Positions 1-64,000 of a stretch of DNA of 64,000 nucleotides are shown one piece after another; positions within the stretch are counted from its first letter, which is position 1, and the number at the start of each line of letters is the position of its first letter. The stretch lies in the NCBI GenBank assembly GCA_031272775.1, contig JAISTB010000020.1:1-64000 (forward strand), given 5' to 3'. Both the position numbers and the translations under genes were made by a program. The notes below the pieces were generated by a model. That model did not search any database. It was not told where the DNA came from and saw only the letters and a list, made by a program, of their open reading frames with translations. Source of the stretch: Fusobacteriaceae bacterium (GTDB taxonomy: Bacteria; Fusobacteriota; Fusobacteriia; Fusobacteriales; Fusobacteriaceae).

Positions 1-37
1 CTACTAATGTTCCTAACAAAATCGCTAGTTTCTTCAT
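1..37 (-). CDS. 5' end of a secreted or outer-membrane protein (partial)
   Basis: Only the first twelve codons lie in the window. They read MKKLAILLGTLV, a basic start followed by a hydrophobic run, as in a Sec signal peptide. A good ribosome binding site (GGGGAGA) sits upstream of the ATG. Similar openings are typical of fusobacterial porins and other outer-membrane proteins, but the mature protein is outside the window, so its function cannot be called. It reads off the left edge and has its own promoter region at about 101-135. Confidence 0.6.
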   Translation of the reverse strand, partial: MKKLAILLGTLV

Positions 38-100
38 AATTTTATCTCCCCTTTTGAGAATATTTGGATTACAGCGCCTTCCGGAGCCATATCCAGGTGT

Positions 101-135
101 AACAATTATACACCATAATTGTTGGAGACTGAAAA
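101..135 (-). promoter_or_regulatory. Promoter region with a palindrome over the -10 box, for the left-edge gene
   Basis: On the minus strand a perfect TATAAT (110 to 105) lies about 70 bases upstream of the left-edge start codon. The -35 side is weak (TTTCAG or TTTTCA near 129-135). The -10 is buried in a perfect inverted repeat, AACAATTAT (101-109) and ATAATTGTT (115-123) with a five-base spacer. An overlapping GGTGTA/TACACC dyad is also present. The position suggests an operator, but the regulator is unknown. Confidence 0.5.
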
Positions 136-211
136 GGGGCTGAAATGGCTGAGTCTAAAAAGGCACTGTGGCCTATAGGTGGGCTGTGGTAAAAAAAGCG
201 CGGCAATAAAG

Positions 212-241
212 AAAAAATCCTTTCGGCTGGAAAGGATTTTT
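212..241 (-). terminator. Rho-independent terminator, possibly bidirectional
   Basis: AAAAATCCTTT and AAAGGATTTTT form a stem around a seven-base loop (224-230), with A/T runs on both sides, so it can work in either direction. On the minus strand it is the first canonical terminator after disA, about 260 bases beyond the stop codon. It also insulates the left-edge gene. Confidence 0.75.
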
Positions 242-373
242 ACTATTTTATTGGGGGGTGGGGAGATTTTGTTATTCTTGCGGAATAACCTATGAAAAAA
301 CAAACATTAGTATTCAGATTTATGTTGTAATGCCGCTTGTTTACTGTTTTTGGAAAGATTGAGGTTTTATTTT

Positions 374-396
374 GGCGACCGGGGTTGCCGGTCGCC
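374..396. other. Perfect 9-bp hairpin without a U-tract
   Basis: GGCGACCGG (374-382) and CCGGTCGCC (388-396) pair perfectly around a five-base loop. Neither flank has a T-run on the outgoing side, so it is not a standard terminator. It lies about 105 bases beyond the disA stop. Possible roles are mRNA 3'-end stabilisation, part of a small RNA, or an operator. Confidence 0.55.
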
Positions 397-501
397 ATAT
401 TATCTCTTGGGGAGAGAAAATTATTTCCTTTTTGGTGTTTTTTCTTTCTTTCATTATTTAGACTAAAGGCATAGCCAAAAAGTTTAAAAAAATTTTATCC
501 C

Positions 502-1557
502 TCAATCCCGCTCAAGCTCAATGACGGATTTCAACCGCTGCAAGCCGTTTTTCAAAGCCTTGATCTTGAATTTGCTCATCTTGATGTCAAGGAGTTCCTC
601 GTCCGAGGCTTCCTGGATGTCGGAAAGAGTCTCGTATTCCGTGGTCAGCTTCTCGATATCCTTGCCCGAGAGCTTCGTGATTTTCCCCAAAACCCGGAAT
701 CCCTTGGCCTTGATTTCCCGGTCGAGGAGCGTATAACTTTTGCCGTAGCCCAGTGCGTTGGCAAAATTTTCCTCTTTCAGCAGTTCCGCGTCCGAAAGGG
801 CTTTCAGAACGGCGTAGACCTCTTCGTAGGTGCGTTTTTCGATCATATAGTCGTTCAAGAATTCCCGTTCCTCGTCGGCGACGCCAAGGAGCAGTTCCCG
901 GTACTGGAGGTCCGTCAGTCTGCCGTCCGCGCCCAATTCGAGAATATAGGTCCTGAGTTCGGTCTCTATGCGCCGGAGCATTTCGAAACGCTGCAGGGTC
1001 AACGCCACGTCGTGGAGCGTCACGAGGTCGTCCAGTTCCAAGATCGTCAGGTTGGACAGGTGTTTGTCGAGGACGGACTTGTAGCGTTCGAGGGTCTTTA
1101 CGGCCTGATTGGCGTCTTCGGTGATCCGCGACATGTCTTTGAGCTTGTATTTCAGATCGCCCTTGTAGAGGCTCACGACTTTTTTTCTGGCGGAAATGGC
1201 AATAACGAGCCTGCCGGTCTGCTTTCCCGCCCGCTGGGCCGTCCTGTGTCTTGTCCCGCTTTCTTCGGACAGGTATTTGCGGTTGATCTGCAAATGGACG
1301 TTAGCGTATACGATTTTCTTGCAGGACTCGTCCACAATGATGGCGCCGTCCATTTTGGCGAGCTCATAGAGGCGCTCCGGCGTATAGTCGCAGTCGATGG
1401 AAAATCCGCCGTCCACCATTTTTTCCGCGTCTTCATCGTAGCCCACCACAATGAGGGCCCCCAGCTGCCCGTCCAGAATGTTGTCGATCCCTTCACGGAG
1501 CGGCGTCCCCGGCGCCACTTGCAGCAGCATGTCCACCAATTCTTTCTTCTCAGTCAT
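502..1557 (-). CDS. disA: DNA integrity scanning diadenylate cyclase DisA
   Basis: DisA joins two ATP molecules into the second messenger cyclic di-AMP and, in Bacillus, scans DNA for branched structures. The N-terminal DAC domain shows the DGA motif (residues 70-72) and the RHR motif in GTRHRTAQRAGKQTG (about 101-115). A helical linker and a C-terminal helix-hairpin-helix region follow. At about 351 residues it has the usual family length. I chose the ATG at 1557, which overlaps the radA stop by eight bases. A start ten codons earlier is open but would add residues the family lacks. It is the last gene of the rpmF-to-disA cluster. The coupling with radA is a common arrangement and fits a shared role in genome integrity. 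Confidence 0.96.
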   Translation of the reverse strand: MTEKKELVDMLLQVAPGTPLREGIDNILDGQLGALIVVGYDEDAEKMVDGGFSIDCDYTPERLYELAKMDGAIIVDESCKKIVYANVHLQINRKYLSEESGTRHRTAQRAGKQTGRLVIAISARKKVVSLYKGDLKYKLKDMSRITEDANQAVKTLERYKSVLDKHLSNLTILELDDLVTLHDVALTLQRFEMLRRIETELRTYILELGADGRLTDLQYRELLLGVADEEREFLNDYMIEKRTYEEVYAVLKALSDAELLKEENFANALGYGKSYTLLDREIKAKGFRVLGKITKLSGKDIEKLTTEYETLSDIQEASDEELLDIKMSKFKIKALKNGLQRLKSVIELERD

Positions 1558-2929
1558 CTTTCTTGATCCCCTCCAACAATGCTTCAATGTTTTTCAAGTA
1601 GATCAGCCGCAGCTTATAGGTATTTTTTTCGATTTCCTTCCTGTTGGCCTCGGGGACATATACCCCCGTAAAGCCCAATTTTTCCAGTTCCCGCAGACGT
1701 TTATCCAAAAAGAACGCCTTCCGGACTTCGCCGCGCAGGCCCAGTTCCCCCACGGCCGCGATTTTTTGGCTGATGGCGACCCCCCGACAGCGGGACAAAA
1801 GCGAGATTACGACGCCCAGATCGGCGGCGGGGTCCCGGATTTCAATGCCGCCCGGGATATTGAGAAAGAGGTCGCTCATGACAAGGCCCAATTCCAGCAT
1901 CTTGTCGGCTACGGCAACGAGGATTTGGATCCGGTTGCGGTCAAAACCGTTGACGATCCTTCGCGGAAAGCCCGTTACGGCGTCCGTCACAAGGGACTGG
2001 ACCTCCAAAAGAAACGTGCGGCTCCCTTCAAGGACCGGAACGACCATGCTTCCGATATTTTTTTCCTCGCGCTCGCTCAGGAAATACTCGGCGGCGTTTT
2101 TGACTTCCCGCATGCCCTTTTCTTCCATGCTGAATACGGCAATTTCGTTCGTGGAGCCGAAGCGGTTTTTTGTGCTCCGGAGGATCCGGTAAAAGAGTCC
2201 CTCTTCCCCTTCAAAATTGAACACGGCGTCAACCATGTGCTCAAGCATCTTGGGACCCGCAACTTTGCCGTCTTTGGTGATATGCCCGACGATAAAAAAC
2301 GAGACGCCCTGCTTTTTCGCGAGGTCGATGATCCGGAGGGCGCATTCCCTGATCTGGGTCGGCGAACCTGGACTTGCTTCAAGCTCGGGGTCATATACAG
2401 TCTGGATGGAATCGACCACAACGACGACGGGCTTGTGGCGGCTGATATAGTCGGAGATAAGCCCCATATCGGTTTCGTTCATCAGTTTGAGGTTTTTTCC
2501 CGTAACGCCGAGACGCGCGCCGCGATTTTTGATTTGGGCCGGGGATTCCTCGCCCGAGATGTACAGCACAGGCCCGATTTTTCCATATTCCTGGGCAGCC
2601 TGGAGCAAAAGCGTGGATTTTCCGATACCGGGGTTTCCCGTCAGCAGGATGACCTCCCCTTTGAGGAGCCCGCCGCCCAAAAGCCGGTCAAATTCCCCGA
2701 TGGATGTTCGATAGCGGTCGTTTGTGTCTTCTGAAACATCGGCGTAGTCAAAAACCGCTGTCTCCACGGCAGCCGCGTTTCGTTTGGCCGCGCCCCCGTC
2801 GCTCTTCCGGACGGCGGCCGTTTCTTCCTCAAATGTCCCCCACTCGTTGCATTGGGGGCATTTGCCGAGCCATTTGGCGGACGCGTATCCGCAATTGGCG
2901 CAGACATAGACGGTAGTTTTCTTTCCCAC
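1550..2929 (-). CDS. radA: DNA repair protein RadA
   Basis: RadA is a RecA-like ATPase and helicase that helps process recombination intermediates. The N-terminal zinc finger has cysteines 10, 13, 24 and 27 (CANCG, CPQC). A Walker A motif GNPGIGKST follows near residue 100, then the RadA signature KNRFGSTNE, and a C-terminal Lon-like domain. The 459 residues match the family. The start ATG at 2929 puts the zinc finger at the usual position. It lies 26 bases after coaD and overlaps disA, so the two are probably translated together. Confidence 0.97.
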   Translation of the reverse strand: MGKKTTVYVCANCGYASAKWLGKCPQCNEWGTFEEETAAVRKSDGGAAKRNAAAVETAVFDYADVSEDTNDRYRTSIGEFDRLLGGGLLKGEVILLTGNPGIGKSTLLLQAAQEYGKIGPVLYISGEESPAQIKNRGARLGVTGKNLKLMNETDMGLISDYISRHKPVVVVVDSIQTVYDPELEASPGSPTQIRECALRIIDLAKKQGVSFFIVGHITKDGKVAGPKMLEHMVDAVFNFEGEEGLFYRILRSTKNRFGSTNEIAVFSMEEKGMREVKNAAEYFLSEREEKNIGSMVVPVLEGSRTFLLEVQSLVTDAVTGFPRRIVNGFDRNRIQILVAVADKMLELGLVMSDLFLNIPGGIEIRDPAADLGVVISLLSRCRGVAISQKIAAVGELGLRGEVRKAFFLDKRLRELEKLGFTGVYVPEANRKEIEKNTYKLRLIYLKNIEALLEGIKKDD

Positions 2930-2955
2930 GGTAATTTATTCCTTTTGCTGCCGGT

Positions 2956-3450
2956 TTATTTTCCGCTAAGATCGCGGGCTCTGGCCCGCACAAGATCGGC
3001 GATCCTGTCGTCCACGAAATAAGAAAGCTCCGCTCCCGCGGCGGCCGCTTCCCGGACCCCCGTTGAGCTCAAATAGAGATATTCCCGGGTCGCCGGAACA
3101 AAGATTGTATTGACGGCGCCCTCCGAGAGCTGGTGATTCGTCAGCGAATAGACGAGCTCGTACTCAAAGTCGGCCACGGCCCGAAGGCCTCGGATAATGA
3201 GGGAGACATCTCTTTTTTTCATATAGTCCACCAAAAGCCCGTCCCAGGCGTCTATTTCCACATTGGGAAAATCCGCCGTCACGAGGCGCAGCATGGACTT
3301 TCGCTCCTCAAGGGAAAACCAAGTTTTTTTGTTGGTATTTCCGGTGATAAGAATAATGAGTCTGTCGATAAAGGTCAGGGCGGTTCGGATCACTTCCTGA
3401 TGGCCCTTGGATATGGGGTCAAAGCTGCCGCTGTAGATCGCTGTGGACAC
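2956..3450 (-). CDS. coaD: Pantetheine-phosphate adenylyltransferase
   Basis: CoaD transfers AMP from ATP to 4'-phosphopantetheine, the fourth step of coenzyme A synthesis. It keeps the nucleotidyltransferase motif YSGSFDPISKGH near the N-terminus, the LIIRGLRAVADFEYE segment and the C-terminal YLYLSSTGVRE motif. Its 164 residues are normal. Translation probably begins at the GTG at 3450, with GAGGTGA six bases upstream. The gene supplies the CoA and pantetheine needed by the neighbouring acpP and fab genes. Confidence 0.96.
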   Translation of the reverse strand: MSTAIYSGSFDPISKGHQEVIRTALTFIDRLIILITGNTNKKTWFSLEERKSMLRLVTADFPNVEIDAWDGLLVDYMKKRDVSLIIRGLRAVADFEYELVYSLTNHQLSEGAVNTIFVPATREYLYLSSTGVREAAAAGAELSYFVDDRIADLVRARARDLSGK

Positions 3451-3461
3451 GGGGGTTCACC

Positions 3462-4493
3462 TCAGAGAGAAAGATGGTCAAGCTGAAAACGCAGAAAATC
3501 AGATGTCGTATAGGGCCTTCCGTTGATGATCCAGGCGTCGGTGGAAAGCGCCCGATCGGGTTTGAGCGTAAAATGCGGAGAAAAAAGGGATTTATTTTTC
3601 CCGCCGTGCCCCGCCGCCGAAGAGAGATTTTTTTCATGGGTAATGATGTCAAGCGTTTTTTCTTTTTCATGAAGCGCATGAAAAAAATCAAAGCAGAGCT
3701 CGCCTTTTAAGAGGTCCAGGTACGCGGGATGCCACGGCCCCGCGACAAGGGAGGCGCGAAGATGTTCGTCGGGGCAAAGCCCTGTTCTTATTACAGTTAT
3801 ATCATGGATTTGAAAAAAAGAATAGATTTTTTTTGAAATTTCCAAACTTTTTTGAAGGGAGAGGGGCGTGTATTCCCCGTTTTGCCAGAGCTCGTCCAGT
3901 TTCGTATTTTTAATGACCAAAGTGGGATAGATTCTTGCTTCATGGGGGTGAAAGGACGCGAGGATCCGGCAGGTATCGAAGTCGCTCGCCGCGGTTGCGC
4001 GAGGAAGGCCGGGCATGACTTGTACGCCCAGGCGGAAGCCCGCTTTTACGATGAGAGAAGCGGCGGCGGCGACGCAGTCTTTGTCGTAGCGGCGGCCACA
4101 GGCGTGTAACACCGCGGGGTCAAGGCTCTGGACGCCCAATTCAACGGTCTTTACGCCATAAGCCTGCAAGAGATCAAGATTTTCGGGCGTAATCGCGTCG
4201 GGTCTTGTGGAAAGGCGGATGCCGCTGATTTGCCCGCCCTCGAGGTAGGGAGCGAGGGTCTTGAGGAAACGTTCCTGGGTCGAAAGAGATAGCCCCGTGA
4301 AGGTGCCGCCGAAAAAGGCGGCCTCTACGGTTCCCTCGCCGCGAAAGGCCTTGAGCCAGGCGTCTACGGCGGCTTTGATCGATTCCGGAGACGCGTCGGT
4401 TTCCACGCCGTTGATTTTTCGCTGATCGCAGAAGACGCAGGTATGCGGGCAACCGCTGTGATTGATGAAAATCGGGATGTTGTAATGCCTCAC
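3462..4493 (-). CDS. Elp3-like radical SAM protein
   Basis: This is a radical SAM protein of the Elp3/MiaB/NifB type. The cluster-binding cysteines are in GCPHTCVFC (C15, C19, C22), followed by the GGTFTG segment that helps bind S-adenosylmethionine. The C-terminal half matches Elp3-like proteins of about 340 residues, but there is no GNAT acetyltransferase domain, so it is not a full Elp3. Its ATG overlaps the rnc stop by four bases, and coaD follows 11 bases later. Such proteins often sit beside rnc in Clostridia and Fusobacteria. A role in tRNA modification is likely but unproven. Confidence 0.85.
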   Translation of the reverse strand: MRHYNIPIFINHSGCPHTCVFCDQRKINGVETDASPESIKAAVDAWLKAFRGEGTVEAAFFGGTFTGLSLSTQERFLKTLAPYLEGGQISGIRLSTRPDAITPENLDLLQAYGVKTVELGVQSLDPAVLHACGRRYDKDCVAAAASLIVKAGFRLGVQVMPGLPRATAASDFDTCRILASFHPHEARIYPTLVIKNTKLDELWQNGEYTPLSLQKSLEISKKIYSFFQIHDITVIRTGLCPDEHLRASLVAGPWHPAYLDLLKGELCFDFFHALHEKEKTLDIITHEKNLSSAAGHGGKNKSLFSPHFTLKPDRALSTDAWIINGRPYTTSDFLRFQLDHLSL

Positions 4494-5245
4494 AGGATGA
4501 CCTCAAGCTTCTTGCACAGGAGTTTGGCGGCCAGCTGCGTCGCGATTTTCTTGTTGGCGCCCTCGGCCGAGGCATTGTATTCGGCTTTTTCCAGAAGGGC
4601 GATCAGTTGCGCCTTGCTGCAATGTTTGGTCTCAACGCCGGGCAGGATCCCCACGATGATCCGGAAATTCTTCCGGTGGGAAGGCCCTTCGTCAGAAAGG
4701 ACCTCGTAGGTGGGGATTTCTTTGAATTTATGCTGACAATATTCCTGCAAAATACTCTTGTAATCGGTGATGTCTTCGTTATTGCTGATGTTGTCGATGA
4801 CTTTTTTGATGTGGGGCATGACATACTGCTTGGCTGTATTGTAGTCGCCGTCTACGAAAATTGCGCCCAACACGGATTCAAAGCCGTCGCAGAGTAAGGA
4901 ATTCCGGTCTCTGCCGCCGGTTTTTTCCTCGCCGCGCCCGAGGATCAAATATTCGCCTATTTTTATCGATCTTGCGAGTTTGGCCAAAGAGGGCTCGCTG
5001 ACGATCATGGACTTCAGCTTGGAAAGCTCTCCCTCCTTCGCGTTTTTGTAGCGCTGATAGAGATATTCGGCCACAATGAGATCGAGGACCGCGTCTCCGA
5101 GGAGCTCCAGCTTCTCATTGTTGATATTTTTGTACCTGGCGTTTTCATTGCCGTAGGATTTGTGGATCAGCGCCAGTTTCAGCGTTCCTTTGTCCTTGAA
5201 CGTATAGTTCAGATGCTTTTCCAGATCCAGGTAGTTTTTATTCAT
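4490..5245 (-). CDS. rnc: Ribonuclease III
   Basis: RNase III cuts double-stranded RNA and processes rRNA precursors and some mRNAs. The catalytic signature NEKLELLGDAVLDL lies in the N-terminal domain, and a double-stranded RNA-binding domain occupies the last 70 residues or so. At 251 residues the length is typical. The gene follows fabF after a 70-base gap that holds a long hairpin (5272-5308), which may terminate fabF transcripts or serve as a target for autoregulation by RNase III. It is coupled by a four-base overlap to the radical SAM gene. Confidence 0.96.
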   Translation of the reverse strand: MNKNYLDLEKHLNYTFKDKGTLKLALIHKSYGNENARYKNINNEKLELLGDAVLDLIVAEYLYQRYKNAKEGELSKLKSMIVSEPSLAKLARSIKIGEYLILGRGEEKTGGRDRNSLLCDGFESVLGAIFVDGDYNTAKQYVMPHIKKVIDNISNNEDITDYKSILQEYCQHKFKEIPTYEVLSDEGPSHRKNFRIIVGILPGVETKHCSKAQLIALLEKAEYNASAEGANKKIATQLAAKLLCKKLEVIL

Positions 5246-5271
5246 GGACAGGACCTCGCGTATAATTTGAT

Positions 5272-5308
5272 AAAAGGGCCGTTGCAGGTCTTGCAGCAGC
5301 CCTTTTTT
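5272..5308 (-). terminator. Terminator-like hairpin between fabF and rnc
   Basis: On the minus strand AAAAGGGC pairs with GCCCTTTT, and the stem continues through an inner TGCA/TGCA pairing with one mismatch and one wobble, around a five-base loop. A TTTTAT stretch closes the outgoing side. It follows the fabF stop directly and forms the 5' leader of rnc. It could be a partial terminator, an RNase III processing site, or both. Confidence 0.65.
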
Positions 5309-5314
5309 GACTCC

Positions 5315-6550
5315 TCAGTCTTTGTATTTCCTCATGACGATAACGGCGTTGTGTCCGCCGAAGCCGAAGGAATTGGACATGGCGACGGAAATCTCCTTTT
5401 TGACCGCCTGATTTGGCACATAATTCAGATCGCATTCGGGATCGGGATTATCGTAGTTCACCGTGGGCGGAACAATGCCTTCCGCCAGGGCTTTTGCGAC
5501 GATAACGCCCTCGATACCGCCCGCGGCGCCGAGCCCGTGACCCGTCGCCCCTTTCGTCGACGAAATCAGGAGCTTTTGCGCGTGCTCCCCGAAGACTTCC
5601 TTGATGGCCTGGGTCTCATTTTTGTCGTTGATGGCGGTGGAGGTCCCGTGGGCGTTGATGTAGTCCACGTCCGAGGGGGCGATCCCCGCGCTTTCGATGG
5701 CCATTTTCATGGCCCGTACCGGGCCGTCGATGGAGGGTTGCGTAATGTGGAAGGCGTCGGAGGTCTCTCCGTAGCCGATGATTTCCGCGTAGATCTTGGC
5801 GCCTCTGGCCTTGGCGGCTTCGAGTTCCTCAAGGATCATGACGCCGCTGCCCTCGCCCATGACAAAGCCGTCCCGGTCCAGGGAAAAGGGGCGGGAAGCC
5901 CGCGCCGGCTCATCGTTTCGTGTGGAGAGCGCTTTCATGTTTGTAAAGGCGTTGATCGCGAATTTGGTGATGGCCCCTTCGGCGCCGCCCGCGATCATGG
6001 CCTTGGCTTTGCCGTACTTGATCAGCTCGTAGGCGTCTCCGATGGAGTGCGTCCCTGCCGCGCAGGCGGTGACGATACATTTGTTGGGGCCCTTGGCGCC
6101 GTAGTAGATGGCGATGTGACCCGAACCCATATTGGCGATCATGCCGGGGATCGTAAAGGGAGAGATCCTGCGCACGCCCTTTTCCAGCATGGTTCCGTAT
6201 TCCTCTTCAAAGATTTCCATGCCACCGATCCCTGAGGAGACGATGACGCCGGTGGTATCGGCGTTCGTTTCGTCAATGACGAAATTGGCGTCCTCGAGGG
6301 CCATTTTGGCCGTAGCAATGGAAAATTGCGCGTAGCGCGCCATTTTTTTCACTTCTTTTTTTTCGATGCCGTAGTCGGTAGGTTCAAAATTTCTGACCTC
6401 CGCCGCGATTTTCACAGTCATATCGGTCGTGTCGTAGCGGGTAATGAGACCGACCCCGGTTTCGCCCGCGATCAGCCGTTCCCAGCTTTCCTTGACGCCG
6501 ATGCCCAATGCGGTGATAAGACCGACTCCGGTCACGACGACTCTTTTCAA
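5315..6550 (-). CDS. fabF: Beta-ketoacyl-ACP synthase II
   Basis: FabF condenses malonyl-ACP with acyl-ACP to lengthen fatty acids. The nucleophile lies in VTACAAGTHSIGDA, with catalytic histidines in INAHGTSTAIND and KGATGHGLGAAGG. I place the start at the TTG at 6550 (reading LKRVVVTGVG), because GAGGTGA lies five bases upstream and the resulting 411 residues match the family. The longer frame from 6625 has no good ribosome binding site. Two hairpins separate it from acpP (6577-6651), which may allow different amounts of the two products. Confidence 0.96.
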   Translation of the reverse strand: MKRVVVTGVGLITALGIGVKESWERLIAGETGVGLITRYDTTDMTVKIAAEVRNFEPTDYGIEKKEVKKMARYAQFSIATAKMALEDANFVIDETNADTTGVIVSSGIGGMEIFEEEYGTMLEKGVRRISPFTIPGMIANMGSGHIAIYYGAKGPNKCIVTACAAGTHSIGDAYELIKYGKAKAMIAGGAEGAITKFAINAFTNMKALSTRNDEPARASRPFSLDRDGFVMGEGSGVMILEELEAAKARGAKIYAEIIGYGETSDAFHITQPSIDGPVRAMKMAIESAGIAPSDVDYINAHGTSTAINDKNETQAIKEVFGEHAQKLLISSTKGATGHGLGAAGGIEGVIVAKALAEGIVPPTVNYDNPDPECDLNYVPNQAVKKEISVAMSNSFGFGGHNAVIVMRKYKD

Positions 6551-6576
6551 AAAAATCACCTCATTTATCCGATTCC

Positions 6577-6608
6577 GACCCCGCGAAGAGGCGGGGTCTT
6601 TTCTTTTT
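6577..6608 (+). terminator. Terminator-shaped hairpin in the fabF leader, oriented for the plus strand
   Basis: GACCCCGC (6577-6584) pairs with GCGGGGTC (6591-6598), followed by TTTTCTTTTT on the plus strand. That is a classic terminator read rightward, yet no plus-strand gene lies upstream. In the sense (minus) direction the hairpin has no U-tract and ends about 14 bases before the fabF ribosome binding site. It may block antisense transcription or shape the fabF leader. Confidence 0.55.
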
Positions 6609-6628
6609 GCCGATGAGAAGTACAATTA

Positions 6629-6651
6629 ACGGGGTATGCTCGATACCCCGT
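6629..6651. other. Perfect 9-bp hairpin just after acpP
   Basis: ACGGGGTAT (6629-6637) and ATACCCCGT (6643-6651) pair perfectly around a five-base loop. On the minus strand it begins nine bases after the acpP stop and is not followed by a U-run. Such a structure could protect the 3' end of a processed acpP message. Confidence 0.6.
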
Positions 6652-6660
6652 CATTTTTCC

Positions 6661-6885
6661 CTATTTGTGCGCTTCGATGTAATTCAGGACATCTTGTACG
6701 GTCTTGATTTTTTCCGCTTCGGTATCGGGGATTTCAACGCCGAATTCTTCCTCAAAAGCCATGACAAGTTCCACCGTATCCAGCGAATCCGCGCCGAGGT
6801 CTTCCACAAAATTCGCTTCGGGGGTGACCTGATCCGCTTCTACGCCCAATTGTTCAACGACTATTTCTTTGATCTTATCTAACAT
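6661..6885 (-). CDS. acpP: Acyl carrier protein
   Basis: This small acidic protein carries growing fatty acyl chains on a phosphopantetheine arm. The arm is attached to the serine of [15 protein letters not shown]. At 74 residues it is a normal ACP. A strong ribosome binding site (AAGGAGG) precedes the ATG. It lies between fabD and fabF, and two hairpins follow it, which may let ACP be made in excess over the enzymes, as cells usually require. Confidence 0.97.
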
Positions 6886-6963
6886 GTTTCCTCCTTCATA
6901 TAGTGTATAACGTTTGATCTATGTGAGTTTATAGATTTGCACGGTGCTTTGTACGCATATATT

Positions 6964-7878
6964 TTACCCTATATTTGAAAAATCAGCAAGTTTTTCTGCA
7001 TTTTTTACGGAAATTTCTTTGTCGATCTTCCGGATCAGGCCCGAAAGCACTTTTCCGGGGCCGATTTCCCATATTTCCGTGACGCCCAGGGCTTTGAGCT
7101 TCCTTACGGTATAGACCCAGAGGACGGGCCCGAAGCTCTGGCGGTAGATTTCTTCCTTGATGGCGGCCGCGTCTTTGAGCGGTTCCGCCGTGGTGTTGGC
7201 GATGATGAGCGTATCCGTTATGGTAAAATTGTATTTTTCCGCCTCCGCTTTCAGTTTTTCCCCGGCTTCTTTCATGAGGGAAGAATGAAAGGGGCCTGAA
7301 ACCGCAAGGGGCATGGCCCGCTTGGCGCCTTTTTCCTTGAGGAGCGCGCAGGCTTCGGCGACGGCCTCATTTTCCCCGGCGATGACGGTCTGGTTCGGTT
7401 CGTTGAAGTTGACGGCTTCCACAAGGCCCGATTTGACTTCCTTGAGGATCTCTTTGATCCTGTCGGCCTCCATGCCCAGGACCGCCGCCATGCCGCCCCG
7501 GACTTTTTCCGAGACTTCGTGCATGAATTGGCCTCTGGCCGCCGTGAGGCGGATACAGTCTTCCGGCGACAACACGCCCGCCGCGCCGTACGCGGCGTAT
7601 TCCCCAACGGAATGACCAGCCGCGTAGGCGGCGGAAACGCCTTTTTCCATGAGGAGTTTTGCCAGCACAAGGCTTAAGGAGACGATGGCCGGCTGGGTAT
7701 ATTTCGTCAGTTTGAGCGTTTCCTCGGGCCCTTCAAACATGACGGTTTTGAGGTCAAAGGACAGGCAGTCAAACATCCGGTCGAATTCTTTTTTCGCGAG
7801 AGGACTCGATTCGTAAAGGTCCTTTCCCATTCCCGCGTACTGGGCGCCCTGCCCCGGGAAAACAAAAGCTGTGGACAT
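6964..7878 (-). CDS. fabD: Malonyl-CoA:ACP transacylase
   Basis: FabD moves malonyl from CoA to ACP to supply elongation units. The N-terminal FPGQGAQ motif and the nucleophile serine 90 in GHSVGEY are present, as is the histidine in VSGPFHSS. The common family form of the nucleophile motif is GHSLGE, so valine is a mild variant. At 304 residues it is normal. It follows fabH by 14 bases and precedes acpP by 78 bases. Confidence 0.96.
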   Translation of the reverse strand: MSTAFVFPGQGAQYAGMGKDLYESSPLAKKEFDRMFDCLSFDLKTVMFEGPEETLKLTKYTQPAIVSLSLVLAKLLMEKGVSAAYAAGHSVGEYAAYGAAGVLSPEDCIRLTAARGQFMHEVSEKVRGGMAAVLGMEADRIKEILKEVKSGLVEAVNFNEPNQTVIAGENEAVAEACALLKEKGAKRAMPLAVSGPFHSSLMKEAGEKLKAEAEKYNFTITDTLIIANTTAEPLKDAAAIKEEIYRQSFGPVLWVYTVRKLKALGVTEIWEIGPGKVLSGLIRKIDKEISVKNAEKLADFSNIG

Positions 7879-7892
7879 GATTCCTCCTTATC

Positions 7893-8885
7893 TCAGTAGG
7901 CCCACTTCATGACGACGGAGCCGAAAGTCAGCCCCGAGCCGAAAGCCGTGATGGCGACGATTTTTCCTTTTTTGAGGATGCCCTGCTCCATGGCTTCGCC
8001 CATGGCGATGCCGGTTGTGGCGGCCGAAGTGTTGCCGTATTTCTGGATGTTGATGAAGACTTTTTCCTGGGGGATCTTGAGGCGCTTGACGGCCGCCTCG
8101 ATGATCCGGATATTGGCCTGATGGGGGACAAAGAGGTCGAGATCCGACATTTTGAGACCCGCCAGTTCCATGGCTTTTTTTGTGGCCGCGGGGCAGATGT
8201 TGACCGCGAATTTGTAGACGTCGGGGCCCTTCATCACAATATACTGTTCGTTGTTTTGGATGCTCTCGACCGTGTGGGGCTTGCGGGAGCCGCCTGCGGG
8301 AATACTCAGAATCCCGTCGTCTTCCCCTTCCGCGCCGATATAGGACGAGAGGATGCCGTAGCCTTCCTCCACTTCCTCCAGGACCGTCGCCGCCGCTCCG
8401 TCCCCGAAGAGGACGCAGGTGCTGCGGTCTTCGTAATTGGTGATCTTGGTGAGACTTTCGGCCGCGATCATCAAAATTCTCTTGAAACGGCCGCTTTTGA
8501 TCAGACTGTCGCCCAAGGTCAGGCCGTAGGTGAAGCCCGAACAGCCGGCGGAAATATCAAAGGCCGGAATCGTGTGGAGACCCAGCTTTTTCTGCAAAAT
8601 GCAGGCGGCCCCCTGAGCGTGGTGATCGGGGGTAACGGTGGCCACAATGATGAGGTCCAGGTCCTCCGGCTTGACTTTCGCCGCCGCGAGGGCTTTTTTC
8701 GCGGCCTCAAAACACATATCGGACGTGGCCTGCTCGGGCGCGATCCGATGCCGTTCCTTGATGCCGGTCATGGTCGTGATCCATTCGTCCGAAGTCTCCA
8801 CGATTTTTTCGAAATCCGCGTTTGTCATGATTCTTTCGGGGACATAGTAACCGAGTCCCTTGATTCCGACGCTTTTTGCTTTCAT
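7893..8885 (-). CDS. fabH: Beta-ketoacyl-ACP synthase III
   Basis: FabH starts fatty acid synthesis by condensing acetyl-CoA (or another primer) with malonyl-ACP. The catalytic triad is visible: cysteine 115 in DISAGCSGFTYG, histidine in VPHQANIRI and asparagine in KYGNTSAAT. At 330 residues it is typical. Its ATG overlaps the plsX stop by four bases, which suggests translational coupling. The cluster has no fabG, fabK, fabI or fabZ, so the reductases and the dehydratase must be elsewhere. Confidence 0.97.
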   Translation of the reverse strand: MKAKSVGIKGLGYYVPERIMTNADFEKIVETSDEWITTMTGIKERHRIAPEQATSDMCFEAAKKALAAAKVKPEDLDLIIVATVTPDHHAQGAACILQKKLGLHTIPAFDISAGCSGFTYGLTLGDSLIKSGRFKRILMIAAESLTKITNYEDRSTCVLFGDGAAATVLEEVEEGYGILSSYIGAEGEDDGILSIPAGGSRKPHTVESIQNNEQYIVMKGPDVYKFAVNICPAATKKAMELAGLKMSDLDLFVPHQANIRIIEAAVKRLKIPQEKVFINIQKYGNTSAATTGIAMGEAMEQGILKKGKIVAITAFGSGLTFGSVVMKWAY

Positions 8886-9910
8886 TCTTCCTCCTCGGCG
8901 GGACGGTCTTCCATCTGAATCCCGATGACCTTCCGCAACTCTTCAACAAATCGCATTTCCGCGAATTTATTTGCGACTTTGATGGCATTTTTGATTCCGA
9001 CATGGTCGGAGTTTCCGTGGGCCTTGATGGAGAGTCCGTTCAGCCCCAGAAACATGGCGCCGCCGTATTCCGACGAGTCCAGTTTCTTTTTGAGAATCTT
9101 GAAAAACGGGATCATCAGAATCGTTCCGAGGATGGTCAGCGGGTTCCACTTCATTTCCTTCTTCAACGTTGCGTGGATGAATTTGGCAATGCCCTCGGAG
9201 GTCTTCAAGACCATATTGCCCGTAAATCCGTCGGTCACGACGACGTCTACGACGCCGTCAAGAAAGACCGTACTTTCGATATTGCCCAGAAAATTGATTT
9301 TCTTGTTTTGGCTCAGGAGCCCGTAGGCGTCCCGGGTCAGCTCGTTGCCCTTTCCTTCTTCGGCGCCGATATTCAAAAGCCCCACTTTGGGGTTTTTGAT
9401 CCCGAAGAGAATTTCCATGTAAAAAGAGCCCATGACCGCGAACTGATTGAGAAATTCCGCCTTGCAGTCGGCTGTCGCGCCCACGTCGAGCACGACCATA
9501 TGGCCGCCTTTTTTCTGGGGAAAGGTGGCCGCGATGGCGGGTCGCAGGACTCCCCGGATGCGCTTTAGCGTCAGTTGACTGGCCGCGATGAGGGCGCCTG
9601 TATTCCCCGCGGAAACGGCGGCGTCGGCGTAACCTTCCTTGACCAGTTCCAGCGTCCGTTTCATGGACGAGTCTTTTTTATTTTTGACCGCCGAGATCGG
9701 TTCGTCATCCATCAGGATCACTTCCCGGCTGTCGATGATTTCCATTCTGTCTTTGTCAAAGCGGTATTTGGCGAGTTCCGCTTCGAGCAATTCCTTTTTT
9801 CCCACAAGCGCAACACGGAGGCCCGGGCTCGTCTCGAGAGACGCTACCGCGCCTTTAACCGGTTCGAAAGGAGCCTTATCGCCACCCATTGCGTCGAGCG
9901 CTATTTTCAT
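8882..9910 (-). CDS. plsX: Phosphate acyltransferase PlsX
   Basis: PlsX converts acyl-ACP to acyl-phosphate, the acyl donor for PlsY in phospholipid synthesis. The N-terminal signature MKIALDAMGGDKAP is clear and the 342 residues match the family. It lies 81 bases after rpmF and overlaps fabH. The rpmF-plsX-fabH order is widely conserved and ties membrane lipid synthesis to ribosome production. The usual upstream DUF177 gene is missing here. Confidence 0.97.
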   Translation of the reverse strand: MKIALDAMGGDKAPFEPVKGAVASLETSPGLRVALVGKKELLEAELAKYRFDKDRMEIIDSREVILMDDEPISAVKNKKDSSMKRTLELVKEGYADAAVSAGNTGALIAASQLTLKRIRGVLRPAIAATFPQKKGGHMVVLDVGATADCKAEFLNQFAVMGSFYMEILFGIKNPKVGLLNIGAEEGKGNELTRDAYGLLSQNKKINFLGNIESTVFLDGVVDVVVTDGFTGNMVLKTSEGIAKFIHATLKKEMKWNPLTILGTILMIPFFKILKKKLDSSEYGGAMFLGLNGLSIKAHGNSDHVGIKNAIKVANKFAEMRFVEELRKVIGIQMEDRPAEEEE

Positions 9911-9991
9911 TGTATCCTCCTGGCGTCAGGGCCTTGCTGTGATATGCGAAAAGAGGCAAGACAGCCGTCTTGTCTCCTTCTGTTGTCCTTG

Positions 9992-10171
9992 CTATTCCGA
10001 CTGTCCTTTTAATACTTCCCGGCCGTTGTAGTCGCCACAGGACAGGCACACTCTGTGGGAACGCTTCGGCGCGCCGCATTTTTCGCAAACGGAAATGCCT
10101 GTTACCGTGATCGCGTCATGTGACCGGCGCATATTCTTTTTCGCTTTGGAAGTCTTCTTCTTGGGTACTGC
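9992..10171 (-). CDS. rpmF: 50S ribosomal protein L32
   Basis: L32 is a small zinc-binding protein of the large ribosomal subunit. It begins [17 protein letters not shown], the family hallmark, and keeps a CxxC pair twice (CEKCG, CLSCG), so this is the zinc-binding form. I chose the ATG at 10171, preceded by AGGAGG, giving 59 residues. The longer frame upstream has no support. A strong promoter (10263-10291) and a leader hairpin (10225-10246) lie upstream, so this is the first gene of the lipid-synthesis operon. Confidence 0.96.
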
Positions 10172-10224
10172 CATTTTTTGCCTCCTATCTATCTTTCCTG
10201 ATGTGATTTTCAATATCCGAACAT

Positions 10225-10246
10225 GTAAAGGCCAAGTATCCTTTAC
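10225..10246 (-). promoter_or_regulatory. Leader dyad of the rpmF-plsX-fab operon
   Basis: GTAAAGG (10225-10231) and CCTTTAC (10240-10246) are perfect inverted arms around eight bases. The dyad falls in the 5' leader, between the promoter and rpmF. It could be an RNA hairpin or a repressor site. It does not resemble the FapR operator, so any lipid regulator would be another kind. Confidence 0.45.
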
Positions 10247-10262
10247 AGACGCCACATTCAAT

Positions 10263-10291
10263 ATTTTACCTATTTTTTGAGATCTTGTCAA
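10263..10291 (-). promoter_or_regulatory. Sigma-70 promoter of the rpmF-plsX-fab operon
   Basis: On the minus strand a consensus TTGACA (10291-10286) is followed after 17 bases by TAAAAT (10268-10263). It is one of the best promoters in the window and gives a leader of roughly 85 bases before rpmF. No terminator separates it from ychF, so read-through from ychF is also likely. Confidence 0.8.
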
Positions 10292-10331
10292 GGATTATTT
10301 CTTGTTTTCGGGAAGTTTTTCAGCCAAAGGT

Positions 10332-11429
10332 TCAGACATTGAACAAAAATTCCATCAGGTCGCCGTCTTTGACGATGTATTCTTTGCCCTCGAGACGTAG
10401 AAGGCCGGCTTCCTGAGCGCCTTTCCAGCCTCCCGTCCGGATAAAGTCGTCGTAGTCCACGACTTTTGCCCGGATAAAGCCTTTTTCAAAATCCGTATGG
10501 ATCTCGCCGGCGGCTTTGGGGGCCGGATCCCCGATCCGGATCGTCCAGGCCCGGGCTTCCTTGGGGCCCGCGGTAAAAAAGCTCTGGAGGCCCAAAAGAT
10601 GAAAGCCCGCGCGAATCAACCGGTCGAGACCGGCTTCTTTGACCCCGAGGCTTTCAAGATATTCTTTTTTTTCGGCCTCGTCGTCCATTTCCTGCAGTTC
10701 CTCTTCGACCCTGGCCGAGACGAGAATGACCTCCGCCCCGAGTTGGGCGGCGTAGGCCGTGATTTTTCTGGAAAGGGCGTTTCCTTCGGCCAGATCCTCC
10801 TCGCCCACATTGGCCGCGAAGATCATGGGTTTTTGCGTCAGGAACTGATAAGGCTTGATCAAGTCCGCTTCTTCTTCCGTCAGCGAAAGGGTCTTCAGGA
10901 GTTTCATTTGATCGAGGTGGGCCGCGCATTTTTCCAGAACCGGATACAGGGCAAGGGATTCTTTATTTTTGCTCTGCAAAAGCTTTTTATGCTTGTCCCT
11001 GGCCTTTTCCAGCGTCTCCATATCGGCCAGAATCAGCTCCGCGTTGATGGTCTCGATATCCCGCAGGGGATCCACGGATCCCGCTACATGGACGACGTTT
11101 TCGTCCTCAAAGCAGCGCACAACCTGGCAAAGGGCCGAGGCCGCCCGGATGTGGGAGAGAAATTTGTTGCCGAGGCCCTCCCCCTTGGAGGCGCCTTTGA
11201 CGAGACCCGCGATATCGACAAATTCCACCGTGGAATAAATCATCTTTTGCGGCTTGACCAGCTTCGCGATTTCTTCGAGACGCGGGTCCGGGACCGTGGT
11301 CATGCCGATGTTGGGTTCTATGGTGCAAAAGGGGTAATTGGCCGCTTCCGCGGCCCCCGCCTTCGTGATGGCGTTGAAAAGCGTGGATTTTCCCACATTG
11401 GGAAGTCCCACAATGCCGATTCCGATCAT
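10332..11429 (-). CDS. ychF: Redox-regulated ATPase YchF (Obg family)
   Basis: YchF is an Obg-family P-loop protein that prefers ATP over GTP and binds ribosomes. The Walker A motif GLPNVGKST lies at the N-terminus, and [17 protein letters not shown] forms the switch II region. The C-terminal TGS domain is recognisable in the last 85 residues. At 365 residues the length is normal. The ATG has AAAGGAGG upstream. It follows the HerA-like ATPase gene by 18 bases. Confidence 0.96.
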
Positions 11430-11447
11430 GTACTTGCGTATCCTCCT

Positions 11448-13046
11448 TTATTTTTTGCCGCCCAGGAGCGTTCCCAGAACACCCCGCAGGATCTTTGTCG
11501 TGACGGCCCTTGTGGCCGTGGACGTGGCGGTTCTCCCGGCGCTGGTCAGGATCTTTTCGAAGGTCCCCGGCTTCGCCGCTTCCTTTTCCCGCCGGATGCG
11601 CTCCTTTTCTTCTTCTTTTTCGAGCCGGAGCCGCTCTTTTGTCTCTTCTTTTTCCCGCTTCAGGCGCTCAGTCTCGGCGATTTTGGCGGCTTTTTCGTCT
11701 TCGACCCGCTTTTTTTCTTCTTCTTTCCGCTGTTTTTCGTCTTCCTTGGCGCTGGCCGCCTCGCTGTAGCGCTTTGTCAGGATCTCATAGGCCGATTCCC
11801 TGTCGATCATTTCGTCGTATTTGGAGCCCATGGGGCTGCGGAAAATGACTTCCTTGCGCTCGAAGTCGTCTATGGTTCCCATTTTGCTCTGGGGGGGCAG
11901 GATAAAGGCGCGTCGTACAACGCCGGGCACGCCCTTTTCGTCGAGAAAGGAGACGAGGGCTTCGCCGATTCCCATTTCCGAGATGACCTTGTCCGTGGCG
12001 AAGGCGGGGTTGGGCCGGAAGGAATCCGCCGCCACCCTGACGGCCTTCATTTCATTGGGCGTATAGGCCCGGAGCGCGTGCTGGATCTTGTTGCCCAGCT
12101 GGGCCAACACGCTGTCGGGAATGTCCGCGGGATTCTGCGTGATAAAATATACGCCGACGCCCTTGGAGCGGATCAGTTTTACGACCTGGTCGATTTTGTC
12201 CAAAAGGGCTTTCGGGCAGTTGCTGAAAAGCAAATGGGCCTCGTCAAAGAAAAAGACGAGTTTCGGTTTATGGACGTCGCCCATTTCCGGCAGGCGCTCA
12301 AAGAGCTCCGTCAGCATCCACAAAAGGAAAATGGCGTAGAGGCGCGGGCTGTTGACGAGCTTTTGGGAATCGAGGATGTTGATCATCCCCTTGCCGTTTT
12401 CGTCAACGCGCATCCAGTCGTTGATATTGAGGGCCGGTTCTCCGAAAAATTTTGTGCCGCCGTTGTCCTCCAGCGTCAGAAGGGCTCTGGAGATGATTCC
12501 GACGCTCTGTTTGTTGATGGTTCCGTAGTCCACCGTGAATTTGGAGCTGTTGTCGTTGACGTAATTGAGCATGGCCCGAAGGTCCTTCAAGTCAAGGAGC
12601 ATCCAGCCGTTGTCGTCGGCGATCCGGAAAATGATGTAGAGGATGGCCTCCTGGATATCGTTCAGGTCCAGAATACGGGCCAGGAGCGTCGGTCCCATTT
12701 CACTGACCGTCGTCCGGATCGGATGTCCGTTCTTGGCGTACAGATCCCAGAAGCAGGTCGGTTTCTTTTCAAATTTAAAGTTTTCAATTTCGTATTTTGC
12801 GATCCTTTTTTGCATTCCCTCGTTGTCTTCCCCGGGAAGACACATCCCCGCCAGGTCCCCCTTGACGTCGGCGAGAAATACCGGGACACCCAGATCGCTG
12901 AAGGCCTCGGCCATAACTTTGAGCGTTATGGTCTTGCCGGTACCGGTCGCGCCCGCGATGAGTCCGTGCCGGTTTCCCATGGAAGGAAGCAGACAGAGTT
13001 TTTCGCCGTTGTCATAAGCCATCCAGATTTTGTTCTCATATACCAT
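11448..13046 (-). CDS. HerA-like ATPase, DUF853 family (YjgR-like)
   Basis: This 532-residue protein belongs to the DUF853 group of HerA/FtsK-like ATPases. Walker A is GATGTGKT near residue 32, and the Walker B segment is KLVFFFDEAHLLF near residue 275. The last 80 residues are a strongly charged coiled coil rich in K, E and R, followed by a short basic tail. The cellular role of the family is not settled; DNA translocation is inferred from fold only. The ATG at 13046 has GGAGGG upstream. It sits 27 bases after gpmI and is probably co-transcribed with it. Confidence 0.88.
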   Translation of the reverse strand: MVYENKIWMAYDNGEKLCLLPSMGNRHGLIAGATGTGKTITLKVMAEAFSDLGVPVFLADVKGDLAGMCLPGEDNEGMQKRIAKYEIENFKFEKKPTCFWDLYAKNGHPIRTTVSEMGPTLLARILDLNDIQEAILYIIFRIADDNGWMLLDLKDLRAMLNYVNDNSSKFTVDYGTINKQSVGIISRALLTLEDNGGTKFFGEPALNINDWMRVDENGKGMINILDSQKLVNSPRLYAIFLLWMLTELFERLPEMGDVHKPKLVFFFDEAHLLFSNCPKALLDKIDQVVKLIRSKGVGVYFITQNPADIPDSVLAQLGNKIQHALRAYTPNEMKAVRVAADSFRPNPAFATDKVISEMGIGEALVSFLDEKGVPGVVRRAFILPPQSKMGTIDDFERKEVIFRSPMGSKYDEMIDRESAYEILTKRYSEAASAKEDEKQRKEEEKKRVEDEKAAKIAETERLKREKEETKERLRLEKEEEKERIRREKEAAKPGTFEKILTSAGRTATSTATRAVTTKILRGVLGTLLGGKK

Positions 13047-13073
13047 AGAATACCCTCCAGATTAAGTGATTTT

Positions 13074-14591
13074 TTATTTGATCAGCACAGTTCCCGTCAT
13101 TTCCGGCGGGATCGCGATTCCCAACAGCTTCAGCATCGTCGGCGCCACGTCGGACAGCTTGCCGTCTTTCAAGCTCGCTCCCCGGTATTCGCCGGCCACG
13201 AGGATGCAGGGGACTTTGTTGGTCGTATGGGCCGTCCAGGGTTCTTTTGCGGCGGGATCATACATTTTTTCCGAATTGCCGTGATCGGCGATGATCAGAA
13301 GCCCCGCGCCTTTACTTAAAATGGCGTCGGCAATCTTTCCGATACAGGCGTCCACGGCTTTGATTGCCGCGACGGCCGCCTCATATATCCCCGTATGGCC
13401 CACCATATCGGGATTGGCAAAATTGAGGATGATCACGTCATAGACGTCCGATCGGATGGCCTCCAGGACGCCGGCGGTCACTTCATAGGCCGACATTTCC
13501 GGCTTCAGGTCATAGGTCGCGACCTTGGGGCTCGCCACGAGCTTTCGGTCTTCGCCGGGATTGGGGACTTCGACGCCGCCGTTGAAGAAAAATGTCACAT
13601 GGGCGTATTTTTCGGTTTCCGCGGTCCGGAGTTGCCGGAGTCCGGCCTTGGAGAGGACTTCCCCCAGCGTATTTTTGATTTCGCGGTCGTGGTAAATCAC
13701 CGGCGCCTCAATGGTCGCGTCATATTGTCGCATACAGTAGTAGTGAAGACCCAGGTATGTCCGGGGAAATCCCTCAAAATCCCTGTCGTTAAGCGCTCTT
13801 GTGATTTCCCGGGCCCGGTCGGGGCGGAAATTGAAGTTGATAAAGACGTCGTCCTTTTCCACAAGACCCGCCGGGTCGATGACCGTGGGGAGTACAAATT
13901 CGTCGGTCACATGGGCCGCGTAGCTTTCGGCCATACATTGGGCGGCGCTCGGGGCTTTGTGTCCGAGCCCCAGGACGAGGCAGTCGTAGGCGATTTTGAC
14001 CCTGTCCCAGTTTTTGTCCCGGTCCATGGCGTAATAGCGGCCCGAGATGGTGGCGACGGCCCCCACGCCGAGAGCGCTCATTTTCCCGGCGACTTCGGCC
14101 AGGTAGCCCGCCCCCGATTCGGGCGGCGTGTCGCGGCCGTCCATAAAGGCGTGGAGCCAGACGTTTTTCAAGCCGTAACGCCGGGCCATTTCCAAAAGCC
14201 CGTAGAGATGATCGAGAGAGGAGTGTACGCCGCCGTCGGAGACCAGGCCCGCCAGATGGAGCTTGCGGTTTTTTTCCTTGGCGAGGGCAAAGGCCTCTTT
14301 CAGGACGGGGATTTCAAAAAAGGCCCCGTCCCGGATGTCCTTGGTGATCTCGGTCAGGGGCTGGTAGACGACGCGTCCCGCGCCGATATTGAGATGCCCG
14401 ACTTCGGAGTTGCCCATCTGTCCTTCGGGGAGGCCCACCGCTTCGCCCGAGGCTTCGAGCTCGGCGTGGGGGTAAGCGTTCCAGAGTTCCCGGAAATTAA
14501 CGGGATTCGCGCCCTCAATGGCGTTTTTTTCATCTTTTGCGTGATTGATCCCGAAACCGTCGAGGATCATCAGCATAAGCGGTTTGTTCAA
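13074..14591 (-). CDS. gpmI: 2,3-bisphosphoglycerate-independent phosphoglycerate mutase
   Basis: GpmI interconverts 3- and 2-phosphoglycerate using manganese. The metal-binding serine lies in GQMGNSEVGHLNIGAGR and further metal ligands occur in IIADHGNSE near the C-terminus. I place the start at the TTG at 14591, directly after the tpiA stop and eight bases after a GGGGG-rich ribosome binding site. This gives 505 residues beginning at the conserved KPLMLMILDGFG. An ATG at 14630 would overlap tpiA by 38 bases. The tpiA-gpmI pair provides two glycolytic steps. Confidence 0.95.
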   Translation of the reverse strand: MNKPLMLMILDGFGINHAKDEKNAIEGANPVNFRELWNAYPHAELEASGEAVGLPEGQMGNSEVGHLNIGAGRVVYQPLTEITKDIRDGAFFEIPVLKEAFALAKEKNRKLHLAGLVSDGGVHSSLDHLYGLLEMARRYGLKNVWLHAFMDGRDTPPESGAGYLAEVAGKMSALGVGAVATISGRYYAMDRDKNWDRVKIAYDCLVLGLGHKAPSAAQCMAESYAAHVTDEFVLPTVIDPAGLVEKDDVFINFNFRPDRAREITRALNDRDFEGFPRTYLGLHYYCMRQYDATIEAPVIYHDREIKNTLGEVLSKAGLRQLRTAETEKYAHVTFFFNGGVEVPNPGEDRKLVASPKVATYDLKPEMSAYEVTAGVLEAIRSDVYDVIILNFANPDMVGHTGIYEAAVAAIKAVDACIGKIADAILSKGAGLLIIADHGNSEKMYDPAAKEPWTAHTTNKVPCILVAGEYRGASLKDGKLSDVAPTMLKLLGIAIPPEMTGTVLIK

Positions 14592-14592
14592 G

Positions 14593-15357
14593 TTATTTTC
14601 CCCCTTCCCCGGCAAAGACGATTTTGGCAAAGGTATCGGCCTTGAGGGAGGCCCCGCCGATCAGTCCGCCGTCGATGTTCGCTTGGGCCAGGAGATCGGT
14701 CGCGTTTTCGGCGTTCATGGAGCCGCCGTACTGGATGATCATCCCTTCGGCCGTATCCGCCCCGAAAAGTTCCGCCAGGACCCCGCGGATGGCCTTGTGG
14801 GTCTCTTCCGCGATCTCGGGGGTCGCGGTTTTCCCCGTGCCGATGGCCCAGACCGGCTCATAGGCGATAATGATTTTTTCGGCCTCTTGTTTTGTTATGC
14901 CGGCAAGCCCCTCAAGGAGCTGTGTCCGGTTGATTTCGTCCGTTTTCCCGGCTTCCCGCTCGGCCAGCTTTTCCCCGATACAGAGGATAGGCTTGAGTCC
15001 GTGGGCCAGGACGGCCTTGAGTTTTTCATTGATAAAGGCGTTTGTTTCCTTGAAATATTCCCTGCGTTCCGAATGGCCGAGGATGACGTAGGAGACGCCG
15101 ATATCCTTCAGCATGGGACAGGAAACCTCGCCGGTAAAGGCGCCGCTGTCTTTGGGATAGACGTTTTCCGCCGCGATTTTGATCGGCGATCCGGCCACGG
15201 TCTTGACGGCCTCAGCCAGGCAGGTATAGGGGCCGCCGATGATGACCATCACGTCCCGGACGGAAGCGACGGCGGTTTTCAACGCCGACAGCATGGCGAC
15301 GGCCTCGGTATTGGTCATATTCATTTTCCAGTTTCCCGCGATTACTTTTTTACGCAT
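14593..15357 (-). CDS. tpiA: Triosephosphate isomerase
   Basis: TpiA interconverts dihydroxyacetone phosphate and glyceraldehyde 3-phosphate. The active-site lysine lies in AGNWKMN, histidine in GHSERRE and glutamate in AYEPVWAIGTGK; the phosphate loop YGGSMN is also present. The segment that is usually close to PPFT reads IIGGPYTCL, a modest divergence. I prefer the ATG at 15357, six bases after AGGTGA, over the GTG two codons earlier. The gene is followed immediately by gpmI. Confidence 0.96.
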   Translation of the reverse strand: MRKKVIAGNWKMNMTNTEAVAMLSALKTAVASVRDVMVIIGGPYTCLAEAVKTVAGSPIKIAAENVYPKDSGAFTGEVSCPMLKDIGVSYVILGHSERREYFKETNAFINEKLKAVLAHGLKPILCIGEKLAEREAGKTDEINRTQLLEGLAGITKQEAEKIIIAYEPVWAIGTGKTATPEIAEETHKAIRGVLAELFGADTAEGMIIQYGGSMNAENATDLLAQANIDGGLIGGASLKADTFAKIVFAGEGGK

Positions 15358-15395
15358 TGTCACTCACCTTTGTTTTTTCAAAATATATATGTACA

Positions 15396-16010
15396 CTAAA
15401 TAAGTAGATTTTTCTTTCCTTCTTCAAAGATCACTTCGTTGAAACATTGGTCAAAATTGTCATAGAAGCACAGGAGCATCTGTCCCATGCTGTTTTCAAG
15501 GGCTTCGATCAGGTCGAAGCAGTCCTCTTCGCGATACAGGCCTTCGACGACGTCAAGGCCTTCCGTAAAGGCCTCCACGAATTTTGCGAAGGGCTCCCCG
15601 GCAAATTGAAAAGCGAAGTTGTCGTTGATGATCACAATGAGGTTGTAAAACCAGTGCAGAAAAGAAAGCAGCTCAAAGAGGTCGTCCTCATCCACTTCAA
15701 TGACGTCTTCCTCCTCGTTTCCCTCAAAAAAGCTGTCGATCAGGTAAAAATAGTTGTCGATGTATTCCCTCGTGTTGCACATGGACTCAAGGATGATCTC
15801 GCGGAAGGATTTTGTGGTGATTTCAAGCGTCATCAGACTCTCGAGATTCACATGGGAGTTTTCCTTGAGCATTTCCCCGTTGACAAAGATTTCGTCAAGA
15901 ATCTTGTTCTCGTTGTGGAGCTTTTTGGTGATCGCTGAGATCGTCCGGCCGAAGGTGGCAAATGTTTCTTTTCCCAGGTCAACTTTCACATTGTCGATAT
16001 AAACGTCCAT
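15396..16010 (-). CDS. Acidic protein of unknown function
   Basis: I do not recognise this 204-residue protein. The first 70 residues look like a small beta-rich domain (VYIDNVKVDLG, DEIFVNGEML), and the rest is helical and very acidic, including EGNEEEDVIEVDEDD near residue 105. There is no signal peptide, membrane segment or known catalytic motif. The ATG has AGGTTGA upstream. It lies between comF and tpiA with gaps of 17 and 38 bases, so it is very likely translated as part of the rnhB-to-ychF unit. A lineage-restricted helper or binding protein is possible; function is open. Confidence 0.7.
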   Translation of the reverse strand: MDVYIDNVKVDLGKETFATFGRTISAITKKLHNENKILDEIFVNGEMLKENSHVNLESLMTLEITTKSFREIILESMCNTREYIDNYFYLIDSFFEGNEEEDVIEVDEDDLFELLSFLHWFYNLIVIINDNFAFQFAGEPFAKFVEAFTEGLDVVEGLYREEDCFDLIEALENSMGQMLLCFYDNFDQCFNEVIFEEGKKNLLI

Positions 16011-16027
16011 TGCATCAACCTGCCTTT

Positions 16028-16711
16028 TTAAAGTAATTTTGCTTCATGATCCCCCGTTTTTTCCCTTTGCCGCATTTTGTCAAAAACCTTGGAAAGCGCG
16101 ACCGAAAAGACGTAGACCGCCTTCGGCCGCTGATCCTTTTGCAGTTCCTTGATGATTTCTTCCGTCGTGTGTCCGGTCGTCACGATGTCATCGACGAGGA
16201 GCACGGTCTTGCCGGTAAGCGTGAGCCGGCTTTCGAAGGCGTCCCGGATATTTTTGCGCCGGTCCTCCTCGTCCAGGAGCTCGTACATGTGCTTCGTGTC
16301 CCTGATTTTTTCGATGGTCGCGTAGGTGATCCGCATGTCCCGGAGCAGTTCCTCCACCTGGTTGAATCCCCGTTCCCGGTAGCGTTTGCGGCTCACGGGG
16401 ACAGGAATCGCCACATCTACCGCCTTTTCTTCGATGAGCGCCCGTAAAGGCGCCTTGCAGAGATCCGCCAGGGTACCGGAAAGATATCGCCTGTTTTCCA
16501 GTTTCATCTCCGCAATGATTTGCTTGATATCGCTCTCATAATAAAATAAATAAAAATAGTTTCCGCTTTGTTTGAGCGCCGCTTTTTTCCGTAAAACAGA
16601 AAGGCATTGGGGGCAGACGTATTCCCCCCGGGCTTCGACAATCCGCCCGCAGACGGCGCATTTTCTCGAAAAAAAGAAATCCTTAATTGTTTGCGAGGTG
16701 AACTTCTTCAT
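16028..16711 (-). CDS. comF: ComF family phosphoribosyltransferase-like protein
   Basis: ComF proteins carry a zinc finger and a phosphoribosyltransferase fold and are linked to DNA uptake in competent bacteria. The N-terminal cysteine pairs CAVCG and CPQC fit the finger, and VLLVDDIVTTGHT is the PRPP-binding loop. I chose the ATG at 16711, which overlaps the upstream zinc-ribbon gene by 29 bases; a TTG three codons earlier is also possible. No other competence genes are nearby, so a role in uptake is only inferred. Confidence 0.88.
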   Translation of the reverse strand: MKKFTSQTIKDFFFSRKCAVCGRIVEARGEYVCPQCLSVLRKKAALKQSGNYFYLFYYESDIKQIIAEMKLENRRYLSGTLADLCKAPLRALIEEKAVDVAIPVPVSRKRYRERGFNQVEELLRDMRITYATIEKIRDTKHMYELLDEEDRRKNIRDAFESRLTLTGKTVLLVDDIVTTGHTTEEIIKELQKDQRPKAVYVFSVALSKVFDKMRQREKTGDHEAKLL

Positions 16712-16877
16712 TTTTGTCAAGGATCTTGGCGTTATACATTTCCGTATAGCCGCAAAGAAGGCAGGTTTTGATATAATATTTGCCGAGCTCCAGTTTGAGG
16801 CCCGGGTCTTTTTCGGGTAAAATGCAGGTTTTCACCTGATATTTGTCCGATCCGCATCTCAAGCACCTAAAATCCAT
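16683..16877 (-). CDS. Small zinc-ribbon protein
   Basis: This protein of about 64 residues has two CxxC knuckles (CLRCG and CLLCG) separated by about 30 residues, the pattern of a nucleic-acid-binding zinc ribbon. The start is probably the ATG at 16877, close to GGGGTGA; a GTG lies three codons earlier. It overlaps yraN upstream and comF downstream, so translation of the three is probably coupled. The partner and target are unknown. Confidence 0.75.
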   Translation of the reverse strand: MDFRCLRCGSDKYQVKTCILPEKDPGLKLELGKYYIKTCLLCGYTEMYNAKILDKNEEVHLANN

Positions 16878-17226
16878 ATTCATCACCCCAAATTACGTGT
16901 TTGAGCCATTTCGTTTCGCTGCCCAGAAAGCTGACGCAGTCAAAACGAAAATTGCAGTTTTTGAATCTCTTCAACGCGATGTAGATTTCGGCTGTTTTAT
17001 ACATTTTCCGGATTTTCTTGACGTCCACGGCTTCCATGCCTTCGCCGTAATCGTTGGTCTTCCGGTATTTGACTTCCACAAAGACGATGGTGTCGCCGTC
17101 TTTGCAGATGAGATCAATTTCACCAAGTTTTGTCTGATAGTTTTTTTCAAGGACAACGAGCCCCTGCCCGCGCAGGTATTCCGCCGCCTTTTCTTCGAAT
17201 ACGCCGCCTTTTTCACGTTTGTTCAT
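16867..17226 (-). CDS. YraN/UPF0102 family putative endonuclease
   Basis: The protein has the restriction-endonuclease-like core of the UPF0102 family: GEIDLICKDGDTIVFVEVKYR contains the conserved acidic residues and the ExK pair. At 119 residues it is normal. Its gene lies 26 bases after rnhB, a pairing seen in many bacteria, and overlaps the zinc-ribbon gene. The true substrate of the family is not firmly known. Confidence 0.9.
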   Translation of the reverse strand: MNKREKGGVFEEKAAEYLRGQGLVVLEKNYQTKLGEIDLICKDGDTIVFVEVKYRKTNDYGEGMEAVDVKKIRKMYKTAEIYIALKRFKNCNFRFDCVSFLGSETKWLKHVIWGDEYGF

Positions 17227-17252
17227 GGTACCCCTCCTTTTCCTCTGCGGAA

Positions 17253-17888
17253 CTAAAACAAACGAAGATTTTCCGTGAGGATGCTTTTGAGAAATGTTTC
17301 CCGGTGTATTTCGCAGGCGCCCAGCGCGTGTATGGCGCGGACGTGCTCCTTTGTGCCGTAACCTTTGTGTTTTGCGAAGCCGTAGCCCGGAAAGCGGGCC
17401 TCTTCCGCCGTCATGATCCTGTCCCTGGTGACTTTGGCCACAATGGAGGCCGCCGCGATGGCGAGACTTGCGCCGTCGCCCTTGACGAGGGCTTCCTGCT
17501 GGAGAGGGCAGTCCTTGATTGTGAAATTGCCGTCCACCAGGACAAGGGCTTTTGCCGGATCAACGGTTTTCCCCAGTTCCGCTATGGCCCGTCGCATGGC
17601 TAAAAATGTGGCGTTCAGGATATTGAGGGCGTCGATTTCGGCGACGGTCGCCATGCCGATGCCGACCGCAAAATGCTTGAGTATGCTGTCATAGAGCGAT
17701 TCTCTTTTCTTTTCCGTCAGTTTTTTTGAGTCATCCACGGCCCCGAGCTCGTCGGCGTATTCCCGCAAAAGGGCGCAGGCCGCGACCACGGGACCCGCCA
17801 GGGGGCCTCTGCCCGCTTCGTCGACGCCGATGACCGGGCGCATTTTCGAAAGGTCATAGAGATAGAGCGGGTTTTCTTTATTCGTCAA
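17253..17888 (-). CDS. rnhB: Ribonuclease HII
   Basis: RNase HII cuts RNA in RNA-DNA hybrids and removes single ribonucleotides from DNA. The motif GVDEAGRGPLAGPVVAA holds two catalytic acidic residues, and others appear in AVDDSKKL and in the central VDG segment. I place the start at the TTG at 17888, because AGGTGA lies five bases upstream; this gives 211 residues. The reading frame stays open to 17993 but without a ribosome binding site. It is the first gene of a long leftward unit with its own promoter at 17943-17971. Confidence 0.95.
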   Translation of the reverse strand: MTNKENPLYLYDLSKMRPVIGVDEAGRGPLAGPVVAACALLREYADELGAVDDSKKLTEKKRESLYDSILKHFAVGIGMATVAEIDALNILNATFLAMRRAIAELGKTVDPAKALVLVDGNFTIKDCPLQQEALVKGDGASLAIAAASIVAKVTRDRIMTAEEARFPGYGFAKHKGYGTKEHVRAIHALGACEIHRETFLKSILTENLRLF

Positions 17889-17942
17889 GAGAGTCACCTG
17901 TTTCGCCAAGGGCAGGGATTTTTTCGGATTTTCCTTTTTATC

Positions 17943-17971
17943 ATTATAGCATTTTATGATCCAAGAGTAAA
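17943..17971 (-). promoter_or_regulatory. rnhB: Promoter of the rnhB operon
   Basis: On the minus strand TTTACT (17971-17966) and TATAAT (17948-17943) are 17 bases apart, about 55 bases before the TTG start. The whole element is nearly identical to the rluD promoter at 19081-19109, including the spacer part next to the -10 box. Confidence 0.8.
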
Positions 17972-18095
17972 TAAAAAAATCGGCGAGGGGCAAACTCGTA
18001 TAAAGTCTTGGTTATCCGGCGCTCGACGGAATCGTAAAAGTCTTTTCATTTGTGACGGGGTTCTGCCGTTTGTCGCAGGGGCAGTTTTACTTGAC

Positions 18096-19049
18096 TCATA
18101 TCCCCTCTGGGGCAGGAATTTTTTCGGCCGAAAGCCCCGAGCGGCCGACGCAATCCAAAAAATCCGCCGGCGGCGCTCCCGTGAAGCGCAAGGGCCGCGC
18201 CGTCACCGGGTGGCTAAAGGCCAGCCCGTAGGCGTGGAGCATCTGCCTTTTGATTTCGTCTTCCCCGTTTCCGTACAGGGGATCGCCTACAAGGGGATGA
18301 TTGAGATACTTCATATGTACCCTGATCTGATGCGTGCGGCCCGTCTCGAGACCCAGAGCCAGGAGCGTCCGGTTCCGGGATTCGTCAAGGACCCGGTAAT
18401 GGGTGACGGCGGGCTTGCCGTTTTTTTCCACGACGGCCATGCGCTTTCTGTTTCTGGGGTCCCGCCCGATCAAGGTCGTGACGGTCCCGCTTTTTTCTTT
18501 GAAAATGCCTTTCGCTATGGCAATGTAGGTTTTTTTGATCTTTTTTTCCGAAAACATGCGGGCGAGGGCCACATGGCAGCGGTCGGTCTTGGCCACAATG
18601 ATGAGGCCGCTGGTGTCCTTGTCCAGCCGGTGGACGATGCCCGGACGCAGGACGCCGTTTATGCCCGAGAGATCTTTGATGTGGTAGAGAACTCCGTTGA
18701 CGAGGGTGCCCGCGGTATTCCCCACGGCGGGATGCACCACGACGCCGGCGCTTTTGTTGATGACGGCCAGATCCCCGTCTTCATAGACGATATCGAGGGG
18801 AATGTCTTCAGCCTCCGCCGAAAGGGGCGTCGCCTCGGGGAGATACACCGTGACGCTTTCCGTTCCTCTGAGTTTGAGACCGTTTTTCGCGGCGGGGATT
18901 CCGTCCACCATAACGGCGCCGCGCTCAATGAGTTTTTCCGCCGCCGAGCGCGTATGGCCTTCAAGCCGTTCCTGCAGGAAGCGGTCCAGGCGTTTCCCTT
19001 TGTCGCCCTCACGGGCCGTAAGCTGCGTTTCTTCCTTGACAGAGTCCAT
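18096..19049 (-). CDS. rluD: RluD-family 23S rRNA pseudouridine synthase
   Basis: The protein isomerises uridine to pseudouridine in RNA. It has an N-terminal S4-like RNA-binding domain (about residues 10-80) and the catalytic motif RPGIVHRLDKDTSGLIIVAK with the essential aspartate. GRTHQIRVHM near the C-terminus is also typical. The ATG at 19049 follows GGGGGG closely and gives 317 residues. Assignment to RluD rather than another family member is by overall similarity only. The gene stands alone with its own promoter. Confidence 0.9.
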   Translation of the reverse strand: MDSVKEETQLTAREGDKGKRLDRFLQERLEGHTRSAAEKLIERGAVMVDGIPAAKNGLKLRGTESVTVYLPEATPLSAEAEDIPLDIVYEDGDLAVINKSAGVVVHPAVGNTAGTLVNGVLYHIKDLSGINGVLRPGIVHRLDKDTSGLIIVAKTDRCHVALARMFSEKKIKKTYIAIAKGIFKEKSGTVTTLIGRDPRNRKRMAVVEKNGKPAVTHYRVLDESRNRTLLALGLETGRTHQIRVHMKYLNHPLVGDPLYGNGEDEIKRQMLHAYGLAFSHPVTARPLRFTGAPPADFLDCVGRSGLSAEKIPAPEGI

Positions 19050-19080
19050 TTTTCCCCCCGTTCGAAAGAATTTTTTCTTC

Positions 19081-19109
19081 ATTATAGCATTTTATGACCT
19101 GGGAGTAAA
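19081..19109 (-). promoter_or_regulatory. rluD: Promoter of rluD
   Basis: TTTACT (19109-19104) and TATAAT (19086-19081) are 17 bases apart on the minus strand. Over 32 bases this element differs from the rnhB promoter at only five positions. Confidence 0.8.
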
Positions 19110-19130
19110 CAAGAAATTCCCGGCGGCGCC

Positions 19131-19172
19131 AAAAAATAAAGCGACGCCGCCTTTCGCTTGCGACGCCGCTTT
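19131..19172 (-). terminator. Terminator after the MORN-repeat gene
   Basis: On the minus strand AAAGCGGCGTC (19172-19162) pairs with GGCGTCGCTTT (19148-19138), with two G-U pairs, and ATTTTTT follows. The arms come from a direct ten-base repeat (GCGACGCCGC on the plus strand, at 19141 and 19160). It begins just after the MORN gene stop. Confidence 0.75.
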
Positions 19173-19179
19173 TTTCCCT

Positions 19180-20307
19180 CTATACGGGCATGTTCAGCCA
19201 CCTGACAGAGTCTTCCATAACTTCGGCTTCCATGTCCTCCCGGTAAAGGGCTTTGTATTCGATTTCCCCGTACTCGCCGTACTTGGTGTACAGGCCGTCC
19301 ATGAGTCCCCCATGATAGGTGATTTCTTCAAAGAGACCGCCGGTCGCGTAGTAGCGGACCAGATCCCCTTCTAGGATTCCGTCCCGGAAAGGAGCGATTT
19401 CCTTGAGCTCTCCCGTTTCGTAGTAGCTCTTGAAGTTTCCGTCAAATTTGTCGTTGACGCAGTTTCCCTCCAGTTCCGTCATGCCGTTGGGGTAGTATTC
19501 CCGGTAAATCCCCTGCCGGCAGAAGCTGTCCGCGTAAGCGACTTCCCGTTTCAGGTTGCCGTTCCGGTAGTATTCCCTGGAAATCCCGCATTTCTGGCCG
19601 TTTACCATGGTGTCTTCCCGGAGGAGTTCCCCCGACTCGTAGTAATGCTTCTCGATTCCGCTTTTGACATCGTTGACATAGGGGATTTCCGCCTTGCGGT
19701 TGCCGTTTTCGTAGTATTCGATCTCGGTTCCCGATTTCTTCCGCTGGTCTCGATATACCCGCCATTCGATTTCCCCGGTCTCGTAGTAGCCCGTATGCTC
19801 TCCCGAGAGGATCCCGTGCACGTAATGCCGTTCTTCTTTCAGGACGCCGTTCCGGTAGTATTCCCGGGAAATGCCTTCCTCAAAGCCCTTTTCATAGGTG
19901 TCGACCCACTGCAAATCGCCGTTTTCATAATACCATCTGTGGGGGCCTTCCTCGACGCCCTGTTTGTACCAACCCTCGTGTTTCAGGACGCCGTCGGGAT
20001 AGTATTCCCGGTAGGGTCCCTGGGCCAGTCCTTTCACGAACTTCGCGGTCCACTTGAGACGCCCGTCTTCGTAATATCCTTTATGAATTCCCTTTTTGAG
20101 TCCGTTCCCATACAGGCCTGTCCATTTTAAGTTTCCGCTTTCATAATACGCGCTGACGACGCCTTCTTCCTTCCCGTTGACGTAATTGGCCACGTAGCGG
20201 GGGTGTTCCGTGTTGACGCCGCCGAGACCGAGCTCCGGTTCTTCCTCCGGCTCTTCCGTCCCTTCCAAAAACCCGATTTTGATTGTTTTTCTGGCTTTAT
20301 TTAACAT
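19180..20307 (-). CDS. MORN-repeat (YwqK-like) protein with about 13 repeats
   Basis: The 375-residue protein is built from about 13 repeats of 22-24 residues, each with a core such as YYESGNLKW, YYENGNRKA or YYRNGVLKE followed by a variable strand and G-rich turn. This is the MORN-variant repeat often annotated as a YwqK family antitoxin, although antitoxin activity is not established for most members. The first 35 residues are non-repeat and include an acidic stretch (EEPEEEPELG). There is no signal peptide. It has a strong promoter and its own terminator, so it is a single-gene unit with no toxin partner beside it. Such proteins are abundant in fusobacteria. Confidence 0.85.
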   Translation of the reverse strand: MLNKARKTIKIGFLEGTEEPEEEPELGLGGVNTEHPRYVANYVNGKEEGVVSAYYESGNLKWTGLYGNGLKKGIHKGYYEDGRLKWTAKFVKGLAQGPYREYYPDGVLKHEGWYKQGVEEGPHRWYYENGDLQWVDTYEKGFEEGISREYYRNGVLKEERHYVHGILSGEHTGYYETGEIEWRVYRDQRKKSGTEIEYYENGNRKAEIPYVNDVKSGIEKHYYESGELLREDTMVNGQKCGISREYYRNGNLKREVAYADSFCRQGIYREYYPNGMTELEGNCVNDKFDGNFKSYYETGELKEIAPFRDGILEGDLVRYYATGGLFEEITYHGGLMDGLYTKYGEYGEIEYKALYREDMEAEVMEDSVRWLNMPV

Positions 20308-20334
20308 TTGATTCGTCGCTGCTCCTCTTTATTT

Positions 20335-20351
20335 AGTGGCTTCCGGCCACT
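20335..20351 (-). promoter_or_regulatory. Leader hairpin before the MORN-repeat gene
   Basis: AGTGGC and GCCACT pair perfectly around five bases (20335-20351), about 28 bases before the start codon and just upstream of the GAGGAG ribosome binding site. It may influence translation. Confidence 0.4.
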
Positions 20352-20519
20352 TCAGATATGGCGCTGGGAAAATGAAACCGACCGACAGGACTTTTGTTTT
20401 TCAATAGTTTTTGTGTCAAACAATTCTGTATTTTTAATATTTGCGCATAGTGTCCGTAAAATTAGTACAAATTTTCTTTTGTGTCATTTTAAATTGTTAT
20501 TTTCTTCTATCCGGTACAC

Positions 20520-20548
20520 GTTATACATCTTTTTGGAAAAAAAGTCAA
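20520..20548 (-). promoter_or_regulatory. Strong promoter of the MORN-repeat gene
   Basis: On the minus strand TTGACT (20548-20543) and TATAAC (20525-20520) are 17 bases apart. The transcript would have a 5' leader of about 205 bases. Confidence 0.75.
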
Positions 20549-20611
20549 GCTTTTTTTGAAAAATTTTTTTGATCGCTGGAACGCTGAAAATAAGAGGGTT
20601 TTGTTGTGTAA

Positions 20612-20652
20612 TAAAAAAGAACGGACCCCGGAATTTTTTCCGGAATCCGTTC
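20612..20652 (-). terminator. Terminator of the pyrG-M20 unit
   Basis: On the minus strand GAACGGA-TTCCGGAA pairs with TTCCGG-TCCGTTC in a long stem with a small internal mismatch, followed by TTTTTTAT. It begins 20 bases after the M20 gene stop. Confidence 0.85.
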
Positions 20653-20671
20653 GGATTGAATAGTTAGCTTC

Positions 20672-21982
20672 TCAAAGTTTTCCCCACTCCTTGAGGTAGG
20701 TCTCCTTTGTGAGTTGCGCCTTGAAGTTTTTCTTGACGAATTCGCCGGTCTGGCCCTCGTCATACAGGAGATCGATGGCCGTGGCCGTGAGAGCCTTTGC
20801 CGCCGTCAGATAGGCGCTTTCCTTGTCCGCCACCGCGAATTCCTCCGTATGGAGGTTGCCCGAAGCGCCCGCGATATACATATGAACCGTGGGAATCAGT
20901 TGGGAAACGTCGCCGGCGTCTGTGGAGCCTCCGCCGAAGCCCGGGCCCATTCTGTCCACCTTTTCGGTCCCGTAGAGGGCGCAGAGGTTTTCGTAGACGA
21001 CGTCGATCAACTCCTCGCTGAAATTAAACGGCATGTAGCCCGGGATATCAATGATTTTTGTCTCGGCCCCTACGGCGTCTCCGCCCGATTTGAGGGCCCG
21101 GTCCACTTTTTTCGCGGCGTCCAGGATGGCAGGGGCGTTGGCCCCCCGCACATAGGTCTCGATCCTCACGTCGTCGGGGACCACATTGACGAGGGTCCCG
21201 CCCTTGGTGATGATCGGGTGCACGCGGATGTAGTCCTCGCTGCGGAAGGTCTCCCTCTGGGCGTGAATGGCCGATAAGCCCAGGATGGCGGCGTTCAGGG
21301 CGTTTATGCCCTCGTGGGGCGCCCCCCCGGCGTGGGCTTCTTTTCCGATATATTGGACGAGCTTGCTGACGAAGCCGTTGCAGTTGGAAGAAACTTCGGC
21401 TTCTTTGTCGCTTGTCTTTTTCTTGATATGCTGCATAATCATAAAATCCACGTCGTCAAAGACGCCCAGCTTGATGAATTCCTGCTTGCCCCCGAGGAAA
21501 CTGATTTCTCCTTTCTGCCGCAGGCCGTTCCGGAACTCGATTTCGACGCCCTCTTCGGCGGGTACCGCCATCAGCACAATATCCCCCGCCAGTTCTTCCA
21601 TAATGCCCGTACCTTTCAGAGCAATGGCGACCCCGGCCAGGGATGCCATCATGCAGTGGTGGCCGCAGGCGTGGGCCGCGCCCGTTTCCTGACAGGCGTC
21701 CTTGTGCCCGGGGACGACGATGGCGTCCAGTTCCGCCATGACCGCGACCCGGTACTTGCTTTTTTTGCCCTTGAGGTTGGCGATGACGCCGGTCCGGGCG
21801 ACCTTGTCCTTGTAGTCATAGCCCAGTTCCTCAAGGAGCGTCTTGAATTTCCCGGCGGTTTTGACTTCCTTGTAGCCCAGCTCGGGCTCGTGGTAAATGG
21901 AATCGCCGAAGGCCGTGATTTTGTCGCGGTTGGCGTCGATTGCCGCGAAGGCGGCCGCTTTCAGTTGTTCTCTCGTTCTCAT
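20672..21982 (-). CDS. M20 family metal-dependent amidohydrolase
   Basis: This 436-residue enzyme belongs to the M20D peptidase/aminoacylase group, which hydrolyses N-acyl amino acids, aminobenzoyl-glutamate or similar amides with two metal ions. Metal-binding residues appear in HACGHHCMMA and in the VPAEEGVE segment with the catalytic glutamate, and a dimerisation domain lies in the middle. GPGFGGGSTDAGDVS near the C-terminus fits the family. There is no signal peptide, so it acts in the cytoplasm. It follows pyrG by 13 bases, a partnership without an obvious pathway. The substrate cannot be told from sequence. Confidence 0.88.
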   Translation of the reverse strand: MRTREQLKAAAFAAIDANRDKITAFGDSIYHEPELGYKEVKTAGKFKTLLEELGYDYKDKVARTGVIANLKGKKSKYRVAVMAELDAIVVPGHKDACQETGAAHACGHHCMMASLAGVAIALKGTGIMEELAGDIVLMAVPAEEGVEIEFRNGLRQKGEISFLGGKQEFIKLGVFDDVDFMIMQHIKKKTSDKEAEVSSNCNGFVSKLVQYIGKEAHAGGAPHEGINALNAAILGLSAIHAQRETFRSEDYIRVHPIITKGGTLVNVVPDDVRIETYVRGANAPAILDAAKKVDRALKSGGDAVGAETKIIDIPGYMPFNFSEELIDVVYENLCALYGTEKVDRMGPGFGGGSTDAGDVSQLIPTVHMYIAGASGNLHTEEFAVADKESAYLTAAKALTATAIDLLYDEGQTGEFVKKNFKAQLTKETYLKEWGKL

Positions 21983-21995
21983 GATGTCCTCCTCG

Positions 21996-23615
21996 TCAGT
22001 TGATTTTCAATTTTTCCGTTCTGTCATAGACGGCTTTGACAAAGCCCATAAAGAGCGGATGGGGATTGTTGGGGCGGGTCTTGAATTCCGGGTGGAATTG
22101 CCCCGCGATAAAGAAGGGGTGCATGGAGGGCGGCAGCTCGATCATTTCCACGAGGATTCCCGTGGGGGAAATGCCCGAGAGCTTCATGCCCGCTTTCTGC
22201 ACTTCTTCTTTGTAAACGTTGTTGAATTCGTAGCGGTGGCGGTGTCGCTCGACGATTTCGTCTTTGCCGTAGAGCGTCCGGGCCAGGGAGCCTTCGAGGA
22301 GCTTGCAGGGGTAGGCCCCCAGTCGCATGGTGCCCCCCTTGTTTTCGATATGCTTCTGGTCGGGCATGATATCGATAATGGGGCAGTCCGTATGCTCGTC
22401 AAATTCCGTGGAATTGGCGTTGGTGTAGCCCAGGACGTTTCTTGCGAACTCGATCACGGCCAGCTGCATCCCGAGGCAGAGCCCGAGGAAGGGAATTTTG
22501 TTTTCCCTTGCGAAGCGGATGGCGGCCACCTTGCCGTCTATGCCGCGGTTACCGAAGCCGCCGGGAACCAAAATGCCGTTATAGTCCTTGAGCCTTTCGA
22601 CGTCAAGATTCTTCGACTGGATATAGTCGATCTTCGCCCGGAAGCCCTGGGCGTAGGCCGCGTTTTCGATCGCTTCGTTGACGCTCATGTAGGCGTCCTT
22701 GAGCTCCACGTATTTGCCGACGACGGCGATTTTGATCTCGCACTTGGGATGCTTGATTTTGTAGACGACTTCTTCCCATTTGGCGAGGTCAAAGGGCCTG
22801 TCCTCTATGCCCAGCTTGCGGCAGGCGACCCGGGCGAGGCCGTTTTTCTCCATGAGGAGCGGCACTTCGTAGATCGTGTCGCAGTCGGGGTTTTCGATGA
22901 CGGCGTCGGGGGCCATGTTGCAGAACATGGCCAGTTTTTCCAGCATACCGGGCGTGATCGGGTGCTCCGTGCGGCAGACCAGGATGTCGGGCTGGATCCC
23001 GAGGCTCATCAGGGCCTTGACCGAATGCTGGGAGGGCTTTGTCTTGACTTCGTTGGCGGCCCGCAGATAGGGCAGCAGCGTCACGTGGATATAGAGCACG
23101 TTTTCCACGCCGACGTCGTAGCGGAACTGACGGATGGCCTCCAGGAAGGGCGTGGACTCAATGTCGCCCACGGTCCCGCCGATTTCGGTAATGATGATGT
23201 CGACGTCCTTTTCCCGGGAATAAAAGCGGATCCTGTCCTTGATCTCGTTGGTGATGTGGGGAATGACCTGGATGGTTTTTCCCAGATATTCCCCCTTCCG
23301 TTCCTTGTTGATGACGGACTGGTAGATTTTGCCGGTGGTCACGTTGCTGTTCTTCGTGAGGTTCCGGTCGATAAAGCGCTCGTAGTGCCCCAGATCGAGG
23401 TCGGTCTCGGCGCCGTCCTCGGTCACGAAGACCTCCCCGTGCTCATAGGGGTTCATTGTTCCGGGATCGATATTGATATAGGGATCGAATTTTTGCAGGA
23501 CAACCCGATACCCCCGCTCCCGGAGGAGCCTTCCCAAAGACGCGGCCGTAATCCCCTTACCCAGAGAAGAAACGACGCCGCCGGTAACAAAGATATACTT
23601 TACACTGCGTTCCAT
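21996..23615 (-). CDS. pyrG: CTP synthase
   Basis: PyrG aminates UTP to CTP with glutamine and ATP. The synthetase domain begins [17 protein letters not shown], and the C-terminal glutaminase domain has the nucleophile in [13 protein letters not shown] chose the ATG at 23615, preceded by GGAGGGTG, giving 539 residues, the family norm. The frame stays open to 23735 but those residues are unrelated to the family and cover the leader. The leader of about 130 bases contains a terminator-like hairpin, which suggests attenuation. Confidence 0.97.
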
Positions 23616-23682
23616 AAAACACCCTCCATTTAAGAATTGAGGCCCTGTTGAGAGCCCGCGTCCACCGGATTTTTCCAAAAAG

Positions 23683-23717
23683 AAAATCAGGTGAAAAAAA
23701 AAACCTGATTTTTTGTT
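23683..23717 (-). terminator. Terminator-like hairpin in the pyrG leader (attenuator or nfeD terminator)
   Basis: AAAATCAGGT (23683-23692) and ACCTGATTTT (23703-23712) pair perfectly around a run of A/T, and CTTTTT follows on the minus strand. It lies downstream of the pyrG promoter at 23755-23783 and upstream of the pyrG start. It may end transcripts from nfeD, attenuate pyrG, or do both. Confidence 0.7.
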
Positions 23718-23754
23718 TGCGTATGGTATTGTCAATGTTAGCTTTCTTTATAAT

Positions 23755-23783
23755 AGGATAGCATAAAACGGAAAAAATAGCAA
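23755..23783 (-). promoter_or_regulatory. pyrG: Probable pyrG promoter
   Basis: On the minus strand TTGCTA (23783-23778) and TATCCT (23760-23755) are 17 bases apart. The start site would be near 23748, about 35 bases before the leader hairpin. Confidence 0.6.
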
Positions 23784-23811
23784 GCCCACATTTGAAAAAA
23801 TTCCCTCGAAT

Positions 23812-24249
23812 TCAGGACTCCGGTCTTGAAATCCCCTTCAATACGAGCTTTGTACCGGCAAAGCCCGTGACTTTCGCCTGGTTGCCCACAAAGAATTCCT
23901 CGTCGCTGATGGCGTTCCAGTGCTTTCCGTCGAGGTAGACCTGATACTGGCCGTTTTCATTGATGCCGCGGATTTCGACAATGGCTCCCGTGATCCGGTC
24001 CACGCCGCTTTTGTTCTTCCTGTAGAGCGAATTTTTGGCGAACTTCCGGATCGTGAAAAAAAGAATCACCGACCAGATCAGAAAAAAGTAGAGCTGGTAC
24101 AGGAAATCCTTGACGTAAAAGGCAAAAATGGCCGTCAACGCCGCCGCGATGGCGCACCAGATCGAGACGAGCCCCGGAATGGCCGCTTCGATCACGAGAA
24201 AGACCACCATGGCCAGAAGCCAGTACAGGGAAACATACATAGGGATCAA
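23812..24249 (-). CDS. NfeD family membrane protein
   Basis: This is the short NfeD type: two or three hydrophobic helices at the N-terminus (about residues 5-70), followed by a soluble beta-barrel OB-like domain of about 70 residues (GAIVEIRGINENGQYQVYLDG). At 145 residues it matches short NfeD proteins, which often partner with stomatin-like proteins; none is seen here. It is the last gene of the dxs unit and lies five bases after the small membrane protein gene. Confidence 0.85.
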   Translation of the reverse strand: MIPMYVSLYWLLAMVVFLVIEAAIPGLVSIWCAIAAALTAIFAFYVKDFLYQLYFFLIWSVILFFTIRKFAKNSLYRKNKSGVDRITGAIVEIRGINENGQYQVYLDGKHWNAISDEEFFVGNQAKVTGFAGTKLVLKGISRPES

Positions 24250-24254
24250 CTCCT

Positions 24255-24662
24255 TTATACGGTAAATTTGTTGCCGCTCCCGGCCTCATCCTTGACCTTG
24301 ATCAGTTTTTCCAGCTTCCGGATTTTTTTGTCGACTTCGTTGATCCGGAATTCCAGCGTGCTCAGAATCCAAAACTGAAAATGATAGGCCTTTTGCATGC
24401 CGTAGATCATCCAGATGACTTTGAAGATGGCTAAGAGCAAGACGATCAGTAGCGTCAGCGTGATATTGGTTTTCCGCATGCCGAGGCCGACCACCAGAAG
24501 GCCGAAAATCAAAAGAAGGAAGATGATGCTGACAATGCGGTTCTGCCGTTTGACGCTCCCTCCCAATTGGCCCACAATGCCGCGGACTTTTTCCTGCTCT
24601 TTCTGGAATTCATGCAGTTCTTCCTCCAGTTGTTCTTCCAGTTGTTCGTCGATTTCTTTCAT
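24255..24662 (-). CDS. Small membrane protein of unknown function
   Basis: I do not recognise this 135-residue protein. It starts with a glutamate-rich amphipathic segment (KEIDEQLEEQLEEELHEF) likely to form a coiled coil, then two transmembrane helices (about residues 42-62 and 67-88), then a charged helix (FRINEVDKKIRKLEKL). It lies between rbgA and nfeD with a five-base gap to nfeD, so the two membrane proteins may work together. Confidence 0.7.
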   Translation of the reverse strand: MKEIDEQLEEQLEEELHEFQKEQEKVRGIVGQLGGSVKRQNRIVSIIFLLLIFGLLVVGLGMRKTNITLTLLIVLLLAIFKVIWMIYGMQKAYHFQFWILSTLEFRINEVDKKIRKLEKLIKVKDEAGSGNKFTV

Positions 24663-24704
24663 GGTTCCCCCTTGGTCGATAATTTCGGTAAGCGCGGAAA
24701 ACGC

Positions 24705-25571
24705 TCAGAATGTGTCCAGTACGATTTTGCCCAGCCGGAGGTTCCGGTAATCCCGCAGGATCGACAGGGCCGCCTGCGGCGTATTGGGAAGCCCGCCTTT
24801 TTTGAGGACATGATTCCGGAGGGCGATTTTTTCCATGAGTTCCGCGGGATGGCAGGTTTCGTCGGCGGGGTCGAGACCGTAGACTTCGCAGAGGCGCGGC
24901 CACAGTCCGAAGGCAATGAGGCGGTTCAGATACCAGGCGGCCACGTCCTCCACCGGCAGAATATCGTCCCGGATGGCGCCCGTAATCGCCAGATGATAGC
25001 CCGTCTGCTCGCTTTCGAATCTCGGCCAGAGCACGCCCGGCGTGTCGAGGAGTTCCGCCCCGTCTTTGATTTTGATCCACTGCTTGCCCCGGGTAAATCC
25101 CGGAATATTGCGGACCCCGGCGCTGGCCTTGCCGGCGATTTTGTTGATGAGCTGGGATTTTCCCACATTGGGGATCCCCGCGGCCATGAGCCTGACCGGA
25201 ACGGTACGCAGGCCTTTTTCGGCGGCTTTTGCCCGTTTCACCCGGGCGATGTCTCCGATGGCCCGGTACAGTTCTTGAAAATTGGCCCCCTTGGTCGCGC
25301 TTAAGCCGATGACGTCGCAACCGGGGGATTCGCTTTGAAAATAGTCCGTCCAGCGGACGAGATCTTTTTTTTCGACGAGATCGATCTTGTTCAGGACGAT
25401 GATTCGTTTCTTTTGGGCCGTCAGTCGGCCGATATCGGGATTTTTACTCGAAAGGGGAATTCTCGCGTCCAGGACCTCAAGGAGAATATCCACCAAAGGG
25501 AGGTTTTCCTTGATCAGGTCCACGGATTTTTTCATATGCCCCGGGTACCAGTTGATTTTTGTCATGGACAT
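24705..25571 (-). CDS. rbgA: Ribosome biogenesis GTPase A
   Basis: RbgA is needed late in 50S subunit assembly. It is a circularly permuted GTPase: the G4 motif NKID comes first, then G1 GIPNVGKS, then G3 DTPG. The N-terminal NWYPGHMKK motif is a family hallmark, and the C-terminal helical domain is present. The ATG at 25571 has GGGGAGG upstream and overlaps the rsmI stop by ten bases. At 288 residues it has normal length. Confidence 0.96.
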   Translation of the reverse strand: MSMTKINWYPGHMKKSVDLIKENLPLVDILLEVLDARIPLSSKNPDIGRLTAQKKRIIVLNKIDLVEKKDLVRWTDYFQSESPGCDVIGLSATKGANFQELYRAIGDIARVKRAKAAEKGLRTVPVRLMAAGIPNVGKSQLINKIAGKASAGVRNIPGFTRGKQWIKIKDGAELLDTPGVLWPRFESEQTGYHLAITGAIRDDILPVEDVAAWYLNRLIAFGLWPRLCEVYGLDPADETCHPAELMEKIALRNHVLKKGGLPNTPQAALSILRDYRNLRLGKIVLDTF

Positions 25572-26233
25572 GGGGCTTCCTCCCCGATGAGGATCACGAA
25601 CTCCCCTTTGGGCGGATGGGCCGCCACATGGGCCAGGGCTTCGCTGACGCTGCCCCGGAAAAATTCCTCATAGATTTTCGTGATTTCCCTGGCGAGAACG
25701 ACGTTTCTGTCTCCCAGCCATTGGAGAATATCCCCGAGCGTCCGCTCCACCCGGTAGGGGGATTCGTAGAGTACTACGGGCCGTGATTCCGCGGCGAGAG
25801 CCTTAAACAGCGTCTGGCGGCCTTTCTTTTTCGGGAGAAAGCCCTCAAAGGCAAAGCGCCGAAGCGATATGCCCGCGGCCGACGCAGCCGCGGTCAGCGC
25901 CGAAGGGCCGGGAACGGGGACGACTTTTATCCCCTCTTTAAGGGCCGCGTCCACCAGCTCATAGCCGGGATCCGAGATGCAAGGCGTACCCGCGTCCGTA
26001 ACGAGGGAGACCTGTTTTCCTTCTCGCAGCCGGGCGAGGATCACGGGGATCTGTCTCGCCTTGGAAAATTCGTCGTAACGGGCCAGAGGCGTCGCGATGT
26101 CATAGTGGGTCAGCAGTTTTTTGGTGACCCGGGTATCTTCGGCGTAGATGATCTCCGACTCCCGGAGGGTCCTCACGCCCCTGAAGGTCATGTCTTCAAG
26201 ATTTCCGATCGGCGTTGCCACCACATAGAGCAT
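25562..26233 (-). CDS. rsmI: 16S rRNA (cytidine-1402-2'-O)-methyltransferase
   Basis: RsmI methylates C1402 of 16S rRNA in the decoding centre. The N-terminus LYVVATPIGNLEDMT and the SAM-binding region VTDAGTPCISDPGYELV are clear family marks. At 223 residues it is somewhat shorter at the C-terminus than the E. coli protein (about 286) but keeps the whole tetrapyrrole-methylase-like core. It lies between a C-terminal protease gene and rbgA, both within a dozen bases. Confidence 0.95.
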   Translation of the reverse strand: MLYVVATPIGNLEDMTFRGVRTLRESEIIYAEDTRVTKKLLTHYDIATPLARYDEFSKARQIPVILARLREGKQVSLVTDAGTPCISDPGYELVDAALKEGIKVVPVPGPSALTAAASAAGISLRRFAFEGFLPKKKGRQTLFKALAAESRPVVLYESPYRVERTLGDILQWLGDRNVVLAREITKIYEEFFRGSVSEALAHVAAHPPKGEFVILIGEEAPCP

Positions 26234-26244
26234 GTGCCCTCCCC

Positions 26245-27573
26245 TCAGGCCACTTCTTTTTCTTTGACCGAGAGCATTTCCAGAAGCTTCTGGACGGCCA
26301 TATCCAGCTGCACGTCTTTATGGCTTTCGAATTCTTTGGCCGCCTCTTCGCCTTTGACTTCCTTGATGAGCTCTTTCCGATTTTCCCGGGCCGTCTCCTC
26401 GTCGACGTTTGTGACGACGCCAAGGCCGTCAAAGAGCATGTAGCCCTCTTTTTCCTCGACGACAATATCGGGCTCGATGCCCTTGCCGTGGATGGAGATC
26501 CCGCTGGGCGTGAAATAATTGGCGATCGTGAGCTTGATGCCGTCGCCGTCGGGAAGCGTGATCAGCGTCTGTACACTGCCTTTGCCGAAACTCTTTTCGC
26601 CGACCAGAATACCGCGTTTATGGTCCTTGACGGCGCCGGAGACGATTTCCGAGGCCGAGGCGCTGCCGCCGTTGATCAATACGGCCAGGGGAAAATCCCC
26701 GTAGTATTTCCCTTCCCGCTGCCGGATCTCTTCCCGGCCGCTTTTGGTCCGGGTGCTGACGACGGTCCCGTCCTTGATGAACATCGAAGCGATCTTGATG
26801 GCCTGTTCCAGTGAGCCGCCGGGATTGCTCCGGAGATCGAGAACCAGTGCCTTCATGCCTTTTGACTGGAGGGCGTCCAGCGCCCGGCGCACGTCGGGAT
26901 AGACGTTGTCGCCGAACTGGGTCAGTCGGAGATAGCCGATCTTGTTCGATTCGTCGAGCATATTTTCCTTGACGTATTTGAGCGTGACTTCGGCCCGCGT
27001 GATTTCCACTTCCCGGGTTTCCTTCGTCGCTTCCCGGTACACCGTGACCTTGACTTTCGTGTTTGGCGCGCCCTTGAGGCGTTTGGAGCATTCTTCGGTC
27101 GTCATGTTGTAGGTGGATTCGCCGTCTATGGTGAGGATCTGGTCCTTGGGACGCAGCCCCGCCTTGTCGGCGGGCGTATCGCTGATGGGAGAAACCACCG
27201 TGCAGGGTTCGTTTTTCTTTTTCTGGATGACCATGCCGACGCCGGCGTATTTGCCGCGGATATCCTCCTGGAAGGACTTCAGCTCCTCTGCCGTAAAATA
27301 GCTGGAGTGGGGGTCGTCGAGGGATTCCACGAGACCTCTGATGGCCCCCTGCATAAGGAGCTTGCGCTCGGGGGTCAATTCCCCGACGTAGTTTCCCTTG
27401 ACGAGATCCATGATGTCTGAGATCTCCTTGAGCTCCCGCAAATTCGACAAAAAACCGTCGTTTCCGGTCTGGGCGCCCGGGGCTTTTGCGCCCGCCGCAA
27501 CGAACACGCAGACCACGATAAACAGCAAACGTTTTGCAAGCGTTTTCGCTTGTGAAATTCTTTCTTTTTTCAT
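26245..27573 (-). CDS. C-terminal processing protease, second tandem copy
   Basis: This S41A peptidase cleaves proteins near their C-termini, probably outside the cytoplasmic membrane. A signal peptide or anchor covers residues 10-30, a PDZ domain about 95-180, and the protease core holds the catalytic serine in NGGSASASEIVSG and the lysine in GEKSFGKGSVQT. At 442 residues it is typical of CtpA. It follows a close paralogue by ten bases and shares long blocks with it, so it arose by tandem duplication. The main differences are in the signal region and the C-terminal tail. Confidence 0.93.
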   Translation of the reverse strand: MKKERISQAKTLAKRLLFIVVCVFVAAGAKAPGAQTGNDGFLSNLRELKEISDIMDLVKGNYVGELTPERKLLMQGAIRGLVESLDDPHSSYFTAEELKSFQEDIRGKYAGVGMVIQKKKNEPCTVVSPISDTPADKAGLRPKDQILTIDGESTYNMTTEECSKRLKGAPNTKVKVTVYREATKETREVEITRAEVTLKYVKENMLDESNKIGYLRLTQFGDNVYPDVRRALDALQSKGMKALVLDLRSNPGGSLEQAIKIASMFIKDGTVVSTRTKSGREEIRQREGKYYGDFPLAVLINGGSASASEIVSGAVKDHKRGILVGEKSFGKGSVQTLITLPDGDGIKLTIANYFTPSGISIHGKGIEPDIVVEEKEGYMLFDGLGVVTNVDEETARENRKELIKEVKGEEAAKEFESHKDVQLDMAVQKLLEMLSVKEKEVA

Positions 27574-27583
27574 GTCACTCCCC

Positions 27584-28897
27584 CTAAGCCGCTTGATTTC
27601 CTTTTTCCTTGAGCAGCTCTTTTAATTTTTGAACGGCCGTCTCAAGCTGGACGTCTTTGTGGGTTTCAAATTCCTTGGCCGCTTCCTCGCCTTTGACTTC
27701 TTTGATCAATTCCTTCCGGCTCTCTTTGGCCGTGTTCTCATCGACGTTGGTGACGCTGCCGACGCCGTCAAAGAGCATGTAGCTGTCTTTTTCCTCGACG
27801 ACGACGTCGGGGTCTATGCCGGCGCCGTGGATCGATACGCCGTTGGGCGTAAAATATTTCGCGATCGTGAGTTTGATGCCGTCTCCGTCGGGGAGCGGGA
27901 TCAGCGTCTGTACGCTGCCTTTGCCGAAGCTCTTTTCCCCGATGAGCATCCCCCGTTTATGATCTTTGACGGCGCCCGCGACGATTTCCGAAGCCGAGGC
28001 GCTGCCGCCGTTGATGAGGATTGCCAGCGGAAAATCCCCGTAGAATTTTCCCTCCCGCTGCCGGACTTCCTCTTGTCCGCTCAAGGTTTTGGTGCTGACG
28101 ATCTTGCCGTCTTTGATAAACATCGAGGCGATCTTGACGGCCTGTTCGAAGGATCCGCCGGGATTGCTCCTGAGATCGAAGACCAGGGCCCGCATTCCTT
28201 GTTTCTGCAGGTCTTCCACGGCCTTTTTCACGTCGGGATAGACGTTGTCGCCGAACTGGGTCAGTCGCAGATAGCCTATTTTGCCGTCTTCGTCGGCGAT
28301 CCGGTCTTTGACGTATTTCAGCTGAACTTCCGCTCTTTCGATGACGACGTCCTTGGTTTCCTTGGCGCCTTCGCGGAAAACCGTGACCTTGACGCTGGTC
28401 TTGGGGGCCCCTTTGAGTTTTTTGGCGCTTTCCTCACTGGTCATGTTGTAGGTTGATTCGCCGTCTATGGCGACGATCTGATCCCTTGGCCGGATACCCG
28501 CCTTGTAGGCCGGAGCGTCCTCGATGGGGGAAACCACCAGAAGGGCTTCGTTTTTCTTCTTTTGGACGACCATGCCGACGCCGATATAATTTCCCTTGAT
28601 GTCCTCTTGGAAGGACTTCAGTTCCTCGGCCGTAAAATAGTTGGAGTGGGGGTCGTCAAGGGCTTCCATCATGCCGCGGATGGCCCCTTGCATCATTTTT
28701 TTCCGGTCGGGGGTCTTCTCCCCCACGTAATTGCCGTTGACGATATCCATGATGTCGGAGATTTCTTTGAGTTCGCGCAAATTGGATAAGAATCCCGCCT
28801 GACTCTCATTTTGCGCTTTGGCCTGTGTGACGGAGGCCAGCAGCGCAAAGGCGGCGAGGGTTTTGAGGAGATTCGCTTTTTTGAAGCAGAGCATCAT
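27584..28897 (-). CDS. C-terminal processing protease, first tandem copy
   Basis: This S41A peptidase has a signal peptide (residues 8-28, ending near VTQAKAQ), a PDZ domain and the catalytic serine and lysine in NGGSASASEIVAG and GEKSFGKGSVQT. It aligns along its full length with the next gene; for example GFLSNLRELKEISDIMD is identical in both. At 437 residues it is a complete enzyme. Its start overlaps the tlyA stop by four bases. Both copies look active, so they may have different substrates or provide extra dosage. Confidence 0.93.
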   Translation of the reverse strand: MMLCFKKANLLKTLAAFALLASVTQAKAQNESQAGFLSNLRELKEISDIMDIVNGNYVGEKTPDRKKMMQGAIRGMMEALDDPHSNYFTAEELKSFQEDIKGNYIGVGMVVQKKKNEALLVVSPIEDAPAYKAGIRPRDQIVAIDGESTYNMTSEESAKKLKGAPKTSVKVTVFREGAKETKDVVIERAEVQLKYVKDRIADEDGKIGYLRLTQFGDNVYPDVKKAVEDLQKQGMRALVFDLRSNPGGSFEQAVKIASMFIKDGKIVSTKTLSGQEEVRQREGKFYGDFPLAILINGGSASASEIVAGAVKDHKRGMLIGEKSFGKGSVQTLIPLPDGDGIKLTIAKYFTPNGVSIHGAGIDPDVVVEEKDSYMLFDGVGSVTNVDENTAKESRKELIKEVKGEEAAKEFETHKDVQLETAVQKLKELLKEKGNQAA

Positions 28898-29703
28898 TTT
28901 TTTCCTCCTGATTCAGGCGTCGGCCGGAGCGCCCGGTCGAGTTCCACTTCTATTTCCTGTTCCTTTGCTCCCGTGAAAAGCGCCAGATATTCTCTGTTGC
29001 CCCGCGCCCCTAAAATCGGCGATTGTGTGAGGCCGGCGGCGTAAAGCCCCTTTTCCCGGAATATTCCTATTATATCATGTAAAATTGTCCTGTGTGTATC
29101 AATTTTCGCAAGAATCCCGCCTTTTTCCAATTGCTCCGGTTTCGCCTCAAATTGCGGCTTGATCAGGGCGACGACGCGGGTTTCGGGCTTCGTCAGCGCG
29201 ATCACCGGATCGACGATCTGCCTCAGGGAAATAAAGGAAACGTCGATGGTGATGAGATCGGGCGCTCCCCGGGTCAGTTCCGTGGGATCGAGCCTCGCGA
29301 TATGGGTGTTTTCCATGGATTTGACGCGGGGATCCGTCCGGAGCCGGTAGTCGAGCTGGTTTGTCCCGACGTCTACGGCGTAGACAAAGGCCGCCCCCGC
29401 TTTCAGCGCGCAATCGGTGAAACCGCCGGTACTGGCGCCGATATCAAGCACGATTTTTCCCTTGCAGTCGAGCTTGAATTCCCGCAGGGCTTTTTCGAGC
29501 TTGAGCCCGCCTCTGCTCACATAAGGGCGCTTTTTTTCCCGGATCCGGATCCGGGGCGCGGGGTCCGTCGCGATTAGCGCGCCCGCTTTATCGACCCTGT
29601 GATCGTTGATGATGACTTCGCCCGCCATAATCGCTTTTTGCGCCTGAGCGGCGTTTTCATAAAGACCTGCGGCCACGAGGAGCCTGTCGAGTCTTTCTTT
29701 CAA
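28894..29703 (-). CDS. tlyA: TlyA family rRNA 2'-O-methyltransferase
   Basis: TlyA methylates ribose positions in 16S and 23S rRNA. It has an N-terminal S4 domain (residues 3-60) and an FtsJ-like methyltransferase domain with the SAM site VLDIGASTGGFTDCAL. The catalytic lysine is probably in ALIKPQFEA. At 269 residues it has normal length. Family members have also been called hemolysins, but that is not needed here. The gene lies 17 bases after the HD-HTH gene. Confidence 0.94.
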   Translation of the reverse strand: MKERLDRLLVAAGLYENAAQAQKAIMAGEVIINDHRVDKAGALIATDPAPRIRIREKKRPYVSRGGLKLEKALREFKLDCKGKIVLDIGASTGGFTDCALKAGAAFVYAVDVGTNQLDYRLRTDPRVKSMENTHIARLDPTELTRGAPDLITIDVSFISLRQIVDPVIALTKPETRVVALIKPQFEAKPEQLEKGGILAKIDTHRTILHDIIGIFREKGLYAAGLTQSPILGARGNREYLALFTGAKEQEIEVELDRALRPTPESGGKK

Positions 29704-29720
29704 GGGGATTCCTCCGCTTT

Positions 29721-30623
29721 CTATTGGGGATCCGCCGGCAAATAGACGTCCTCAAAGATTTCCTCGTCATTCAGATAGTGAATCAAAGGGATCTCCATGA
29801 CGATGTTTCGAAAGCCTTTTTTGTCGACGATATTTTTCAGCTTTTCCGTCTCTTTGACCCGCTGGATAAAGAAGCGGTCGCCGATGGGGATGCTGCTGTT
29901 TTCTTTGTAATAGGCGATCAACTGCCGGGTATTGCGAAAATTGAGCTGTTCCTTGGCCCGCAGCAGCCGGTTTCTGATGATGCCTTCCGTACAGCCCAGT
30001 TTTGCGGCGATCTCGCTGATCTTTTGTCCGGCCAGGAGCATTTTCAGGATCTGGTCGGCGCCGACGGGGTTGATCCGGTGGTATTTGGCGGAATAGACGT
30101 CGGCCCGGTGGACGATATTGGCTTCCCGCGTGTTGGGCTGTATTTTTCCCCACCTGCCGTGGTGGGAGAGCACGATGTGGATGATGGCGTCCTTGAGCTT
30201 CGGTTTTACCGTCAGCTTCAGCGCGTTTTCCACGGAAGCGAGGACTTTTTTCGTCTCCGCGATCACATAGTCGGGATTTTTCAGCATGACCTGGGAATGG
30301 GAGAGATTTTCGTCCAGTTTCCGGAGCGTCCCTTTGCTGAGGTCGTGGATGATGATCCCCACAATAAGCGTGAAAAACTCCACTTTTTTTCTGGCTTCGG
30401 GAAAGCTCGGAAAATCCCGCTTGAGCTCGTCAATGGAGAGTTTCAGTACGTCGTAGGTGTGGGTGGAGACTTTGACGCCTTGGTCCGTAAAGCGTTCGAG
30501 CTCCCGGACCTGGTCCATATCCAGCAGACGCCGGATAAAGCGGACGGCCTTTCTGTTCCTTTCATTCGGTATCGGGTTGGGTTTCCGCTCTTTTGTCGTG
30601 TTGACGGTCTTTCTGATCTGCAT
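29721..30623 (-). CDS. HD-domain hydrolase fused to a helix-turn-helix domain
   Basis: This protein of about 300 residues combines two modules. The first is an HD-superfamily metal hydrolase; counted from a possible TTG at 30638, the ligand set is H60 (STHTYD), H98-D99 (IIIHDLSKG), H159-H160 (LSHHGRWG) and D180. The second is a helix-turn-helix like that of sigma-factor region 4 or LuxR (KISEIAAKLGCTEGIIRNRL). A C-terminal region of about 75 residues is unassigned. The start is uncertain: the candidates at 30623 and 30638 lie inside dxs, overlapping it by 62-77 bases. HD proteins act on nucleotides or RNA ends; with a DNA-binding module it may be a nucleotide-sensing regulator, which is inference only. 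Confidence 0.75.
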   Translation of the reverse strand: MQIRKTVNTTKERKPNPIPNERNRKAVRFIRRLLDMDQVRELERFTDQGVKVSTHTYDVLKLSIDELKRDFPSFPEARKKVEFFTLIVGIIIHDLSKGTLRKLDENLSHSQVMLKNPDYVIAETKKVLASVENALKLTVKPKLKDAIIHIVLSHHGRWGKIQPNTREANIVHRADVYSAKYHRINPVGADQILKMLLAGQKISEIAAKLGCTEGIIRNRLLRAKEQLNFRNTRQLIAYYKENSSIPIGDRFFIQRVKETEKLKNIVDKKGFRNIVMEIPLIHYLNDEEIFEDVYLPADPQ

Positions 30624-32451
30624 CAATGTAGTCCGCAATCCTTTCTGTTAGTTTTTCTCCCGTTAATCCCAGCTCGGCCAGGAGCCCCTTGCGGTCGCCG
30701 TGGGGGACTTTGCCCGAGGGAATCCCAATTTTATGGATAATCCTTCTGATGTTGCGGTCGTTCAGGAAATTGAGTACGTAAGACGCGAATGCATTGTGTT
30801 CATAAGTTTCTTCGAGGACGAAAATCCTCTTGTATTTCGGCGCTTCCTCCAAAAGAAAGGCTTCGTCCACTGGACTTAGCGAGGAGGCGTTGACAATGGT
30901 CCCGCCGATGCCCCTGGACAGGAGACTGTCTTTGACGGCGAGACATTCCCGGAGCATGCTGCCTACGGCAAGGAAGAGATTTTCCCGCTCACCGCCCTGT
31001 TTCGGGGCAAACTGTTCAATTACAGTCCATTTTCCAAGCTCAAAAGGCTTCCGGTTTTCCAAGGTAAAGGCCACTTCCCGGGGAATCCGGATGACCACGG
31101 GCCCCCTGTCCCACGCCGCCGCCAGGTCAAGGACCTCCCGGAGTTCGTCGGTGGAGGCCGGGGAGATCACCGTAAAGCCGGGGATCATGAGGAACATGCC
31201 GATGTCGTAGAGCCCGTTGTGGGTCTTGCCGTCTTCGCCGACGACGCCCGCCCTGTCCACGACAAAACGGACCGGCAGATTCTGCAGGGAAACGTCGTGG
31301 ATCAGCTGGCTGAACCCCCGCTGCAAAAATGTCGAGTAAATGCAGACCCAGGGTTTTTTGCCCGCCTTGGCCAGCCCCGCCGCGAAAGTCACCGCGTAGC
31401 CTTCGGAAATGCCGACGTCAAGGCCCCGTTCCGGAAATTCCCGGAAAAGGCGCTCAAGGCCCGTCCCTTTGACCATGCCCGCCGAAATGGCGTAGACAGT
31501 CTCGTCCTGGGCGGCGATCCGGGCCAGAGCCTCTCCGAAGACGCCCGAGTAGGTTTTCGTCCGTGAGAGCGGTTCCCCCGTATCGGGATCAAAGGGGGAA
31601 ATGCCGTGGAATTTTTCCCGGTCTTCCTCGGCGAAGGCGTAGCCTTTCCCTTTCTGGGTACGCAGATGGATGAAAATAGGCCCTTCCATGCGCTTGATTT
31701 TTTTGAAGGTCTCGACCATCTCCTTGATGTTGTGCCCGTCTACGGGCCCGAAAAACTGAAATCCTAGGCTCTCGAGGGTGCTCAGGGGCGCGAAAAAGTT
31801 CTTGACCGAGAGCTCAAGCCTGTCGAGGGTGGGGAGCAAAAGGCCCTCCATTTTGATCTTTTTCATCAGCAGACGGGCTTCTTTCCGTAAGCTCAGATAT
31901 TGTTCGCTGCCCATGATCCGTCCGAAAAATTTGGACAGGGAACCCACGTTTTGCCCGATGGACATTTCATTGTCGTTCAAAATCACGATCAGGTTTTTGT
32001 ATTTGCCCCCGATATTGTTCAAAGCCTCTAGGGAATGGCCGTTTGCGACGGCGGCATCTCCGATGACGACGACGATCTTGCGGTCGGGACAGGCCAGCGC
32101 GATCCCCGAAGCCGCCGCCAAGGCGGTCCCCGCGTGTCCCGAAATAAAGGGATCCCAATCGCTTTCGGCGGGGTCCATAAAGGGGCCTATGCCGTGGCGC
32201 TGCCGGAGCGTCTGAAAGCGCTCCTCCCGTCCGGTCAGGATCTTGTGTACGTAGGACTGATGACCGACGTCAAAAAGCAGACGGTCTCTGGAAAAATCAA
32301 AGGCCGCGTGGAGGGCCAGCGTCAATTCCACGACGCCCAGATTGGAGGCGAGGTGGCCGCCGTTTTTGCTGACCGTTTCCACCAAAAGCGCGCGGATCCT
32401 GGCCGCTTCGTCGTTTAATTTGCTGTAATCCTCAGTGAAGTTCTTGTCCAT
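30562..32451 (-). CDS. dxs: 1-deoxy-D-xylulose-5-phosphate synthase (divergent)
   Basis: DXS joins pyruvate and glyceraldehyde 3-phosphate using thiamine diphosphate, the first step of the MEP isoprenoid pathway; ispH for the last step is at 42199. The GHQSYVHKILTGR segment, the NDNEMSIGQNVG end of the cofactor motif and the histidine in FHGISPFD are conserved. Two positions differ from the usual pattern: the GDG of the thiamine site reads GDA, and the common EQHAVT motif reads EGYAVT, keeping the key glutamate. At 629 residues it is complete. It is the first gene of a nine-gene unit with its own promoter. Confidence 0.92.
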   Translation of the reverse strand: MDKNFTEDYSKLNDEAARIRALLVETVSKNGGHLASNLGVVELTLALHAAFDFSRDRLLFDVGHQSYVHKILTGREERFQTLRQRHGIGPFMDPAESDWDPFISGHAGTALAAASGIALACPDRKIVVVIGDAAVANGHSLEALNNIGGKYKNLIVILNDNEMSIGQNVGSLSKFFGRIMGSEQYLSLRKEARLLMKKIKMEGLLLPTLDRLELSVKNFFAPLSTLESLGFQFFGPVDGHNIKEMVETFKKIKRMEGPIFIHLRTQKGKGYAFAEEDREKFHGISPFDPDTGEPLSRTKTYSGVFGEALARIAAQDETVYAISAGMVKGTGLERLFREFPERGLDVGISEGYAVTFAAGLAKAGKKPWVCIYSTFLQRGFSQLIHDVSLQNLPVRFVVDRAGVVGEDGKTHNGLYDIGMFLMIPGFTVISPASTDELREVLDLAAAWDRGPVVIRIPREVAFTLENRKPFELGKWTVIEQFAPKQGGERENLFLAVGSMLRECLAVKDSLLSRGIGGTIVNASSLSPVDEAFLLEEAPKYKRIFVLEETYEHNAFASYVLNFLNDRNIRRIIHKIGIPSGKVPHGDRKGLLAELGLTGEKLTERIADYIDADQKDRQHDKRAETQPDTE

Positions 32452-32489
32452 TTTCTTTCCTCATTCCGGCTTTGTTGTGCGTCCTCTAT

Positions 32490-32519
32490 ATTATACACCA
32501 ATTTCCGGAATTTTTTCAA
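32490..32519 (-). promoter_or_regulatory. dxs: Promoter of the dxs operon
   Basis: On the minus strand TTGAAA (32519-32514) and a perfect TATAAT (32495-32490) are 18 bases apart, about 40 bases before the dxs start. Confidence 0.75.
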
Positions 32520-32549
32520 AATTTTGTACAAATTTTCAGTTTTTTTTGT

Positions 32550-34430
32550 TTATACCTCCATGATGACCGGCAGGATCATCGGGTTTCTCTTGGTTTTGTT
32601 GTAAAAATACTTGGAAGCCGTGTCGCGGATCGTGGTCTTGAGCGCGCCCCAATCCCGTTCTTCCAGCATGTCCGAACCTTCGAGCTTTGCCTTCAGCGTA
32701 TCGATGGCTTCTCTGATCATGTCGTCGGCCTCTTTGGCGTAGATAAAGCCTCTCGTCACGATCTCCGGGCCTTCCATGATCTTGTTGTTGTTTTTGTTCA
32801 AAATCAGCACAATGGTGACGACCCCGTCCTGGGAGAGCTGCTGCCGGTCCTTGAGAACAATGTTGCCGATATCGCCCACGCCCAGGCCGTCCACGAGGAC
32901 GAAGCCCGCGTTGACCTTGCCCTTGACTTCGACCTGGCGCTTGGTCACCTCGACCTTGCAGCCGTTCTGGGTGATCAGGATGTTTTCGGCGGGAATGCCC
33001 GTTTCCATGGCCGATTTTTTGTGGGCCATGAGCATTTTCTGTTCGCCGTGAACCGGCATGAAATACCGGGGCTTGATAAGGTCCAGCATGAGCTTTTGCT
33101 CTTCTTTGCTGCCGTGTCCGGAGACGTGGATGCCCGCGATCTTTTTAAACACGACGTCGGCGTCGAATTTCATGAGATTATTGATATTGTTGGAAACGGC
33201 CTTTTCGTTGCCGGGGATGGGGGTCGCCGAAATAATGACGGTATCGCCCTGGCGGACTTTGATCTGCTTGTGCATGCCCTTGGCGATCCGGGAAAGGGCC
33301 GACATGGGCTCTCCCTGGGTGCCCGTGCAGATGATGACGACTTTGTCGTCGCGGTAGCGCTCCACGTCCGAAAGGCTGATCAGCGTGTCTTTTTTCATTT
33401 TGAGATAACCGAAATCCGAGGCGATTTCGAAGACCTTGACGAGAGAGCGCCCGTCTATGGCGACTTTCCGTCCGTATTCCTCGGCAGTCGTGATGACCTG
33501 CTGGAGCCGGTGCACATGGGAGGCGAAGGCCGCCACGATGATCCGGCCCTGGGCCTTGGCGAATTCCTGTCGGAACGCTTCCCCGACGGTCCGCTCCGAG
33601 GGGGTGAAGCCTTCGACTTCCGCGTTGGTGGAATCCGACAGCATAAGGTCCACGCCCGCTTCTCCGATCTGGGACAATCTGGCGAAATCGAGACTCTCAT
33701 TGTCAATGGGCGTCAGATCCACCTTGAAATCTCCCGTATGGAACATATTCCCCGCGGGGGTTGAGACAAAGACGCTGTAGCTGTCGGCGATGGAATGGGT
33801 CACCTTGATGAATTCCACCGTGAAATATTTTCCCACCTTGATTTTGCTTCTTCCTTTGACCTCCTTCATCTTGGGAAGATTTTTCAGGAACCCGGGTCCC
33901 TCAAATTTTGATTTGGCGAGGGCCAGCGAGAGTTTGCCGCCGTAGATGGGCACGGAGCTGTCGATTTTCTGGTAGAGATAAGGGATGCCGCCGATATGGT
34001 CCTCGTGACCGTGGGTGACAAAGAGTCCCTTGATCTTGTCTTTGTTGTTTTCGAGGAAGGTGTAGTCGGGGATCACCAGATCGATCCCGAGAAGATTTTC
34101 ATCGGGAAAGATCACCCCCGCGTCGATGATGATGATCTCATCGCGGTATTGAACCACCGTGATGTTTTTCCCCACCTCTTCGAGGCCGCCAAGGGGGATC
34201 ACAAACATCTTTTCCTCTTTGCTGTTGATGGTTGCGGCGTCCTGCTGCTTTTTCGCCTCTTTCTCAGGCGCCGGCGCGGGTCCCGTCTTCTTCAGGGACT
34301 TGGCTCCGCCGTGGATATTCTGCAGGTTCTTTCTCCTGTCCGCGGGGGCGCCGGTGGCTTGGGGACCGCCTTTTTTGGCGTTCTTGGTCCCGTTCGCCTT
34401 CTTTTGCACATGTTTTGCGTTTTTGTTCAT
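32550..34430 (-). CDS. rnj: Ribonuclease J
   Basis: RNase J is a metallo-beta-lactamase/beta-CASP enzyme with endo- and 5'-to-3' exoribonuclease activity in mRNA turnover and rRNA maturation. The metal site is in VTHGHEDHIGGIPY, with further ligands in LSDSTNAEVEG and ASHVHR. An N-terminal extension of about 70 residues is rich in lysine, alanine and proline and looks disordered; the core begins near MFVIPLGGLEEVGKN. With the tail it has 626 residues. It is the last gene of the DUF445-to-rnj unit. Confidence 0.95.
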   Translation of the reverse strand: MNKNAKHVQKKANGTKNAKKGGPQATGAPADRRKNLQNIHGGAKSLKKTGPAPAPEKEAKKQQDAATINSKEEKMFVIPLGGLEEVGKNITVVQYRDEIIIIDAGVIFPDENLLGIDLVIPDYTFLENNKDKIKGLFVTHGHEDHIGGIPYLYQKIDSSVPIYGGKLSLALAKSKFEGPGFLKNLPKMKEVKGRSKIKVGKYFTVEFIKVTHSIADSYSVFVSTPAGNMFHTGDFKVDLTPIDNESLDFARLSQIGEAGVDLMLSDSTNAEVEGFTPSERTVGEAFRQEFAKAQGRIIVAAFASHVHRLQQVITTAEEYGRKVAIDGRSLVKVFEIASDFGYLKMKKDTLISLSDVERYRDDKVVIICTGTQGEPMSALSRIAKGMHKQIKVRQGDTVIISATPIPGNEKAVSNNINNLMKFDADVVFKKIAGIHVSGHGSKEEQKLMLDLIKPRYFMPVHGEQKMLMAHKKSAMETGIPAENILITQNGCKVEVTKRQVEVKGKVNAGFVLVDGLGVGDIGNIVLKDRQQLSQDGVVTIVLILNKNNNKIMEGPEIVTRGFIYAKEADDMIREAIDTLKAKLEGSDMLEERDWGALKTTIRDTASKYFYNKTKRNPMILPVIMEV

Positions 34431-34483
34431 AATGTTGTTGTACCTACCTCCTTTGGTTGGTGTGATGATGGTTCGCGTTGCGT

Positions 34484-36379
34484 TTATGTCTTCTTTCTGT
34501 TTTCTTTTTTCGGCTCGGGCAGATTCCCCGCCTCGCTCTGTTCAAGTTCCTGATAAGCCTCGGGATGTTCCCGCCGGTCCTTGACGTCGAGGTATTTGTC
34601 GATAAAGAGTTTTGTCATGCCGCCCGCCATCTGGCCGCCGGAGCCCGCGCCCTCGAGGATGCAGACGAATACGATTTCGGGTTTTTCCACGGGGAAAAAG
34701 CCCGCCACCCAGGCATGGGTCAGCTTGGAATGCGGATTTTGCGCGGATCCGCTTTTGGCGGCGATCCTGAGATGGGGCGTGCGCAGAACCTTTGTGGTGC
34801 CGTTGTTTTCCTCCACGGCGCCGGTGATGGCGTCATCGACGGTCGTGTAATATTCGGGCTTGTAGCGGGTTTTGTCCACGAATTCCTCGGGTCCCCGGAT
34901 CAGCTGTCCGGCGTCGCTTCCGAAGGGGACGAGTTTCATGCCCACATGGGGCGGATAGTACCAGCCTTTGTTGGCGAGGCGCGTGTAGACCATGGCCATC
35001 TGGATGGGCGTCACGGTCACGTAACCCTGTCCGATTGAGGAAATGACCGTATCTCCCGGAAGCCAGATCATTTTTGTCCTTTTTTTCTTCCATTCCTCCG
35101 TGGGCATGAGTCCCTTCCGCTCTCCGGGCACGTCGATATCGGTGCGGGCGTCAAGGCCGAAGTCTTTGGCCGTCTCCAGGAGCGGTTTGTAGCCCAATTG
35201 ATGCGAAAGCTTGTAATAATAGGGATTGGCCGATTCGATCAGCGATTTGCGCATGTCCACGTAGCCGTGGCCGCCTGCCTTCCAGGCCCGGTATTTCCAT
35301 TTGCCGATCGTGTAGACGCCGTTTTTGTCAAGGAATTTTTCCTTGGGGTTGACGCCCTGCTTCAAAAAGGTCATGGCCGAGATGACTTTGAAAATGGAAC
35401 CCGGCGGGTATTCCCCGGCGATGGATTTGTTGGACAGGGGCTTTTGCGGGTCCGTGATGATTTTTTCCCAGTCTTCGTCGGAAATCTGGGCGCTGAACAT
35501 ATTGAGGGAATAGGTCGGGTAGCTGACGATCGTCAGAACCTCTCCGTTTTGCGGATCAAGGGCGATGAAGGCCCCCGAAAGCCCGTCTTTTTTGAACTGT
35601 TCCTCCATATAGATCTGGAGTTCCATGTCGAGCGTCATATAGAGGTCGTTTCCGGGAATTGGCTCCTTCCGGATATTGCTGATGTTCTGGATCTTGCTCA
35701 GGGCGTTGACTTCGATGTATTCCCTGCCGTCGCGGCCCTTGAGTTTTTCGTCATAGGAGCGCTCGAGCCCTTCCTTGCCGATCGTGTCCCGCTGGGAATA
35801 GCCCTTGTCCTTGAGCCGCTCGTATTCTTCCCGGGAGATCTTTTTCACGTAGCCTATGCTGTGGGAAGCGACGGAATCGTAGAGATAGCGCCTGCGGAAA
35901 TAGGTCTGTACCTGAAGGTAGGGATAGTCGATGATTTTTTCCATCAACTTGTGGGCCTTCTCTTCGTCGAGATTCTCCAAAATCACGTTTTCCCGCGTGA
36001 AGGGGAAAATGTCCCCGTAGCGGATCCGCTTTTCGATATATTCCTCGGGGTAGCCGGTGACGGCGGCGATGGCCGCGATCTTTTCCGGGTCCCGTTCCCG
36101 CTCGTTCATGTAGACGAGGCGGTAACCCGCGCCGTTTGTGACGACGAGCCGTCCGTAACGGTCGTAGATCTTGCCTCTGGGGGCGGGGATGGTCTTTTCC
36201 TTGACCCGGTTGCGCTCGGCGAGACTCGCGTATTTGTCTTCGTTGAAGACCTGCAGCTGGATCATTCTCAGCGCGAGCAACACAAAAACCACGGCGATCA
36301 GGCCTTTGAAGATCTCTTCCCGCCTGCTTTCGTCTTCGCTCAATTTGACGTCGCTTTTTCTTTTGTTGATGTTTTTCAT
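34484..36379 (-). CDS. mrdA: Penicillin-binding protein 2 (elongation transpeptidase)
   Basis: PBP2 crosslinks peptidoglycan during cell elongation. One transmembrane helix (about residues 24-44) precedes the dimerisation region. The transpeptidase domain has the nucleophile in PPGSIFKV, SxN as SAN in ESANPYY, and KSGS for the KTG-like motif. At 631 residues it is a full-length class B protein. The gene follows a MreD-like gene by nine bases, an order typical of rod-shape operons, although mreB and mreC are not here. Confidence 0.95.
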   Translation of the reverse strand: MKNINKRKSDVKLSEDESRREEIFKGLIAVVFVLLALRMIQLQVFNEDKYASLAERNRVKEKTIPAPRGKIYDRYGRLVVTNGAGYRLVYMNERERDPEKIAAIAAVTGYPEEYIEKRIRYGDIFPFTRENVILENLDEEKAHKLMEKIIDYPYLQVQTYFRRRYLYDSVASHSIGYVKKISREEYERLKDKGYSQRDTIGKEGLERSYDEKLKGRDGREYIEVNALSKIQNISNIRKEPIPGNDLYMTLDMELQIYMEEQFKKDGLSGAFIALDPQNGEVLTIVSYPTYSLNMFSAQISDEDWEKIITDPQKPLSNKSIAGEYPPGSIFKVISAMTFLKQGVNPKEKFLDKNGVYTIGKWKYRAWKAGGHGYVDMRKSLIESANPYYYKLSHQLGYKPLLETAKDFGLDARTDIDVPGERKGLMPTEEWKKKRTKMIWLPGDTVISSIGQGYVTVTPIQMAMVYTRLANKGWYYPPHVGMKLVPFGSDAGQLIRGPEEFVDKTRYKPEYYTTVDDAITGAVEENNGTTKVLRTPHLRIAAKSGSAQNPHSKLTHAWVAGFFPVEKPEIVFVCILEGAGSGGQMAGGMTKLFIDKYLDVKDRREHPEAYQELEQSEAGNLPEPKKENRKKT

Positions 36380-36388
36380 AGCGTTTCC

Positions 36389-36793
36389 TTACTGGGTCCT
36401 CGTGATGATCCCTCTGGTGAGCAGATAATTCATGACAAGAAAGCCCAGGAGATTGCCCGCGATCCACCGGAGGGAGAGCGCCCGGTAATTGAGGGCGCAG
36501 TAGAGGGCCAGTTGCACGAGGGTCACAGCCAGCATGCTTTTCCGGTTGTAGCCCACATTGACATAAATAAAGTCAAACGCAAAAAACCCGATGGAAAGGG
36601 TGATAAAAATCCGGATAAAATTGTCCGTTTGCAGGGAGAGCAGAATGCCCAGCGCGATCAGGCCCACCACGGCATAGCGCTTTTTCATATTGACCAGATA
36701 GGAAAAGAACGGCAGCGATATCACCATCAGGCTGTTGTTCAATGGCAGACTGGCCTCGATCAGGACGAGGATAAAAAACAATATGACGAACAT
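36389..36793 (-). CDS. mreD: Probable rod shape-determining membrane protein MreD
   Basis: The protein has 134 residues and about four or five hydrophobic helices with little between them. Sequence alone gives a weak family signal, because MreD proteins are poorly conserved. The call rests on size, membrane topology and the position directly before mrdA. MreD works with MreC and PBP2 in cell elongation. Confidence 0.6.
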   Translation of the reverse strand: MFVILFFILVLIEASLPLNNSLMVISLPFFSYLVNMKKRYAVVGLIALGILLSLQTDNFIRIFITLSIGFFAFDFIYVNVGYNRKSMLAVTLVQLALYCALNYRALSLRWIAGNLLGFLVMNYLLTRGIITRTQ

Positions 36794-36832
36794 TCTTTCT
36801 CCAATGCCGGTTTAATGAAACGTGAAACTGTT

Positions 36833-37858
36833 TTATTTTGTAATGACGTTGATCCGGTTGTTCAAATCGTCTTTTTCGATCATATTCTTGATGTTGAGGT
36901 ATTGACCGATCTTCCAGGCGATGTAATAATCCTCGGGATTGTATTCCAGCAGACTTTCATCGACTGATTTTGCATCTGATGAATTCCGGACATTTTTGTA
37001 TCCCCGGCTTTTGAGCTCTTCGGCGGCTTTTTTGGCGGCGTCCCCTTTGCCGTAGACCGCGATCTCAAAGGAAATCTTTTCCTCTTTGCCCAGGATCACG
37101 ACGATATTGGCCAGCGTCGGGATGCTGACGTCGTTTTTGATTTTGATGTATTTTTCCGCGAGCTCCATAACGACTTCCTGGGCCTTTTCTTTCGAGATAT
37201 CCCGCAGGACGACATAGCTTGTGTCCGAGGGCGTGTCGTTATTGGCCGCGTTATATTTCATCTTGAGGTCCGCGGCGATTTTTTCCCCGGTCTTTTTGGC
37301 GTAGCCCACCTTGCCGTTGGCGTTCAAAATATCGACAATGATGTTTTCGTTGCTGGCGGCCACGGTCGTGTGCTCGTAATAGAGCTCCTCAAAGAGGTGG
37401 GCGAGGCTTGAGGTCAAAATGACGCGCTTGTCGTCTATGGTCGCCTCCGGCGCCATTTTCTGGTTTTTCACGTCGAGCCGGACCTCGCCTTTTTTGATGC
37501 GCTTGACTTCGTCGACCCGCTCGGGGAGGACTTTATTGACGGCGTCCAGGACCTGGGCGTCGCTCTGCTTTTCGGCGATTTCTCCGAAAGTTTCGTCTTT
37601 GTTGGCGTTGACCGCGAAGGGGATTACGAGGGCCAGCTTGTTTTCATAGACCACGATCAGGTTCTGATTGCCGATCACGAGCTGCTTTTTTGTGGTGTCC
37701 AGGATCACGGGCTTCGCGTTTGTCAGTTTGCGAAAGAGAATAAACGCCAAAACGGCGATAATCGCCATGGTAATCAAAATCTGAAAGAGTTTGGAATCCC
37801 TTCTGGCGCCGCTCTTCGTTCTTACCATCGTATTTTTGTTTTCTCCTGTTTTAGCCAT
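36833..37858 (-). CDS. Membrane-anchored protein with LytR_C-like domain
   Basis: One transmembrane helix (about residues 25-43) anchors the protein, with most of its 341 residues outside. The middle (IIVDILNANGKVGYAKKTG and beyond, about 175-250) resembles the LytR C-terminal domain, with the usual VLNAN-like start. A second similar alpha/beta unit may follow (VYGKGDAAKKAAEELKSRGY). There is no LytR-CpsA-Psr catalytic domain. Its gene overlaps mtaB by eight bases and precedes the mreD-mrdA pair, so a role at the cell envelope is likely. Confidence 0.7.
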   Translation of the reverse strand: MAKTGENKNTMVRTKSGARRDSKLFQILITMAIIAVLAFILFRKLTNAKPVILDTTKKQLVIGNQNLIVVYENKLALVIPFAVNANKDETFGEIAEKQSDAQVLDAVNKVLPERVDEVKRIKKGEVRLDVKNQKMAPEATIDDKRVILTSSLAHLFEELYYEHTTVAASNENIIVDILNANGKVGYAKKTGEKIAADLKMKYNAANNDTPSDTSYVVLRDISKEKAQEVVMELAEKYIKIKNDVSIPTLANIVVILGKEEKISFEIAVYGKGDAAKKAAEELKSRGYKNVRNSSDAKSVDESLLEYNPEDYYIAWKIGQYLNIKNMIEKDDLNNRINVITK

Positions 37859-39176
37859 TTGACGTCAACATCTCCTTTTCAATTGAATGGATCATGACCC
37901 GCCGGATCGTGTTGATCTGTGCGGGAGCGGAGCAGCCCTCTCCGATCCGGATCCTTGTCTTCAGATAATTTTCGCTGTAGCCGTAAAGAAAGCCGCCTTT
38001 TTCCGCTTCGATCAGCACGGAAAGCGTTCTGCCGACATATTTTTCCCTGGCCGCGGCGGCCAGGCGTTTTTTTCGTTCGCCCAGTATTCTTGCCCGTTCC
38101 CGCTTGATCTCGCCCGGCGCCTTGTCGGGAAGGGCGGCGGCCGCCGTATGTTCCCTGTCGGAATAGGGAAACACGTGAAGACCCGCGAAACCGATTCTTT
38201 CGATGAGCTCACAGGTGTTTTGGAACATACGGTCCGTCTCTCCCGGAAAGCCCACGATGACGTCTCCGGTAAATTCCATCAGCGGAACCGCCGATTTCAA
38301 GGCTGTCAGACCCCGTTCGATGGTCTTTGCGTCATAATGCCGCTTCATATTGCGTAAGACCGTATCGTCGCAGGACTGGAGCGAGACGTGCAAATGCGGC
38401 ATAAGCGTCTTGTGCCGGAACAGGCGGATAAAGTCGTCGTCGATCTGGTCGGGGTAGACGGAGCCGATCCGGATCCGCTCGATGAGGTTTTCTTCGAGAA
38501 TTTTTTCCATGGCTGCCGTAAAATTCAGTTTTTCCGGAAGATCAAGGCCGTAGGCCCCGAGATTGATTCCGATCACGATGGCTTCCTTGTAGCCTTCGGC
38601 CGCGACGGTCTTGATTTCCTCAAGGACGTGTCGCAGGTCGCGGGAGCGGCTTCTCCCTCTGGCGAAGGGAATTTTGCAGTAGGCGCAGAAATTGTCGCAG
38701 CCGTCCTGGATCTTGATGTAAGCCCGGGACATTTCGCGGTAGAGCGCGGGTTCCGATTCCCGGTACCGCCCCCCGGAAAAGACCGGATCCGAAAGAAATC
38801 TCGGTTGCGTCGCGGTTTCAGGATTTTCCTCGAGGGCGAGGATCAGCGAAAGGAGATTTTCCTTTCCGCTGTTTCCGACGATATAGTCGATTTCCGTCAT
38901 GGGGAGCAGGTCTTTGCCGTTGGTCTGGGCATAGCATCCCGTCACGATGAGTTTGCTGTTTTGGTTGGTTTTCTTTGCCCGGCGCAGCATATTGCGGCTT
39001 TTCTTGTCGGCAATACTGGTGACCGTGCAGGTGTTGACAATGTAGTAATCCGCTTCCCGGCTGAAGTCCACAATCTCAAAGCCGTGTCTCAGAAGCTGGT
39101 TTTTGACGCTTTCGGTTTCATACTGGTTGACTTTGCAGCCCAGCGTATAGAAAGCGGCCCGTTTAGCTGTATACAT
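37851..39176 (-). CDS. mtaB: tRNA (t6A37) methylthiotransferase MtaB
   Basis: MtaB adds a methylthio group to t6A at position 37 of tRNAs reading ANN codons. The UPF0004 domain has cysteines in TLGCKVNQYE, VNTCTVT and VTGCYAQ; the radical SAM cluster is in CDNFCAYC; a TRAM domain ends the protein. The GCKVNQ form of the first motif distinguishes MtaB from MiaB (GCQMN). At 441 residues it has normal length. It overlaps rsmE by 14 bases. Confidence 0.95.
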   Translation of the reverse strand: MYTAKRAAFYTLGCKVNQYETESVKNQLLRHGFEIVDFSREADYYIVNTCTVTSIADKKSRNMLRRAKKTNQNSKLIVTGCYAQTNGKDLLPMTEIDYIVGNSGKENLLSLILALEENPETATQPRFLSDPVFSGGRYRESEPALYREMSRAYIKIQDGCDNFCAYCKIPFARGRSRSRDLRHVLEEIKTVAAEGYKEAIVIGINLGAYGLDLPEKLNFTAAMEKILEENLIERIRIGSVYPDQIDDDFIRLFRHKTLMPHLHVSLQSCDDTVLRNMKRHYDAKTIERGLTALKSAVPLMEFTGDVIVGFPGETDRMFQNTCELIERIGFAGLHVFPYSDREHTAAAALPDKAPGEIKRERARILGERKKRLAAAAREKYVGRTLSVLIEAEKGGFLYGYSENYLKTRIRIGEGCSAPAQINTIRRVMIHSIEKEMLTSNG

Positions 39177-39903
39177 GAAACAAAATTCCTCCTGTCACAA
39201 CGGCCGCGGTTTCAGCCCGCAGGATCCTTTTCCCAAGCGTCACGATCCGCGCGCCCTTTTCTTTGAAAAGCGCGATCTCTCCCGGGTCGAAGCCCCCCTC
39301 GGGACCGATGACGACCAGAATGGAACCGGGCGTTCCCGGAAAATTCGCGAGGGCTTCTTTGAGGCTCAGGTCCTCTTCGCTTTCATAAGGAACCAAAATG
39401 AGATCATAAGCCTCGTAATCAAGGGCTTCCGGCGTTTCGAGGGCCGTGATTCGCACTCTGCGGACGCCCCGGCATTGCTTCAGCGTCTCGTCGGCGATCT
39501 TCTGCCATTTGGAGATTTTTTTCGTCCGGGCGTCCTCCCCCTCGAGCCGGACGACGACGCGCCTGGTCAAAAGGGGAATCACTGCCTCAACGCCCAATTC
39601 CGCCAGCTTTTGTACCGCAAAACCCATCTTGTCGTGTTTCAACACGCCCAGGGCCATATGGACCCGGATTCCCTGGGCATAGACGTCGGGGCCTGTTTTC
39701 TCCACGGTAAGCAAAATCTTTTCCGGCGCCACGGCGGAAACGGCGGTGTAATATTCTTTTTCCCCGTCCACGGCCCGGATCTTATCGCCCGGTACGATCC
39801 GGAACACGTCCCGCAGGTGGTGGATATCTCTCTTATCGGTAATCGCTATTTCATTTTCCCCGATGTTCTCTTCCGTGATGACGACGCTGATCAAAGCGCT
39901 CAC
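39163..39903 (-). CDS. rsmE: 16S rRNA (uracil-1498-N3)-methyltransferase
   Basis: RsmE methylates U1498 of 16S rRNA. The C-terminal SPOUT domain has the knot signature VIGPEGGFDPGEI and LGKRILRAETAAV. The N-terminal PUA-like domain includes HHLRDVFRI. At 246 residues it is normal. The start is the GTG at 39903, immediately after the rrf2 stop, so the two genes are coupled. Confidence 0.95.
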   Translation of the reverse strand: MSALISVVITEENIGENEIAITDKRDIHHLRDVFRIVPGDKIRAVDGEKEYYTAVSAVAPEKILLTVEKTGPDVYAQGIRVHMALGVLKHDKMGFAVQKLAELGVEAVIPLLTRRVVVRLEGEDARTKKISKWQKIADETLKQCRGVRRVRITALETPEALDYEAYDLILVPYESEEDLSLKEALANFPGTPGSILVVIGPEGGFDPGEIALFKEKGARIVTLGKRILRAETAAVVTGGILFHVYS

Positions 39904-40323
39904 CTATATGATCTCTTCGTTCTGCATAAAATCGTACAACGTCGTCTCCTGCAGAATCTTTTTCATGGCTTTGTCCATCTTGTCCCAGATGCAGTTTGTG
40001 TTGCAATTTTCCTCGCAGGCGGTCTTCTTGTCGCTGTCTTCGTTGCAGTCGATGACCCGCCCCTCTTCGTCGAGGATTTGATAAATCTCGTAGAGCGTCA
40101 CGGCGGCGGGGTCCTTGATCAGCTTGTAGCCGCCGTAGGGGCCCCGTTTGCCCTCCACGATCCCGTCATTTTTCAATTTGAAAAGAATCTGTTCCAGATA
40201 CTGGGATGATGTGTCCTGAACTTCCGAAATTTCCCTGATCCGAACGAGTCTGCCGTCTTTGGAGTTTTCGGCGATGTAGGCGACGGCCCGCAATCCGTAT
40301 CTGACTTTCGTACTGATTCTCAT
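39904..40323 (-). CDS. Rrf2 family transcriptional regulator with cysteine cluster
   Basis: The N-terminal winged helix (KVRYGLRAVAYIAE, SSQYLEQILFKLKNDGIV) is characteristic of Rrf2 regulators such as IscR and CymR. Four cysteines lie in the second half (C93, C103, C107, C111), a spacing that could hold an iron-sulfur cluster as in IscR, although it is not identical. At 139 residues it is typical. It lies between ruvB and rsmE-mtaB; mtaB needs two iron-sulfur clusters, which gives a possible link. Confidence 0.88.
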   Translation of the reverse strand: MRISTKVRYGLRAVAYIAENSKDGRLVRIREISEVQDTSSQYLEQILFKLKNDGIVEGKRGPYGGYKLIKDPAAVTLYEIYQILDEEGRVIDCNEDSDKKTACEENCNTNCIWDKMDKAMKKILQETTLYDFMQNEEII

Positions 40324-40354
40324 GCTGTTCTCCTCTCTGTCCTGTATTCATGGA

Positions 40355-41422
40355 TCAACTGTCGGAATCTCCGAGCAGATTGCCGTAATATCCTCTTTTG
40401 AAATGCCTGTAGGCTTTTTCGGTCACGACCCGGCCCCGGTTCGTCCGCTTGAGGTAACCGATCTTGACGAGGTAAGGCTCGTAGACCTCCTCGAGGGTCC
40501 TGCGGTCCTCGCCCAGAAGCAGCGACAGCGTCGTTATCCCCACGGGCCCGCCGCCGTAGTTGTCGATAATGGAAATGATGATATCCCGGTCGAGGTCGTC
40601 GAGGCCCTTTTCGTCGATTCCCAAAAGCTCCAGGGCCTGCATGGCGCAGTCTCTGTCGATGACGCCGTTTCCCCGGGTTTCGCAGTAATCCCGGACCCGC
40701 TTCAGAAGTTTGTTGGCGATACGGGGCGTGCCTCGGCTTCGGCTGGCCAAGACGTCGGCGCCCTCGGTCTCCATGTGGACGCCCAGGATCCGGGCGCCGT
40801 TCATGAGGATTGTCCGGATTTCCGCCGTCGTGTAAAATTCCATGCGGTGCGTGACGCCGAATCTGTCCCGCAAAGGGGAGCTCAAAAGGCCCGCCCGGGT
40901 CGTCGCCCCGATCAATGTAAAATTGGGGAGTTCAATCCGGACTGATCGCGCGGAAGGCCCCTTGCCGATGATGATATCGAGTTCCTTGTCTTCCATGGCC
41001 GGGTAGAGGATTTCCTCCACGGTATTGTTAAGGCGGTGGATTTCATCGATAAATAAAATGTCGTTTTCCTCAAGGGAGGTCAGGATGGCGGCAAGATCGC
41101 CCGCCCGCTCGAGAACGGGTCCCGAGGTGATCTTGATGTGAACGCCCATCTCGTTTGCGATGACGCCCGCGAGCGTCGTCTTTCCCAGTCCCGGGGAGCC
41201 GTAGAGCAGGATGTGGTCCAGCGTGCTCCCTCTTTTTTTGGCGGCCTCTATGGTGATCAGCATTTTTTCCTTCAGCGTTTCCTGCCCGATGTATTCGTCG
41301 AAGGTCTTGGGTCTGAGCGTCGATCTGATCTCGACCTCCAGCGCTTCGTCCTCCTCCTCGTCGGATACGAGACTTTCGATCCGGGCCGCTTTCGTCAGAA
41401 GGTCCTTGTCGTCTTTTTTCAC
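40355..41422 (-). CDS. ruvB: Holliday junction branch migration helicase RuvB
   Basis: RuvB is the AAA+ motor that drives branch migration with RuvA. Walker A is [11 protein letters not shown], Walker B is [11 protein letters not shown], and the sensor and arginine finger regions [18 protein letters not shown] are clear. The C-terminal winged helix is present. At 355 residues it has normal length with a slightly longer acidic N-terminus. ruvA is not adjacent. Confidence 0.97.
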
Positions 41423-41444
41423 GTGTACTCCCTTATACGGGGGC

Positions 41445-42053
41445 TTACCAGTATATGCTGATCAGGTATTGGAAAAATCCGATCACAGCCCCCAATACGG
41501 CGCCGATAAGCTCTATGGATTTCAGTTCCCTGCTGGTCAGCGTCCAGGTCATGGTTTCAAGCTCGTCCAGAGAGAAACTGTCGACATTTTTCGCGATAAT
41601 GTCCTTGAGGTTGCCGGCGATGTCCACATGGCTCAGCATGGCTTCGATCAGGCTGTCCTTGTGCGAAAGGATCTCGTCGCGGATTTTGATCCGGATTTTT
41701 TTCATGACCTCGGGGACCATCAGCGGTTGCAGCATACGAAAATGCCGCGCGAAGATGTCCTTCATCCGCTTGTCCAATATTTCGTCGATCTGACGGGCCA
41801 TTTCCCGCTCGAGGTCTTTGTCCGCCAGTTTTTCGCGGATATCCTGCGAGGAAATCAGGTTTTTCGCGATGACGTCGCCGATATTTTCCGCCAGTTCCCG
41901 CCGGCGTTTGGGGATCAATCCCTGAATCAATCCGAAAAATACGGGTCGGTGGGGGCGGAAGAGCATTTTAACCGCCACATAGTTCGTGAGCCACCCGATG
42001 ACGGCTCCGATCAATACGATGGAAACGGGTCTGATATAAACTTCCCAGGACAT
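41445..42053 (-). CDS. DUF445 family membrane protein
   Basis: This protein of about 202 residues has a hydrophobic helix at each end ([20 protein letters not shown] and [20 protein letters not shown]) with a charged helical middle. The [15 protein letters not shown] stretch is the DUF445/YheB signature. I chose the ATG at 42053, which follows AGAAGGA; the frame opens nine codons earlier. The function is unknown. It is the first gene of a nine-gene unit with a strong promoter. Confidence 0.85.
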
Positions 42054-42090
42054 ATTTCCTTCTCCGGCGAAACGCTTCATGATTTATTTT

Positions 42091-42119
42091 ATTATACACG
42101 AAATATTCGCTTTTCACAA
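42091..42119 (-). promoter_or_regulatory. Promoter of the DUF445-ruvB-to-rnj operon
   Basis: On the minus strand TTGTGA (42119-42114) and perfect TATAAT (42096-42091) are 17 bases apart, about 38 bases before the ATG at 42053. Confidence 0.8.
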
Positions 42120-42162
42120 ATATTTTTCCGATAAAATTCAAATTTTTCCGCGCGAATGAAGC

Positions 42163-42185
42163 GGAGGCGGTGTAAAACCGCCTCC
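42163..42185 (-). other. Perfect 9-bp hairpin after ispH-S1, no U-tract
   Basis: GGAGGCGGT (42163-42171) and ACCGCCTCC (42177-42185) pair perfectly around five bases, beginning about 13 bases after the ispH-S1 stop on the minus strand. No U-run follows, yet this is the only strong structure before the next promoter, so it probably marks the 3' end of the ptsH-ispH transcript. Confidence 0.6.
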
Positions 42186-42198
42186 TGGGATTTTCGCC

Positions 42199-44691
42199 TT
42201 ATTCTTCTTCGCCGCCTGATGTTCCGTATTTGTCCAGCAATTCCTGATTTTCTCTTTTTTCCTCTTCGATTTCGATTTTCTTGATCGAGAGTTTTACGCG
42301 CTGCTTTTCTCTGTCAATGTCGACGATCTGAGCCTTGACGGTCTGGCCTTCTTTGAATTTCTCCCGGATGTCTTTGATGAAGTCGCGGGAAACGAGCTGT
42401 ACGGGGATGAAGCCGTCCACGCCCTTCACGAGGTTGATGAAAAGCCCGAAGTCCATGACGGTCTTGATTTCCTTCTCGACGGTCTGGCCTACTTTCAGCA
42501 CATCCATGGCCTCTTCCCAGGGACTCTTCGTGAGGTTCTTGATGCTGGCCTTGATTTTCTTGTCGGCAAGGTTGAGCTCCGTGATGACAAATTCCACCTC
42601 GTCTCCTTTGGCGAATTTCTTTTTGCTCTCGTCCTGCCACTGATAGTCGGACTGATGAACGAAAACGTCTATGCCGGGCTCGATCTCCGCGAAGAGACCG
42701 AAGGGTTTAATGCCGGCCACGCGCCCTTTGAGGACGGTTCCGACTTTATATTTGTCTTCCACCGACAACCAGGGATCGTCGCTGAGCTGCTTGATGCCCA
42801 GCTTCAGCCGTCTGCCTGTTCCGTCAAAATCGAGGATCCGCACTTTGACCGCGTCGCCGACTTTGACGTAATCCTCAAGGTTGATCCGCTTTTTGTTCCA
42901 GGTGAAGTCCGAAATGTGGACAAGACCCTCCACGCCTTCAATAACCTGCACAAAGACGCCGTAGTGCATGATGCGGGTAACGATCCCGTCGACGTCCTGG
43001 CCGACCTCGTAGGTCTCCGCGAACAGCTCCCAGGGATTTTTTTCCGTTTCCCGGATCGAGAGCTTGATGTTCTTTTTCTCGGGATCGAGGGAAAGGATTT
43101 TCGCCTGGATCTCATCGCCCGCCTTGTATCGGTCCGAGAGCTTGTCGAGCTTCTTCCAGGAAACTTCCGAGATATGAATAAAGCCGTGAAGCGCCCCGAT
43201 CGCGACTGAAAGGCCGAAATCAAGCACTTTTGTAATCACACAGCTTACGATGTCGCCGACGGCCAGTTTGGCAAATTCCTCGTCGGTGACCTTGTTCAGG
43301 AGATCCTTGCGTGAAAAGGTTACTTTCCGTCCTCTGGGCCCCTTCTGGGCCGTGATGTCTTTCACGATCACATCAAATTCTTTGCCTTCGGCCGCGGCTT
43401 CCTCGTCCTTGCCGATGCCCGAGAGCGAATTGGGCAAAAAGCCCTGAATCTCGCCGTGCTGGGCGATATAGCCGCCTTTTACGCGTTTGAGGATCTTTAT
43501 CACGATGGGATCTTTGGTCTCAAAGGACTTGTCGATGCTCTGGTTGCTCTCCTCCATCAGGATTCTTCTTCTGGAGCCGATCAGGAAATCTCCGTCCTCG
43601 GTTTCTCCTATCAGCAGGACTTCCACTTCGTCGCCCTTCTCATAGCCTTCCAGCTCGTCGGCTTTGATCCGGACGCTCGTGCGCTGACCGGGAACATCAA
43701 GGTAAACGAAGTTTCTGTCTTTTTGTGAAACGGTTCCCGTTACCCTGATCTTTTGCGTCTCGTCGGTCGGTAAGTAGTCCTGCAGTAATGTTTCAAATTC
43801 TTCATAGTTGTCATTTGTGGCCATTCTAAGGTCCCCCTTGATTTTATTTTCTATGCTGACAATAATTTCTTCCGGTGTTGAAGCTCCAGCGGTAATGCCC
43901 ACCACATCCGGCGGGCGGAACCAGGAGGGCAGGATGTCGCCTTCGTCCTGCACGAAGTAGCTGCGCGGGTTGATCGCCTTGCAGATATCGTACAATTTAC
44001 GCGTGTTTGAGCTGTTTTTACCGCCTACAACCACCATAATATCGACTTTTCCGGCGAGCTCCTCAGCTGCGACCTGCCTTATTTGTGTTGCCCCACATAT
44101 TCTATCAAATATTTTGACATTTGGGAAATGATTTTTTAAAAATTTTTCAATTTCCAGAAAATTCTTTTTGTTGAGCGTCGTCTGGGTCAGGACCGCGTAT
44201 TTTTTCGCGGGATCGAGATCGGCGTTTCTGAGCTCGTCAAGATCCTTGAAAATGTTGATCCGTTCCCCGAAAGAGACAATCCCCGATACCTCGGGGTGAT
44301 TTTTGTCGCCGATAAACAGGGTGTCATAACCCTGTGACTCCATCTCAATCAGGATATTGCGTACGTTTGAGACAAAACCGCACGTAGTGTCATATATTTT
44401 GACTCTGTTTTGCTCCAAAATGTTATAAATTTCTTTTGTGGTCCCGTGGGCCCGGATAATGACCACATCGTCAGGCGCGAGGGTCACGGCCCCCGAGAGG
44501 ACGTCTTCTTCCTCTATGGTCTTCAGGCCCAGATCCGCCATTTTTTTCACGACGTGCTCGTTATGGACCAGCATGCCCAAGATATAGATATTTTTCCCGC
44601 TCCCCTCGTGAGTCACCGCGCCATAGCACTTTTTGATGGCCGTCGCGACCCCGAAGCAGAGCCCCAAATGTTCCGACCTTACGATTTCCAT
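42199..44691 (-). CDS. ispH: IspH fused to a six-repeat ribosomal S1-like protein
   Basis: The first 280 residues are 4-hydroxy-3-methylbut-2-enyl diphosphate reductase, the last enzyme of the MEP isoprenoid pathway, with iron-sulfur cysteines C12, C104 and C199. From about residue 315 there are six S1 RNA-binding repeats; the later ones are clearest, with cores such as DFGLSVAIGALHGFIHISE and YGVFVQVIEGVEGLVHISD. The fusion is known from Clostridia and Fusobacteria, where it serves as both enzyme and S1-like protein. At 830 residues it is complete. It follows ptsH by 129 bases without a clear terminator or promoter between. Confidence 0.96.
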   Translation of the reverse strand: MEIVRSEHLGLCFGVATAIKKCYGAVTHEGSGKNIYILGMLVHNEHVVKKMADLGLKTIEEEDVLSGAVTLAPDDVVIIRAHGTTKEIYNILEQNRVKIYDTTCGFVSNVRNILIEMESQGYDTLFIGDKNHPEVSGIVSFGERINIFKDLDELRNADLDPAKKYAVLTQTTLNKKNFLEIEKFLKNHFPNVKIFDRICGATQIRQVAAEELAGKVDIMVVVGGKNSSNTRKLYDICKAINPRSYFVQDEGDILPSWFRPPDVVGITAGASTPEEIIVSIENKIKGDLRMATNDNYEEFETLLQDYLPTDETQKIRVTGTVSQKDRNFVYLDVPGQRTSVRIKADELEGYEKGDEVEVLLIGETEDGDFLIGSRRRILMEESNQSIDKSFETKDPIVIKILKRVKGGYIAQHGEIQGFLPNSLSGIGKDEEAAAEGKEFDVIVKDITAQKGPRGRKVTFSRKDLLNKVTDEEFAKLAVGDIVSCVITKVLDFGLSVAIGALHGFIHISEVSWKKLDKLSDRYKAGDEIQAKILSLDPEKKNIKLSIRETEKNPWELFAETYEVGQDVDGIVTRIMHYGVFVQVIEGVEGLVHISDFTWNKKRINLEDYVKVGDAVKVRILDFDGTGRRLKLGIKQLSDDPWLSVEDKYKVGTVLKGRVAGIKPFGLFAEIEPGIDVFVHQSDYQWQDESKKKFAKGDEVEFVITELNLADKKIKASIKNLTKSPWEEAMDVLKVGQTVEKEIKTVMDFGLFINLVKGVDGFIPVQLVSRDFIKDIREKFKEGQTVKAQIVDIDREKQRVKLSIKKIEIEEEKRENQELLDKYGTSGGEEE

Positions 44692-44820
44692 GGATCACCT
44701 TCGTCTTTTGCTTTTTTCTACGGTATTCCTACGCGAATCCCTGTACGTCTTTTTTTTCTCTTGGTTACTTTATTAAATGTACGAAGTAAGCGTTTTGCTT
44801 CTTTTTCTCTTTGTCGAATC

Positions 44821-45090
44821 TCACTCCTCGTTGAATTTTTTGACTTCGATCAGATCGGTCAACGCCTCCAGCATGCTTTCCTCGTCGGGCCCGTCGGCGA
44901 TGAGTTCCAGCTCGCGCCCCTGCTCGGCCGCCAGCAACATGAGTCCCATGATGCTCCTGCCGTTGACTTCCTCGTCCTTGCAGCGGACCTTGATCTCCGA
45001 CTGGTAGTTCGTGATGAGCTGGACAAAGAGCGACGCGGGCCTTGCGTGCATACCCGCCTTGTTTTGGATCACAACGGTTCTTGTCTTCAT
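44821..45090 (-). CDS. ptsH: HPr family phosphocarrier protein
   Basis: HPr passes phosphate from PEP-protein phosphotransferase to sugar-specific transporters. The phosphorylated histidine is H15 in GMHARPAS, and the regulatory serine is S46 in NGRSIMGLM, the site used by HPr kinase in many Firmicutes-like lineages. At 89 residues it is normal. Enzyme I is not adjacent. The GGAGGAG site is about 13 bases from the ATG, rather far. The gene is divergent from glnN. Confidence 0.93.
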   Translation of the reverse strand: MKTRTVVIQNKAGMHARPASLFVQLITNYQSEIKVRCKDEEVNGRSIMGLMLLAAEQGRELELIADGPDEESMLEALTDLIEVKKFNEE

Positions 45091-45212
45091 CGGAAATCAC
45101 GACTCCTCCAAAAAGAATCGTTGGCGTTGGGCTCGTGAAAAACATGTTCTGAATCGACACTTTTTGTACAAATATCGTTTTTTGTGAAAAAATTCTTTTT
45201 CGACTGCTTTGT

Positions 45213-45241
45213 TTGTGAAACGATTAAATTTTGCATATTAT
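45213..45241 (+). promoter_or_regulatory. glnN: glnN promoter P1
   Basis: TTGTGA (45213-45218) and TATTAT (45236-45241) are 17 bases apart. The -35 box lies inside the second TTTGTGAAA repeat, so a protein bound there could control the promoter. Confidence 0.65.
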
Positions 45242-45298
45242 TTATTATATATCATTTTCCTTTTTTTTTCAATTCTTTTAATCCGGGAAAGAAAAATA

Positions 45299-45327
45299 TT
45301 GAATAAAAGAATTTGTTGTGCTACAAT
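45299..45327 (+). promoter_or_regulatory. glnN: glnN promoter P2
   Basis: TTGAAT (45299-45304) and TACAAT (45322-45327) are 17 bases apart, with a TGC extension before the -10 box. It would give a leader of about 80 bases. Confidence 0.65.
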
Positions 45328-45342
45328 CAAAAGGTAAAAATT

Positions 45343-45358
45343 CAGGGACTTATCCCTG
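45343..45358 (+). promoter_or_regulatory. glnN: Hairpin in the glnN leader
   Basis: CAGGGA and TCCCTG pair around four bases (45349-45352) about 57 bases before the start. No U-run follows, so it is not a terminator. Confidence 0.35.
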
Positions 45359-45414
45359 TAACCATAAGGCAGTATACACGCAAAAATATTTTATCATGAT
45401 GAGAAGGGGGTTAT

Positions 45415-47520
45415 ATGATGAACACGATGTTGGACTTGTTTGGCGTGGACTATTTTTCCGAGCTGGAGCTGAAAAGCCGCGTGCCCGGACCTGTTTTCAA
45501 GAAATTCAAAGCGGTGCAGGTCGGGAAGGAAGAATTGTCCCTGGAAGTAGCGGATGTAATCGCCAACGCGGTAAAAAACTGGGCCACCGAGAGGGGCGCC
45601 ACCCATTTTACCCACTGGTTTCAGCCGCTGACGGACCTGACGGCGGAAAAGCATGAATCCTTTGTGACGGCCAATCCCGACGGGACCGTATTGTCCCAGT
45701 TTTCCGGAAAAGAAATCATCAAAGGGGAAACGGACGCGTCTTCTTTTCCGAGCGGAGGCCTGCGGGCGACGTTTGAAGCGAGAGGAAACACAATCTGGGA
45801 TACGAATTCCCCGATGTTTATCCGGGGCGCGGGGACCGCGAGGACCCTTTATATCCCGACGGCCTTTATCGGCTACAACGGCGAGGCCCTCGACAAGAAA
45901 GTGCCGCTGTTGAGAGCCGCCCAGGCCCTGAACACGCAGGCGCTCCGGGTGCAGAGACTCCTTGGGGATACGGAAACGAGCCGGGTTGACGTGACGCTGG
46001 GTTGCGAGCAGGAATACTTCCTGATCGACAAGGCCTTTTATGACAGACGGCAGGACATCGCTCTGGCAGGTCGGACTTTATTCGGAAGCCTTCCGCCCAA
46101 GGGCCAGGAACTGAGCGATCACTATTACGGGACCATCAAGGACAGAGTCAAGACCTTCATGGGCGAACTGGACCAAGAACTCTGGAAGATCGGACTTATC
46201 GCCAAGACGGAACACAACGAAGTTGCGCCGAATCAGTTTGAGCTGGCGCTGATGTTTTCCACGGTAAATGTCGCCGTAGACCAGAACCACCTCGTGATGG
46301 ATACGATCAAGAAAGTCGCCACGAGACACGGTCTGGCCGCCCTTTTGCATGAAAAACCCTTTGAGGAGATCAACGGCTCCGGTAAGCACTGCAACTGGTC
46401 GCTGGCCACCGATACAGGCGTGAACCTCCTCGATCCCGATACGCTGACCAAGGACAATCTCCAGTACTTCCTGTACATCACGGCCGTCATCGAAGGCGTG
46501 GACCGCTACGCGGACATCCTTAGGAGTACGACCGCCACTCCCGGAAACGACCACAGACTGGGCGGACACGAAGCTCCGCCGGCCATCATTTCCATCTTCC
46601 TCGGGGATCCGCTGACGAATCTTCTCGAAAACGTCGAGCATTTCGAAAGCGCCAAGGGCGGAGAGGAAACGATCTCCGTGGGCGCGCTGATTCCCAAATT
46701 CGAAAAGAACTTCTCCGACAGAAACCGGACGTCCCCCTTCGCCTATACCGGCAACAAGTTTGAGTTCAGAATGCCCGGTTCCAGCGCGGCCGTATCGACC
46801 CCGATGTTTGTCATCGCGACCATCGTGGCCGACATCCTCAAAGAATACGCCGACATCCTCGAGAAGGTAAAGGGACCCATCAAACCCGCCATCATCAAGC
46901 TCGTCAAAGAACATTACGCGAAACACAAGAGAATCGTCTTCAACGGCAACGGCTACGACGAGGCTTGGGTCAAGGAAGCGAAGAAACGCAAGCTGTCCAA
47001 CCTGGCCAATACCGTGGAGGCCCTCCCCGTATACACGAGAAAGGACACCGTGGAGCTTTTCGAGCGGCACAAGGTCCTGACCGGCGCTGAGCTCAAATCC
47101 CGTTACGAAGTCTATGTGGAACGCTATGACAAACAGTCCAACATCGATCTTTCCATCGCGATCCGCATGGCGAAAAACGAGATCTATCCCTCGGTCGTAA
47201 AATATGTGACGAAGATTTCCAAGATGATCGTCACGGTAGCCCAGGCCCTGGGAGACGCGAAATACCTGAAATATGACAAGGAGCACCTCGAAAAAGTCCT
47301 GAAGCTTAAGACGGCGCTCAAGGACACGATCAGCGACCTGAGCAAGGGACTCGAAAAGGCCGACGGCACCGAGGACACCTACAAACGGGCCCTCGTGTAC
47401 CGGGACGAGCTGTTCCCCATTTACGACAAGATGCGCGGCATCGTGGATCAGCTGGAGCTTCTGGTGGACAAGAGCGACTGGTCCATCCCCACTTACTACG
47501 ATCTGTTGTTCAAGCTGTAA
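45415..47520 (+). CDS. glnN: Glutamine synthetase type III
   Basis: GlnN makes glutamine from glutamate, ammonia and ATP and is the main nitrogen-assimilating enzyme in many anaerobes. Type III enzymes are large and have motifs such as CEQEYFLID, KTEHNEVAPNQFE, EKPFEEINGSGKHCNWS and GGHEAPPAI, all present here. The 701 residues match the family (about 700) and are clearly longer than type I. The ATG follows AGAAGGGGG; a second ATG is next to it. It has two promoters and its own terminator. Confidence 0.97.
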   Translation: MMNTMLDLFGVDYFSELELKSRVPGPVFKKFKAVQVGKEELSLEVADVIANAVKNWATERGATHFTHWFQPLTDLTAEKHESFVTANPDGTVLSQFSGKEIIKGETDASSFPSGGLRATFEARGNTIWDTNSPMFIRGAGTARTLYIPTAFIGYNGEALDKKVPLLRAAQALNTQALRVQRLLGDTETSRVDVTLGCEQEYFLIDKAFYDRRQDIALAGRTLFGSLPPKGQELSDHYYGTIKDRVKTFMGELDQELWKIGLIAKTEHNEVAPNQFELALMFSTVNVAVDQNHLVMDTIKKVATRHGLAALLHEKPFEEINGSGKHCNWSLATDTGVNLLDPDTLTKDNLQYFLYITAVIEGVDRYADILRSTTATPGNDHRLGGHEAPPAIISIFLGDPLTNLLENVEHFESAKGGEETISVGALIPKFEKNFSDRNRTSPFAYTGNKFEFRMPGSSAAVSTPMFVIATIVADILKEYADILEKVKGPIKPAIIKLVKEHYAKHKRIVFNGNGYDEAWVKEAKKRKLSNLANTVEALPVYTRKDTVELFERHKVLTGAELKSRYEVYVERYDKQSNIDLSIAIRMAKNEIYPSVVKYVTKISKMIVTVAQALGDAKYLKYDKEHLEKVLKLKTALKDTISDLSKGLEKADGTEDTYKRALVYRDELFPIYDKMRGIVDQLELLVDKSDWSIPTYYDLLFKL

Positions 47521-47550
47521 GAAATTCCGGAAAAAAGGGAGAAAAGAAGG

Positions 47551-47578
47551 GGCCGTCCGGCGGGGCGGCCTTTTTTTT
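47551..47578 (+). terminator. Terminator of glnN
   Basis: GGCCGTCC and GGGCGGCC pair with one G-U around GGCG, followed by eight T residues. It starts 30 bases after the glnN stop. Confidence 0.9.
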
Positions 47579-47607
47579 GAAAAAAGTGGAAAAAATCGAA
47601 AAAATGC

Positions 47608-47636
47608 TTTCATTTTTATGAATAATGTGCTATACT
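47608..47636 (+). promoter_or_regulatory. Promoter of the S10-spc ribosomal protein operon
   Basis: TTTCAT (47608-47613) and TATACT (47631-47636) are 17 bases apart, with a TGC extended -10 element. The leader to rpsJ is about 65 bases and contains a small GCAAAG/CTTTGC hairpin. Confidence 0.75.
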
Positions 47637-47706
47637 ATTAAAGTTCGCTGAGCAAAGCGGGCTTTGCTTTGCATGGCATATATTAGTGAAGGAGGTGCGA
47701 AAGTTC

Positions 47707-48018
47707 GTGGCGTCTGATAAAATAAGAATTTACTTGAAGGCTTACGATCATTTCCTCTTGGACGAATCCGCAAAGAAGATTGCTGAAGTGGCAAAAAAAT
47801 CGGGGGCTGATATCGCGGGACCCATGCCCTTGCCGACAAACATCAAAAAGTACACGGTGTTGCGGTCTGTTCATGTGAACAAGGATTCCCGGGAGCAGTT
47901 CGAAATGCGTATTCACAGAAGAATGATCGAGATCAACAATTCCACACAGAAGACAATACCATCATTAATGGCAGTTAACTTACCAGCCGGTGTTGGAATA
48001 GAAATCAAGCAAATCTGA
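47707..48018 (+). CDS. rpsJ: 30S ribosomal protein S10
   Basis: S10 binds the 30S head and also acts in transcription antitermination with Nus[16 protein letters not shown] near the start and GVGIEIKQI at the end are typical. The start is a GTG at 47707, nine bases after AGGAGGTG; the 103 residues equal the E. coli length. It is the first gene of the operon but is followed by an unusually long spacer of about 200 bases before rplC. Confidence 0.97.
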
Positions 48019-48211
48019 TTTTGCCTGATTTTTCAGGAAAACATCTTTTGGACGGAATTCTTAAGAGAATTTTTGGAGACACGATGAGAAATCATTGGAA
48101 ACAATGATCTGATGATTCTTACAGAATAATACAAGTTGATGCTTTTTTTAAAGCCGGTGGGGAGAACCACCAGGCGGCGTTGTCAACCAATATATTATTT
48201 GATGGAGGTAA
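48019..48211 (+). other. Structured spacer between rpsJ and rplC
   Basis: This AT-rich stretch inside a ribosomal operon encodes no protein I can support. It has several hairpins: CCTGA/TCAGG (48024-48037), ATCATTG-GAAA-CAATGAT with a GNRA tetraloop (48091-48108), and GGTGG/CCACC (48156-48171) extended by GCC/GGC. The last hairpin lies about 32 bases before the rplC ribosome binding site. It could be a regulatory leader for rplC and the genes after it. Confidence 0.5.
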
Positions 48212-48220
48212 ATGAAAGAT

Positions 48221-48862
48221 ATGACAGGAATTTTAGCGAAAAAAATCGGTATGACACAGATATTCGAAAACGGAAAGCTTGTTCCGGTTACGGTCGTAGA
48301 GGCGGGACCCAACTACATCCTGCAGAAAAAGACCGTGGAATCGGACGGCTATACGGCGATCCAGCTGGGTTTTGACGAAAAAAAGGAAAAAAACACGACA
48401 AAACCGATTCTGGGAATCTTTAAAAAGGCCGGGGTCAAGCCCCAGCGCTTTGTAAGAGAAATGCGGGTGGATTCTGTGGACGGCTTCGAACTGGGACAGG
48501 AGATCAAGGCGGATGTCTTTACGGGCGTCGAGTATGTTGACGTTGTCGGGACTTCCAAAGGTAAGGGAACCTCGGGCGTCATGAAGCGCCACGGCTTTTC
48601 CGGAAACCGGGCGTCCCACGGCGTATCCCTCAATCACAGACTGGGCGGATCCATCGGTATGTCTTCGACGCCGAGCGAGGTGCTCAAAGGAAAACGCATG
48701 GCCGGCCGGCACGGAAACGCGACGGTGACGGTGCAGAACCTCAAGATCGTCAAGATCGACGCGGACAACAACCTGATCCTGTTGAAGGGAGCGGTACCCG
48801 GCTCCAAAAACGGATATATCGTATTGAAACCCGCAGTGAAAAAAATCGGTCAGCAGGGGTAA
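48221..48862 (+). CDS. rplC: 50S ribosomal protein L3
   Basis: L3 is an early-assembly protein near the peptidyl transferase centre. The [15 protein letters not shown] start and the [12 protein letters not shown] loop are family marks. Two ATGs are possible, at 48212 (three bases after GGAGG) and 48221 (twelve bases after); the family N-terminus favours the second. This gives 213 residues. Confidence 0.95.
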
Positions 48863-48874
48863 AGGAGGAAAATA

Positions 48875-49507
48875 ATGGCAGTGTTAACGATATATAATAT
48901 CGCCGGGGAACAGACCGGCACGGTGGAAGCGAAAGACACGGTATTCGGGATTACGCCCAACAAGTCGGTGCTGCATGAGGTGCTCGTAGCGGAACTGGCG
49001 GCCTCGAGATCCGCCACGGCCTCTACGAAGACGAGAGGCGAAGTTAGAGGCGGCGGCAGAAAGCCCTTCAAGCAGAAAGGCACGGGTCGCGCCCGGCAGG
49101 GAACGATCAGGGCGCCGCACATGGTAGGCGGCGGCGTTGTCTTCGGACCCAACGGCCGGATCTATGAAAAGAAAGTCAACAAAAAAGTAAGACGCCTGGC
49201 GCTGGTTTCGGCCCTGTCGGAAAAGGCGGCCAACAATCAGATCGTGGTTTTGGACGGATCCGTCGAGACCCCGAAAACCAAGACCATCATCAATCTGACG
49301 AAGAAACTGGACGCGCCCACAAAGCAGCTTTTCGTTGTGGACGACCTGGCGGAGGACAAGGACTACAAACTCTACATGTCCGCCCGGAACCTGGAAAACG
49401 CCGTCGTGCTGCAACCCAACGAACTGGGCGTGTACTGGCTGTTGAAACAGGACAAGGTCATCATGACGAAAGAGGCGCTCGCGACGTTAGAGGAGGTGCT
49501 CGGATAA
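48875..49507 (+). CDS. rplD: 50S ribosomal protein L4
   Basis: L4 binds 23S rRNA and, in enterobacteria, regulates its own operon. The long basic loop with [20 protein letters not shown] and [15 protein letters not shown] is intact. At 210 residues it has normal length. The ATG follows AAAGGAGG and the gene lies 12 bases after rplC. Confidence 0.97.
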
Positions 49508-49509
49508 CC

Positions 49510-49791
49510 ATGACAGCTTATGATATCATCAAAAAACCCGTAGTAACGGAAAAGAGCGACATGCTCAAAAGAGAATACAACAAGTATACATTTGAAGTGA
49601 ACACCAAGGCAAACAAAATCGAGATCAAGAAAGCGGTCGAGGAGATCTTCAAAGTGAAAGTCGTATCCGTGGCGACGACGACGAAAAAGCCCGTCACCAA
49701 GCGGCACGGCATGAAACTCTACAAGACGTCTCCGATCAAGAAGGCCATCGTGAAGCTGGCCGACGGCAACAGCATCGAGGCGCTCAAATAG
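49510..49791 (+). CDS. rplW: 50S ribosomal protein L23
   Basis: L23 lies at the exit of the peptide tunnel and docks trigger factor and SRP. The start MTAYDIIKKPVVTEKS is typical and the 93 residues match bacterial L23. It begins two bases after the rplD stop, so translation is coupled. Confidence 0.96.
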   Translation: MTAYDIIKKPVVTEKSDMLKREYNKYTFEVNTKANKIEIKKAVEEIFKVKVVSVATTTKKPVTKRHGMKLYKTSPIKKAIVKLADGNSIEALK

Positions 49792-49847
49792 ACAGGGGCC
49801 CGCAAAGGCCGAATATAGGTCGACAAAATTGGAGGTAAAAAAGTAAA

Positions 49848-50678
49848 ATGGCAATCAGAAAAATGAAACCCATGACCAACGGGACAAGAGGCATGTCAAG
49901 GCTGGTCAACCGGGAATTAGACGACGTAAGACCTGAGAAAACCCTGACGGTCCCCTTGAAATCTTCCTGGGGAAGAGACAATTACGGACACCGGACCACA
50001 AGAGACAGACAGAAAGGACACAAGAGATTATACCGGATCATCGATTTCAAAAGAAACAAGTTCGATATCCCCGCCAAAGTGGCGACCATTGAATATGATC
50101 CCAACAGAACGGCGAATATCGCCCTCCTGCATTACGCCGACGGGGAAAAGCGCTACATTCTGGCCCCCAAGGGTCTGAAGCAGGGCGACACGGTACTCTC
50201 CGGCACAAAAGCGGAAATCAAACCCGGAAACGCCCTCAAGATCAAAGATATGCCCGTGGGCGTACAGATCCACAATCTGGAGCTGCAGAAAGGCAAAGGC
50301 GGCCAGCTGGTAAGATCGGCGGGCGTCGCGGCCCGGCTTGTGGCCAAAGACGGGACCTACTGCCATGTGGAGCTTCCTTCGGGAGAGCTCAGGCTCATTC
50401 ACGGCGAGTGCATGGCCACCATCGGCGAAGTCGGAAACTCGGAGCACAGCCTCGTGGAAATCGGAAAAGCCGGCCGGAACAGACATATGGGCAGACGTCC
50501 CCATGTCAGAGGCGCGGTCATGAATCCCGTGGATCATCCGCACGGCGGCGGCGAGGGCAAGAATCCCGTCGGGAGAAAATCCCCGCTGACCCCCTGGGGC
50601 AAACCGGCCCATGGCGTGAAGACCAGAGGCAAGAAGACAACTGACAAATTCATCGTCAGAAGAAAGAACGAGAAATAA
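49848..50678 (+). CDS. rplB: 50S ribosomal protein L2
   Basis: L2 supports peptidyl transfer and subunit joining. The C-terminal signature [16 protein letters not shown] includes the histidine important for function. The protein has 276 residues. A gap of 56 bases separates it from rplW, and the ribosome binding site is GGAGG. Confidence 0.97.
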
Positions 50679-50699
50679 GACAAGGAGGACGTATAGAGA

Positions 50700-51002
50700 A
50701 TGGCGAGATCATTAAAGAAAGGACCCTTCTGTGATCATCATCTCATGAAAAAAGTGGAAGACGCGGTCGCGGCCCAGAACACCAAGGCAGTGATCAAAAC
50801 CTGGTCGAGACGCTCGACCATATTCCCCAATTTCATCGGGCTGACCTTCGGGGTATATAACGGAAAGAAGCATATTCCGGTGCATGTGACCGAGCAGATG
50901 GTCGGACATAAGCTGGGGGAATTCGCCCCGACGCGTACCTACAGAGGCCACGGAGCGGCAAAAGACGCCAAGAGCGACAAGAAACCGCAGCAGGCGCAGT
51001 AA
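50700..51002 (+). CDS. rpsS: 30S ribosomal protein S19
   Basis: S19 sits in the 30S head next to the tRNAs. [12 protein letters not shown] and [15 protein letters not shown] are diagnostic. It has 100 residues with a short K/Q-rich tail. The ATG follows AAGGAGG. Confidence 0.97.
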
Positions 51003-51040
51003 CAAGCAAATGATTGACAGAATGTAAGGAGGTTTTGCGA

Positions 51041-51466
51041 GTGGAAGCAAAAGCAATCACCAAGTATGTCAGAATGTCTCCCCAGAAAGCGCGTCTTGTC
51101 GCGGATCTGGTCAGGGGCAAGGAAGTTTTGAAGGCCCTGGACATACTGGAATTCACCAATAAAAAGGCGGCAAAGATCATCAAGAAAACCTTGAACTCCG
51201 CCATGCACAACGCGACAAACAACTTCAAAATGAACGAGGACAAGCTTGTGGTATCAGAAATCCTCATCAATCAGGGTCCGGTCCTGAAGCGCCTGATGCC
51301 CAGAGCCCAGGGCAGAGCGGACATCCAGCGCAAACCCACGGCCCATGTGACCGTAGTGGTGGCGGAAGTCGAAAAAGAAGCGGAAAAGAAAGCGGAACCC
51401 GGGACCGAAGTGAAAGCTGCGGACAAAAAGAAAGCCGAAGCGAAGACGGACGAAGTGAAGGCATAA
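51041..51466 (+). CDS. rplV: 50S ribosomal protein L22 with C-terminal extension
   Basis: L22 lines the peptide tunnel with a long hairpin loop (LKRLMPRAQGRADIQRKPT). The start is a GTG at 51041 after AAGGAGG. The protein has 141 residues, about 30 more than most L22 proteins; the extra tail is made almost only of A, K, E, D and T and is probably disordered. Confidence 0.95.
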   Translation: MEAKAITKYVRMSPQKARLVADLVRGKEVLKALDILEFTNKKAAKIIKKTLNSAMHNATNNFKMNEDKLVVSEILINQGPVLKRLMPRAQGRADIQRKPTAHVTVVVAEVEKEAEKKAEPGTEVKAADKKKAEAKTDEVKA

Positions 51467-51482
51467 GGAGGTAAGAATCTAA

Positions 51483-52172
51483 GTGGGACAAAAAGTAGAC
51501 CCTCGCGTACTGAGACTGGGCATCACAAGGACCTGGGACTCCAACTGGTACGCGGATAAAAAAGAATACGCGAAATTCTTTCATGAAGATATCAAAATCA
51601 GAGAATGCGTGAAAAAAGATTATTATCACGCGGGCATTTCCAAAATCAAGACCGAGCGGACATCCCCCTCGAGCGTCGTCGTGATCATTTACACGGCCAA
51701 GGCCGGGATCATCATCGGCAGAAAGGGCGCGGAGATCGACAGCCTCCGGGTAAAGCTCGAACAGCTGACGAAAAAGAAAGTGACCGTAAAGGTCCAGGAA
51801 GTCAAAGATTTCAGTAAAGACGCCCTTTTGGTCGCCGAAGGCATCGCCGCCTCCATCGAGAAGCGCATCGCCTACAAGAGAGCCGTGAACCAGGCCATTA
51901 TGCGGGCCATGAAAGCGGGCGCCAAGGGAATCAAAGTCAAGGTCGGCGGAAGACTCAACGGCGCGGAAATCGCCCGTGAGGAATGGTCCGTGGAAGGCAG
52001 CGTGCCCCTCCATACCTTGAGAGCCGATATTGACTACGCGGTCACCACGGCCCACACAACCTACGGGGCCCTGGGGATCAAAGTCTGGGTGTTCAACGGC
52101 GAGGTACTTCCCGCCAAAGTCTCCGATGAAGCGGACGACGCGAAGGCCCAGAAAGAAGGAGGTAAGGATTGA
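51483..52172 (+). CDS. rpsC: 30S ribosomal protein S3
   Basis: S3 lies at the mRNA entry site and has helicase activity with S4 and S5. The KH domain holds [14 protein letters not shown], and the C-terminal domain includes [13 protein letters not shown]. Translation starts at GTG (51483); the N-terminus [15 protein letters not shown] is classic. It has 229 residues. Confidence 0.97.
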
Positions 52173-52173
52173 C

Positions 52174-52626
52174 ATGTTGATGCCGAAAAGAACAAAGCAC
52201 AGAAAAATGTTCCGGGGCAGAATGACCGGCAAGGCCCAGCGGGGCAACACGGTCACATTCGGTGAATTCGGCCTGCAGGCGTTGGAACCCTCCTGGATCT
52301 CCAACAAACAGATCGAGGCCTGCCGTGTGGTGATCAACCGGACATTCAAGAGAGAAGGAAAAGTCTATATCCGGATATTCCCCGACAAACCCATTACCGC
52401 GAGACCCGCCGGGGTCCGGATGGGAAAGGGAAAAGGAAACGTCGAAGGCTGGGTATGCGTAGTACGGCCCGGCAGAGTGATGTTTGAAGTATCCGGCGTC
52501 AGCGAGGCCGTGGCCGTGCAGGCGTTCCGGAAAGCTTCCATGAAACTCCCGATCAGCTGCAAAGTGATCAAACGGGAGGCGCAGCCGCAGGCGGCGCAAA
52601 TCGCAGAAAATGGTGGTGAGAACTGA
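52174..52626 (+). CDS. rplP: 50S ribosomal protein L16
   Basis: L16 helps place tRNA in the A site. The start [11 protein letters not shown] and the [14 protein letters not shown] region are typical. The 150 residues include a short extra tail. The ATG at 52174 begins one base after the rpsC stop, and its TGA overlaps the rpmC start by one base. Confidence 0.96.
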
Positions 52627-52808
52627 TGAGAGCCAGCGAAGTCAGAGAAAAAACAACGGAAGACTTGGTCGTAAAAAGCAAAGAATTGAAAGAGGAATTG
52701 TTCAACTTGAAGTTCCAGCTTTCATTGGGTCAACTGACAAATACAGCGAAAATCAGACAGATCCGCAGAGAAATCGCCAGAATCAACACGGTTCTGGGGG
52801 AAAGATGA
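52626..52808 (+). CDS. rpmC: 50S ribosomal protein L29
   Basis: L29 is a small helical hairpin near the tunnel exit. [18 protein letters not shown] and [13 protein letters not shown] are typical. It has 60 residues. The start overlaps the rplP stop in a TGATG arrangement, so translation is coupled. Confidence 0.96.
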
Positions 52809-52824
52809 GCAAGGAGGCCCTATT

Positions 52825-53076
52825 TTGAGAAACGATAGAAAAGTCAGAGAAGGCGTCGTAGTTTCGGACAAAATGGAAAAGACCATCGTAGTTTCCATCG
52901 AAACCATGATTTTGCACCCGATCTACAAAAAAAGAGTCAAAAAGACAACGAAATTCAAGGCCCACGACGAGAACAACACGGCCAAACCCGGCGACAAGGT
53001 CCGGATCATGGAAACCCGCCCCCTGAGCAAGGACAAAAGATGGCGGCTCGTGGAGATTCTGGAAAAGGCGAAATAA
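52825..53076 (+). CDS. rpsQ: 30S ribosomal protein S17
   Basis: S17 is an OB-fold protein important for early 30S assembly. [17 protein letters not shown] and [15 protein letters not shown] are family motifs. The start is a TTG at 52825, seven bases after AAGGAGG. It has 83 residues. Confidence 0.96.
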
Positions 53077-53111
53077 ATCTTATTGTTGAGTAGATAAACG
53101 AAGGAGGAAAA

Positions 53112-53480
53112 ATGGTACAACAGCAGACGATTCTCAATGTTGCCGACAACTCCGGGGCAAAAAAGATGATGATCATCCGCGTACTGGGCGGATCGAAGAA
53201 GCGCTTTGGAAAGATCAGCGACATCGTCATCGCAAGCGTGAAGGAAGCCATCCCCGGCGGAAACGTGAAAAAGGGAGAAATCGTGAGGGCGGTCATCGTC
53301 CGGACCCGGAAGGAACTGAGAAGGGACGACGGATCGTATATCAAATTTGACGATAACGCGGGGGTAATCATCAACCCCAACAACGAACCGAGGGCGACAA
53401 GAATCTTCGGGCCCGTGGCGAGAGAACTGAGAGGAAAGAACTTTACGAAGATCCTGTCCCTCGCGCCGGAAGTTATTTAA
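53112..53480 (+). CDS. rplN: 50S ribosomal protein L14
   Basis: L14 contributes to the subunit bridges. [17 protein letters not shown] at the start and [13 protein letters not shown]-like text near the end (here [17 protein letters not shown]) are diagnostic. It has 122 residues, the universal length, with AAGGAGG before the ATG. Confidence 0.97.
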
Positions 53481-53493
53481 GAGGAGGAAAATC

Positions 53494-53862
53494 ATGGCAA
53501 AGCCCAAGATAAAATTCGTACCGGATTCCCTGCATGTGAAGAAGGGCGATACCGTCATGGTCATCATCGGCCGCTCCAAAGACGAGATCGAAAATCCCGG
53601 CGATAAAGGAAAAATCGGAAAAGTATTGAAGGTATTCCCCAAGAGAGGGAAGATCGTAGTGGAAAACGTCAATGTGGTCAAAAAGCACATGAAGCCCACG
53701 GCCGCAAATCAGAAGGGCGGTATCGTGGAACGCGAGGCTCCTATATTTTCCTCCAAGGTCATGCTCTACGACGAGCACGTGGGAAAACCCACCCGCGTCG
53801 GCTACAAAACGGTGGAGGGAAAGAGAGTAAGATACTCTAAAAAATCGGGAGAAATCTTATAG
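53494..53862 (+). CDS. rplX: 50S ribosomal protein L24
   Basis: L24 starts 50S assembly and has a KOW motif, here [17 protein letters not shown] followed by [27 protein letters not shown] is also typical. At 122 residues it is slightly longer than E. coli L24. Confidence 0.96.
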
Positions 53863-53878
53863 GAAGGAGGAAACATAA

Positions 53879-54430
53879 GTGTCCAAATACACACCGAGAT
53901 ACCAAAAATTGTACAATGAAACCATTGTTCCCAATCTGATGAAGGAACTGGACATCAAGAATATCATGGAAGTCCCGAAACTCGAAAAGATCATTGTGAA
54001 TATGGGCGTCGGGGAAGCGACCCAGAACGCGAAGCTCATCGACGCCGCCATGAACGATCTCACGATCATCACGGGACAGAAGCCGCTCTTGAGAAAGGCG
54101 CGGAAATCCGAAGCGGGATTCAAGCTTCGGGCCGGTATGCCCATCGGTTGCAAAGTGACTTTGCGCAAGCACCGGATGTATGATTTCCTCGACAGACTGG
54201 TCAACGTGGTTCTGCCTCGGGTAAGGGACTTTGAAGGGGTATCCGCAGACGCCTTTGACGGCCGCGGCAACTATTCCCTGGGCCTGAGCGACCAGCTGGT
54301 ATTTCCCGAGATCGATTTCGACAAAGTGGACAAGCTTTTGGGCATGTCCATCACGGTCGTATCGTCCGCAAAGGATGACAACGAGGGAAGAGCGCTCTTG
54401 ACGGCATTCGGTATGCCGTTTCGCAAGTAA
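53879..54430 (+). CDS. rplE: 50S ribosomal protein L5
   Basis: L5 binds 5S rRNA and contacts the P-site t[36 protein letters not shown] and [17 protein letters not shown] are clear family motifs. The start is a GTG at 53879, after AAGGAGG. It has 183 residues. Confidence 0.97.
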
Positions 54431-54451
54431 ATGAAGGAGGTATAATCTTTA

Positions 54452-54739
54452 ATGGCAAAAAAGTCGATGATTGAAAGAGATTTGAAACGGGAACAATTAG
54501 TCAACAAGTACCTTGCCAAAAGGCTGGAACTCAAAAAAAGAATTCTCGCCGGCGACATGAAGGCAGTGGACGAGCTGAACAAACTTCCGAAAGATTCATC
54601 TTCAGTCAGAATGCGCAATAGATGTCAGATCGATGGAAGGCCGAGAGGATTCATGCGCGAATTCGGGATTTCGAGAGTGAAATTCCGGCAATTAGCCGGC
54701 GCCGGACTCATCCCCGGCGTGAAGAAATCGTCTTGGTAA
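54452..54739 (+). CDS. rpsN: 30S ribosomal protein S14, zinc-free type
   Basis: S14 is in the 30S head near the A site. This is the long form (95 residues) that lacks the two zinc-binding CxxC pairs of the short form. [21 protein letters not shown] is the family signature, given here in part by [13 protein letters not shown]. The ATG is preceded by AAGGAGG. Confidence 0.96.
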
Positions 54740-54763
54740 AATGAACGAAGGAGGATATCACAG

Positions 54764-55159
54764 ATGTATTTAACAGATCCAATTGCCGATATGTTAACAA
54801 GAATCAGAAACGCAAACGCGGTTATGCATGAAAAAGTGGATGTCCCTCATTCAATTTTAAAGGAAAAAATCGCGGAAATCCTGCGGGAGCAGGGCTATAT
54901 CGCAAGCTATAAAGTTGTAACTGAGGGCAATAAAAAAACGATCCGGATTTATTTGAAATATGACGGAAAAGAACGGGTGATCAAGGGAATCAAAAGGATT
55001 TCCAAACCCGGACGCAGAGTGTATTCTTCGGTTGAGACAATGCCGAGAGTGCTGTCGGGACTGGGCGTCGCCATTATCTCCACATCGCGGGGAATCGTTA
55101 CCGACAAAGTGGCGCGGTCTCAGAATATCGGCGGCGAAGTACTGGCATTCATTTGGTAA
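54764..55159 (+). CDS. rpsH: 30S ribosomal protein S8
   Basis: S8 binds helix 21 of 16S rRNA; in E. coli it represses the spc operon. [14 protein letters not shown] at the start and the C-terminal [13 protein letters not shown] and GGEVLAFIW are typical. It has 131 residues. Confidence 0.97.
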
Positions 55160-55180
55160 TCACGCAGGAGGTGTCATAAC

Positions 55181-55720
55181 ATGTCAAGAATAGGAAAAAA
55201 GCCAATTACGGTACCTTCCAACGTGCAGATCACAATCGATGAAACAAACAACCAAGTGACTGTGAAAGGGGCAAAAGGTACCCTCGTTAAAGCATTCAAC
55301 AAAGCCATGAAAATCAAACTGGAAGACGGTCATTTGACCATCGAGCGTCCCAATGACGAACCCCATACGCGGGCTTTGCACGGGACGACCCGGGCGCTTT
55401 TGAGCAATATGGTAACAGGCGTTACCGACGGGTTCAAACGCACATTGACCCTGGTCGGCGTCGGCTACCGGGCCGCGGTCAAAGGAACGGGGCTGGAGCT
55501 CGCGCTGGGCTATTCCCATCCCGTAGCCATCGAAGGCGTAGACGGCGTCACGTTTTCCGTTGAAAAGAATACGACGATCCACATCGAAGGGATAGAGAAG
55601 GACGTTGTGGGCCAGGTGGCGGCCAATATCCGCTCCAAGAGACCGCCCGAACCCTACAAAGGAAAAGGCGTGCGCTATGAGAACGAACACGTAAGGATCA
55701 AAGAAGGGAAGAAGGCTTAA
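55181..55720 (+). CDS. rplF: 50S ribosomal protein L6
   Basis: L6 lies near the GTPase-associated centre. [17 protein letters not shown] and the C-terminal [16 protein letters not shown] are diagnostic. It has 179 residues, a normal length. The ATG follows GGAGG. Confidence 0.97.
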
Positions 55721-55770
55721 AGCAGCCGCCCGGAAGGATTTCCCCGACAAAACGCAAGGAGGTAAGAACG

Positions 55771-56139
55771 TTGTTTAAGAGAACGGACAGAAAAGCGGTG
55801 AAGGAAAGAAAGCATCTTTCCATCAGAAGTACCATCTATGGTACCGCGGAACGGCCGAGACTTTCTGTATATCGATCGAATACCAATATATTTGTCCAGC
55901 TGATAGACGACATCAGCGGCGTGACACTGGCTTCCGCCTCGACTATCGACAAGAAGTTGAAGGCGGACATCGCCAAGGGAAACAATATCGACGCGGCCAA
56001 ATCTGTAGGAAAGGCCATCGCCGAGAGAGCCGGTGAAAAAGGAATAAAAAACGTAGTATTTGACAGGTCCGGGTACAAGTATACCGGACGGGTGGCGGCG
56101 CTTGCCCAGGCTGCCAGAGAAGCGGGACTGAGCTTCTAA
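55771..56139 (+). CDS. rplR: 50S ribosomal protein L18
   Basis: L18 binds 5S r[23 protein letters not shown] and the C-terminal [20 protein letters not shown] are typical. The start is a TTG at 55771 after AAGGAGG. It has 122 residues. A 50-base gap separates it from rplF. Confidence 0.96.
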
Positions 56140-56163
56140 TTCATTCGGAAAGGAGGATTTCAC

Positions 56164-56673
56164 TTGGCAAGAGTAACAATGAAAGATAAGGAAGACAAAG
56201 AATATCAGGAGAAACTGTTGAAGATATCCAGAGTTTCCAAGACGACCAAGGGCGGACGGACCATTTCCTTCTCCGTACTGGCGGCCGTGGGAAACGGCGA
56301 AGGGAAAGTGGGCCTGGGCCTCGGCAAGGCCAACGGCGTTCCCGACGCGATCCGGAAAGCGCTCGCTTCCGCGAAAAAGAATATCGTCAACGTCTCCCTC
56401 AAAGGAAAGACCATTCCTCACGAAATCGTTGGCAAATGGGGCGCGGCTTCGGTCTGGATGCACCCGGCCTATGAGGGAACAGGCGTTATCGCCGGTTCCG
56501 CGGTGCGTGAAATACTGGAAATCGTGGGGGTTCACGACATCCTGACAAAGATCCGGGGATCGAGGAACAAGCATAACGTGGCAAAAGCCACCGTCAATGC
56601 CCTCAAGAATCTGCGGACTGCCGAAGAAGTGGCCAAGATGCGCGGAAAGGAAGTCAAGGATATCTTAAGCTAG
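56164..56673 (+). CDS. rpsE: 30S ribosomal protein S5
   Basis: S5 contributes to decoding accuracy. GRTISFSVLAAVGNGEGKVG and the C-terminal GSRNKHNVAKATVNAL are typical. The start is a TTG at 56164 with AAGGAGG upstream. It has 169 residues. Confidence 0.97.
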   Translation: MARVTMKDKEDKEYQEKLLKISRVSKTTKGGRTISFSVLAAVGNGEGKVGLGLGKANGVPDAIRKALASAKKNIVNVSLKGKTIPHEIVGKWGAASVWMHPAYEGTGVIAGSAVREILEIVGVHDILTKIRGSRNKHNVAKATVNALKNLRTAEEVAKMRGKEVKDILS

Positions 56674-56685
56674 GAGGAAAAGCAA

Positions 56686-56865
56686 ATGGCAAAATTGAGA
56701 GTAGAGCTTGTGAAAAGCACCATCGGCCGTAAGCCTGTCCACATCGCGACCGTGAAGTCTCTTGGACTCAAGAAGCTGCACGACACGGTGGAACAGGAAA
56801 ATACGCCCGAGACACTGGGGAAGATCGCACAGGTCTCCTATTTACTGAAGGTAGAGGAGGTATAA
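56686..56865 (+). CDS. rpmD: 50S ribosomal protein L30
   Basis: This small gene encodes 59 residues starting [17 protein letters not shown], with the family motif [11 protein letters not shown] in the middle. The ATG at 56686 follows AGGAGG, and the stop lies two bases before rplO. Its place between rpsE and rplO is the standard one. Confidence 0.96.
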
Positions 56866-56867
56866 AA

Positions 56868-57359
56868 ATGAAATTGGACGAATTGAAGCCTTCCGTACCC
56901 AAAAAGAAAAAGAAGAGAGTCGGGAGAGGGGAAGCCTCCGGTTGGGGACAGACCTGCGGAAAAGGAAACAACGGACAGAACGCGAGAGCCGGCGGAGGCG
57001 TCAAACCCTATTTTGAAGGGGGACAGATGCCGATTTACAGAAGAATTCCCAAGAGAGGATTTTCCAACTATCCCTTCAAGAAAGAATTCGTGATCGTGTC
57101 GCTGGCCACATTGAACCGCTTCGAGGAAGGAACGACGGTAACGCCCGAACTTCTGCTCCAGGAGCGGATCGTGAAAAACCTCAGGGACGGGATCAAAGTC
57201 CTCGGAAACGGAACCTTGGAAAAGAAAATTTCCGTAAAGGCCCACAAGATTTCCCAAAAAGCCTCGGAGGCCATTGAAGCCAAAGGCGGAACCGTGGAAA
57301 TCATCAAAATCAACACATTTGCGGATGTTGCAAAAAACGCGGTTGCAGAAAGCAAATAA
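56868..57359 (+). CDS. rplO: 50S ribosomal protein L15
   Basis: L15 joins late in 50S assembly. The glycine-rich N-terminal region ([20 protein letters not shown]) and [17 protein letters not shown] are diagnostic. It has 163 residues, slightly longer than usual. Its ribosome binding site lies inside the end of rpmD. Confidence 0.97.
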
Positions 57360-57393
57360 TGTGACCTTTCGGTCAAAAGCGAGGTGAAGTTTT

Positions 57394-58737
57394 TTGACTT
57401 TAACAGAAAAATTTTTCGATAAAGTGGGGACCATCATGCGAAACCCCGACCTCAAGGAAAGGATTGTCTTTACGCTCCTCATGTTCCTTGTGGCGAGGGT
57501 GGGGACCTATATTCCGGCCCCCGGCGTAGACGTCGGGCGACTGGAAGAAATGACGGCCACAAGCGACATCCTCGGCTACATCAACATGTTTACGGGCGGG
57601 GCTTTCAAGAGGGTTTCGATCTTTTCGCTGGGGATTGCCCCCTACATCAACGCCTCCATCGTATTCAGCCTGCTGGCGGTCATTATTCCCCGGATCGAGG
57701 AAATCCAGAAAGAAGGGGAGGCCGGCAGAAACCGGATCGCCAACTGGACGCGCTACCTGACCATTGTGATCGCTGTGGTGCAGTCTTTCGCGACCTGCGC
57801 GTGGCTTGAGTCCGTCGGGCTCGTCACCGGAAGATCGGGCGTTTCCTTTTTCCTCACGACCATCGTGACCATGACGGCGGGAACGACCTTCCTCATGTGG
57901 GTGGGCGAGCAGATCTCCGTCTACGGGATCGGAAACGGCGTATCGCTTCTGATTTTCCTCAATTGTATCTCCGGCGGACCCGGCAATTTTATCCAGGTCA
58001 TTCAATCCATGAAGGACAGCAAGTTCCTGGTGCCGGTGCTCTGCGCGATCGCCATCTCCGGGATTGTGGTCGTCATGGGTATCGTCGTGTTCCAGCTCGG
58101 ACAGCGGAAGATTCCCGTTCACTATGTGGGCAAGGAATACGGCCGGAAAGGCGGCGTCGGGGACAAGTCCTACATTCCCCTGCGGCTTAACAGCGCCGGG
58201 GTAATGCCGGTAATCTTCGCCTCGGTGGCCATGATCGTCGTATCGGCCATGTCAAGGATTTTCCCGCGCTTTGTGGAACTGGCGTTCAAGCTGATCTACA
58301 GAGCGGATGTGGCGGCCAAGGCCGACCTCATCAATAAAATCAACGTATGGACCCAGCGACTTTTAGCGCCTAACGGCGTCGGCTACATGGTCATTTTCGC
58401 CCTTGTGATCATTTTCTTCTCCTTCTTCTATACGGCCATCATCTTTGACCCCGAGAAGGTCGCGGAAAATCTCAAGCAAAGCGGCGGGACCATTCCCGGC
58501 ATACGGCCGGGCAGCGAGACCGTCGAATATCTGGAGGGCGTTGTGAGCAGAATCACCTGGGGCGGGGCTTTATTCCTCGCGGCCATCGCGATTTTGCCCG
58601 TCGTGATCTTTACGGCGCTGGGCTTTCCGGTGTTCTTCGGCGGGACAGGGATCCTCATTGTGGTGGGCGTTGCCATCGATACGGTACAGCAAATCAACGC
58701 GCATCTTGTCATGCGGGATTATAAAGGATTCATATAA
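57394..58737 (+). CDS. secY: Protein translocase subunit SecY
   Basis: SecY forms the protein-conducting channel of the cytoplasmic membrane. Ten hydrophobic helices are visible across 447 residues, with TYIPAPGVDVGRLEEM near the start and the plug region GGAFKRVSIFSLGIAPYINA. The start is a TTG at 57394 with GAGGTGA upstream. It is the last gene of the operon: a strong terminator follows within four bases, whereas many bacteria continue into adk, map and infA. Confidence 0.97.
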   Translation: MTLTEKFFDKVGTIMRNPDLKERIVFTLLMFLVARVGTYIPAPGVDVGRLEEMTATSDILGYINMFTGGAFKRVSIFSLGIAPYINASIVFSLLAVIIPRIEEIQKEGEAGRNRIANWTRYLTIVIAVVQSFATCAWLESVGLVTGRSGVSFFLTTIVTMTAGTTFLMWVGEQISVYGIGNGVSLLIFLNCISGGPGNFIQVIQSMKDSKFLVPVLCAIAISGIVVVMGIVVFQLGQRKIPVHYVGKEYGRKGGVGDKSYIPLRLNSAGVMPVIFASVAMIVVSAMSRIFPRFVELAFKLIYRADVAAKADLINKINVWTQRLLAPNGVGYMVIFALVIIFFSFFYTAIIFDPEKVAENLKQSGGTIPGIRPGSETVEYLEGVVSRITWGGALFLAAIAILPVVIFTALGFPVFFGGTGILIVVGVAIDTVQQINAHLVMRDYKGFI

Positions 58738-58740
58738 GTC

Positions 58741-58772
58741 AAAAAAACCACTTGCTTCAAAGTGGTTTTTTT
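58741..58772 (+). terminator. Terminator of the S10-spc operon
   Basis: AAACCACTT and AAGTGGTTT pair around a six-base loop, followed by TTTT, and A-rich sequence precedes it. It starts four bases after the secY stop, so it is the clear end of the ribosomal operon on this side. Confidence 0.9.
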
Positions 58773-58787
58773 ATTGGGGGAGAGTAA

Positions 58788-59792
58788 ATCCTGTCATTTA
58801 TTGCTTATTTCAATTTTGAGATGACGCCCTCCCTTTCCCGGACTTTTGAGGAAGATATCTCACCGGCGGTTCTGATACCGGTTCTTTCCCATATTGCCGG
58901 GCAAACCATCGTTAAAGAGAAAACCTTGATTTTTTTTGACGAAGTTCAACTTTGCGAACGCGCGTTGACGGCGCTCAAATATTTTTGCGAGGACGCCCCT
59001 GACTACCATGTTATCGCGGCGGGAAGCCTGCTCGGTCTTGCCGTGAACCGACAGGAGTTTTCTTTTCCCGTAGGGAAAGTGGACATGCTGACCATGTACC
59101 CGATGGATCTGGAAGAATTTCTGCTCGCTATGGGCGAAGACATTCTTATCGGGAGGATTCGGGAATGTATCGCGGCAAGCGCCCCGATGCCGGCGGCCTA
59201 TCACGAATCCGCGATTCAATACTATTTGCGGTATCTTATTGTCGGCGGTATGCCCGAATGCGTTTTGCAATACGTTCAGACGAAAGACTACATCCTGATT
59301 CGCAATACGCAGCAGACAATCCTCGCAAGTTATTTGAACGACATGAGCAAATACAATCGCAATGGAAAAATCCAGAAAACAAGATTGACATACGACAACG
59401 TGACCGCTCAGCTTTCAAAACGAAACACGAGATTTCAGTATAAATTGATTAAAAAAGGGGCTCGGGCGGCGGACATTCTCTATATGTCTGAAGAACTTGA
59501 AGATTTCAAAGGCGGCATGGTTGAAAACTATGTCAACGCCCAGCTTATCGCGAAAGGGTACAAAACCTATTATTGGGAATCCAGGCGGGGCGCCGAGGTG
59601 GATTTTGTGATTTTGCGAGACGGCGCCGTCATCCCTGTGGAAGTGAAAAGCGCGGACAATACGCGGGCCAAGAGTCTTAAAGTTTATATGGAAACCTACA
59701 GCCCGGAGTATGCGATAAAGCTTTCCATGAAAAATTTCGGATTTGAGAATAAAATCATGACGGTCCCGCTGTACGCGACGTTCTGTCTGTAA
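58788..59792 (+). pseudogene. Decayed DUF4143/AAA ATPase (5' truncated, internal deletion)
   Basis: The frame encodes the middle and end of an ATPase of the AAA_14/DUF4143 family. The Walker B segment LIFFDEVQLCERALTAL and the C-terminal nuclease-like GAEVDFVILRDGAVIPVEVK are recognisable. The Walker A part (about the first 60 residues) is missing: in-frame homology begins at SFIAYFNFE, just after a stop codon at 58785 next to the secY terminator. A second loss is likely between GARAAD and ILYM, where family members have about 60 more residues. An ATG at 58821 is present but without a clear ribosome binding site. It is most likely a non-functional remnant. Confidence 0.75.
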
Positions 59793-59884
59793 AATGCGAC
59801 GATTTTCACAGAAACCCTTATTCGTACAAAGTAGTGTCCAAAATGTAGTATTTTTGAAATAATGTTCAGAAATCAAAAAAAATC

Positions 59885-59913
59885 TTGAAAGATTGCTTTT
59901 TTTTGTTTATAAT
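59885..59913 (+). promoter_or_regulatory. Promoter of the sigma-54-activator-like gene
   Basis: TTGAAA (59885-59890) and perfect TATAAT (59908-59913) are 17 bases apart. The leader is about 90 bases. The -35 lies in an AATCTT/AAGATT dyad. Confidence 0.8.
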
Positions 59914-60011
59914 ATACGCAGGAATCTAAAAAAATTACAGTATTTGTTCTGCCACAAGAATGATGTCATAAAAATAAACAGGATTCCGAATAATGACGAC
60001 AGGTGGTGTCT

Positions 60012-61394
60012 ATGAAAAACGCGATATTGGCCATTTCTGATAAGAAAGAAGTTTTGCGTCAGATCAGAAAGGAACTGGGGGAACAATACGAGGTCATCAC
60101 GTTCAACAACCTGCTCGACGCGATGGATATGTTGCGCGAGAGCGAATTTGACGTGATCCTGCTGGACGAGCACCTCACGTGGTTTAATTTTGTCGAAGCG
60201 AAACGGAAATTGAACGGTATGGGGGAATTTATTATTGTCGGGCTTCTGGACGAAGATTCGGAGGCCAAGATCGCCGAGCTGAAAGAAGCCGGCATTTACA
60301 ATTATATGATCAAGCCTGTCACGCTGCACGATATGAACCGGGTCATGTTTTCCGCCCTGATCAATCTGGAACTCAAGCGGGAAAAACGCAAGCTCGAGGA
60401 AAAATTGTCCAAGCTGGAGGAAGAGACCGAAGTCGTGGGCCAATCCTCGCGGATCAAGGAAAGCCGCATGCAGATGGAAAAAATGGCCGCAACGGAAGTG
60501 CCGGTTCTCATCACGGGCGAAAACGGCACCGGCAAGACCTATGTGGCCAACGGCATTTACAAAAAGAGCGATCGCCGGAAGAACGATTACATCGAAGTCA
60601 GTTGCTCGTCTTTTACGCCGGAGGCCTTTGAAAAGGAACTCTTCGGCTACGAAAAGGGCGCCTTCCAGGGCGCGACGGTCAGCCGGCGGGGGATTCTTGA
60701 AGAATGCAGCGGCGGCACGGTCTTTTTGGATGAGATCGCCGACGTGGACATCAAGATTCAGGGCAAGATTCTGCAAGCCATCGAGTACGGAGAGATCAAA
60801 CGGGTCGGCGGGACGAAATCCCGCAAGATCGACGTGCGCTTTATCCTCTCGACGAGCAAAGACCTGCGTGAAGAAGTGGAAAAAGGAAGATTTCGGAAAG
60901 ATTTGTACAACCGCCTTGTGGCCTTTTCCATCGATGTCCCGACGCTGCGTGAGCGAAAAGAGGACATTCCACTTTTGGCCAGCTATTTTCTGAACAAGAT
61001 CGTCCGGGAATTGCACAAAGATACGCCGGTCATTTCGGGCGAGGCCATGAAATACATTATGGAATATTCCTTCCCCGGCAATATCCGGGAACTGAAAAAC
61101 ATGATCGAGCGCATGGTGATCCTCTCGACCGACAAGATCCTCGACGTGGACGACCTGCCCCTCGAGGTGAAAATGAAGTCCGATACCGTCGAAAACAAGA
61201 CCGTGATCGGCGTGGGTCCCCTGAAGGAAATCCTGGAGCAGGAGATCTTCGGCCTCGAGGAAGTGGAGCGGGTCGTGATCGCCATCGCTCTCCAAAAGAC
61301 GCGCTGGAACAAGCAGGAAACTTCGAAGCTCCTCGGAATCGGCCGCACGACGCTCTACGAAAAAATTCGAAAATACGGACTCGACTTCAAATAA
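60012..61394 (+). CDS. NtrC-like response regulator with altered GAFTGA loop
   Basis: The protein has three parts. A receiver-like domain covers residues 1-115, with D10, D52 (ILLDEHL) and K101 (MIKPV), but the usual Thr/Ser position reads glycine (IIVGLLDED). An AAA+ domain follows, with Walker A GENGTGKT at 169-176 and Walker B VFLDEI at 237-242. A Fis-type helix-turn-helix ends it (SKLLGIGRTTLYEKIRKYG). The loop that touches sigma-54, normally GAFTGA, reads GAFQGA at 216-221. It may therefore work with an adapted sigma-54 or with sigma-70. I chose the ATG at 60012; two GTG codons precede it. The histidine kinase partner is not nearby. Confidence 0.9.
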   Translation: MKNAILAISDKKEVLRQIRKELGEQYEVITFNNLLDAMDMLRESEFDVILLDEHLTWFNFVEAKRKLNGMGEFIIVGLLDEDSEAKIAELKEAGIYNYMIKPVTLHDMNRVMFSALINLELKREKRKLEEKLSKLEEETEVVGQSSRIKESRMQMEKMAATEVPVLITGENGTGKTYVANGIYKKSDRRKNDYIEVSCSSFTPEAFEKELFGYEKGAFQGATVSRRGILEECSGGTVFLDEIADVDIKIQGKILQAIEYGEIKRVGGTKSRKIDVRFILSTSKDLREEVEKGRFRKDLYNRLVAFSIDVPTLRERKEDIPLLASYFLNKIVRELHKDTPVISGEAMKYIMEYSFPGNIRELKNMIERMVILSTDKILDVDDLPLEVKMKSDTVENKTVIGVGPLKEILEQEIFGLEEVERVVIAIALQKTRWNKQETSKLLGIGRTTLYEKIRKYGLDFK

Positions 61395-61443
61395 GAAATT
61401 ACCTACGACATAGACTCATCAAATCAAAAAGGAACGGAGAAGA

Positions 61444-63201
61444 ATGAACAAATTCAGGAAACACATGAAAATCGTGATTTGGATTGTTACGATCTTATTG
61501 GTATTTTCGGGAATGGCCGCCATTGTCACCTCGGACGCCACGACGCGGGCCGTGAAAAACTTATTCAGCAAGGAAAATGACGGCAGCTACGCCTTTTTAC
61601 TGAACGGGAAAAAGGTCTCCCTCGTCGAGGTGGAACGGACTCGGGCCAACTACGGACAGCAGCTGAACGTCGGCGGATATAAGAATGTCGATCAGGATAC
61701 GCTGGGCGTCATTGCCTTTGACGAAGTGATCAACAAGCGCCTGACCCTTGAGCTTGCCGACAAGGCCGGCGTCAAAGTCGCCAACGCCGAGGCCGATCAG
61801 CGCTACGACGCGCAGGAAAAAGCCATCACGTCCCAGGGTGGAAATTTCCGCGAATGGATGCGGATGAACGGCTACGCCACGAAAGACGATCTTCTGGGCG
61901 ATATCGAAGACGGGATCAAGATGGAAAAATACCTCGCGAAATTGCAGACCGAGGCCAAAGATCCCACGGAAGAGGAAATTTCGGCCATTTACAATGAAAA
62001 CCCCGCTTATCAGGCCGCTGGAAAGACGCTGGACGACGCCCGGGGGGAAATTGTCGCCAATGTCAAAAAAGGCGCCGGAGAAAGGAATTACTACCTTGCC
62101 CTGGCCAAGGCCCAGAGCGAAAAAAAGCTTGAGCAGATCAATAAAAATTACGAAAAATACCGGCAGAAGGAAGCCTTCAGCGAAGGGGGCTATTCCGTTT
62201 CCAACGTGGACGTGGCCAGGTTGACGCTGACGCTTCTTCCCTATATCCAGGGGGACAAGGCCCAAGCCGAAGAGCAGGTCGCCTCATTTTTCAAAAAGCA
62301 GATCGCCCTCGCCAACAAAGCCAAGGAGCAGGGCATTACCCTGGATGAAAGCCTGCCGCTCCAGGTCAAGCTCATGGACTACCAGGTAGCGCTTTACGAC
62401 AAGATCCGCTCGGAGATCAAGCCTACGGACGGGGAACTTGAGGCTTACTTTGCCGAAAACAAGGCCAGTTATGACACGAAGGCCGAAGCGACGGCGGAAG
62501 TGGCCGTTATGGACGTCGATTTTTCAGACGCGGATAGAAAAGCCGCCAAGGACAAGGCCGCCGCTATCCTGAAGCAGGCCACCCCTGAAAACTTCAAGGA
62601 TCTCGCGAAGGAAAACTCCCAGGACGGCAGCGCGGCCAGCGGGGGAGACCTCGGATGGTTTACGCGGGACCAGATGGTCAAGGAATTTTCCGACGCTGTA
62701 TTTGCCGGGGAACCCGGAAAAATCTATCCCGAAGTGGTGACGAGCCAGTTCGGCGAGCACATCATTTACGTCGAAGACCTGAACCGGGAAGAGAACAAGG
62801 CCAAGGCCAGCCACATTATCATTATGCCCCAGCTGTCGCAAAAGACAAAGGACGGCGTAAAGCCAAAGCTGGACGATATGATCGCCAAGATCGGAAAAGG
62901 CGAGGCGACGCTGTTAAAGCTCAACGAATTGGATCCGAAAATCATTTACGCCAATACCTTCGCGGGCATCACGCCCGAAGGCTATGTCCCCAATATCGGC
63001 GTCCTGAAGGAATTTGCCGACGCCGTGTTTGCGAGCGGGACGGACAAGATCTCCTATGTCTTCATGGGCAACCGCTGTTTCATTTTCAAAAAAATCAGCG
63101 AGGTGAAATTTAAAGAAGGCGATTTCGCCGAACTCAAAGATAGAATCCGGAGCGATTACATCAACGCGACGGCACAGAAAGAAATCGAAAAACTGTTTTA
63201 G
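61444..63201 (+). CDS. Membrane-anchored SurA/PpiD-like peptidyl-prolyl isomerase
   Basis: This 585-residue protein probably helps fold exported proteins. One transmembrane helix (about residues 10-29) anchors it. A SurA-like N-terminal chaperone region (VINKRLTLELADKAGV) follows, then a parvulin domain near residues 345-460 with GSAASGGDLGWFTRDQMV and FGEHIIYVEDL. The C-terminal 110 residues may be a second, weaker parvulin-like domain. It lies 49 bases after the regulator gene and has its own terminator, so the two may be co-transcribed. Confidence 0.88.
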   Translation: MNKFRKHMKIVIWIVTILLVFSGMAAIVTSDATTRAVKNLFSKENDGSYAFLLNGKKVSLVEVERTRANYGQQLNVGGYKNVDQDTLGVIAFDEVINKRLTLELADKAGVKVANAEADQRYDAQEKAITSQGGNFREWMRMNGYATKDDLLGDIEDGIKMEKYLAKLQTEAKDPTEEEISAIYNENPAYQAAGKTLDDARGEIVANVKKGAGERNYYLALAKAQSEKKLEQINKNYEKYRQKEAFSEGGYSVSNVDVARLTLTLLPYIQGDKAQAEEQVASFFKKQIALANKAKEQGITLDESLPLQVKLMDYQVALYDKIRSEIKPTDGELEAYFAENKASYDTKAEATAEVAVMDVDFSDADRKAAKDKAAAILKQATPENFKDLAKENSQDGSAASGGDLGWFTRDQMVKEFSDAVFAGEPGKIYPEVVTSQFGEHIIYVEDLNREENKAKASHIIIMPQLSQKTKDGVKPKLDDMIAKIGKGEATLLKLNELDPKIIYANTFAGITPEGYVPNIGVLKEFADAVFASGTDKISYVFMGNRCFIFKKISEVKFKEGDFAELKDRIRSDYINATAQKEIEKLF

Positions 63202-63213
63202 TCGTTACTTGCG

Positions 63214-63250
63214 AAAAAGAGCAGCCTATAACGGTTTAGGCTCTTTTTTT
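63214..63250 (+). terminator. Terminator after the parvulin gene
   Basis: AAAAAGAG pairs with CTCTTTTT, with an inner CCTA/TAGG helix, followed by a T-run. It starts 13 bases after the stop codon. Confidence 0.85.
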
Positions 63251-63273
63251 CATAAATTTTTTTCTTTCTGCAA

Positions 63274-63302
63274 TTGCTATTTTGCCCAAAATATAATATA
63301 CT
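63274..63302 (+). promoter_or_regulatory. dnaG: Promoter of dnaG
   Basis: TTGCTA (63274-63279) and TATACT (63297-63302) are 17 bases apart, about 65 bases before the dnaG start. Confidence 0.65.
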
Positions 63303-63368
63303 GTAGAGTAATGTACTTTCTTTTGGGTCGTACAGGTTGTTGTTTTACTTAACGCGGGGAGAAAAATC

Positions 63369-64000
63369 GTGAGAATCAGTCCGAAAGACATGGAAACCTT
63401 AATGTCCCGGCTACGGATCGAAGACGTGGTCGGAGAGTTTGTGCATCTGGAAAAAAGAGGTTCCGGTTACCGGGGGCTCTGTCCCTTCCACAACGATACG
63501 AACCCGTCGTTTTCGGTGGACCCCAAGAGGAACATCTGCCACTGCTTTTCCTGCGGGGCCGGGGGAAATCCCGTCAGTTTTTACGCCAAATACAAGCAGA
63601 TCCCCTTTCCCGAGGCGGCCAAAGCGCTCGCCGACAAATTCGGGATTCCGATCCGGATTACGGGCGAAGATGTTCAGAAACAGGAACGGTACGAAAAATA
63701 TTACCGGATTATGGAAGAAGCCCATCGCTTTTTTCAGGATAAAATCTTTGAACCGGCGGGAACGCCGGCCCTTGAGTACCTGTCGCGGCGGGATCTGAAG
63801 CCTGACGTCATTAAGGCGCAAAAATTGGGCTACGCAACGACAAAGTGGTCCGAGCTCAACGATCATTTGATCCAAAAGGGATTCGCCCGGGAGGATTTCG
63901 CGGAGTTGGGCCTTGTCAAGGTCGGGGAAAAGGGCAGCTATGATTTTTTCCGGGGACGGATTATGTTTCCGATCTACAACGCCTCCGGCAGGCTGATCGC
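63369..64000 (+). CDS. dnaG: DNA primase, 5' part
   Basis: DnaG makes RNA primers for replication. The N-terminal CHC2 zinc-binding domain is clear: CPFH near residue 38 and CHCFSCG near residue 60. The catalytic TOPRIM domain lies beyond the window, where the frame is still open. The start is a GTG at 63369 after GGGGAG. In many bacteria dnaG is followed by rpoD, which would be the next gene to the right. Confidence 0.95.
   Translation, partial: MRISPKDMETLMSRLRIEDVVGEFVHLEKRGSGYRGLCPFHNDTNPSFSVDPKRNICHCFSCGAGGNPVSFYAKYKQIPFPEAAKALADKFGIPIRITGEDVQKQERYEKYYRIMEEAHRFFQDKIFEPAGTPALEYLSRRDLKPDVIKAQKLGYATTKWSELNDHLIQKGFAREDFAELGLVKVGEKGSYDFFRGRIMFPIYNASGRLI

Follow-up and report, generated by a model that had tools for sequence, protein, structure and literature searches.

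A structured RNA element was found between rpsJ and rplC, the genes for S10 and L3, in the analysed window (the whole 64,000-nucleotide stretch of Fusobacteriaceae DNA), and comparison with related genomes demonstrates that it is a real, phylum-wide structured leader. The element is probably a previously undescribed ribosomal-protein leader, whose regulatory role we infer. An internal regulatory leader of rplC had been proposed here in a sequence-only reading of the window; the structured leader is supported by its conservation, its single copy per genome, its fixed site by the Shine-Dalgarno (SD) sequence and its covariation, while the regulatory half of that proposal is treated below as a model.

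The rpsJ-rplC spacer and its conserved core

The rpsJ stop codon ends at 48018 and rplC most likely starts at 48221, so that the spacer amounts to 202 nt. Two in-frame ATGs are available to rplC, and 48221 is the one agreeing with the SD spacing of relatives; the GTG start taken for rpsJ (Table 1) is a presumptive one picked by SD spacing. The gap of about 200 bases reported in the sequence-only reading was thus confirmed, and it is long against the gaps at all 77 non-fusobacterial comparison loci, mostly from Actinobacteria (12-188 nt, median 34; below 100 nt in 73 of 77). The spacer is also structured, as had been supposed: its minimum-energy fold of -49 kcal/mol, which includes both the outer and the inner stem of the conserved core, compares with -38.9 +/- 3.9 in dinucleotide shuffles (z -2.59), only two of 200 of which folded as well. 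A degraded gene, named earlier as the explanation that would speak against a leader, is not supported, since what is kept in the DNA is a pair of RNA arms, separated by inserts whose length is free, and not a reading frame; a 79-aa frame opening with TTG at 48136 is a mechanical ORF only.

Table 1. Features of the rpsJ-rplC region in the window (f1, the window's own family; P0, accessory upstream hairpin region)
Feature	Position	Strand	Remarks
rpsJ (S10)	47707..48018	+	gene upstream of the leader; tblastn used in relatives
rpsJ-rplC spacer	48019..48220	+	202 nt
GAAA-tetraloop hairpin AUCAUUG-GAAA-CAAUGAU	48091..48108	+	in P0 of f1
Conserved leader core	48119..48208	+	covariance-model match, 43.8 bits, E 6.7e-8
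Outer stem, 5' strand GAAUAAUA	48124..48131	+	
Internal loop, 5' side CAA	48132..48134	+	loop composition taken over 64 loci
Inner stem, 5' strand GUUGAU	48135..48140	+	
Insert	48141..48181	+	family-specific; U-run, GGUGG/CCACC hairpin, GAACCAC(G/C)AGG-like block
GGUGG...CCACC hairpin	48156-48171	+	inside the f1 insert
Inner stem, 3' strand GUCAAC	48182..48187	+	
Internal loop, 3' side CAAUA	48188..48192	+	
Outer stem, 3' strand UAUUAUUU	48193..48200	+	
rplC SD sequence GGAGG	48204..48208	+	adjoins the outer stem
rplC (L3)	48221..48862	+	first gene 3' of the leader; S10-operon genes follow

The core, which ends in the rplC SD sequence, consists of an outer and an inner stem separated by an asymmetric internal loop (CAA / CAAUA). 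Its form in f1 is CUUACAG-AAUAAUA-CAA-GUUGRC-insert-GUCAAC-CAAUA-UAUUAUU-UGAUGGAGG, and the smallest form, GCUUAGUA-CAA-GUUGG-loop-CCAAC-CAAUA-UAUUAAGGAGG, occurs in the family f4, which is probably Leptotrichiaceae. Outside f1 the insert between the inner-stem strands is absent or short, and the smallest versions, found in several lineages, have a short inner stem and a total length of about 45-60 nt. The outer stem abuts the SD sequence in f1 and overlaps its AAG in f4. Over 64 loci the 5' side of the loop is CAA, CAU, CAC, UAA or UAC and the 3' side CAAUA, CGAUA or CUAUA, positions 1, 3, 4 and 5 of the latter (C, A, U, A) being invariant. Two further stretches, CUUACAG (48119-48124) and GAACCACGAGG in the insert, are conserved in f1 only and have no clear pairing partner.

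Both hairpins emphasized in the sequence-only reading, one closed by a GAAA tetraloop and one before the rplC SD sequence, are present, but they proved to be accessory and lineage-specific, the conserved element lying 3' of the tetraloop. The P0 hairpin ends just 5' of CUUACAG in most f1 members, and in 25 f1 sequences its helix of 11 pairs was formed in 85.8% of cells (at most 54.5% for slid versions), with both-sided changes at seven of the 11 pairs; RNAalifold predicted no pairs from the upstream-hairpin alignment A3, in which MAFFT places the window's genus poorly. The hairpin is absent from three short spacers (L024, L029, L036), and the GAAA tetraloop is not conserved among relatives. 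Family-specific hairpins just upstream of a site between two cistrons might also suggest an RNA-processing or stability element, at which an endonuclease cut at the stem would separate the rpsJ and rplC messages and make their dosage differ without protein feedback. This explanation is improbable, considering that the most conserved bases form the loop and the strand touching the rplC SD sequence and not a long duplex, and that the element can shrink to its smallest size with only a short inner stem.

Distribution and covariation

In a set made up of the window's own genome and 60 others of its order, rplC was located in 59 of the 61, and the common core was found in the gap before rplC in all 59 as well as in three named records, one of which duplicates genome G002. 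A covariance model (R1), built from 25 sequences of the same genome set that match it by construction, detected the element, always as a single copy, in 87 of the 98 phylum genomes (76 of the 79 good ones). The 11 misses comprised eight assemblies without an rplC match, two genomes (G054 and G091) in which inspection by eye revealed a core carrying inserts some 100 nt long, and G061 (about 0.8 Mb), which has TAAGGAGAAATAATG between rpsJ and rplC and truly lacks the core. Altogether, of 90 genomes presumed to contain rplC, 89 have the core, a count that includes 20 model hits, all in f1, entered without an rplC look-up or neighbour check; for 69 genomes (the 59, eight others, and G097 and G091), a check of the neighbours placed the core between rpsJ and rplC. 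Outside the phylum, a search with the model through 398 genomes from the phylum to which G100 belongs yielded nothing at E <= 0.001. Taken alone this result shows little, but the same stricter filters had yielded the 87 of 98 in the home phylum; 10 further outside genomes also gave no match (best E 2.6).

RNAalifold predicted the same core fold from both alignments. In alignment A2, 97.2% of the cells pair, whereas slid versions attain 20-59% (maximum 59.4%); the covariation score was 0.199 versus 0.146 +/- 0.010 in shuffles, none of 500 reaching it. In anchored counts over 64 loci, duplicates included, inner pairs 1-6 were formed in 64, 64, 64, 64, 64 and 63 loci and outer pairs 1-7 in 64, 64, 64, 61, 63, 62 and 61. 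Parsimony on a tree of rpsJ DNA (72 loci) gave ten both-sided changes in the inner stem (two, two and six at pairs 4, 5 and 6), so that the compensatory changes which the sequence-only reading had asked to see in relatives, and the conservation along with them, are both at hand. Three such changes were counted in the outer stem (pairs 5, 6 and 8). The one at pair 8 carries little weight, since no more than 43 of the 64 loci form this pair. Pair 7 differs between f1 (AU) and f4 (CG or UG), a change that the tree routes via unpaired states. Covariation support is weaker for the outer stem than for the inner one.

The pairing of the outer stem is nevertheless kept between f1 and f4 despite different letters. 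Only nine of the 448 cells of outer pairs 1-7 are non-standard, all of them in families f2, f3 and f6, where the stem is partly broken. At loci of these families (L037, L039, L179), the loop has U in place of C and the 3' strand finishes, towards the SD sequence, in AUAUAUGG, so that four AU pairs could form an outer stem in a shifted register.

Proposed regulation and ligand

The layout is the one that would be expected of a ribosomal-protein leader. Two features of such leaders were found, a structured RNA directly before a ribosomal-protein gene (the core ends in the rplC SD sequence) and a structure conserved with covariation. Considering the computed conservation, position, pairing and marginal outer stem, it is likely that the element is a cis-acting ribosomal-protein leader inside the S10 operon, with a ligand whose binding would bring about repression.

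Free-RNA folding gave mean pair probabilities of 0.85 for the inner and 0.08 for the outer stem over 22 f4 loci, with the SD sequence unpaired at 0.83; the corresponding means over 38 f1 loci were 0.42, 0.35 and 0.50, the conserved f1 pairs being predicted weakly because the long insert competes. In the proposed mechanism, the free mRNA would have its inner stem formed, its AU-rich outer stem mostly open and the rplC SD sequence largely accessible, and rplC and the genes after it would be translated. An S10-operon protein in excess over rRNA would then bind the CAA/CAAUA loop and clamp the outer stem. Since the outer stem meets the SD sequence, abutting or overlapping it according to the family, a ligand bound to the near-invariant loop could shut off the start site and block rplC initiation, and rpsJ, upstream of the element, would escape repression. 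The mostly free SD sequence in f4 would also suit a constitutive element, a hairpin that holds the rplC start open independently of rpsJ translation and without any ligand. It seems quite improbable, as a near-invariant asymmetric loop across the phylum exceeds the needs of an open start site and the outer stem near the SD sequence pairs in both f1 and f4 despite its letter differences. Under the favoured model of a protein-bound leader, coupling to rpsJ may add to control in f4: in most f4 genomes the outer stem starts no more than a few bases from the stop codon of rpsJ, and a ribosome finishing rpsJ would therefore melt it.

A transcription attenuator or an internal promoter region, instead of a translational operator, is highly improbable. 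The U-run in the f1 insert and the strong sigma-70-like promoter (TTGACA, 17 nt, TATAAT) between rpsJ and the core in G097 (L179, G097:C55), a deep lineage of the same class, might hint at such a region; however, scanning 47521-48260 revealed no terminator-like site, the spacer has no plus-strand promoter-like site, and the promoter was seen by eye in the G097 lineage only. Upstream of rpsJ, the window carries an extended -10 of its own (TGcTATACT) and a hairpin before the rpsJ SD sequence (47628-47706), possibly a second leader. A promoter lies directly before rpsJ in most of f1, accompanied in f1 relatives by a lineage-variable hairpin, and at many f2-f4 and f6 loci (L037-L048, L060, L179) rpsJ follows what we take, from its C-terminal sequence, to be the end of tuf.

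Resemblance of a ribosomal-protein leader to the rRNA site of its protein is frequent, although not obligatory. Sequence-level tests did not detect it here: the covariance model produced no convincing look-alike in 23S rRNA (seven loci, best 10.3 bits) or 16S rRNA (five loci, best 9.6 bits), and a two-strand scan yielded 0-9 hits per 23S locus, where 20 single-base shuffles of one such locus averaged 4.25. A candidate mimic of the 23S rRNA 3' end (ACCAAUACUAAU against ACCAAUAUAUUA) was rejected as unproven: the rRNA CCAA can pair with an upstream UUGG, the mRNA counterpart sits in a loop, and the matching pairing register is not kept across relatives.

As for the ligand, uL4 is tentatively ranked first because it is the known regulator of the E. 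coli S10 operon (available part of PMC10931766). Close behind it, and possible at somewhat lower confidence, comes uL3, which the first downstream gene encodes. A different S10-operon protein (S10 among these) is an unlikely ligand, and it is just as unlikely that none of the S10-operon proteins serves. Among L3, L4 and S10, which had been suggested by the sequence-only reading, S10 ranks last in likelihood, since it is encoded upstream of the element; S10 is NusE, also an antitermination factor. A more specific version, rather doubtful, is that uL3 itself is the repressor, that the leader uncouples S10 from the rest of the operon, and that the loop has no rRNA sequence counterpart; if true, it would represent bacterial uL3 autoregulation with the feedback point placed after rpsJ.

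Comparison with known systems

An Rfam search, suggested earlier as a check, gave no match to any family in the window at gathering score, and with permissive settings all matches in 47500-48700 fell far short of the gathering scores; the element exposes a gap in Rfam. No description of an rpsJ-rplC leader was found in the open-access literature, which was the scope of the search, and none is described in the available parts of PMC7247131, PMC11109978, PMC8040213, PMC11005410, PMC8632094, PMC10931766 and PMC7160235. PMC8632094, as far as its available part goes, included Fusobacteria, and its supplements may hold an unnamed candidate. No control element of the S10 operon was found described for Fusobacteriota, to which this leader would contribute one; its place after rpsJ amounts to a testable claim on which ribosomal proteins are co-regulated, and its small core suits direct binding and structure work.

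Four non-fusobacterial loci (L103, L127, L133, L193) share a different stretch, AUCCGCUGUA...AGGAGG, which follows a hairpin immediately 5' of rplC; apart from L193, the titles of the genomes carrying AUCCGCUGUA name Firmicutes, Clostridiales and Lachnospiraceae, and the rplC-proximal stretch of L103, L127 and L133 has no Rfam match. This clostridial element was rejected as a homologue, its sequence being different; a pattern search hit four of 199 genomes, and two of the hits precede rplC. The S10-Clostridia leader (RF03136) is likewise a leader of the S10 operon but differs in sequence and fold; it lies upstream of rpsJ in L103, L127 and L133, whereas the fusobacterial element lies between rpsJ and rplC, and it has no match in the window or in L008, L149 and L179.

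Other leaders share some properties with the present one. In the available part of PMC7247131, which covers computationally described leaders, the L4 leader of Archaeoglobi is listed with rplC as its first regulated gene but is archaeal, the S4 leader of Fusobacteriales is fusobacterial but belongs to rpsM-rpsK-rpsD-rpoA-rplQ instead, and the table gives no rplC or S10-operon leader for Fusobacteria. The candidate rpsJ leader of C. difficile also belongs to the S10 operon, but is placed in the rpsJ 5' UTR and in three Peptostreptococcaceae genera by the available part of PMC11109978. The S10 leader of E. coli, bound by uL4, lies in the 5' UTR before rpsJ, and in contrast to it the fusobacterial element follows rpsJ and has no terminator that could be found; both would nonetheless be feedback elements of the S10 operon, and the class of ligand is likely the same.
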